Source of the DNA: Planctomycetota bacterium
GTDB taxonomy: Bacteria > Planctomycetota > Brocadiia > SM23-32
DNA length: 32,018 nt
Direction: 5' to 3'
Assembly (NCBI GenBank): GCA_030628375.1
Contig: DAOVRD010000006.1
Location: 1-32,018 of the forward strand
Shown here: positions 1-32,018 of the stretch, piece after piece
Position numbering within the stretch: the first letter of the stretch is position 1
Layout of the letters: every line of letters starts with the position of its first letter
The notes under the pieces: generated by a model
Told to the model about the DNA's origin: nothing
The model's input: only the letters and a program-made list of their open reading frames with translations
The model's database searches: none
Program-made: the position numbers and the translations under genes

Positions 1-264
1 CGCCGTCTGTCGCACCGGCCCCTTGCAGATGCCGTCCCGGCAGCCCGACTGGCGGCGCGGAGAGCGGAGTTCAGGTGGATTCTCTCCGGGCGGCGTGGGA
101 TTCGGGCTGAATGCTCTTCGCACAGCGGCCCGTGGCATGGGCGTTCCCGGCCTCAGTTACGAGTCCACGGCCCTCTACCTCGGCTCTTCCCCCTCGGGGT
201 CGCGCAGAGACTGAGAGGATGCCTGGCGCTCCCGGGTCCCGGCCGCACGTGTCCAGCAGGCAAT
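1..264. other. Non-coding or unresolved leader upstream of the GH57 gene
   Basis: I see no supported gene here. One plus-strand frame stays open from the window edge to a stop near 214, but its translation is Arg/Gly/Ser-rich with no recognisable motif. It could be the tail of a gene that starts outside the window. No clear sigma-70 promoter, tRNA or strong hairpin is visible in front of the gene at 265. Confidence 0.4.
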
Positions 265-1890
265 ATGGCTAAGGGCTATCTGATACCGGTTCTGCACTGT
301 CACCTGCCCTACGTGCACCATCCTGACTACGACGATTTTCTGGAAGAGGATTGGTTCTACGAGGCCGTGTCGGAGACGTACGTGCCGCTGCTCCACGTGC
401 TGGAGCGGCTCGAAGCGGACGGCGTGCCTTTCGCGCTGACCCTCTCGTTCAGTCCCACCCTCTGCGAGATGCTGTCCAACGATCTGTTGCAGCGGCGCTG
501 CGTGCGTTACCTGGAAAGGCGGGTGGAACTGGCGGAGAAGGAGATCGGGCGGACCGAAGGGGGACCGTTCTCCGAGGCCGCGCGCCTGTATCACCGGCGC
601 TATCGGGAGGTGCATCGGACCTACGCGGAGCGCTACGATCGGAAGCTGCTCCGGGGCTTTGCCGAACTGGCGCAGCGGGGCTCCATCGAGCTTATCGGTT
701 CGGCGGCCACTCACGCGCTCCTGCCTCTGCTGGACACGTCGGAAGGCAAGAGGGCCCAGGTGGCAGTGGGCCTGCGCAACTTCGAGAAGCACTTCGGCGG
801 CCGGCCCGGCGGTTTCTGGCTGCCCGAGTGCGCGTATGGGCCGGGCATTGACGATATCCTCGCCGAGTTCGGCCTGCAGTACTTCTTCGTGGATACTCAC
901 GGGGTGTTGCTGGCCGAGCCGCGGCCCCGGTTCGGCGTATTCGCCCCGCTTGCGACCCCGGCGGGCGTGCTCGCATTCGGGCGCGACGTCGAGTCATCCA
1001 GGCAGGTATGGAGCGCCGACGAAGGCTACCCCGGCGCGCCGGAGTACCGGGAGTTCTACCGAGACCTGGGCTATGACGCCGAGCTTGAATACCTGCGGCC
1101 GTACCTCCACGCCGACGGCGTCCACCGTTACCTGGGCTTCAAATACCATCGGATAACGGGCGACGTCCCGCTGGATCGGAAGGAGCCCTATCGGCCTGGC
1201 GACGCGACGGCGCGCGCCGAGGCGCACGCTGAGCATTTCGTGAAGCACCGGGTGGATCAGGTCAGTCGCCTCCACCGTGCAACCGGTCTGGATCCTGTGA
1301 TCGTCGCGCCCTACGACGCGGAGTTGTTCGGCCACTGGTGGTTGGAGGGCTTGCAGTTCCTGGAGTCGGTCTTCCGGCGGGCTGCGGTGCGCGACGAACT
1401 GGCGTGTGTTACGCCCGGCCATTACCTGCGGGATCGCCGGGACCGCCGGCCCGGAGCCGCGCAGGCGGGACGGCCCGCGCTGTCCACCTGGGGGGATCGC
1501 GGCTACTTCGAGGTCTGGGTCAACGGCTCGAACGACTGGATATACCCGCGCCTGCACGCAGCGGAGGCCGGGATGGTTCAGGCCGCGGTGAGCATGCCTG
1601 CGGCGGAGGGCCTTACGGGGCGCGCGCTGGACCAGTGTGCGCGGGAGTTGATGCTTGCGCAGAGCAGCGACTGGCCGTTCCTCATGTCCGTCGGGACCGC
1701 CCGGGACTACGCCGTCAGGCGTTTCAAAGACCTGATGGGGCGCTTTGACGACCTGTTCGGCCAGGTGCGCGCCGGCAAGATTGACAAAGGACGCCTGGAG
1801 ACATATGAATGGCTCGACGACGCCTTCCCCGAGATGGACTACACCGTTTTCCGGAAGAACCAGCACGGGCCCCATTCCTCGGCGGGATGA
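265..1890 (+). CDS. Glycoside hydrolase family 57 1,4-alpha-glucan branching enzyme
   Basis: The protein (541 aa) is predicted to be a cytoplasmic glycogen branching enzyme, which transfers part of an alpha-1,4-glucan chain to make alpha-1,6 branches. It shows the GH57 motifs in order. The first is HCHLPY at residues 11-16. The WLPECAY motif has the expected catalytic nucleophile Glu near residue 188. The PYDAELFGHWW motif has the acid/base Asp near residue 351. A Trp-rich segment (SNDWIYPRLH) and a helical C-terminal region follow, as in GH57 branching enzymes of the Thermus and Thermococcus type. The length is typical of the family. The ATG at 265 places the first motif at the usual distance from the N-terminus, although its ribosome site is weak. 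It stands alone with no other glycogen gene beside it. A related GH57 4-alpha-glucanotransferase or amylase activity is possible. Confidence 0.88.
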   Translation: MAKGYLIPVLHCHLPYVHHPDYDDFLEEDWFYEAVSETYVPLLHVLERLEADGVPFALTLSFSPTLCEMLSNDLLQRRCVRYLERRVELAEKEIGRTEGGPFSEAARLYHRRYREVHRTYAERYDRKLLRGFAELAQRGSIELIGSAATHALLPLLDTSEGKRAQVAVGLRNFEKHFGGRPGGFWLPECAYGPGIDDILAEFGLQYFFVDTHGVLLAEPRPRFGVFAPLATPAGVLAFGRDVESSRQVWSADEGYPGAPEYREFYRDLGYDAELEYLRPYLHADGVHRYLGFKYHRITGDVPLDRKEPYRPGDATARAEAHAEHFVKHRVDQVSRLHRATGLDPVIVAPYDAELFGHWWLEGLQFLESVFRRAAVRDELACVTPGHYLRDRRDRRPGAAQAGRPALSTWGDRGYFEVWVNGSNDWIYPRLHAAEAGMVQAAVSMPAAEGLTGRALDQCARELMLAQSSDWPFLMSVGTARDYAVRRFKDLMGRFDDLFGQVRAGKIDKGRLETYEWLDDAFPEMDYTVFRKNQHGPHSSAG

Positions 1891-1900
1891 GTCGAAACAG

Positions 1901-2025
1901 AAAATGGGGACTGGCAACCCCGAGGGTGCCTGTATCCCATTTTCCGGGATCGCAGCGAAAAACGGGACAGGCACAGAACGACGTGCCAGTCCCTGTTTTT
2001 CGCCGCTGTCCCGTTCTCCAATTTG
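1901..2025. repeat. Cluster of REP-like nested inverted repeats
   Basis: Five copies of a motif of about 17 bp, with consensus close to AAAANNGGGACWGGCAC, lie in alternating orientation. Forward copies are at 1901-1917 and 1958-1974. Reverse copies are at 1926-1943 and 1983-2000, and a degenerate reverse copy is near 2007-2025. Outer and inner copies pair into nested stem-loops. The arrangement resembles REP/BIME palindromes mobilised by Y1 (REP-associated) transposases. No transposase gene is present here, so this would be a non-autonomous copy. It lies just after the GH57 stop codon and could also form a 3' stem-loop in that mRNA. Confidence 0.7.
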
Positions 2026-2079
2026 CCCGGTGTCAGCGGCCAGAAATAGCGGATACAACTGCACGCTCAGCTTCGCGTT

Positions 2080-2099
2080 GGGCGCCCTGGCAGGCGCCC
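2080..2099. repeat. Perfect 7-bp stem, 6-nt loop inverted repeat
   Basis: GGGCGCC and GGCGCCC flank the loop CTGGCA. No T-run follows on either strand, so I do not call it an intrinsic terminator. The remaining sequence from about 2100 to 2340 holds no gene that I can support. Confidence 0.5.
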
Positions 2100-2343
2100 C
2101 GGTTCCCTTGCGGACCGTGGGTAGGGGCTTCTGACAAAACAAACTTGCCAGGTTTGGCACGCCCATTGACATTCAGTCGGCCTGGACTCTCGCTGCGCTC
2201 GAGTTTGGCCGAAGTCGGCTTCGCTGCCGCCAGCGCCTTAACGGCCGCTCGGGGCGGTCACTGGCTGCGCTTTACGGATATTTGAGGGCGGAGGGTCGGG
2301 CCAAGACTCCGGTCCAGAGGGGCGCCGGGAACGGGCGCACTCT

Positions 2344-2370
2344 ATCCTGTAAATCCTGTACATCCTGTTA
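2344..2370. repeat. Three tandem copies of a 9-bp ATCCTGTNN repeat
   Basis: ATCCTGTAA, ATCCTGTAC and ATCCTGTTA follow one another without gaps in the intergenic region upstream of glnS. It is a short direct repeat with no coding potential. Similar ATCCTGT arrays occur as intergenic repeats in other environmental bacterial genomes, as I recall. Confidence 0.6.
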
Positions 2371-2460
2371 AGGCCGTTGTATTGCCGCCCACCGCCACCG
2401 GGTCATCCATCTGATCCGCTTCGGGACAATTGAATGGCCCTGCGTCGGCAGCAAGCCCAG

Positions 2461-2490
2461 TTGACATGCCATCGCCCATGCCCGTACTAT
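2461..2490 (+). promoter_or_regulatory. Sigma-70-type promoter of glnS
   Basis: A perfect -35 TTGACA at 2461-2466 is followed after 18 bp by TACTAT at 2485-2490 (4 of 6 matches to the -10 consensus). Transcription would begin near 2497. That gives a 5' leader of about 54 nt before the ATG at 2551 and excludes the upstream in-frame ATG at 2434 as the start. Confidence 0.65.
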
Positions 2491-2550
2491 CAGTTGTCCG
2501 GCCTGGAGCGCTTCGGCCGGTGGGGTTACGGAGACCAGACAGGCGAGAAC

Positions 2551-4287
2551 ATGAAGGAACCGGAGACCGACAGGCACAAGAAAGACCCGCAAGGCGACGG
2601 GCGTCCCATGCACTTCATCCGTCAGATCATTGCGGCAGACGTGGAAGCCGGCAAGAACGACGGACGGGTTCATACGCGGTTCCCCCCGGAGCCGAACGGC
2701 TATCTGCACATAGGCCATGCCAAGGCCTTCTGTCTCAATTTCGGCATGGCCGAGGACTTCGGCGGGTTGTGCAACCTGCGGTTCGACGATACGAACCCGA
2801 CCAAAGAAGAGGTGCAGTACGTCGAGGCCATCAAGGAAGACATCCGGTGGATGGGGTTCGACTGGGGCGACCGGGAGTACTACGCATCCGATTACTTCGA
2901 GCAGCTTTACGACTATGCCGTCCGGCTCATCGAGAAAGGCAAGGCGTACGTCTGCGACCTCAGCTCGGATGAGATCCGGGCATACCGAGGCACGCCGACC
3001 GAACCAGGCCGCGACAGCCCGTACCGCGAGCGATCGGTCGAAGAGAACCTCGACCTGTTCGCGCGCATGCGGGCGGGCCGCTTCGAGGACGGCAGCCGCG
3101 CCCTGCGCGCCAAGATCAATATGGCCCATCCCAATTTGAACATGCGGGATGCCGTCATGTACCGAATCCTGCGCGCCACGCACCACAGGACCGGCGACAA
3201 CTGGTGCATCTACCCGACTTACGACTGGGCCCACGGCCAGTGCGACTCCATCGAAGGCATCACCCATTCTCTGTGCGACCTGGAGTTCGAGAACCACCGC
3301 CCCCTCTACGACTGGTTCCTGGACCGGCTCGGAGTTCATCACCCGCAGCAGAGCGAGTTCGCCCGGCTGGAACTCACCAACACTATGCTGAGCAAGCGGA
3401 GACTGCGACGGCTCGTCGAGGAAGGGCATGTGACGGGATGGGACGATCCCCGCCTGCCTACCCTACGCGGGCTGCGCAGACGGGGGTACACTGCCGGGGC
3501 CATCCGGAGCTTCTGCGAGAGGATCGGCGTGGCCAAGACCGCAAGCGTCGTTGACATGGCCCTGCTGGAGCATTGCCTGCGGGAAGACCTGAACAAGCGC
3601 ACGCCGCGCGTAATGGGCGTGCTGCGGCCGTTGAAGGTGGTCATAGACAACTACCCCGAAGGCCAGGTGGAAGAGCTGGACGCCATAAACAACCCCGAGG
3701 ATCCCAGCGCGGGCACACGGAAGATCCCCTTCTCCCGAGTTCTGTACATCGAACAAGACGACTTCCGCCAGCATCCCCCGAGGAAGTTCTACCGTCTGGC
3801 CCCGGGCCGGGAGGTCCGCCTGCGCTACGCCTATTTCATCACCTGCGTGGACGCAGTGAAGGACGAAACGACGGGCGAGGTGGTGGAACTGCATTGCACC
3901 TATGATCCGGCCACACGGGGGGGTGACTCCCCTGACGGCCGCAAGGTGAAGGCGACGCTGCACTGGGTCTCCGCAGCCCACGCGCTCGAAGCCGAAGTGC
4001 GGCTGTACGACCATCTGCTCAAAGAAGCAGAGCCTGGGGAGGAGGCCGGCGACGACTTCACGGCGCGTCTGAACCCCGGTTCGTTGCAGGTTCTCACGTC
4101 GTCTCGCGTCGAGCCCGGCCTTGCAGGGGCAGCGCCGGGGACTCGGTACCAGTTCGAGAGACTGGGCTATTTCTGCGTTGATCCGGATTCGTCAGACGAG
4201 AGGCTCGTGTTCAATCGGACGGTCACCTTGCGCGACAGATGGGCAAGGATCCAGAAAGCCGAAGAGAGACGCAGCAAGCTCACCTGA
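2551..4287 (+). CDS. glnS: Glutaminyl-tRNA synthetase
   Basis: GlnRS charges tRNA-Gln with glutamine in the cytoplasm. The class I signature is clear: [20 protein letters not shown] has HIGH at residues 53-56, followed by NLRFDDTNP. The KMSKS-equivalent MLSKRRL lies near residue 279. The C-terminal half has the two beta-barrel anticodon-binding domain, including [15 protein letters not shown], typical of bacterial GlnRS. Length from ATG 2551 is 578 aa, slightly above the E. coli enzyme (554) because of a charged N-terminal extension before the conserved FIRQII. The in-frame ATG at 2434 would add 39 aa but lies upstream of the predicted promoter. The stop codon overlaps by 8 nt the 3' end of the convergent unknown gene at 4280-4702. 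Confidence 0.96.
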
Positions 4288-4702
4288 CAAGCTCAGCACC
4301 ACGACGGTAGCTGCTCAGCATCCGTCCGCCGCGCCGTATGCCGCGCAGTTCGCGGTCAATCGCAGCGAGGATGCCCTTGACCGCTCCCCCCAGTTCCCCG
4401 TACATCCAGCCGGCCTTCTCCACGGCGCAGCGACATCCGGCCACGTGCAGAGTCAACTGTTCGCGGTCCTTCGGAGGAAGCCGCACAATCTCGTCGCGCC
4501 GCCGCGACAATTCCTGTGCAAGGGCCGTTATGCGGCTGCAAACCGGCCGGACTGCACGCAGATGACCCCAAACGGCGTCTTCCACCTCATCCGCCGGGGC
4601 GCTGTCAAGCTCGGCCAGCGATTGCGCAAGCGTGTCGCACTGCTCGACGAGGTCCCGGACCAGTTCGACGGCGAGGCGCTGTGCGGAACCAGCGGAGGCC
4701 AT
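4280..4702 (-). CDS. Unknown helical protein, last gene of the flagellar cluster
   Basis: I do not recognise this 140-aa protein. It appears to be all alpha-helical and soluble, with no signal peptide or membrane segment. It contains two Cys close together (GCRC) near residues 89-91 and a basic C-terminus. It starts one base after the stop of the gene at 4704-5303, so the two are almost certainly co-translated. It is the last gene of the flgF-to-flgL unit. The size, helical character and position downstream of flgK-flgL would suit a secretion chaperone or flagellin-level regulator, but that is inference from context only. Its stop lies inside the end of the convergent glnS gene. Confidence 0.7.
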
Positions 4703-4703
4703 G

Positions 4704-5303
4704 TCAGAGTTCGCCCTTCATTTCACGGATGAGGTCCGCAATGCCGACCAGCGCCGGCAGAAGCCCGTCCTCAAGGTCGGCTGCCAGGCCTTGCCAGTCC
4801 TCGTTCTCCTGGTGGCCCTGCATTGCCTGTAGGGCCTCCGAGACCCGGCCGAGCAGCGGCTCGGACGCATCCGCAAGCCCGCGCTGAAGGCCACACGTGT
4901 TCTGGACCTGGTAAAGGCACACGAGCAGTTGGTGCACCGCATCGAGCAGTCTGAACAGGTCGGCGTTGGCCTCCTTGACGGGTCCCTGGCGCAAGCCGCG
5001 AGCTACCTCCCCGGCCGCCTTCTGAACGACGGCGACCATACCCTCCACGTCCGTCAAGATGCGCAGCGAGTAACCCCGGAGATCGTCGGTGCCAATGGCG
5101 ACTTCGCAAGTGTCTCCCAGGACTTCTTCCCTGCGCTCGACCAGCTCTGCGCCGGTCCAGTTGCGTTGGCCCACCTTGACTTCCACGACGACTTCGTCGG
5201 GGGGCACCTTACCTGACGCACGCAGACCGTCCAGGAGACTCGCCAGAGTGGCGCCGTCATCCAGACCCTCGTTCAGGACCTGCCCGTTCACGCTGACTCT
5301 CAT
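4704..5303 (-). CDS. Unknown two-part protein following flgL
   Basis: This 199-aa protein has no family that I recognise. Residues 1-75 begin MRVSVNGQVL and alternate predicted strands with one helix, a pattern resembling a small ubiquitin-like (beta-grasp) fold. Residues 86-199 look like a helical bundle. I chose the ATG at 5303 because it is preceded by GAGGA at 7-nt spacing. A start at 5327 would overlap the flgL stop without a ribosome site. In many bacteria fliW and csrA occupy this place after flgL, and this gene does not resemble either. It is followed after one base by another unknown helical gene. A role in hook-associated protein or flagellin control is inferred from position only. 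Confidence 0.7.
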   Translation of the reverse strand: MRVSVNGQVLNEGLDDGATLASLLDGLRASGKVPPDEVVVEVKVGQRNWTGAELVERREEVLGDTCEVAIGTDDLRGYSLRILTDVEGMVAVVQKAAGEVARGLRQGPVKEANADLFRLLDAVHQLLVCLYQVQNTCGLQRGLADASEPLLGRVSEALQAMQGHQENEDWQGLAADLEDGLLPALVGIADLIREMKGEL

Positions 5304-5323
5304 GCTTGGTTCCTCTTTTGGAC

Positions 5324-6223
5324 TCACAGGAAATTGGCAATGGAAAGATTCCCAGAGCTTGCGGCCAGCTTCATGACGACTTGGAGCAGTGCCATATGGC
5401 TGTTGTACTCGATCGAGAGTTGGGAGATGTCGGCGTCCTGGCGGTCGGAGATGACCTGCTCGTTGAAGTGCTGCAGATTCTGGGTGACGGTTCGGAGGAG
5501 CTGGAGCTGAGAGTGCCGCTCGCCGAGCTGGCCCAGGGACTGCCGGATGTCCCCGTGACAGGTCTCCAGGCTGCCTATAAGGCGGTTTATCTCGTCCATG
5601 TCGTCCGCGCGCATGGCATCGCGGAGTTCAATGAGGGTTTCGAAGATATCCCCTTCTCCCTGGAAGATGCCCTTGCCGACCAGATTGGCTTCCGCCGTCA
5701 CACCCGGAGCGACGACCACCTCGGTGCTGACCATCGCGCCCACGTACACGACGGAATCAATGTCGCCGTCAATGTTTGTCGTCACCTCAAAAGGAACGGT
5801 CCGGGTGGACTGGCCGGAGAACACGTACGCGCCGTTGTGCTCCACGCTTGCCATGGAGATCAGAGTTTCCAGCAGGCCGTTGACGCCTTCCGCCATGGCA
5901 CGTCGGTTCGCTGGACTGTAGGTGCCGGTGGCCGACTGGATGGCCAGTTCCTTAACTCGGGAGATGGTCTCCGAGACGTTCTGCAGTGTGCTTGTGCTCA
6001 CGGAGAGCATGCTTTCGACCATGCCCAGGTTTTGCAGACAGGCGTCTATTTTTGCATTCTCGCGCTCAAGATACATGACCTGTCTTGCAGCGGGCACGTC
6101 GTCGGACACGGAGTTGAGCCTCTTCCCGGTGCTGAGCTGTTGGTTCAACTTGCTCAAACGTTCCAGGTTGTGGGAGATCGAGAAGATCAGGTTCCTGTCG
6201 AGCATGTTCTGCGTAACTCTCAT
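5324..6223 (-). CDS. flgL: Flagellar hook-filament junction protein FlgL (HAP3)
   Basis: FlgL forms the second junction ring between hook and filament and is exported through the flagellar type III system. The 299-aa protein starts MRVTQNMLDRNLI and has the flagellin-like N-terminal coiled region (LSKLNQQLSTGKRLNSVSDD, residues 23-42). It ends with the matching C-terminal helix (QLSIEYNSHMALLQVVMKLA), and both form the D0/D1 coiled coils. The central domain is short. AAGG precedes the ATG, and the gene begins 9 nt after flgK. The flgN-flgK-flgL order is the usual one. A flagellin is unlikely because of the FlgL-type N-terminus and its position directly after flgK. Confidence 0.95.
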   Translation of the reverse strand: MRVTQNMLDRNLIFSISHNLERLSKLNQQLSTGKRLNSVSDDVPAARQVMYLERENAKIDACLQNLGMVESMLSVSTSTLQNVSETISRVKELAIQSATGTYSPANRRAMAEGVNGLLETLISMASVEHNGAYVFSGQSTRTVPFEVTTNIDGDIDSVVYVGAMVSTEVVVAPGVTAEANLVGKGIFQGEGDIFETLIELRDAMRADDMDEINRLIGSLETCHGDIRQSLGQLGERHSQLQLLRTVTQNLQHFNEQVISDRQDADISQLSIEYNSHMALLQVVMKLAASSGNLSIANFL

Positions 6224-6232
6224 CGCTTTCCC

Positions 6233-8230
6233 TTACATCAGGCTCACGAGCTCGGACAGCATGTCGTCCACGATAGAGATGTATCTGAGCGCGCCCTGGT
6301 AGAGCGTGCGTGCCTCGATCATCCGGATCATCTCCTCATCTATGCTGACGCCGGAGAAGGAGTCACGGCGGTTGGTCAGGTTCTTAACCAGTTGCTCCTG
6401 GTTCTGGAACTGGACGGAGCGCGTGTTCTTGCTGGTGCCGACGTGGCCGACCAGGGTGTCATAAAAGCCTGCCAGCGTGGCGGTTCCGGCAGACATCAGG
6501 TTCTCGGACTGCAGATCGGCCACGTCCAGGAACCGCTGGTTGTCGCCCAGCATTGGCCGCATCGCCCCCGCCAGACAGCTCGGCTCGTCGGCGACGCGCT
6601 GTGCCACACTGATGCCCCGCGCCCCAAGACCGTTGAAAAGAACGTTCAAGCCCAGCGCGTCCAGTACGCCGGCGGTGTCCATTTCGACATACGCCGTGAA
6701 CGAGAATCCGTCTGCGGCGGCGACGTTTCCTGCGCCCAGCGAGAGTTTCAGTCCATTTTCCACTTCGATCAGGTCGCGCGGGTCGTAATCGGCGTCTATC
6801 CGGCGATTCAGTGTCCGGAGGATCGGGCCGCTGGGCTGCCGCACGTCGATTCGAATGTCAATTGTGTCCGTACCGATTGCGCCTCCGTCCAGGAACGTGA
6901 CCTCGTAGACGAGATCATCCTCGCCGCCGTAATCGCCCAACACGACCGGCGAGGTCGGGTTGACAGCAGTGATATCACCGGGCTCGGCCGGGTCGGGGTC
7001 GTACGGCGTGGCGAACCCGAACGCATAGCCGTCATCGGCCTGCAGGTTCAGCTTGTCACCAACCACGGTGGCGTTCACGTGAACGACGGTCGCGTTTATG
7101 GCGTTCCTCAGATTCACCAGGAAAGCATCGCCTGCCTGAGTCGTGTCCAGAGCAAGTTCATACTGGGTCACCTCGCCGGTTGACTCGTCTTCCACGTTAA
7201 TGACCAGTTTCTCGCTCGCGCCGGCGGGCACGCCGTAGCCCTGATCGGAGAACGGCTCGCTGTCCGGGAACGCGTTCAATCCCTCCAGGCTGTGGAATCG
7301 GCCGGTGAGCCCCAACGCCGTGGTATGAATCAAGTTGACAGAGCGGCGCAGAGCGTTGGCCAGCTCGTCAAGCGCGGACTGGTACTGCGGCACCACGTCA
7401 TCGACGAGATCCAACAGCGCTCCAAGCCGCCCCTCGCGAACGTCTATGCGGTGCCCCGCCGCCTCCTCCCGCTGCACTATCAAGCCGTCCTCAGTGGGTG
7501 TAGCCGTTATGGGGATGTGGAGGTTCTCGTGCACAAGCAGCGTTCCCGAGCAACTGACGTTGACAACGCCGTAGTCGACCTCGTACAGCGAGACGTTGAT
7601 CAGCTCGGCCAGCTCGGAGATCAACTGGTCCCTGGTATCCTTCAGGCCGCCGGCCGAAGTCCTCCCCGTTTCGATGGTGCGGATCCGGCCGTTGAGGTCG
7701 GCTATCCTCTCAGTGAGTGCGTTGACGCGGTTGACGGTGGCATCAACGTTGCTGAGCAGGTTGTCCATGACGTCGGTCAGGCCGCCGTCCAACCGGTTCA
7801 AGGTGTCACACAGCGCCCGGGCTCTCTGCGCCACCTGCTCACGCAAGCTCGGGTCGTCGGGGTTGCCGGCCAGCAGATTAAGGCTCTGGAAGAACTCGCC
7901 AAGCCGGGCGCTGAGGCCGGCATCCGACGGCTCCGCGAAGAGAATCTCCAGGTGCGTCAGGACCTCCAACTCCGTCCCGAACCGTCCTCTGACTTGCACA
8001 TGCTCCAGCAACGCCCTCTCTATCAACTCGTTGCGGACCCGCCGCACATCTTCGACGGAGGCCCCCAGGCCGATGCGGACGCCGCCCGCCGTGGGACCGA
8101 TCACGGGAGCCACAGTGGCCCTCTTGATGTGATAACCGGGCGTGTTGGCATTGGCGATGTTGTCGCCAGCTATGTCAATGAGCTGGGCGGCCGTTCTGAT
8201 CGCGTTCACCCCAGTGCCAAAACCAGCCAT
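6233..8230 (-). CDS. flgK: Flagellar hook-associated protein FlgK (HAP1)
   Basis: FlgK makes the first ring of the hook-filament junction. The 665-aa product has the conserved N-terminus (residues 1-40, with GDNIANANTPGYHIKR) shared by rod, hook and HAP proteins, and the conserved C-terminus (QNQEQLVKNLTNRRDSFSGV, SIDEEMIRMIEARTLYQGAL). The middle has a large variable region of about 300 residues rich in Asp and Thr, making it longer than E. coli FlgK (547 aa). Surface-exposed domain inserts of this kind are common in FlgK. GGAGG lies 5 nt upstream of the ATG, and the gene starts 9 nt after flgN, which encodes its likely chaperone. Confidence 0.97.
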   Translation of the reverse strand: MAGFGTGVNAIRTAAQLIDIAGDNIANANTPGYHIKRATVAPVIGPTAGGVRIGLGASVEDVRRVRNELIERALLEHVQVRGRFGTELEVLTHLEILFAEPSDAGLSARLGEFFQSLNLLAGNPDDPSLREQVAQRARALCDTLNRLDGGLTDVMDNLLSNVDATVNRVNALTERIADLNGRIRTIETGRTSAGGLKDTRDQLISELAELINVSLYEVDYGVVNVSCSGTLLVHENLHIPITATPTEDGLIVQREEAAGHRIDVREGRLGALLDLVDDVVPQYQSALDELANALRRSVNLIHTTALGLTGRFHSLEGLNAFPDSEPFSDQGYGVPAGASEKLVINVEDESTGEVTQYELALDTTQAGDAFLVNLRNAINATVVHVNATVVGDKLNLQADDGYAFGFATPYDPDPAEPGDITAVNPTSPVVLGDYGGEDDLVYEVTFLDGGAIGTDTIDIRIDVRQPSGPILRTLNRRIDADYDPRDLIEVENGLKLSLGAGNVAAADGFSFTAYVEMDTAGVLDALGLNVLFNGLGARGISVAQRVADEPSCLAGAMRPMLGDNQRFLDVADLQSENLMSAGTATLAGFYDTLVGHVGTSKNTRSVQFQNQEQLVKNLTNRRDSFSGVSIDEEMIRMIEARTLYQGALRYISIVDDMLSELVSLM

Positions 8231-8239
8231 CGGGCCCTC

Positions 8240-8734
8240 CTATACGTCTTCATGGAAGGTGCTGAGGGTGTGGTTCCGCCCCACTGAACCGTCGGCTGAA
8301 TAGGTCCGATCGGGGCCTTCCCCCCCCGTCAGGGCGGTCAGTATCTGTTCGTCCAGTTCCAACGCCTGCCTCACGACCATGCTGGTGGCGGCGGCTTCCT
8401 GCCGGACCTTCTGCACCAGAAGCAGCAGTCGCTCACGGCGGTCGCTCAAGGCTACGGACAGCGGCCCATTGACCATCTCCACGAGCTTCCCGAGCGTGAC
8501 GGGGCCTTCGTGCTCGCCAGCGATGAGGGTCAGCTTCTCGCGCATGCACAGTGTGCGCTGCTCCAGGTCCGATTCCGCGGCCTGCAGCGACGCTTCTGTG
8601 CGCACCAGCTCCCCGAGTTCCCTCAGATCGCCCAGCCGCACGCATTCACTCATCTGTCTCATTAGCGACAGCTTGTGCCGGAGCAGCTCGACCTGCTCGT
8701 CCAGAACCGGCAGCAGTTCTTCAACCTCTTTCAT
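8240..8734 (-). CDS. flgN: Flagellar export chaperone FlgN
   Basis: FlgN is a cytoplasmic chaperone that delivers FlgK and FlgL to the export gate. The protein is about 164 aa, almost wholly helical, and contains long heptad stretches (residues about 5-55 and 85-135). The assignment rests on helical composition, length and its place between flgJ and flgK, because FlgN sequences are poorly conserved. I chose the ATG at 8734, which has GGAG 9 nt upstream. A GTG at 8758 has no ribosome site. The start overlaps the end of flgJ by 14 nt. Confidence 0.8.
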   Translation of the reverse strand: MKEVEELLPVLDEQVELLRHKLSLMRQMSECVRLGDLRELGELVRTEASLQAAESDLEQRTLCMREKLTLIAGEHEGPVTLGKLVEMVNGPLSVALSDRRERLLLLVQKVRQEAAATSMVVRQALELDEQILTALTGGEGPDRTYSADGSVGRNHTLSTFHEDV

Positions 8735-9080
8735 CCAACCTGTCTCCGTATCGGGCACCGAGGTGTTGGTGGATGTAGCGGCTCAGGGCATCTTCTGGAT
8801 GGCTGGCGACGGCCTGGGGCAAGAACAGACCGAAGAAGTCCCGCACGCCCTGTGAGAGGGGGCCGTCTTCTTCTTGCTCCGGGCGAACGGTCCGCTGCAT
8901 CTGCTGCACGAGCACGGTATAGAGCAGAGAGGCGAAGTCCCGCGACACCTGGGCCAGGTCGTCAGGCTTCTTGTCTGTGCCCTCGACGCCAGAAAGGCGA
9001 CTGGCCAGACGTTCTGCCCGTGTCGAGAGCAGAGAATCGAGGCCATGTTGGGCCGTCTCACATAATCCTGAGTTCAGCAT
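8721..9080 (-). CDS. flgJ: Rod-binding protein FlgJ, N-terminal domain only
   Basis: FlgJ caps and helps assemble the rod in the periplasm. This 119-aa protein has only the rod-binding domain. The conserved run RDFASLLYTVLVQQMQRTV at about residues 47-65 is followed by GPLSQGVRDFFGLFLPQAVA at 73-92. The C-terminal muramidase domain found in enterobacterial FlgJ is absent, so a separate lytic enzyme, if used, must be encoded elsewhere. Such single-domain FlgJ proteins are common outside Gammaproteobacteria. The start overlaps the end of flgI by 23 nt. Confidence 0.85.
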   Translation of the reverse strand: MLNSGLCETAQHGLDSLLSTRAERLASRLSGVEGTDKKPDDLAQVSRDFASLLYTVLVQQMQRTVRPEQEEDGPLSQGVRDFFGLFLPQAVASHPEDALSRYIHQHLGARYGDRLDERG

Positions 9081-10179
9081 GGAGGGCTCCCGCCTCCCTG
9101 ATCGCCTGGAAGATGGATATGATGTCGCTCGGGCTGGCCCCCAGCATGTTGAGGGCCGCGGCCACTTCGCTCACTGTGGTGCCGCGGTTGATGACGGTCA
9201 GTCCGCCCTCCTGGAGGGGACTCTCGAGTATGCGCACGGTGGTGCGAGGCACAACCTGGGTCTGACCGGCCGACAGCGGCGGCGGCTGCGAGACCTCAGG
9301 CAACTCCTGGGTAATCACCGTCAGGTTGCCGTGGGAGACCGCCACCATGGATATGCCCACGTTCTGCCCCGCCACCACCGTGCCGGTGCGTTCGTTGATG
9401 ACAACGACGGCGGGCGAATCCGGTGTCACATCGAGCATCTGGATGGCGCTTATGAGTTCCATGACTTCTGCGGATTCCAGGGTCTTGGGAATCCGCACTC
9501 TGACCCGACCGGGATCCAGCACCGTGCCGTGGGCCTTTGTGGCATCCTCGATCGCAGTGACAATCCGCGTGGCGGTCGCGAAGTCGGGGTTCCGCACCAA
9601 CAGCGTAATGGTGTCGCCCTGAAGAAAAGTGGTCCTCACCTCTCGCTCGACGATAGCGCCGTTGGGTATCCTGCCCACAGTGGGATGTCCCTGCTGAACG
9701 TCCGCTGCGGCGCCGCCGAAGGCGAACCCCCCCACTATGATCGATCCCTGCACGACCGCGTATACATCCCCGTCCGCTCCCATCAGGGGCGTCAGCAGCA
9801 GAGTGCCGCCGCGCAGGCTCTTGGTCTCGTCGAATGCAGAGATGGTGACGTCCAGCGTGCTCCCCTTCTTTGCAAAGGGCGGCAGTTCGGCAGTCACGAT
9901 GACAGCGGCCAGGTTCTTGGCGTCCAGCTCCGACAGCCCGCGTGCGATGCGCATCTTCATGAGGATATTCTGCGCGATCTCACTTGTGAAGTCGCTCCCA
10001 CCGCCCGTGCCCGCCAACCCTACCACCAGACCAAATCCGTACAACTGGTTGGACCTGATGCCCTCGATGCTGGTGATGTCCTTAATCCGCGCGGCGCGTG
10101 CCGGAGCACGTGGCACCAGCGCGAACGCCACCACCAGAACAATAACCCAGGCACCTCGCTTGCTGTCGTGTCGGCGCAT
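9058..10179 (-). CDS. flgI: Flagellar P-ring protein FlgI
   Basis: FlgI builds the P ring around the rod in the peptidoglycan layer. The 373-aa sequence begins with a signal peptide ending near APARAAR. It continues with hallmark FlgI motifs: IKDITSIEGIRSNQLYGFG, LVVGLAGTGGGSDFT and NILMKM, then the later repeats GRVRVRIP and GGLTVINRGTTVSEVAAALN. Length matches the family (about 365 aa). It lies 28 nt after flgH with GGAGG upstream. Together with flgH and flgA it shows that the flagellum crosses an outer membrane. Confidence 0.97.
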   Translation of the reverse strand: MRRHDSKRGAWVIVLVVAFALVPRAPARAARIKDITSIEGIRSNQLYGFGLVVGLAGTGGGSDFTSEIAQNILMKMRIARGLSELDAKNLAAVIVTAELPPFAKKGSTLDVTISAFDETKSLRGGTLLLTPLMGADGDVYAVVQGSIIVGGFAFGGAAADVQQGHPTVGRIPNGAIVEREVRTTFLQGDTITLLVRNPDFATATRIVTAIEDATKAHGTVLDPGRVRVRIPKTLESAEVMELISAIQMLDVTPDSPAVVVINERTGTVVAGQNVGISMVAVSHGNLTVITQELPEVSQPPPLSAGQTQVVPRTTVRILESPLQEGGLTVINRGTTVSEVAAALNMLGASPSDIISIFQAIREAGALHAELRIM

Positions 10180-10207
10180 GACTTGTTCGCGTCCTCCGTG
10201 CAGACGA

Positions 10208-10831
10208 TCAGAAAGGCCACACGTAGCTCAGAATACGGTTCACTATGCCTTCTTTGATGTAGGCATCCGAACTTCCCCCGGTCTCGTAACGGATGTTCAG
10301 GTGTGCCACCATGCGGGAAGAAATGCTGTTGGCGCCGGAGACATCTTCGGGCCGGACGATGCCGTTCAGGACTGTAACGACCGTCTCCCCGGCGATGACT
10401 CGCTCGTTGCGCCCTGCGATGACCATGTTGCCGTTGGGCAGCATGTCTCTGACGGTCACCGTTATGCTGTCGGAGAACTGCCGGTTGCCGGTGTATTCGT
10501 CCGATCCCTCCATCTTGCGTGAAGACTGCTGTCGCAGGGCGCCCGCGGGGATCTCCATATCGACAATGGGAGACTCGAAGTACAGGCTGCCCGAGTGAGA
10601 GGTCTTCTTCTCCATCTCCCGCTCGCCTTCCAGCTTGAACGTGCTCTGGTCGGCGATAAGCACGGTGATGCAGTCTCCCACGTCCGCCGCGACATTGTCG
10701 CTGTAGAGGAACGCGGCATCCTGCTTCTTTCGATCCCAGATGGACTCGGCGTTCGCTGCGGGTAGAGCGGCGGCGAGTGCGAACAGCGCTGCCAGCCAGA
10801 CGACGACGGAGCTGCCTGTCCTATTCCTCAT
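10208..10831 (-). CDS. flgH: Flagellar L-ring protein FlgH, apparently not lipidated
   Basis: FlgH forms the outer-membrane L ring. The 207-aa protein has the FlgH core: SIWDRKKQDAAF, VGDCITVLIADQSTFKLEGE, KMEGSDEYTGNRQFSDSITV, LPNGNMVIAGRNERVIAGE and a C-terminal GIVNRILSYVWPF. I start it at ATG 10831, where GGAGG lies 8 nt upstream and a signal peptide follows at once. That signal peptide ends ALPAANA|ES, a signal peptidase I site. There is no lipobox Cys, whereas E. coli-type FlgH is an N-terminal lipoprotein. The start overlaps flgA by 11 nt. Confidence 0.93.
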   Translation of the reverse strand: MRNRTGSSVVVWLAALFALAAALPAANAESIWDRKKQDAAFLYSDNVAADVGDCITVLIADQSTFKLEGEREMEKKTSHSGSLYFESPIVDMEIPAGALRQQSSRKMEGSDEYTGNRQFSDSITVTVRDMLPNGNMVIAGRNERVIAGETVVTVLNGIVRPEDVSGANSISSRMVAHLNIRYETGGSSDAYIKEGIVNRILSYVWPF

Positions 10832-11822
10832 GACCAGCGCCTCCAATGGGCACTTCGATGGTCCCCTGCCCGACGGCAATGCCGACGACCTCCCGACCGG
10901 TGCTGAGATTCTTCGCGCGGGCTATCTCGCCCTCCCGTGCTCGGCCCAGCGCCGTGCCCAGCGTGACAACGCGGAGCGTGGCTGTCTGTGCCACCAGGAA
11001 GACGCGTTGATTGCGCTCTATGACGACCGGCCGCTGGGCATCACGGACCTCCCACCACGTCAGGACCTGGCCGGGCAGGATGGCGCGGGCGGCGGTCTTC
11101 CTCGATAGTTCCTCCAGCGACCGCACGCAGCGTCCCTGGATCCTTGTTGTCTCTCGCCGCAAGAAGACAATGTTCCGCGAGGAGAACTCCTCGCCAACTC
11201 CGATCTTGCACCGGGCCGCGGCCACCCGGTCGTAAATCCTGACGGCGAAACTGGTCGGCACCTTCTTCAAACGAACGCCGTCACGCACAACGTCCACGTC
11301 CACGCGAACGGTCCCCACCGGGGGGCCAGTCCCGAAAAGCGAAGGGCGCAGCTCCGCTTGCCCTCCGGCGGCGGGCACCATCACCGGCGCGACTTTGCGG
11401 AGAAGCTCGACATTCACATCCGGGCCACCCTCCGGGAAGTAGCTCTCCAGGTGTCGCCGAGCAACGGACACGATGCGCTCCGGTTCGATCCTGATGGAGG
11501 CCAGCTTCACGGCGCAGCACTCGGCGCCCCCGAAACGAAAGCGCCCGAGCTGGAATCCTGCCGAGAGCAGCCGCGCCTTGAGCAGCATGCGGCTGATCTC
11601 CCTGACGTGGCCCGGCCATGGGGAATTGCCCAGGGACAGATCTCGCACCTCGGCGGGAACCTTCTCGCCCAGCCGCGCCACGTCGCCGACCTTGAGGACC
11701 GGGGTCGAGACGACGGCCTCGTCCATCAGGGCTATCTCCCACGCCTGCTCTTGGGCCGCCCAGCAAGGCGAAGCCCACACAACAGCCACTGCAACGACGA
11801 ACCGGACGAGTCTAGCACTCAT
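10821..11822 (-). CDS. flgA: P-ring assembly chaperone FlgA
   Basis: FlgA is a periplasmic chaperone for FlgI. The protein (about 333 aa) has a signal peptide ending near PCWA|AQ, then a variable domain. The C-terminal half is the SAF/FlgA domain: KIGVGEEFSSRNIVFLRRET, SRKTAARAILPGQVL, VIERNQRVFLV and a final VVGIAVGQGTIEV. It is longer than E. coli FlgA (219 aa) because of an extended N-terminal domain, as in many non-enteric bacteria. I prefer the ATG at 11822 with GGTGA 7 nt upstream. A GTG at 11828 that overlaps the flgG stop is also possible. Confidence 0.9.
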   Translation of the reverse strand: MSARLVRFVVAVAVVWASPCWAAQEQAWEIALMDEAVVSTPVLKVGDVARLGEKVPAEVRDLSLGNSPWPGHVREISRMLLKARLLSAGFQLGRFRFGGAECCAVKLASIRIEPERIVSVARRHLESYFPEGGPDVNVELLRKVAPVMVPAAGGQAELRPSLFGTGPPVGTVRVDVDVVRDGVRLKKVPTSFAVRIYDRVAAARCKIGVGEEFSSRNIVFLRRETTRIQGRCVRSLEELSRKTAARAILPGQVLTWWEVRDAQRPVVIERNQRVFLVAQTATLRVVTLGTALGRAREGEIARAKNLSTGREVVGIAVGQGTIEVPIGGAGHEE

Positions 11823-11824
11823 GC

Positions 11825-12607
11825 TCACGTCACCAGGTGATTGGTTGCCTGCAGGATTCTGTCGCCCGCCCGCACGACCTTCGAGTTCAGTTCGTAGGTT
11901 CGCTGGGCGATGATGAGGTCCACCAGTTCGGTGACCACCTCAACGTTGGACATCTCGAGGTAGCCCTGTTTGATGTCGCCCAGGCCCTCCAGCCCGGGTG
12001 TGGCGGTGGTCACAGGACCGGAGGCGATGGTCTCGGAGTAAAGGTTGCCGCCCTCGCTGGACAGCCCGGCCGGGTTGACGAAGTTGGCCAACTCGATGCT
12101 GCCGATAATGGAGGGTTCGGCGCCCGGCGTAGTGGCGGAGACCGTGCCGTCGCTGGCCACACCGATGGCAATGGCGTCCGTCGGGACGGAGAGCCGCGGA
12201 TACAGGGGATAGCCCTGAGAGCTCACGACGGTGCCGTCCGGACCCACCCGGAAGTTGCCGTCGCGAGTGTACTCGACGTCACCGGTGGGCGTCTCGATCT
12301 GGAAGAAGCCGGGGCCGGTGATGGCCAGATCCAGCTCGCCGGCAGTGTTTGCGACGCCGCCCTCGGTGAATATTTTCAAGGTCGAGACGGGGAACACGCC
12401 GCTGCCGACCTCCAGACCGGTCGCCATCTGAGTGGTCTCGGTCTGCGCGCCGCCCGGCCACCGCATGACTACGTACATCAGGTCCGCGAAGTCCACCTGG
12501 GACTTCTTGAACCCGGTGGTGTTGGCGTTCGCCAGGTTGTTCGCGATGGTGTCTATCCGGATGGTCTGGGCGTCCATGCCCGTGGCCGCCGTATACATTG
12601 CCTTCAT
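11825..12607 (-). CDS. flgG: Distal rod protein FlgG
   Basis: FlgG forms the distal rod. The 260-aa length matches E. coli FlgG exactly. The sequence starts MKAMYTAATGMDAQTIRIDT and carries IANNLANANTTGFKKSQVDF, the FlgG-type rod signature. It has GELDLAITGPGFFQIETPTG in the middle and ends with LVDLIIAQRTYELNSKVVRAG, both characteristic of FlgG. GGAG precedes the ATG, and the gene begins 13 nt after flgF. It is exported through the FlhA/FlhB gate. Confidence 0.97.
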   Translation of the reverse strand: MKAMYTAATGMDAQTIRIDTIANNLANANTTGFKKSQVDFADLMYVVMRWPGGAQTETTQMATGLEVGSGVFPVSTLKIFTEGGVANTAGELDLAITGPGFFQIETPTGDVEYTRDGNFRVGPDGTVVSSQGYPLYPRLSVPTDAIAIGVASDGTVSATTPGAEPSIIGSIELANFVNPAGLSSEGGNLYSETIASGPVTTATPGLEGLGDIKQGYLEMSNVEVVTELVDLIIAQRTYELNSKVVRAGDRILQATNHLVT

Positions 12608-12620
12608 AGCGTCCGCTCCT

Positions 12621-13352
12621 TTACATCGCCGTCTTGATGAGTTTACTGTTCAGGGAGTCCATCCTCTTGACCAAGCGGGAGCTGGCCTCGTAAGCTCTCA
12701 TGATTCCTATAAGCGCCACCATTTCCTTCACGGCTTCCACGTTCGACTCCTCGATGGCGCCCTGGATGACTTCGGCGTTGACGGCCGGCTCTGCCGCCGG
12801 ACCGTCGTTGCGATAGAGGCCCTGCCCTTCAGAGACCAGCAGGTCCGGACGCGGGATGTCCACCAGCGTCAGCCTGCCGATCGGTTCATCGCCGACCACA
12901 ACCTGGCCGTCGGTCTGCACCGTGACTTGCGCGGCGCCCTCGGGGACGTTCAGCACGCCGCCCTCGCCGACGAAACGATTCCCGCTCGCGTCCACCAGCT
13001 CACCGGAGGAGCTGAGGAGCACTCTGCCCTTCCGCGTGTATCGGCGCCCCGTGGGCGTGTCCAGCGCGAAGAACGCCTTCCCCTTCACGGCCAGGTCCAG
13101 CGGCCGGTTCGTCCGCCGTACGGGCCCTTGCGAGAGATCCAGCATCGGCCCGGTCAGATCGGGCCATATGGGAGACATCGTGCCCGGCTGGCCCGTGCCG
13201 GCCGAGGCGACGCTGCCCAGGATGGCATGGAAGCCGGTGACGCTCCGCTTGTAGCCGGAAGTGTTGGCGTTTGCCATATTGTCCGCCACGGTTTCCAGGC
13301 TTTCCAGCAGGCCGTGCATCCGGCTGCCCACCACGTAGATGCCGGCGTCCAT
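12621..13352 (-). CDS. flgF: Proximal rod protein FlgF
   Basis: This is a 243-aa rod protein of the FlgF/FlgG family, placed first in the operon ahead of flgG. It has the N-terminal rod motif ADNMANANTSGYKRSVTGFH (residues 23-42), a middle segment RPLDLAVKGKAFFALDTPTG, and the C-terminal motif EAVKEMVALIGIMRAYEASS. FlgF rather than FlgG is chosen because of the degenerate N-terminus and the flgF-flgG order. The ATG has GGGAG upstream and lies about 43 nt from the -12 element of a sigma-54-type promoter. Confidence 0.93.
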   Translation of the reverse strand: MDAGIYVVGSRMHGLLESLETVADNMANANTSGYKRSVTGFHAILGSVASAGTGQPGTMSPIWPDLTGPMLDLSQGPVRRTNRPLDLAVKGKAFFALDTPTGRRYTRKGRVLLSSSGELVDASGNRFVGEGGVLNVPEGAAQVTVQTDGQVVVGDEPIGRLTLVDIPRPDLLVSEGQGLYRNDGPAAEPAVNAEVIQGAIEESNVEAVKEMVALIGIMRAYEASSRLVKRMDSLNSKLIKTAM

Positions 13353-13394
13353 ACGGTCTTCTCCCGCCAGGAGGTAGGATCACTGCAATGGAAA

Positions 13395-13408
13395 GCAAAC
13401 ACTATGCC
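13395..13408 (-). promoter_or_regulatory. Sigma-54 promoter of the flgF operon
   Basis: On the minus strand GGCATA-N4-TTGC gives exact GG-N10-GC spacing, followed by T, against the consensus TGGCACG-N4-TTGCW. Transcription would start near 13383, giving a leader of about 30 nt before the flgF ATG. The same GGCATA-N4-TTGCT core recurs upstream of fliK. Confidence 0.72.
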
Positions 13409-13424
13409 GGCAGCCGGCACAGTG
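13400..13424. promoter_or_regulatory. 25-bp near-perfect palindrome overlapping the flgF promoter -24 region
   Basis: Two 12-bp arms around one central base match at 11 of 12 positions. The left minus-strand arm is CACTGTGCCGGC. The palindrome covers the -24 element of the sigma-54 promoter, so a bound protein would block it. It might alternatively be an incidental GC-rich palindrome. No T-run follows, so I do not call it a terminator. Confidence 0.5.
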
Positions 13425-13518
13425 CAGGGAAAGGTGTTCAGGCACCTCAGAGGACCTGAGACGCCTTGCGGGGGCAAGCCGGGGAACGCAGTCACCAGCG
13501 GAGTGCACCCCGGGGGCG

Positions 13519-13550
13519 GGAAGTTTTTTCCGCGTTCGGAAACCTATTCC
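13519..13550. promoter_or_regulatory. Paired GGAA-N5-TTCC palindromes upstream of flgF (putative activator sites)
   Basis: Two palindromes with perfect GGAA and TTCC arms lie at 13519-13531 and 13538-13550, with centres 19 bp apart. They are about 130 and 149 bp upstream of the -12 element of the flgF promoter. The second overlaps the stop codon of the PilZ gene. A 14-bp core (GAAGTTTTTTCCGC on the plus strand) is identical to one upstream of fliK. The position is typical for an NtrC-family enhancer-binding protein. Confidence 0.6.
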
Positions 13551-14686
13551 TGCGCGGCGAGCTCCACTTCGTGCACCAGGCGGAACAGGTAGCGCCTCTC
13601 CTCAGCGTCCGCATCGGAGAACTCAATGCGGTAGAGGCAGCGGCCCCCCTCAACTGTCCCCATCTGGACTACGGTGCCCCGAATCTCGCGATCTTCCAGA
13701 GCGTCCTCCCGCGCCGCCCGCTCCGGGGAAACGTAAGCCGAAGGACGAAACCGGACAACCAGCGCCTCGCCTTCCTCATAATAACACGGACAGACCAGGG
13801 CCAGGCCCCCCAGGCTCAGGTCGCGCAAGGTGCCCTCGCGCTCGATGTCGGCCGCCTCCCAGCCGGCCCGGAACGTGACGGGCTTATTGACAGCCACCCG
13901 GTGGGACTGCCGCGCCTCGGCCCTCCGCACGCCAAGAGTGTGCGTAAGAAGGCACGACGAAGAGCCCATCCCAACGACCTTGGTGGCAAAACCGTAGGCC
14001 CGCCCTTCATCGTAGAAGACCACCTCCACCGCCGTCCCGGCCAGGTCATCGGGAACGGCGCTCAGGCCTGCCAAATGCAGAAAATCCGCGCGCTGCTCCC
14101 CCACTGTACCCAGACAAATGGGGCCTTGTCCTTGCTCAGCGCCCCTTACCTCCACGTCCTGTCCGCGCCTCAGCTCGCGGGAACTGTAGTACACCATGCC
14201 GGAATGAGATCCCAGGCCTATCTTCGCGCGCAGGATGCCCACAGTGTCGCTGGCGCGACGAGGGCCCTCACCGGGTCCCGCCGAGCAGAAGGGCCTCATA
14301 TAGCGATCCACGGCCCGCTCGAAGACCTCTGACCGTTCCAGGATGTGCGAAGGATTGTTCGGGCACTCGCGGCTGGCCAGCTTCCTGACCAGCGCGCGGT
14401 GTCGCGGTTCCAACCCGAGATCGCCGAGCTTCTGGCCGAACTCCTTCCAACTGGCGACCAACCGACGGCGCCGGCGCACCGCTCGCAGGAGAAGCTGGAG
14501 CAGCAACAGGAAGACGGCAACGCTGGCCGCCCGGAGAATGAACAGGGCAACACGGGGCCCCATCCCCCTGCCCAGCCACTGCTGGATGCCCTTCAGGGCA
14601 TCGGGCCCCGTCAGCAGCCGGCGGGATGCGTCCTGGATTCTGAACTCCCAGATGCGCTCAAGCGCGCTGAACACATACCCTTTCAC
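13544..14686 (-). CDS. Membrane-anchored PilZ (YcgR-like) c-di-GMP effector
   Basis: The 380-aa protein is probably a c-di-GMP-responsive flagellar brake. Residues about 45-68 form one transmembrane helix followed by RRRRR, so the rest should face the cytoplasm. Residues 75-130 are helical. Residues 175-250 resemble the YcgR/PilZN flagellar-brake domain. Residues 255-370 are a PilZ domain with both c-di-GMP motifs intact: RQSHR at 259-263 (RxxxR) and DLSLGG at 289-294 (DxSxxG). The GTG start has GGAGG at 6-nt spacing. It follows flgE after 77 nt and appears to be the last gene of the fliK unit. Soluble YcgR binds the motor in enteric bacteria, whereas this one carries its own membrane anchor. 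The PilZ assignment is firm and the brake role is inferred. Confidence 0.85.
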   Translation of the reverse strand: MKGYVFSALERIWEFRIQDASRRLLTGPDALKGIQQWLGRGMGPRVALFILRAASVAVFLLLLQLLLRAVRRRRRLVASWKEFGQKLGDLGLEPRHRALVRKLASRECPNNPSHILERSEVFERAVDRYMRPFCSAGPGEGPRRASDTVGILRAKIGLGSHSGMVYYSSRELRRGQDVEVRGAEQGQGPICLGTVGEQRADFLHLAGLSAVPDDLAGTAVEVVFYDEGRAYGFATKVVGMGSSSCLLTHTLGVRRAEARQSHRVAVNKPVTFRAGWEAADIEREGTLRDLSLGGLALVCPCYYEEGEALVVRFRPSAYVSPERAAREDALEDREIRGTVVQMGTVEGGRCLYRIEFSDADAEERRYLFRLVHEVELAAQE

Positions 14687-14709
14687 GCAGGACCTCCACG
14701 GCGGAAGGC

Positions 14710-14731
14710 GGCACGACCTCCGAGGTCTGCC
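14710..14731. repeat. 22-bp imperfect palindrome between flgE and the PilZ gene
   Basis: The arms GGCACGACCTC and GAGGTCTGCC centre on a C and match at 9 of 11 positions. The site lies within the 77-nt gap after the flgE stop, just upstream of the PilZ gene ribosome site. With almost no loop it fits a dimeric protein site better than an RNA hairpin. No T-run follows, so it is not called a terminator. Confidence 0.4.
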
Positions 14732-14763
14732 GCATTCCGGCGCACATTCAATACGCTCCGTCC

Positions 14764-16467
14764 TTATGTCACTATCGTTGCGAGTTGCTGAAGTATGTTG
14801 TTTGTAACACGGACTGTGCGCGAATTCACCTGGAAACCACGCTGCGCGACGATAAGACGGGTGAACTCGCGGGCGATGTCCACGTTTGAATCCTCCAGGA
14901 CGTTCTGCCGCACGGCCCCGGCCCGGCCTTGCTGTCCCTGGGAATATATGATGGAGCCGGCGGCGGGCGTATGCCGGTAGTAGTTGGCGCCGATACGCTC
15001 CAGCCCTTGCGGATTGCCGAATACGGCCAGTCTCAGGTCGGCGACCTCCATGGTCTCACCGTTGCTGAAGGTGCCGCTCAGAGTGCCTGAACCGTCAATG
15101 CTGATGCTTTGAAGAGCGCCTGTGCCGTAGCCGTCCTGATCAATGGCGCCGGCGGAGGAGTCGCCGCCCAGTTGCGTCAGCCCGTCGTAGAAGCCAGCCC
15201 GTCCGAAGTTCGCCACTATATCTTGCACGGACGCGATCCCGGGGAACTCCAGGCTGACGTTCGCATCCAGATCCGCGAAGCCCGGATCGGCCGAGGTGTT
15301 GCCGAAGGCATCCGTCTCGCTGATCCCCTGGTAGATGCCGTTCTCATCGAAGGTGATCCCGGCGATGCGTCGGTCAGGAATGCCGGAGGCGCCGCTGCAG
15401 CTATTGACGACCAGGTCCCAGACATTGTCGTAGGCCCCGTGGCGCACAAAGGAAACCGTGAGCGAATGGTTGCGGGACTGGCGGTCGTAAATGCTGATGT
15501 TAGTCGTCTGGGCGGTTGCGCCTCCTACGTTCAGGTAGTCGAAGTCCAGCGGCATGGCGGCCGGCTGGGCCGCACTGCTCAGATCAATGTCCATCAAGCT
15601 GTATCCCTCATTGGCCTCCCGTAGGATCAGCTTACCTTCCTCAAGAGTGGCCGTGCATGCGCTGGCCCCGCCGAAGGCCGCAGTTATCACGTCGAGCAGA
15701 TCCTGTATCGTTGTGCCGTCCTGTCCGACGCCCGGTCCGTAAGTGAACGTGCCGCTGACGGCTGTTCCGTCCGTCTGCTTGCCCGCAATCGCGATCGTCT
15801 CTCCGGCCACGAAGCTCAGAAGCTGGTCCACCTCAGAGAAATCACGTGTCGCGTCTGCGATGCCACCAGCCGTGAGGGTGTAGACCATGCCGCTGGCCTG
15901 GAGCCTGGTGGTGGTCGGCTCATAGTCGCTGGCGCTCAGATTACCCTTGAAGTCGATCTCCTCCGTCCGGTTGCCAGGCAGCTCGGTCCTGTAAGGAATC
16001 AGGATATCGCTGGAGCCCTGGAGCTGGAAACCGAACTCCTCGCCCGTCGTGCCCATCCTCTGGACGCGATGGCCCGTGGAAGGATCCACCAGGTATCCTT
16101 CGGAGTCCACGTCGAACGTGCCGTCGCGAGAGAACAGGTTGCTGATGCCGTCATTGACCACGAAGAACCCCGCCCCGTCCAGGGCCAGGTCGAAGTCCTT
16201 CTCGGTTGAGGTGAAACTGCCCTGCGCCATGTTCTTGTCCACCGAGGAGACGCGAACGCCCAGACCCACCTGGATGGGGTTGGTGCCGCCGATGTCCTCG
16301 CTGGCCCGCATGCCCCGGCTGAGCGTGCGGGAGAACATGTCCGAAAACGTAATGCGGTCTTCCTTGTAACCGGTCGTGTCGGCATTGGCGATGTTATTGC
16401 CGGTCACGTTGAGCATCTCTTGATAGGCGCGCATCCCGAGAACGGCTGTCTGTAACGCACTCGCCAT
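14764..16467 (-). CDS. flgE: Flagellar hook protein FlgE
   Basis: FlgE polymerises into the hook. The 567-aa protein starts MASALQTAVLGMRAYQEMLN and carries GNNIANADTTGYKEDRITFS. It continues with the hook-type DFDLALDGAGFFVVNDG, a long variable central domain, GNPQGLERIGANYYRHTPAA, and the C-terminal helix EFTRLIVAQRGFQVNSRTVR. It is longer than E. coli FlgE (402 aa) through surface domain insertions, which is common in non-enteric hooks. GGAGG at 7-nt spacing supports the ATG. It lies 17 nt after flgD, which encodes its assembly cap. Confidence 0.97.
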   Translation of the reverse strand: MASALQTAVLGMRAYQEMLNVTGNNIANADTTGYKEDRITFSDMFSRTLSRGMRASEDIGGTNPIQVGLGVRVSSVDKNMAQGSFTSTEKDFDLALDGAGFFVVNDGISNLFSRDGTFDVDSEGYLVDPSTGHRVQRMGTTGEEFGFQLQGSSDILIPYRTELPGNRTEEIDFKGNLSASDYEPTTTRLQASGMVYTLTAGGIADATRDFSEVDQLLSFVAGETIAIAGKQTDGTAVSGTFTYGPGVGQDGTTIQDLLDVITAAFGGASACTATLEEGKLILREANEGYSLMDIDLSSAAQPAAMPLDFDYLNVGGATAQTTNISIYDRQSRNHSLTVSFVRHGAYDNVWDLVVNSCSGASGIPDRRIAGITFDENGIYQGISETDAFGNTSADPGFADLDANVSLEFPGIASVQDIVANFGRAGFYDGLTQLGGDSSAGAIDQDGYGTGALQSISIDGSGTLSGTFSNGETMEVADLRLAVFGNPQGLERIGANYYRHTPAAGSIIYSQGQQGRAGAVRQNVLEDSNVDIAREFTRLIVAQRGFQVNSRTVRVTNNILQQLATIVT

Positions 16468-16484
16468 GGAATTGCCTCCCCCTT

Positions 16485-16856
16485 CTAGAGGATCTTGCTG
16501 ACCTTGTTCAATGGGACTTCGACACCGTTGACCGTCAACTTCAGCGTAGAGTCCCTGGTGGACACGGCCTCGACCAGCCCGCTGAAGATTCCGCCCTCGT
16601 ACTCATACTCGACCTGCTTTCCGAGCAACCCCGTTCCGCCGATGACCTTGTACAGCTCCAGAATGTCCAGAAAGTTGTCGTTCAACTGCCGGATCCCGTC
16701 CACGGCCGTCAGTTGACTCATCTGGGTGATCATCTCGGAATTGCTCATGGGATCCATCGGATTCTGATTCTGTAGCTGCGCAATGAGCAGCTTCATGAAC
16801 AGCCCGCTGTCGGCGTTCCAAGTTGACGAGCTAGCCGCTGCGATCTCCATTTCCAC
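16485..16856 (-). CDS. flgD: Hook capping protein FlgD, short form
   Basis: FlgD caps the growing hook. The 123-aa protein has the conserved N-terminal segment: FMKLLIAQLQNQNPMDPMSN at about residues 20-39, then SEMITQMSQLTAVDGIRQLN. A short beta region (GLLGKQVEYEYEGGIFSGLV to the end) resembles the Tudor-like domain. The Ig/FnIII-like insert of enterobacterial FlgD (231 aa) is absent. Similar short FlgD forms occur in Bacillus and other phyla. GGAGG precedes the ATG. It begins 6 nt after fliK and ends 17 nt before flgE. Confidence 0.93.
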   Translation of the reverse strand: MEMEIAAASSSTWNADSGLFMKLLIAQLQNQNPMDPMSNSEMITQMSQLTAVDGIRQLNDNFLDILELYKVIGGTGLLGKQVEYEYEGGIFSGLVEAVSTRDSTLKLTVNGVEVPLNKVSKIL

Positions 16857-16862
16857 GCCTCC

Positions 16863-18620
16863 TTAAACCAAGCAGTCCATACGGCCCGACTCGCTGATGC
16901 GAACCCAGCCGACGCTCCGCTCTCCGAGCGGCTCGTCCAGATCGTCGGCACCAAGGTGAGAGGCGTCAACAGGCCCGTTGCCGTCGGCGGTCTCCCTTCG
17001 CTCCTCGTCCTGCCCGGGGTGGTAGTCACCCACCTCGAAACGGCTCACGTCCACGTGGGCCTCCTTCAAGGCCCGATCCAGGTCGGACAGCTCGTTCTGG
17101 ATGGCGGCGCGTACGTCCGGGTTTTCCACCCGTATGCGCACTTCCAGGACGCCGTCGCGCATCTCGATCTCCAACTTCATGCGCCCCAGCTCGGGTGGAT
17201 GCAACTGGACCCGCAATTCAGACCGGCTCCCGGACCGGACGTAGCGCGCCGCCCGCACGACTTCCTGTCGCGTCACGTCCACCGCCTGGCGCGTCGCCGC
17301 GCGAACGCCTGTGGGCGCTCCGTATCCCCCCCGCCCCGCCAGATGCCGACCGACGACACTGCCCACTGCGTCCCGCCCATCAAAGACGGATCCTTTCGCA
17401 GCACGCCCGCTCTCCGGCTCGACCTTAGGGCTGTGGGGAGCCTTCGGCCGGCGGCCGACGCCCTCGAGACGGCCTTTGAGTTCCCCGATATCGTCCGAGA
17501 CAGCGCGGGACTTTCTGCTCGCGCCGGATCGCGCCGCATCCGCTTCCTGCCACACCTGTCGGTTTTCCCCTCCGTCATAACCGCTGTCCGAGTTCAGGCC
17601 CGCTCGACTCCTGTCCGCAACGACCGTTCCGGGGCGCTCCCGACCCGCCGCCAACACCGGGGCCTGATCTGGCGTCGGGCCCCGAGGGGCGCTTGCCGGC
17701 AGAGCCTGTGTCCGGCTCGAAGCGGGTTCCTGCTTCGATCCGGTCGTGGTGGCTGCCTGCCACACTCGCCGAGCTCTCGGAGGCGATGTGCTGCGAACGG
17801 GCGACTCGCCGTCGGTTTGCGTCTTAAGTGCTCCAGCGGGAACGTCAGCATGCGGCGCATGCGGCCCATGCGGCGCATGCGGCCCATGCGGCACACGCGG
17901 CGCAAGCGGCGGGCTTCCCGTGGACGGACGCCCTGCGCGCTGTCCGTTCGACTTCGCGCCGGCGGACGGCGGCTGGGTTCCCCCGTCGGTCCCGGCCATC
18001 CGCGGAAGCGAAGACCCTCCGTTGCCACCAGTTCGCACCCTGACCCACCGGCCATCCCTGGGCGCCGTTTCGAGCGAAGGCGCCCGGCCGCGCACCCCGG
18101 TGTCGCGCACGTCTCTCGCTTGCGGCCGTGCGCGATCAGGGGCGGCACGACGCACCGGCGGGTCCATCGTCCGCGGGCCGCTTTCCGGCCGATGTTGCGA
18201 TCGCCCCGTTTGCTGGCCCGACGCTGCTCCGGACGCGGGGGCTTCGGCTCCGCCGCGGACCGGAGGTTCCGAAACCGCCCGCTCCGCCGCCGGCGGCTCA
18301 TCGAGGCCCGGCCCGCCATCCCGCGCCGGCTCGCTTGGGCAAGAGCTTGGCGTCTCAGGGCTTACGTCCTCGGACTGATCCCGCGGCGCAACCCTTGCTT
18401 CCTCCGGGTTGCTCTGCCAACCGTTCGATTCGGGTGACGCATGCTGAGCGCTGCGGTCAGGCTGCCCAACCGTCTGCAGGGACTCCTCCAAGACGGCGAA
18501 GAACCCGCTGGCACCAGTGGACTCCACCGGCCCTGACTGCCCGAGGAACTGGCCGCCCGGCGGACAGAGATAGTCTGCACCCAGCATGGATGTGAGGCTC
18601 GGACTCACGGCGGTCCTCAT
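16863..18620 (-). CDS. fliK: Flagellar hook-length control protein FliK
   Basis: FliK is the secreted ruler that sets hook length and switches export specificity through FlhB. The 585-aa product has a long low-complexity N-terminal and middle region rich in Pro, Ser, Arg and Gly. The conserved C-terminal domain lies at roughly residues 455-555, with LRVQLHPPELGRMKLEIEMR and the following VRIRVENPDVRAAIQNEL. It is longer than E. coli FliK (375 aa). I chose ATG 18620 because it lies about 32 nt downstream of a sigma-54-type promoter. The earlier in-frame TTG at 18689 is upstream of that promoter. It heads the fliK-flgD-flgE-pilZ unit. A His-Pro tandem repeat lies in the middle region. Confidence 0.93.
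   Translation of the reverse strand: MRTAVSPSLTSMLGADYLCPPGGQFLGQSGPVESTGASGFFAVLEESLQTVGQPDRSAQHASPESNGWQSNPEEARVAPRDQSEDVSPETPSSCPSEPARDGGPGLDEPPAAERAVSEPPVRGGAEAPASGAASGQQTGRSQHRPESGPRTMDPPVRRAAPDRARPQARDVRDTGVRGRAPSLETAPRDGRWVRVRTGGNGGSSLPRMAGTDGGTQPPSAGAKSNGQRAGRPSTGSPPLAPRVPHGPHAPHGPHAPHADVPAGALKTQTDGESPVRSTSPPRARRVWQAATTTGSKQEPASSRTQALPASAPRGPTPDQAPVLAAGRERPGTVVADRSRAGLNSDSGYDGGENRQVWQEADAARSGASRKSRAVSDDIGELKGRLEGVGRRPKAPHSPKVEPESGRAAKGSVFDGRDAVGSVVGRHLAGRGGYGAPTGVRAATRQAVDVTRQEVVRAARYVRSGSRSELRVQLHPPELGRMKLEIEMRDGVLEVRIRVENPDVRAAIQNELSDLDRALKEAHVDVSRFEVGDYHPGQDEERRETADGNGPVDASHLGADDLDEPLGERSVGWVRISESGRMDCLV
17849..17911. repeat. Seven tandem 9-bp repeats inside fliK
   Basis: Seven units of 9 bp, consensus CATGCGGCN on the plus strand, run without gaps. 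The first four alternate CATGCGGCG and CATGCGGCC, and the last two are degenerate. On the coding strand each unit adds three residues, giving a PHG/PHA repeat in the middle of FliK. Gain or loss of units would keep the frame and change ruler length by three residues each. Confidence 0.85.
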
Positions 18621-18651
18621 GACTGGAGAACATGCCTTTGGCCGATGGGGA

Positions 18652-18665
18652 GCAAGAGGTATGCC
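18652..18665 (-). promoter_or_regulatory. Sigma-54 promoter of the fliK operon
   Basis: The minus strand reads TTGGCATA-N4-TTGCT, very close to the sigma-54 consensus YTGGCACG-N4-TTGCW with exact GG-N10-GC spacing. Transcription would start near 18640, about 20 nt before the fliK ATG at 18620. This is the best of the three sigma-54-type sites in the window. Confidence 0.8.
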
Positions 18666-18674
18666 AAGCGAGGA

Positions 18675-18696
18675 GGCGCTTGAGCGCAAAAGCGCC
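18675..18696. repeat. 7-bp stem inverted repeat upstream of the fliK promoter
   Basis: GGCGCTT and AAGCGCC flank an 8-nt loop. It lies between the fliK promoter and the upstream activator sites. It is not followed by a T-run. It could be a weak transcription stop for the preceding operon or could shape DNA looping. I cannot tell which. Confidence 0.35.
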
Positions 18697-18779
18697 CAGA
18701 GGCCCGAAGGGAGGCTTCAGGAGGCGTATGGACGGCTAGCCAGACGACACCGCCCGCTTCCCCGCCGGAAGACAAAGCG

Positions 18780-18812
18780 GGGAGTTCTTTCCCGGCGCGA
18801 GAAGTTTTTTCC
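18780..18812. promoter_or_regulatory. Paired GGAA-N5-TYCY sites upstream of fliK (putative activator sites)
   Basis: Minus-strand sites GGAAAAAACTTCT (18800-18812) and GGAAAGAACTCCC (18780-18792) have centres 20 bp apart, about two helical turns. They are about 154 and 134 bp upstream of the -12 element of the fliK promoter. Spacing and distance match the pair upstream of flgF. They are the likely binding site of a flagellar enhancer-binding activator. Confidence 0.6.
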
Positions 18813-18818
18813 GCAGCT

Positions 18819-19451
18819 CTACAGGCTGCTGATTATCCTGGGCGCCATTTGATCGGCAACAAACCGCAGGAAGTAGCGTGGCGAATTCAGCACGAGATCC
18901 GGCCCGTACCGGCCGTCTTCGCTGACGTGGTTGCGGCGGCAGTAGGCATCCATCATGCGCTGGACGGGCTTCTGGCCGGCGTCCCACTGCTCCGAGAGCG
19001 AAAAGAGCACTCTGCCCGTGGCGGTGTCTATGAACTTGAGACTGATCTGCACGGAAGGCGTCCGGTAGGGATTAATCTGATCCAGCGACCCCATGATCAT
19101 CGCGTCCGCCTTACACTCCTCACGCACCTGCACCAGAACAGCCAGAGGCATCTTGCCGCTGACGAAAGGGTCGTGTTCGTCGCGCAGGGAGGCCAGCGGC
19201 ACAAGCACCACGTCCGTCGCCGCCGTCTCATCGGCCAGCTTCTCTGCCAGCGCCCGGCTGAAGTCCTCTCCGTAGCCGTAGGAGCTGTACCGGCTGTGAT
19301 CGAAGAACTCTACGACCGCCACCCTTCGATAAGGGATGACACGGCCCGGCGGTTTCCGCGGTGTGCCCAACGGGAGCACGTTGCAGCCGACCAACCAAAA
19401 ACCGGCAATAGCCAACAAAGCAAGGCGTGGCGTTGTTCTTTCTCGTCTCAT
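18819..19451 (-). CDS. Lipoprotein with a CsgG/FlgO/TolB-N-like domain
   Basis: The 210-aa protein starts at ATG 19451, overlapping the stop of the preceding lipoprotein gene (ATGA). A signal peptide ends in the lipobox LVGC with Cys23, so it should be lipidated. The mature part has RVAVVEFFDHSRYSSYGYGE, then FSRALAEKLADE, ADAMIMGSLDQI and a segment VQISLKFIDTATGRVLFSLS. The order of AVVxF, a helix, a GSL strand and an (I/V)DxxTG strand recalls the CsgG, FlgO and TolB N-terminal fold. This is pattern recognition, not a proven homology. As last gene of the fliA unit it may help build an outer-membrane structure around the motor or rings, as FlgO/FlgP/FlgT do in Vibrio. Confidence 0.75.
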   Translation of the reverse strand: MRRERTTPRLALLAIAGFWLVGCNVLPLGTPRKPPGRVIPYRRVAVVEFFDHSRYSSYGYGEDFSRALAEKLADETAATDVVLVPLASLRDEHDPFVSGKMPLAVLVQVREECKADAMIMGSLDQINPYRTPSVQISLKFIDTATGRVLFSLSEQWDAGQKPVQRMMDAYCRRNHVSEDGRYGPDLVLNSPRYFLRFVADQMAPRIISSL

Positions 19452-19996
19452 TCGATGCCCTTTTCCTTCTTGAAGATCTGCAGAAGCGTGAGAATCTGCT
19501 GAAGCACTTCCAGCTCGGCCTCTTCGGCCTGTCTCATTTCGTCGCGGAAGCCAAGGACGTCGGCTTGCCACGTCCGGAGCGCCGCTTCCAGTTCCTGGAC
19601 CTTTTCGTCGCCGGCTTGCAGTTGGGTCTGAAGCTGATTGACTGCGCTGCTTTTCTCCTGCAGTTGTTGCCTCAGCTCTGCGACCGTCTCCTGGAGCTTC
19701 TCGTTCTCCTCGCGTGCCTGGCTCAGCATGTTCAAGGTCTTGTTCAGAGTCTCTGTGAGCGCAAATCCCCCGGCGGCAAACGCAAGGACGGGCTCGGTCT
19801 CGACCAGTGGCGGCGGAGCCATGGTTTCGAGCAACGGAGGCGGCGTCGCCGCCGGTGGAGTCGGAGGCTGTTCGCCGGCCAGTGCTGGGGCGGTGGCTTG
19901 CGTCCCCCGGGTCGCCGGCAGGGGCGTAGTGGCGCAGGAACCGACGCACAGTGCCAATACGAGGAAAAGACCCACACTAAGAATCCTTGCTCTCAT
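19448..19996 (-). CDS. Coiled-coil lipoprotein of the fliA operon
   Basis: This is a 182-aa predicted lipoprotein. The signal peptide MRARILSVGLFLVLAL is followed by CVGSC, with the lipid-anchor Cys at residue 21. Residues 22-75 are Pro/Ala/Thr-rich and probably flexible. Residues about 80-165 form a long coiled coil (NKTLNMLSQAREENEKLQET and onward), and the protein ends in a Lys-rich helix. I chose ATG 19996, which has GGGAGG 5 nt upstream. The start overlaps the previous gene by 20 nt, and the stop overlaps the next lipoprotein start. I do not recognise the family. A rod-like periplasmic spacer attached to a membrane and tied to the motor is plausible but inferred. Confidence 0.75.
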   Translation of the reverse strand: MRARILSVGLFLVLALCVGSCATTPLPATRGTQATAPALAGEQPPTPPAATPPPLLETMAPPPLVETEPVLAFAAGGFALTETLNKTLNMLSQAREENEKLQETVAELRQQLQEKSSAVNQLQTQLQAGDEKVQELEAALRTWQADVLGFRDEMRQAEEAELEVLQQILTLLQIFKKEKGIE

Positions 19997-20246
19997 TTTC
20001 TCCTCCCTGTTCGGAGTACTCACACTGGAGCGTTGTCACGCGGCCACACGGGCAACGCACCTGTATCGCGCGAACGGTGCCGTCCTCGGCTCGCTCCACC
20101 TCGATCTCCGGCTCGCCCTCCGGGACCGGGGCAGAGGCCAGCCTCACGTCCAGCGTGCCCACCGGGACCTCGACGGCCTCCTGGCCAAGGAGGACTTCGC
20201 GAGCCTTGAGGACCTTCCTACCGCGACTGGTCAACCCGTTTCTCAT
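19977..20246 (-). CDS. Small unknown protein with a CxC...C motif
   Basis: This 89-aa protein belongs to no family that I recognise. The first 20 residues are basic. Residues 24-63 look like beta strands. RCPCGRVTTLQCEY has Cys at 65, 67 and 75, which could bind a metal or form a disulfide. The C-terminus is acidic and Ser-rich. No signal peptide is seen. It starts 2 nt after the preceding small gene and overlaps the lipoprotein gene that follows, so it belongs to the fliA transcription unit. Confidence 0.6.
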   Translation of the reverse strand: MRNGLTSRGRKVLKAREVLLGQEAVEVPVGTLDVRLASAPVPEGEPEIEVERAEDGTVRAIQVRCPCGRVTTLQCEYSEQGGENESKDS

Positions 20247-20248
20247 GA

Positions 20249-20488
20249 TCAGGTCTCTACATCAAGGTTGCGGCCGACGTTGGACGGCACTTGAGCCGGC
20301 CTCCGGTCCTCGCGCCGCGGGTCCGCGTCGTGCCGTGGGGCGTCGACGTCCTTCTGTGCAAGGTCGCTCTCTTCAGCCATCTGTTCCCGGAATCGCCCCT
20401 TGTTGCCCTTAGGCTCCTCTCTGGAGGGGGGCCTGACCCGCCTGGGCTTATGGATACTGGCAGATCTTATTTCATCCGTCATCGTCAT
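20249..20488 (-). CDS. Small charged, probably disordered protein after fliA
   Basis: This 79-aa protein is rich in Arg, Lys, Asp and Glu with little hydrophobic content, so it is likely disordered in isolation. The start overlaps the fliA stop codon (ATGA), which implies translational coupling to the sigma factor. That coupling and its size made me consider the anti-sigma factor FlgM. However, I do not see the helical C-terminal sigma-binding region typical of FlgM, so no function is assigned. Confidence 0.55.
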   Translation of the reverse strand: MTMTDEIRSASIHKPRRVRPPSREEPKGNKGRFREQMAEESDLAQKDVDAPRHDADPRREDRRPAQVPSNVGRNLDVET

Positions 20489-21225
20489 TCCTCCAGCATA
20501 CGAGCCAGATTATAGAGCGCCGCGGTGTGCAGTTGGGACACCCTTGATTCGCTGATGCTGAAGACTTCGGCCATTTCAGACATGTAGAGTTCTTCGTAGT
20601 AGTACATCACGATGATCTGCTCTTGCCTTTCGGGCAGCGCACGAATGGCGGCCGTGAGACATTCGACCTTTTCCTTCCACTGAAGCTTGTCCAGGGGCGT
20701 GTCCAGGTCGCCGGCAGCCAGTCCCGCCAGGACGTTCTGGTGGCCTTCGTCTTCCTGGGCGGTCTGATCCAGAGAGCTAACGCGGTCCCACTTCTCGTAG
20801 GAGAGGTGCTCCAGCACATCATGCCGCGTCATCCCCATGGCGGTGGCGAGTTCCTCGATGGTCGGCTTCCTGCCGTGGTTTCCTTGAAACCGGTCAATCG
20901 CTTCCCGCAGGTTCTCAAGCTGCCGGCGGGCAGACTTGCTGAGCCAGTCGGTGTGCCGCAGATGGTCAACCATAGCCCCCTTGATACGCTGGTAGGCAAA
21001 GGTTCTGAACCTGACGCCCTTCGATTCATCGAACCGGTGAGCAGCTTCCACCAGACCCAGCGTGGCAGCGCCGATCAGGTCATCGCGAGACACTGTGGGG
21101 TTCACTTGGGCCGATAGGCGGTCGGCAAGGCGATGGACCAGATAAAGGTTATCCAGTACCAGCTTCTTGATTCGCCCGGCCTTGTCGCCGGCTTCTTGGT
21201 AGGCTGTCTCAGCCAGGTTCGCCAT
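20485..21225 (-). CDS. fliA: Flagellar sigma factor FliA (sigma-28)
   Basis: The 246-aa sigma factor directs RNA polymerase to late flagellar promoters. Region 2 spans about residues 20-100, with DDLIGAATLGLVEAAHRFDE, FRTFAYQRIKGAMVDHLR and DWLSKSARR, the FliA/WhiG signature. Region 3 (residues about 105-160) includes GRKPTIEELATAMGM. Region 4 includes LPERQEQIIVMYYYEELYMS and SESRVSQLHTAALYNLARML. Length matches the family. It lies in the export operon downstream of flhG, 15 nt after a small membrane-protein gene, and so is probably under the sigma-54-type promoter at 27835-27848. No FlgM is evident in the window. Confidence 0.95.
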   Translation of the reverse strand: MANLAETAYQEAGDKAGRIKKLVLDNLYLVHRLADRLSAQVNPTVSRDDLIGAATLGLVEAAHRFDESKGVRFRTFAYQRIKGAMVDHLRHTDWLSKSARRQLENLREAIDRFQGNHGRKPTIEELATAMGMTRHDVLEHLSYEKWDRVSSLDQTAQEDEGHQNVLAGLAAGDLDTPLDKLQWKEKVECLTAAIRALPERQEQIIVMYYYEELYMSEMAEVFSISESRVSQLHTAALYNLARMLEE

Positions 21226-21240
21226 TATCCGGCCCTGTCC

Positions 21241-21462
21241 TTACCCGGTCTTCTCTCTTCTGGATCGCCTCAAGCCGTCCCGCACCACGCCCATCGCCAG
21301 ATGCGTGCTCAGCCGCGCCACCAGGGCCACAACGACCCCGCAGATGGCCGCCTTCTTCATCGCCAGCAGCGGCGGACAGGAGTAGAGCAGCCCCACCAGC
21401 ATTGCGGCGCAGAAGGCCACAACGCCGCCGAGCAGCCCCACGTTCTTGGGCAGACTACTCAT
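21241..21462 (-). CDS. Small two-helix membrane protein between flhG and fliA
   Basis: This 73-aa protein has two hydrophobic segments (about residues 8-28 and 35-58), a single Lys-Lys turn between them and a strongly basic C-terminal tail (RRSRREK). By the positive-inside rule both the loop and the tail carry positive charge, so topology is uncertain. Its ATG overlaps the flhG stop by 8 nt and it ends 15 nt before fliA. I do not recognise the family. The locked position suggests a role with the export gate or FlhG. Confidence 0.6.
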   Translation of the reverse strand: MSSLPKNVGLLGGVVAFCAAMLVGLLYSCPPLLAMKKAAICGVVVALVARLSTHLAMGVVRDGLRRSRREKTG

Positions 21463-22279
21463 CTGCGGGCTCCATCATCTTCCGGAAGAAGCGTCCCAGG
21501 TCTTGTTGCCCGGACTGACTTCCGCTGACCAGTCGGGCGGCCAGCTTCCGGATGTCGCGGCTGCATGGCGCGGAAGCATAGTGGGTCAGAAAATCCACCT
21601 GCCGCTTGGTGGCCAGGCTAACGGTCTCGTCCCAACACACCGAGCCGAGGTATTCCAGGTCCCAGCCCAGGAAGCGCTTTGCCGTCCTGCGCAGACGGTC
21701 GAAGCCGCCCAGGGCCTCTTCCTTGCTGCTCGTCTGGTTCATCACGACAAGGACGCCTTTGTGTCCGTCGGGGCAGCGGGCGTTGAGCCCCTTGAGGAGC
21801 GCGTAGGCGTCGGTCAGCGCGGTAGGCTCCGTGTTGGTGACCAGGACGATGTCGTCGGCAGCCAGCAGGCAGTTGATGACCGTAGACGAAATCCCCGGCG
21901 CGGTGTCAACAACCACGTAATCCATTGCGGAGCAGTACCGCTCGATCTCCTCCAGGAAGGCCTTCACCCGCTCGTCCGTCAAGCGGCTCATTGCCTCCAC
22001 GCCCGAAGCACCGGGCAGGATCTTCAGGCCTCTGGGGCCCTCCACTATCACCTGTTCAAGCTCTTTGCCGTGAAGAAGCACGTCGCGCAGGTCGTGGCGG
22101 ACACTCAGGCCCAGCAGCACGTCCACGTTGCCCAACCCCATGTCGGCATCAAGCAGGAGGACCTGCACTCCGAGCAGGCGCAGGGACACGGCCAAGTTGA
22201 CGGCCACGTTCGTCTTGCCCGTGCCGCCCTTGCCGCTGGTGACGGCGATCATCCTGGGTTTGTCTCCGTTGTTTGTCAC
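21455..22279 (-). CDS. flhG: MinD-like ATPase FlhG (FleN/YlxH)
   Basis: FlhG is a P-loop ATPase that controls flagellar number and placement. The 274-aa protein has the deviant Walker A motif SGKGGTGKT (residues 15-23, signature Lys17). It also has LLLDADMGLGNVDVLLGL at about 41-58 and DYVVVDTAPGISSTVINCLL, which are typical of FlhG/MinD. The P-loop begins at residue 15, so the N-terminal DQAxxLR helix by which FlhG normally activates the GTPase of FlhF is missing. No flhF gene lies between flhA and flhG, its usual place. The GTG start overlaps the flhA stop by 4 nt. The C-terminus (residues 240-274) is basic and may be membrane-associating. Confidence 0.92.
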   Translation of the reverse strand: MTNNGDKPRMIAVTSGKGGTGKTNVAVNLAVSLRLLGVQVLLLDADMGLGNVDVLLGLSVRHDLRDVLLHGKELEQVIVEGPRGLKILPGASGVEAMSRLTDERVKAFLEEIERYCSAMDYVVVDTAPGISSTVINCLLAADDIVLVTNTEPTALTDAYALLKGLNARCPDGHKGVLVVMNQTSSKEEALGGFDRLRRTAKRFLGWDLEYLGSVCWDETVSLATKRQVDFLTHYASAPCSRDIRKLAARLVSGSQSGQQDLGRFFRKMMEPADE

Positions 22280-24411
22280 TGGCTCTGCTCACCACTTTCG
22301 GCCAAGGTTGAATGCGGTCCCTGCTTCGCTCCGGCGAAAGCAGGTTCTTCCTTCAGCGGCGTTATCACCCCAACGTTCGTCACCTGAGCGTCCTTGGTGA
22401 TCTCGTCGTAGGAAATGACGGGTATATCCGGGAACACCCGGCAGACGATGTTGTGCACGTAAGGTCGTATCTGCGCGTCGGTCAGAATGACCGTCTCGGA
22501 GCCGACACGGAAGGCGGCCCGGGTCTGTTCGGAGATGCCGGCGATGATCTGCCTCAGGCGCGCGGGCGGGATGTTGATGCGCACCTCGCCGTCGGTCTTT
22601 TCCAGGCAGTTGCGTATCTCCTCTTCGAGGTGGGGGTCGAACGAGAGCACGTTGATGCGGCCCTCGGAATCGGCGAACTTGCCGCAGATGGCCCGCGCGA
22701 GCGACTTCCTGAGCAGCTCGGTCAGCAGCGTCAGGTCCTTGACCTGCGGGGCGTAGTTTCCCAGCTTCTCCAATATAAGCGCGAGGTTGCTTATGGGGAC
22801 GCCCTCCGCGAGCAGGTTTTGCAGGACCTGCTGAACCTGGCCCACCGAAAGCACGTCCGGGATGAGTTCTTCGACGATGGCGGGATGCTCCCTCTTCACG
22901 TTGTCCACAAGGCGTTGCACGTCCTGGCGGTTGATCAGCTCGTCTGCGTGGCGCCTCAGGATCTCGGACAGGTGGGTTATGAAGACTGTTTCGGCGTCCA
23001 CGACGGTGTATCCCTCGGACTCGGCCAGCTCTTTCTCGCTCCTGGCAACCCACACCACGGGCAAGCCGAAGGTGGGCTCGGTAGTGCGAATGCCATCCAT
23101 ATCGGGCTCGCCGTCCGGCTTCATGACCATCAGCCAGCCGGGATGGAGTTCCCCTTCGGCCACCTTGTGCCCGGAGAGCTTTATGGAGTAGCGGTTGGTG
23201 TCCAGCTCCACGTTGTCCAGGATCCGTATCTTCGGCACGACCATGCCAAGCTCGCGGGCGAACCTCTTGCGCAGGGCCTTGATGCGCTCCAGGAGCGTGC
23301 CTCCCTTGGCCGGGTCTATGAGCTGAATGAGGTTGTACCCCACCTCGACAGCGAGCCGGTCGGGCTCCAGCAAGGACTGGATGAGCTGCTCCTCGCCCGG
23401 TTCTTTGGCCGCCGGCTTCTCAGCTTCGCCCTTGGGCGTGGGGCGTGCCAGGTCGGGCCGGCGCAGTACCACGTAGGTTCCCAGCAGAAACAGTGCCAAC
23501 ACCAGGAAAGGCAAGGTCGGCAAGCCGGGGAACAGCACGAAGCCGAACATGATGCCGGCAGCGATCCCGACGGCCCGCGAATTGGAGAAGATCTGGGCGC
23601 CCAGCTCTTTGCTGAGCGCTCTGTCCGTGGCCGTTTTCGTGATGATGATGCCCGCGGCGGTCGCCATGATGACGGCCGGCACCTGGCTGACCAGGCCGTC
23701 GCCCACGGTCAGGATGGCGTAGGTCTGGATCGCCTCGCGCACGCCCATGCCTTTGCCCAGGCCTATGACGATGCCGCCGATGATGTTGATGAACACTATG
23801 ACGATGCCGGCGATGGCATCGCCGCGCACGTACTTGCTGGCACCGTCCATGGCGCCGTAGAAATCGGCCTGGTGCACGATCTCCTCACGCCTGCGTCGGG
23901 CCTCGTACTCGTCAATGAGCCCGGCGCCCAGGTCGGCGTCTATGCTCATCTGCTTGCCCGGCATGGCGTCCAGGGTGAAACGCGCCGCCACCTCGGATAT
24001 CCGCTCGGTGCCCTTCGTGATAACGACGAACTGGATCACAATGATGATGAGGAACACGATGAGACCCACCACCATCTCGCCGCCGACGACGAACTGCCCG
24101 AACGACTCGATGACCTTCCCCGCGTAAGCGTGCAGCAGGATAAGGCGGGTGGAAGCGACATTCAGAGCCAACCGGAAAAGCGTGCCGATCAAAAGCAGCG
24201 TCGGAAACGTGGACAGCTCAAGCGGCGTCTTGACGCCCAGCACCACCATCAGAAGCAGCAGCACGTAAGCGAAGTTGCAGGTGAGCAGAACGTCCAGGAT
24301 CGGGGTCGGCAACGGCACGATGATGGCAACGAGGATGCCCATCACGCCGACGGCAAGCACGGCGTCACTGTGCCGGGAGAGGAACAAACTGGTTCTGTCT
24401 AAAGCGGTCAT
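22276..24411 (-). CDS. flhA: Flagellar export gate protein FlhA
   Basis: FlhA is the nonameric gate of the flagellar type III export apparatus. The 711-aa protein has about eight N-terminal transmembrane helices. The FHIPEP signature region includes LFRLALNVASTRLILLHAYA and RFTLDAMPGKQMSIDADL. The cytoplasmic domain is conserved up to RPYVHNIVCRVFPDIPVIS. The C-terminal tail after residue about 685 is variable. The length is close to the usual 690-700 aa. The ATG overlaps the flhB stop (ATGA), and the gene overlaps flhG downstream. Confidence 0.98.
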   Translation of the reverse strand: MTALDRTSLFLSRHSDAVLAVGVMGILVAIIVPLPTPILDVLLTCNFAYVLLLLMVVLGVKTPLELSTFPTLLLIGTLFRLALNVASTRLILLHAYAGKVIESFGQFVVGGEMVVGLIVFLIIIVIQFVVITKGTERISEVAARFTLDAMPGKQMSIDADLGAGLIDEYEARRRREEIVHQADFYGAMDGASKYVRGDAIAGIVIVFINIIGGIVIGLGKGMGVREAIQTYAILTVGDGLVSQVPAVIMATAAGIIITKTATDRALSKELGAQIFSNSRAVGIAAGIMFGFVLFPGLPTLPFLVLALFLLGTYVVLRRPDLARPTPKGEAEKPAAKEPGEEQLIQSLLEPDRLAVEVGYNLIQLIDPAKGGTLLERIKALRKRFARELGMVVPKIRILDNVELDTNRYSIKLSGHKVAEGELHPGWLMVMKPDGEPDMDGIRTTEPTFGLPVVWVARSEKELAESEGYTVVDAETVFITHLSEILRRHADELINRQDVQRLVDNVKREHPAIVEELIPDVLSVGQVQQVLQNLLAEGVPISNLALILEKLGNYAPQVKDLTLLTELLRKSLARAICGKFADSEGRINVLSFDPHLEEEIRNCLEKTDGEVRINIPPARLRQIIAGISEQTRAAFRVGSETVILTDAQIRPYVHNIVCRVFPDIPVISYDEITKDAQVTNVGVITPLKEEPAFAGAKQGPHSTLAESGEQSQ

Positions 24412-25481
24412 GTTACCGGTCGCCTGGGCTTCCTTTTCCTCAACACGAAGGCAAGGATCTCGGCCACAGCGTAGAAGAGGTTGGCGGGTATCTCCGCTCC
24501 CACCTCGACGGTCTCATAGAGGGTCCGGGCCAGTTCTTTGCGCTCGATAAGGGGCACGTCGTGCTCACGGGCGATCTTCCTTATTCTCTCGGCCAGGTAG
24601 TTCCTTCCCTTGGCTACGACCGTGGGGGCGGACATGGCGTCTTCGTCCCATTTGAGCGCCACCGCGATCTGCGTGGGGTTGGAGACGACAACGGTGGCTT
24701 CGGGCACGGCCTGCATCATGCGGCTTTGCGCGACGGCGCGGCGTCTCTGCGCCTGACGCGTCCTGATCTGGGGATCGCCCTCATCGCGCTTCCGCTCATC
24801 TCTGACTTCCTGCTTCGTCATCATGAGCTGTTTCTCGTGTTGCCATCGCTGGTAGGCGTAGTCCAGGACGGCCACGGCCATCATGGCGACAGAGACCTGC
24901 AGCATCAGCGAAAGACACAGACGACGGCTCGCGTCAAGGATGCCCCAGGCGCTCTTGCCCACCAAAGCAACGATCCAGCTCAGCCGGCTGCGCACCAGGA
25001 AGTAAGCAATCAACACGATCACTGTGAGCTTAACAACCGCCACCAGAAAACGCATCACTGCGGAGAGCGAGAACAGGTTCTTCACACCCCGAATCGGGTC
25101 AATGAGGCTCAAGTTCGGCAGGATGCGTTTGGGCACCACCATGATGCCGGTCTGCATCACCGAGCACAGCAGGCCCACGCAGCCCACAAGGATCATCAGC
25201 GGCAGCACGACCTTGATCAGGACGCCGACGGTCTCGGAAACGGCGTTCAGCACGCCCTCCTGCGTAACAGTAAGGGCGCCCAGGTTGCCGAGCCTCCCCG
25301 CCATGTAGCCGGTGAGGTGCGGAAAAGTGTAGCCGCCAAACAGGACAAGGGCCCCCACACCTGCCAGAAGCACCAGCGCGTTGTTCACCTCCGCGCTCTG
25401 GGCGACGGTGCCCTGCTCACGCGCCCGTCGGCGTCTTCTTTGGGTCGGTTTCTCGGTCTTCTGCTGGGCGTTAGGTGGCAT
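24408..25481 (-). CDS. flhB: Flagellar export specificity switch protein FlhB
   Basis: FlhB switches export from rod and hook to filament substrates after self-cleavage. The 357-aa protein begins with a basic soluble tail (KTEKPTQRRRRRAREQG). It has four transmembrane helices and a cytoplasmic domain with VVVSNPTQIAVALKW. The cleavage motif is N268-P269-T270-Q271, where E. coli has NPTH; the essential Asn-Pro pair is kept. YETVEVGAEIPANLFYAVAE near the end is typical. It starts 20 nt after fliR and overlaps flhA. Its partner FliK is encoded in the next block. Confidence 0.97.
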   Translation of the reverse strand: MPPNAQQKTEKPTQRRRRRAREQGTVAQSAEVNNALVLLAGVGALVLFGGYTFPHLTGYMAGRLGNLGALTVTQEGVLNAVSETVGVLIKVVLPLMILVGCVGLLCSVMQTGIMVVPKRILPNLSLIDPIRGVKNLFSLSAVMRFLVAVVKLTVIVLIAYFLVRSRLSWIVALVGKSAWGILDASRRLCLSLMLQVSVAMMAVAVLDYAYQRWQHEKQLMMTKQEVRDERKRDEGDPQIRTRQAQRRRAVAQSRMMQAVPEATVVVSNPTQIAVALKWDEDAMSAPTVVAKGRNYLAERIRKIAREHDVPLIERKELARTLYETVEVGAEIPANLFYAVAEILAFVLRKRKPRRPVT

Positions 25482-25501
25482 AGGGAACTCGTTCCTTCAG
25501 T

Positions 25502-26263
25502 CTAACCGCCGGCGCTCACGCCCCAGATGAACTGAATCGTCGCCCGCGTCACATCGCTGCTGCAGTGCACAAGCACGGGCATGAAAAGCGTCAGCCCGAT
25601 AAGGCCTACACCGATCCGCAGCGGAAAGCCGAGGACCAATATATTGACCTCGGGCACGAGCCGGGCCATGATGGCCATTACAATGCTGACCATGAAAGTG
25701 AGCAGAAGGAGCGGCGCAGCCAGTTGCAGAGCGATGAGGAAGCTGCTGGCAGCCGCCGTCACGCTGACGGCTTTCAGGAAATCCGCCGACAGAAATGCGC
25801 CCAACGGCCATCGGCCGAAGCTGTCGCGCACCGCTGCGATCATGAGATGATGGCCGGATACCGAGAAGAACACCAGCACTCCCACCAGTTCGCAGAAATT
25901 GCCGATGGGGGTCGCCTCGACGCCGCTGACCGGGTCGGCCGTTATTGCCAGGGCCATCCCCATCTGGCGCCCCACAAGCTCGCCCGTCATTCTGAGGGAG
26001 GAGAACACGATGTGCGCACTCACCCCCATCAGGCAGCCCAGCAGCGCTTCCGCCGCCACGTACAGGAAAAGCCGCGCGGGCGTCCACACCCCGGCCGGCA
26101 TGCGGGCACCACAGACCGGGAAGATGGCCAACGAAAGGACCAATACGACCAGAGCCTTGATGACGGCGGGCGCCTTGCCACGTCCCAGCACCGGCAGAAA
26201 TGTGAATATGCATCCCACCCTGACAAGAACCAGAAAGAACAGCATCAGGCCGCCCAAGGTCAT
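25502..26263 (-). CDS. fliR: Flagellar export gate protein FliR
   Basis: FliR is part of the FliPQR export channel. The 253-aa membrane protein has about six hydrophobic segments and the family motifs VRVGCIFTFLPVLGRGKAPA near the start and GRQMGMALAITADPVSGVEA. Toward the end it has LVPEVNILVLGFPLRIGVGL, which is strongly diagnostic. Length is typical. The ATG lies 3 nt after the fliQ stop with GGAG upstream. Confidence 0.96.
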   Translation of the reverse strand: MTLGGLMLFFLVLVRVGCIFTFLPVLGRGKAPAVIKALVVLVLSLAIFPVCGARMPAGVWTPARLFLYVAAEALLGCLMGVSAHIVFSSLRMTGELVGRQMGMALAITADPVSGVEATPIGNFCELVGVLVFFSVSGHHLMIAAVRDSFGRWPLGAFLSADFLKAVSVTAAASSFLIALQLAAPLLLLTFMVSIVMAIMARLVPEVNILVLGFPLRIGVGLIGLTLFMPVLVHCSSDVTRATIQFIWGVSAGG

Positions 26264-26266
26264 CCT

Positions 26267-26542
26267 TCACGCTCCGTAGAACCGCATCCACTGCAACACG
26301 TTCGTGGTGTAGGACACCACGACCTTCAGCATCCAGGGAAGCAACCAGAGCAGCACACCGACCACTGCGAGGATCTTCGGGATCATCGTCAGCGTCATTT
26401 CGCGGATGGAGGTCACCGCCTGGAAAACGGCCACAGTGAGTCCGACCACCAGGCCCGCCAGAAGCAACGGTCCGACGACCATCAGCCCCGTGATCAACAT
26501 CCTGCGGGCCATGAACAGCACCATCTGCTGCGTCACGGTCAC
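26267..26542 (-). CDS. fliQ: Flagellar export gate protein FliQ
   Basis: FliQ is the small helical-hairpin subunit of the export channel. The 91-aa sequence has two transmembrane helices with GPLLLAGLVVGLTVAVFQAV and SIREMTLTMIPKILAVVGV, the classic FliQ core. The GTG start overlaps the fliP stop (GTGA). Length and position between fliP and fliR match the family exactly. Confidence 0.96.
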   Translation of the reverse strand: MTVTQQMVLFMARRMLITGLMVVGPLLLAGLVVGLTVAVFQAVTSIREMTLTMIPKILAVVGVLLWLLPWMLKVVVSYTTNVLQWMRFYGA

Positions 26543-27318
26543 ACTCCCCCGAAACTGAACACCAGCGACTCAGCCACCAACCGCCAGCCGTCCACCAACA
26601 CGAAGAGCAATATCTTCAAGGGCGCCGAGATCATCACCGGAGGCAGCATGATCATGCCCATTGAGAGCAACACCGACGCCACCACAAGGTCCACCATCAG
26701 AAACGGCAGAAAGAGCACGAAACCGAGTTCAAAGGCCCGTGTCAGCTCGCCGATCACAAAAGCGGGTATCAACACGTAGGTGGGGATATCGGCCTTCGTC
26801 TCCGGCTCCTCGATGCCGCCCATGTCCAGGAAGAAAGCCAGGTCGCTTTCCCGTGTCTGGCCGAACATGAACTCCCTGAGGGGTTGCACGCCCTCTTCGA
26901 TGGCCTCTTCGGCGCCGATGCTCCCCCGAAGGTACGGCTGGATGCCGCGGGCGTTGATTTCCTGCATCGTCGGCGCCATCACAAACAGGGACAAGAACAG
27001 GGCCAGCCCCACTACGACCTGGTTGGGCGGTATATTGCGCGTCGTCAGAGCGCGGCGAATGAAAGCCAGCACGATCACGATGCGCGTGAACGCCGTTGTA
27101 AGCATGAGCATCGCGGGCACGATGCTCAGCAGCGTCAGGAGCAGCAAGATCTTGATCGGCGTGGCAAGTGTGCCCGTGGACTCCGCGTCAATGCGCTGCG
27201 CAAGGCTGCTCATCTGGGACAGCGTGGGCATGCGGTCCGGCGATGGGTCTGCACTGGCCGAGGCGGCGCAAAGGGCCAAAGTGACAAAGACGACCAGGCA
27301 AGTCAGTCTCGCCTTCAC
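26539..27318 (-). CDS. fliP: Flagellar export gate protein FliP
   Basis: FliP forms the core of the export channel. I start it at the GTG at 27318, which overlaps the fliO stop (GTGA). A signal peptide (ending near ASASA|DP) follows at once and the length is the usual 259 aa. Conserved segments are TAFTRIVIVLAFIRRAL, NIPPNQVVVGLALFLSLFVM and IPAFVIGELTRAFELGFVLF, then MGMIMLPPVMISAPLKILLF. Any longer start would read through fliO in another frame. It is followed by fliQ with a 4-nt overlap. Confidence 0.97.
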   Translation of the reverse strand: MKARLTCLVVFVTLALCAASASADPSPDRMPTLSQMSSLAQRIDAESTGTLATPIKILLLLTLLSIVPAMLMLTTAFTRIVIVLAFIRRALTTRNIPPNQVVVGLALFLSLFVMAPTMQEINARGIQPYLRGSIGAEEAIEEGVQPLREFMFGQTRESDLAFFLDMGGIEEPETKADIPTYVLIPAFVIGELTRAFELGFVLFLPFLMVDLVVASVLLSMGMIMLPPVMISAPLKILLFVLVDGWRLVAESLVFSFGGV

Positions 27319-27791
27319 TCCCGAACCCCCACCAGTTTCTTGAACAATGACCGAAAGCCCTCTGTGCCGCCGGAGCCCTGTTCGGCGACAAGTTGCGGGA
27401 GCTCCTCTTCGGCGAACTCCGCCACTCGCGTCACACTGTCCCCCGCAGCGGCCAGCAGGACGATGCGGCCCGCCACCCGAACCAGGTAAAGGTGCAGCTT
27501 GCGCCCCACCATGCGTGCCTCCAGCAGCTCCATGTAGCGTCCCTTCCGGAGCAGCCCGCCCCCGTCCAGCTTCTTGACGACGTAAACACCGACGCAGATA
27601 AGGCCGATGACAAGCATGGTGCCCCCGACCACGCGCACCCAGGGCAGGCCCACGTGGTCGTCCTCCCACTGCCAGTGCAGCGCGGAGGCTTCGTCCGCCG
27701 CCACAGGTTCGGCCAACACCTCAATGGTCGGGGCGAGCGCCAACACGACCGCCAGCGCCAGCCACCATTTCGCTTTCCGCGCATGATGCAT
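27315..27791 (-). CDS. fliO: Flagellar biosynthetic protein FliO
   Basis: FliO helps FliP assemble in the membrane. The protein (158 aa) starts at ATG 27791, with GGAGG 7 nt upstream. It has a cleavable or anchor-like N-terminal hydrophobic segment (residues 9-27) and a second transmembrane helix at about 53-73. The conserved cytoplasmic domain follows, with YMELLEARMVGRKLHLYLVR and GRIVLLAAAGDSVTRVAEF. It is the first gene of the export block and follows a 213-nt gap that holds a sigma-54-type promoter. The stop overlaps fliP. Confidence 0.9.
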   Translation of the reverse strand: MHHARKAKWWLALAVVLALAPTIEVLAEPVAADEASALHWQWEDDHVGLPWVRVVGGTMLVIGLICVGVYVVKKLDGGGLLRKGRYMELLEARMVGRKLHLYLVRVAGRIVLLAAAGDSVTRVAEFAEEELPQLVAEQGSGGTEGFRSLFKKLVGVRE

Positions 27792-27834
27792 TCGAGCCCC
27801 TCCGACAAACACAAAACCGGCCGAGGGAACAAGC

Positions 27835-27848
27835 GCAACAGGCGTACC
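27835..27848 (-). promoter_or_regulatory. Sigma-54 promoter of the fliO export operon
   Basis: The minus strand reads TGGTACG-N4-TTGCG, matching TGGCACG-N4-TTGCW at 10 of 12 defined positions with exact GG-N10-GC spacing. Transcription would start near 27823, about 32 nt before the fliO ATG. It lies in the 213-nt fliN-fliO gap. I find no GGAA-N5-TTCC pair at the expected distance here, unlike the other two promoters. Confidence 0.65.
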
Positions 27849-28004
27849 ACTGGGGGCGGTGGGCGCGAGAAAAGGGGCGGGGATGCGGACGAGATAAATA
27901 CTTGCTCACAAAGCGCTTACAACTGCCGTCGGGGCGAGACCCGATACGCCTGGGAGGGACCCGTGACCTGAGGGGCGAAGGGGCGAACAGAGACGTAGCG
28001 TTTC

Positions 28005-28403
28005 TCAACGTTCGTTAGTTTTGTCAACCTTCTGCTCGGCTCCGCCGAGTCCCCGAATACGCCCGCTGGGGTTGATGACCTCCGTTATGCGCAGGCCGAA
28101 GTTGTTGTCCACGACGACCACTTCGCCCCGGGCGAAACGCACGTCGCGCACGTAGAGGTCCACGGCCTCGCCGGCAGACCGGTCCAACTCCACGACGGAG
28201 CCCGTTCCCAATTGCAGGAGCTCCTGGATTGTCATGGTGGTCCGGCCCAGTTCGGCGGTGACGGGCATGGAGATATCGAGCACCAGGTCAAGACTGAGGC
28301 CCCCGCCGCCTTCTTCGTCCGTCAGTTCGCTGAATCCGGCGGCTTTCGCCTCCACGGGCTGCTCGTTCTGTTCTTTGTCGACTTCGTCGCCTTTCGCGGC
28401 CAT
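28005..28403 (-). CDS. fliN: Flagellar motor switch protein FliN
   Basis: FliN forms the base of the C ring and helps dock the export ATPase. The protein (132 aa) has an acidic, probably flexible N-terminus of about 40 residues. A SpoA domain follows: LDISMPVTAELGRTTMTIQE, LLQLGTGSVVELDRSAGE and VDLYVRDVRFARGEVVVVDN. I prefer ATG 28403, with GGGAG 8 nt upstream. A GTG at 28412 overlapping the fliM stop is also possible. It is the last gene before the 213-nt gap. Confidence 0.95.
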   Translation of the reverse strand: MAAKGDEVDKEQNEQPVEAKAAGFSELTDEEGGGGLSLDLVLDISMPVTAELGRTTMTIQELLQLGTGSVVELDRSAGEAVDLYVRDVRFARGEVVVVDNNFGLRITEVINPSGRIRGLGGAEQKVDKTNER

Positions 28404-28408
28404 CGTTA

Positions 28409-29380
28409 TCACTCCCTCATGATGAGTTTGACCGCGAGTTTCCCACTGGACGTGCCGGGGTATCCGCGGAACTTCACCTTGTCGTTCACCTTCACCTGAA
28501 GAGCATCTCCGATACGCGAGTCGAGCACGATCACGTCGCCCGGTTCCACCTGCACGAGCCTGGCCACCTGGACGTCAGCCGTTCCCAGAAGCACAATCAG
28601 CTCCACGGTCGAGCGCTTCAAGTTCGTGCGCACGGTACTGCCTATGTCCTCGTCGGCGCTGTGGGGCAGGACGTGCTCCAACTGGCCGGTTTCGGGCGGA
28701 AGGGCGCGCACCGCCTCGAAAGGCACAGCCAGCGACACCTGTCCAGATCCGACGTTGCTTTGCATCAGGAAGGAGAACTGCACGAAGTCCTCGCCGCCGG
28801 GGAACAAGTCCACAGTCTGCAAGTCCTGTGCGAAGGATCCCAACCGCACCTCGAACTCGCCGATCCTCTTCCACAGCTCGGGCAAGGGCTTCAAGAACGC
28901 CCGCACAAAACCGGACAAAACCAGGACGTCCAGATCGGTGAACTCAAGGGTGGCGGATTCGCTGGTCCCCACCTGGCCGCCCATCATCCTCTCCAGGGCC
29001 GCTGCGGCGAACTGAGTGTCCATTATCACAGCGCCGCGGTGGGCAAGCGGCTCCATCAGGAAAACGAAGCCCACCACTGCATCCCCCACCTCCTCGAGCA
29101 GGTTCGCCCACTTCATCTGCTCCATACTGACCAGTTGCATCTTGACGTTGCTGCGCAGCAGGCGGGACGCGTAGGTAGTGGCGTTCTGGGCGAGACTCTC
29201 GTTTATTCTTCTCAGTTTCTCCTGCTGGGACTTGTTGAACCGGCTGGGCTGGTGGAAGTCATACCCGTGGACTCGGCGGGCGGGCTCCACCTTCTCGACG
29301 GGCGCATCCTCACCCCTGGTGGCAGCCAGCAAGGCCTCCACCTCGTCCTTGGAGAGCTTGCCATCTTCGGCCGGGCTCAT
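28409..29380 (-). CDS. fliM: Flagellar motor switch protein FliM
   Basis: FliM forms the middle of the C ring and receives the CheY-P signal. The 323-aa protein starts with LSKDEVEALL at residues 9-18, close to the LSQxEIDALL peptide that binds CheY-P. This implies chemotactic control, though no che genes are in the window. The middle domain is at about residues 40-225. The C-terminal SpoA domain (about 240-323) includes RSTVELIVLLGTADVQVARL and FRGYPGTSSGKLAVKL. The ATG overlaps the fliL stop (ATGA). Confidence 0.97.
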   Translation of the reverse strand: MSPAEDGKLSKDEVEALLAATRGEDAPVEKVEPARRVHGYDFHQPSRFNKSQQEKLRRINESLAQNATTYASRLLRSNVKMQLVSMEQMKWANLLEEVGDAVVGFVFLMEPLAHRGAVIMDTQFAAAALERMMGGQVGTSESATLEFTDLDVLVLSGFVRAFLKPLPELWKRIGEFEVRLGSFAQDLQTVDLFPGGEDFVQFSFLMQSNVGSGQVSLAVPFEAVRALPPETGQLEHVLPHSADEDIGSTVRTNLKRSTVELIVLLGTADVQVARLVQVEPGDVIVLDSRIGDALQVKVNDKVKFRGYPGTSSGKLAVKLIMRE

Positions 29381-29880
29381 TGGACGTTGAGCTCCGTGAA
29401 AAGGACGCCCTCGATCTGGTGATCGCCGTACTCGCTCAACACCTTGTTGAAGCCGTCCTGGATGTCTCTACGCAGCCTGGTCAGAGCCGCACCCCCCTTG
29501 ACCTCATCGAGCTGCTTGTCCGACAGGTAGGCCAGGAGCCAATCCTGGAAGACGGCCTTCTTGTCGCCCTCGATCAGATTGCGGATGTCGGCGCTGGATT
29601 CCTTGCCCACCTGAAGGGTGATGTTCACCTTCAAGTAACGCGTCATGCGGCCCTCGTCCAGATTCGCCACGGTGGACCCGAACGGCACGTATTCATACCG
29701 GGCCTGATCGCTCTGCGACGTCTGGGCGCTCACTGGGACCTGGGGCGCCCCTGGCGCCCCGCTGATCAGGCGGGCCACTACCAGTCCCGTGGCTCCAGCG
29801 ACCAAGACGACCGCGGCCACGACAAGCACCACCAAGAGCACACCGCCTGATCTGGGATCACGATGTTTCGCTGGTTTCAC
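29377..29880 (-). CDS. fliL: Flagellar basal body-associated protein FliL
   Basis: FliL is a single-pass inner-membrane protein that surrounds and stabilises the stators. The sequence has a basic N-terminus, a transmembrane helix (LLVVLVVAAVVLVAGATGLV), a Pro/Gln-rich linker and the FliL domain with TVANLDEGRMTRYLKVNIT. The C-terminal IEGVLFTELNVQ is typical. The GTG at 29880 has AAGGAG at 9-nt spacing and I prefer it. An ATG at 29916 (179 aa) without a clear ribosome site is the alternative. Either start overlaps the end of the second motB-like gene, supporting coupled expression with the stators. Confidence 0.92.
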   Translation of the reverse strand: MKPAKHRDPRSGGVLLVVLVVAAVVLVAGATGLVVARLISGAPGAPQVPVSAQTSQSDQARYEYVPFGSTVANLDEGRMTRYLKVNITLQVGKESSADIRNLIEGDKKAVFQDWLLAYLSDKQLDEVKGGAALTRLRRDIQDGFNKVLSEYGDHQIEGVLFTELNVQ

Positions 29881-30667
29881 TTTCTGCTGCTCCTTGCTCT
29901 CTGAACGCACGTACATACGGCTTGGTCAACATAATGTCAACTCTTAGCTGGGTAGCCGGCGGACCCACATGTCCATTCTCCGGAAGCTCCCGACGACAGA
30001 AGCTATAGAACCGCGTGGCAGCAGCTTCGCGCACGATCGGACTCATCTGGTCAACGAGCTTCTGGCGGACACGCTGGGCCGCGGCCAGCGCCCGCCGTGT
30101 CTGCTCCAGTTCTTCGCGGTCGGACCCACGCAGGACGGCCCCAATGCGGATAACGAAGCCTCGCGCCAGGATCAACGGCTGCAGGCGCGGGGCCAGTTCC
30201 TGGCAGAACTTCTCCTGCTCGGGGCCGAACTCCTCCTCCGCGTCAAGGTACGAGAAAGGCGTCGGAAGGGTCACCAGCCAGCCGACACCGTACCTGGGCT
30301 CCTGCACATCAAACTGGTCTTCCAGCGCCTCCAATGCGCGCTGGGCGTCCTCGCGCTCAGCGTCAATCCGGCGCAAGATGGACGGGTCGTCCTGGCCCTC
30401 GGCCGAACGATAGCGCGGACCAACTGCACCGGGAGCGACCCGGCCTCCCGCCCGGTCCCAGATGCCCCCGAGACCAAAGGTCTCCAGGGCCCGCACAAAG
30501 GATCCTTTGCCGGCGTAGAACAGCCCCTTGTGCTGCACCGGGGCAAACGCCTGCAGGATGATGAAGAAAGCCAGCAGCAGCGTCATGATCGAGCAGTAGG
30601 CCATCATGTAGCGCGGCGCGCCCTTTCGCCGCGGCTCCTCTTCTTGCGCGGGGGGGATGGGAGAAAT
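29858..30667 (-). CDS. Second MotB-like stator protein lacking the ion-binding Asp
   Basis: The 269-aa protein is a MotB paralogue directly after motB. Its N-terminal APRYMMAYCSIMTLLLAFF aligns without gaps to SPAWMLTFGDTITLLLTFF of the neighbouring MotB, but Ser26 stands where the essential Asp should be. The periplasmic part (residues 60-269) includes a degenerate OmpA-like region (RIGAVLRGSDREELEQTRRA and later LRVDIMLTKPYV). The ATG at 30607 falls inside the conserved motif, so translation must begin earlier. After the motB stop no ATG, GTG or TTG is available in frame. An ATT at 30667 lies 8 nt after a perfect GGAGG and is my choice. A run of seven C upstream leaves open a sequencing frameshift with a GTG start. 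It may pair with MotB or act as a structural subunit. Confidence 0.82.
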   Translation of the reverse strand: MSPIPPAQEEEPRRKGAPRYMMAYCSIMTLLLAFFIILQAFAPVQHKGLFYAGKGSFVRALETFGLGGIWDRAGGRVAPGAVGPRYRSAEGQDDPSILRRIDAEREDAQRALEALEDQFDVQEPRYGVGWLVTLPTPFSYLDAEEEFGPEQEKFCQELAPRLQPLILARGFVIRIGAVLRGSDREELEQTRRALAAAQRVRQKLVDQMSPIVREAAATRFYSFCRRELPENGHVGPPATQLRVDIMLTKPYVRAFREQGAAESETSETS

Positions 30668-30680
30668 GGCTCACACCTCC
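30665..30680 (-). promoter_or_regulatory. Shine-Dalgarno site pointing to an ATT start codon
   Basis: GGAGG at 30676-30680 on the minus strand lies inside the last codons of motB and is followed after 8 nt by ATT at 30665-30667, in frame with the motB-like gene. The only nearby standard start, a GTG at 30674, is one base from GGAGG and in another frame. Confidence 0.55.
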
Positions 30681-31363
30681 AACATGGTGATCTCGCACAT
30701 GCCCGGCAGCACGGGCGTATCAAGCAATTGAATATTGTCACTCAGGCCGACGTCCTTGCACAGGTCCGAGCTGTGCTGACGCAAGTAATGGACAACCTTC
30801 ATCGCGAAAGCCAGTGATTGGGCCTGCCTTTGGCCCGCCGGCACCTGCTGTGCGGCACTGGCCCGAACCACAATACTGTAGGCCTTGGCCCTCGTCATCT
30901 TGACGATACGGCTCAATATCTCATTTCCGGACCGGTCGAGTTCGGTCCCGACACCGAACAGGTCCACCAGAGCAACGCGTATCACCACTGCGCCTTTCAG
31001 TTGTTTCAGCACCGATATATCTATCTCTTCGGGGTATTTGCGCAGTTCCTCAAGGGGGCTTTCGTGCTCCATCGGCGGGGTTTCGGCACCCTCGGTATCC
31101 AACCGGGCCTCATGGAGGCGGCGCTGTTCCGGAGCCAGGTCGCCCATGCCCGGCTCGCCCGGGAATGCGGACATCTGGCGGCTGCCCCCCATTAACCCCC
31201 GGGCGAAGGCCTGGAAATCCTCCGGGTTCGGCGTGGAGAAGGTCAGCAGCATGAGAAAGAAAGTCAAGAGCAGCGTGATGGTGTCTCCAAAGGTGAGCAT
31301 CCAGGCCGGGGAGCCAGTGCTCCCTTCCGTCTCTTCCGCTGTTTGCTCGTCAGGCATCGTCAT
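30671..31363 (-). CDS. motB: Flagellar motor stator protein MotB
   Basis: MotB anchors the stator and carries the ion-binding Asp. The 230-aa protein has PAWMLTFGDTITLLLTFFLM at residues 19-38, with the critical Asp at residue 27. A flexible linker of about 80 residues and a C-terminal domain follow. In the C-terminal domain the OmpA-type peptidoglycan-binding motifs are hard to find. VVRASAAQQVPAGQRQAQSL stands where a G-H-T-D / N-x-x-LS-x-x-RA pattern is expected. The ATG overlaps the motA stop (ATGA), and the second MotB-like gene follows directly. It could be called MotB or PomB; ion type cannot be told from sequence alone. Confidence 0.9.
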   Translation of the reverse strand: MTMPDEQTAEETEGSTGSPAWMLTFGDTITLLLTFFLMLLTFSTPNPEDFQAFARGLMGGSRQMSAFPGEPGMGDLAPEQRRLHEARLDTEGAETPPMEHESPLEELRKYPEEIDISVLKQLKGAVVIRVALVDLFGVGTELDRSGNEILSRIVKMTRAKAYSIVVRASAAQQVPAGQRQAQSLAFAMKVVHYLRQHSSDLCKDVGLSDNIQLLDTPVLPGMCEITMLEV

Positions 31364-32018
31364 TGGGCCGGTTTCCTCTCACCGGGAGCCAGATAGGACG
31401 TCAACCGGTCCTCCAGAACGCTGGGGTTCACGCCGGCCTGAATGCCCGTCAGGCCCTCGATCATCATGCGGCGGACGGTCTCTCCTTCCTTGCTGCGGGT
31501 GGTCAGTTTCCCAGCCAGAGGGATGAACAACAGGTTGGCCAACAACGCGCCGTAGAAGGTGGTCAGCAAGGCCGTGGCCATGCCGACGCCGATCTTGGAC
31601 GGGTCGTCGAGCTCTCGGAGCATCTGAACCAGCCCGATCAGCGTGCCTATCATGCCGAAAGCGGGCGCCGCGTCTCCCATGAAAGACAGGATGCCGGCGC
31701 CCAGTCGGTTCCGCCGCTGCAAGGTGTTCAGCTCGATCAGCATGACTTCACGTATCTGGTCGCTCTCGGTGCCGTCTACGAGGAGCTGAAGCCCCTTGGT
31801 CAGGAAGTCGTCATCAAGCTGCCGCATGCTCTCCTCCAGGGCCAGCACGCCGTCCCTGCGAGCGGTTCGCGCGAACCCCGACATCTGTTCAATAACGCGT
31901 TCGGCCGGAGGGATGTTGACGGCGAATGTCCGTTTGACCACGCTGAATATCCGCAGGACCTCCGCCATGGGGAAGTGAACCAGCGTGGCGCAGAACGTGC
32001 CGCCCACCGTGATCAGCA
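31360..32018 (-). CDS. motA: Flagellar motor stator protein MotA (N-terminus beyond the window)
   Basis: MotA is the pentameric torque-generating stator ring. About 219 C-terminal residues are visible, and the frame stays open to the window edge (the codons before the GTG at 32007 read L-I-T, continuing a MotA-type helix). About 35 N-terminal residues, covering the first transmembrane helix, are therefore missing. Visible motifs are ARRDGVLALEESM, DAAPAFGMIGTLIGLVQMLR and GVGMATALLTTFYGALLANL, with the conserved Pro in the third helix. It most resembles the Bacillus MotA/PomA type. It overlaps motB by 4 nt. Confidence 0.95.
   Translation of the reverse strand, partial: LITVGGTFCATLVHFPMAEVLRIFSVVKRTFAVNIPPAERVIEQMSGFARTARRDGVLALEESMRQLDDDFLTKGLQLLVDGTESDQIREVMLIELNTLQRRNRLGAGILSFMGDAAPAFGMIGTLIGLVQMLRELDDPSKIGVGMATALLTTFYGALLANLLFIPLAGKLTTRSKEGETVRRMMIEGLTGIQAGVNPSVLEDRLTSYLAPGERKPAQ

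Follow-up and report, generated by a model that had tools for sequence, protein, structure and literature searches.

Paired GGAA-N5-TTCC palindromes as a probable enhancer of sigma-54 flagellar operons in a planctomycete, with a candidate FlbD/FlgR-type activator

In Vibrio (FlrB/FlrC) and in Helicobacter and Campylobacter (FlgS/FlgR), a kinase and a sigma-54 activator serve the hook-basal-body genes and FliA/sigma-28 acts late; FlgR of Helicobacter has no DNA-binding domain, and that of Campylobacter does not need its own (PMC3930126). FlbD of Caulobacter crescentus binds CCCGGCA-N5-TGCCGGG (PMC3333781), lacks the receiver residues and depends on FliX (PMC3096577), and titles cited in the latter source describe the ftr2 and ftr3 pair and a downstream placement. 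DVU1063 of Desulfovibrio vulgaris, a response-regulator flagellar activator, binds GGCA-N4-TGCC (PMC3333781), a palindromic motif found at many flagellar sigma-54 promoters, with some sites downstream (PMC3333781, PMC4641369); downstream flagellar enhancers are already known (PMC4641369). Few studies have dealt with the control of flagellar genes outside Proteobacteria, and a review of RpoN-dependent flagellar genes never mentions planctomycetes. In the literature that we searched, neither a GGAA-N5-TTCC pair motif nor the control of anammox flagellar genes by sigma-54 is described. The kind of switch presented below is known, but its GGAA-N5-TTCC version, which also occurs in anammox bacteria, appears to be undescribed.

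The stretch of DNA analysed here (the window; 32,018 nucleotides) is contig C116 of a 3.9-Mb planctomycete draft genome (G000; 86% complete), which we compared with the other flagellated genomes of its family (G002, G005, and G008). The minus strand of the window carries a long flagellar gene cluster with the following features:

12621..13352, minus strand: flgF, heading the run flgF-flgG-flgA-flgH-flgI (TIGR02490 just above cut-off)
13394..13409, minus strand: sigma-54 promoter of flgF, CGGCATAGTGTTTGCT; GGCA and TTTGC invariant in four genomes
13519..13531, no strand assigned: promoter-proximal flgF site, GGAAGTTTTTTCC (coding strand GGAAAAAACTTCC); exact; centre 129 bp upstream of the -12 G
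13538..13550, no strand assigned: distal flgF site, GGAAACCTATTCC (GGAATAGGTTTCC); exact; centre 148 bp upstream of the -12 G
13544..14686, minus strand: gene for a PilZ-domain protein (PF07238), its 3' end lying over the distal flgF site
16863..18689, minus strand: fliK open reading frame from the first possible start (Flg_hook, PF02120)
18651..18666, minus strand: sigma-54 promoter of fliK-flgD-flgE, TGGCATACCTCTTGCT; GGCA and TTGC conserved in four genomes
18780..18792, no strand assigned: promoter-proximal fliK site, GGGAGTTCTTTCC (coding strand GGAAAGAACTCCC); one mismatch; centre 133 bp upstream of the -12 G
18800..18812, no strand assigned: distal fliK site, AGAAGTTTTTTCC (coding strand GGAAAAAACTTCT); one mismatch; centre 153 bp upstream of the -12 G
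18819..19502, minus strand: uncharacterised gene just upstream of the fliK pair, kept beside that pair in G005 and G002; no Pfam match
20485..21225, minus strand: gene for a FliA-type sigma factor (sigma-70 regions 2, 3, and 4)

All four sites upstream of flgF and fliK lie exactly where the original prediction had placed them, and their start-to-start spacing (flgF: 19 bp; fliK: 20 bp) bears out its figure of 19-20 bp. The motif that it had given, GGAA-N5-TTCC, is exact at both flgF sites, but each fliK site departs from it by one mismatch. The measured distances to the -12 element agree with the predicted 130-134 and 149-154 bp, and the 14-bp core said to be common to both loci, GAAGTTTTTTCCGC, was indeed found in identical copies at 13520-13533 and 18801-18814. 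The distal flgF site overlaps the TAG stop of the PilZ-domain gene. The true start of fliK must lie downstream of its promoter, perhaps at an ATG near 18620. The FliA-type factor is likely the sigma-28 of the G000 flagellar system. Two uncharacterised genes lie between fliA and fliK (window 18819-20023) and recur in the family; one of them has a lipoprotein-like start and a coiled-coil-like region, and the first of the two also precedes fliK in Brocadiales.

A second contig of G000 (C265) carries flgB, the NtrC-type activator gene EBP1, the histidine kinase gene of EBP1, a further activator gene (EBP2), flagellin, fliD, and fliS. The original prediction had proposed a search for further pairs at flgB and flagellin genes. 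This search revealed an exact pair at flgB (C265:648-680; centres 96 and 116 bp upstream of the -24 element) that overlaps the stop codon of EBP1, but the flagellin gene has a sigma-28-like promoter instead (TAAAGT, then GCCGAAAA), with similar ones in G005 and G008. At fliD we observed a near-exact pair 106 and 126 bp downstream of the sigma-54 -12 element and just before the start codon; this placement is also found in G002 and G005, and the fliD pairs are presumed to lie in the 5' untranslated region. The label "upstream activating sequence" given to the sites therefore fits the flgF, fliK, and flgB pairs but is too narrow, since the fliD pair lies downstream of its promoter. The pattern is one pair per sigma-54 flagellar operon. 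The same contig also holds a single exact site, GGAATTTTTTTCC (C265:9447), about 98 bp upstream of the -24 element of a sigma-54-like promoter (L016, G000:C265, 9340-9459); this promoter precedes the kinase gene heading the gene run that ends in EBP1 and flgB, and hints at a possible autoregulation of EBP1. Upstream of EBP1 and its kinase (L016 3299-9188) lie conserved genes for a second histidine kinase, a stand-alone receiver, a STAS-like protein, and a large TPR protein, which recur beside EBP1 in relatives and may constitute a flagellar checkpoint.

Quantification of single exact GGAA-N5-TTCC sites revealed 2 in the window against 0.38 expected, and 64 genome-wide against 49 for a reversed-pattern control. 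The single site, being only slightly above its reversed control, was rejected as a signal; since single sites are near background, the specificity is carried by the pair. Exact pairs with a separation of 4-12 bp occur twice in the 3.9-Mb genome (flgF and flgB), compared to 0 for the control. In the flagellar regions of the four genomes (235 kb in all), starts 19-20 bp apart were found for 11 pairs with at least 15/16 matches; a single pair of that quality (at least 15/16) has another spacing between 14 and 60 bp, and dinucleotide shuffles of the same 235 kb (n = 100) gave 0 pairs with at least 15/16 matches at 19-20 bp. When one mismatch at most was allowed, 10 genomes of the order gave pairs at 12 places, and at 11 of these places the neighbours are flagellar sigma-54 operons, so that the motif is not, as would have told against the original prediction, a common one with no link to sigma-54. 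The twelfth pair (G008:C46:2742) is inside an unrelated ORF without a sigma-54 site and was ascribed to chance, as were four pairs in distant Verrucomicrobiota and Lentisphaerota genomes, which have neither recognisable flagellar genes nor close sigma-54 promoters beside them. Among 30 sigma-54-like sites checked in G000, the sole one with a pair was that of fliK itself.

The four flagellated genomes together hold 14 pairs, at flgF, fliK, flgB, and fliD, all with starts 19-20 bp apart. Centres of the 11 upstream pairs are 109-196 bp from the -12 element, and those of the 3 downstream pairs 103-169 bp. All 14 therefore fall in the range that we took to mark a sigma-54 enhancer (about 80-200 bp from a -24/-12 promoter), and the start spacing puts two palindromes on one DNA face, as is also expected of such enhancers. 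The helical phasing claimed at the outset holds within the pair, where 19-20 bp amount to two turns, but not from pair to promoter, for which distances of 109, 119, 129, 133, 138, and 176 bp were measured. The flgF and fliK pairs are present in 4/4 flagellated family members, and in this respect too the original prediction withstood the comparison with relatives. At fliK, the distances from the -12 element are nearly constant (133/153, 133/153, 134/154, and 136/156 bp), and alignments of the flgF and fliK upstream regions showed little conservation besides the sites and the promoter. The G002 fliK pair, close to the end of its contig, follows the usual upstream gene and has its own sigma-54 promoter. 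Flagella, pairs, and EBP1 co-occur in G000, G002, G005, and G008, and were not found in the other family members searched, several of which are incomplete genomes. In G008, the most divergent family member, there is no clear pair at flgB, and one flagellin gene (L119, G008:C404, ~386) is preceded by a strong sigma-54-like promoter, TGGCACAGGCTTTGCG, and not by a sigma-28-like one; flagellar regulation in this genome seems to have been rewired.

The candidate activator is located as follows:

G000:C265:665-2041: EBP1 gene, directly upstream of flgB, with a histidine kinase gene adjoining

EBP1 consists of a receiver with D55 (in FTDLKMPG), a sigma-54 AAA+ domain with GAFTGA, and a Fis-type HTH, and scores as a sigma-54 activator (PF00158, 230 bits; GAFTGA present; PF02954). 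RpoN is present in G000. Of the G000 activators, EBP1 alone has reciprocal best hits in each of the three other flagellated genomes, and it had none in the non-flagellated genomes examined; its recognition helix (HTH segment ISTRTIRNKLK) is identical across the four orthologues. In a quick tree, EBP1 clusters with all the flgB-adjacent activators that were found in other lineages, and none of the other G000 activators included joins this group, with modest support (SH-aLRT 90). At the flgB-adjacent activators of other phyla (L196, L197, L209, and L213) there is no such pair.

Over 4338 bp, locus L321 matches Candidatus Scalindua sp. OFTM180 without a difference, and NCBI assigns the latter to class Candidatus Brocadiia. 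The genome carrying L321, a member of the same class as G000, is therefore a Candidatus Scalindua, and G000 can be placed in the anammox class, though in a different order. In 26/26 class loci the genes for the kinase, EBP1, and flgB lie side by side; these loci share ancestry and are thus not independent. The sigma-54 promoter before flgB is part of this persisting kinase-EBP1-sigma54-flgB cassette. The last codons of EBP1 contain GGAA-N5-TTCC in 22 of the 26 loci (17 exact, 5 with one mismatch), commonly followed by a weaker second site 21-22 bp on and then by the sigma-54 promoter. Since the middle of the site encodes varying residues (E-D-F-S, E-S-P-S, E-S-F-S, E-I-I-S) while GAA and TCC stay, selection appears to act on the DNA as well as on the protein. 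Several Brocadiales have weaker pairs 21-22 bp apart before fliK and flgF, at about 160 and 181 bp, with degenerate second sites. In two Brocadiales genomes (L336 3762-3896; L344 2567-2700), a sigma-54-like promoter just past flgL has an exact GGAAGAATTTTCC upstream of its -12 element, at 140-141 bp, which suggests a further target gene. Taken over the class, we consider it fairly probable that one kinase-activator pair governs a Brocadiia-wide flagellar regulon, also in the anammox bacteria, by way of a paired GGAA-N5-TTCC enhancer, with the flgB enhancer inside the final codons of the activator, so that C-terminus and target site would be constrained together.

The original prediction had read the sites as serving an unnamed flagellar enhancer-binding protein. 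Our results support this reading, and a candidate can now be named in EBP1. The pairs are most likely the enhancer of an FlbD/FlgR-type activator and, with high probability, each of them accommodates two EBP1 dimers side by side and drives the sigma-54 flagellar operons flgB, fliK, flgF, and fliD. We infer the following course. One dimer would bind each palindrome of a pair, the 19-20 bp start spacing placing both on one DNA face; the adjoining histidine kinase would phosphorylate EBP1, leading to assembly of the AAA+ ring; and the ring would reach the sigma-54 promoter through DNA looping and open it. The predicted targets are the hook-basal-body operons (flgB, fliK-flgD-flgE, and flgF onward) and fliD, with its enhancer downstream of the promoter; flagellin would belong to the late sigma-28 class instead.

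It is conceivable, if unlikely, that the pairs serve another sigma-54 activator, such as EBP2 or one encoded elsewhere, and that the closeness of EBP1 to flgB is incidental. G000 encodes at least 17 sigma-54 activators, and EBP2 adjoins fliC and fliD in G000 and G002, the only genomes in which it was found. However, EBP2 was rejected as the activator of the pairs because G005 and G008 have pairs but no EBP2 orthologue; moreover, no other activator examined matches the distribution of the pairs, and across the class the site and EBP1 travel with flgB. We give less credence still to a regulator unrelated to sigma-54, i.e., a repressor or architectural protein that binds at flagellar promoters. 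A repressor could act at the fliD pairs, given their presumed position in the 5' untranslated region just before the start codon, and FlbD itself also represses some promoters (PMC3930126), but the location of the pairs 103-196 bp from sigma-54 promoters, their one-face pairing, and their likeness to the FlbD core fit an enhancer, and EBP1 co-occurs with the pairs as no other regulator found does. That the palindromes are terminators or mRNA-end structures of the upstream genes, as the overlap with or closeness to upstream stop codons of three of the four pairs (flgF, fliK, and flgB) might suggest, is highly improbable, since the fliD pairs lie before a start codon and not at a gene end, the G008 fliK pair persists although the usual upstream gene sits elsewhere (L121, L122), and the 4-bp arms, two in series, are constant in spacing and vary little in their distance to the promoter.

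With a candidate activator, its kinase, a DNA motif, and four target operons named, the EBP1 enhancer proposed here is directly testable. One close likeness is to FlbD and its ftr sites: both concern sigma-54 flagellar operons and palindrome halves split by N5, and the motif matches the FlbD core in length and in its outer bases. The two differ at the third base of each half (GGAA-N5-TTCC here, GGCA-N5-TGCC in the FlbD core), although the third position is C in 3/28 sites and one site (G002 flgB, GGCAGGACTTGCC) is an exact FlbD core. An apparent change of specificity needs explaining: FlbD-like helices read GGCA-N5-TGCC in Caulobacter and apparently GGAA-N5-TTCC here. By analogy, EBP1 would work like FlbD; unlike FlbD, whose receiver is without phosphorylation residues, it has a phospho-acceptor and an adjacent kinase gene. 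Since EBP1 scores below the cut-offs of the NCBIfam models for FlbD (NF050807: 348.5 bits; cut-off 750) and Campylobacter-type FlgR (NF049963: 300.7 bits; cut-off 750), we file it under neither name. DVU1063 differs in its N4 motif, in downstream sites at 40-70 bp as opposed to 103-169 bp here, and in its atypical receiver. With FlrB/FlrC and FlgS/FlgR the system shares a kinase plus a sigma-54 activator, and FliA/sigma-28 for late genes, and it differs from them in motif and phylum.
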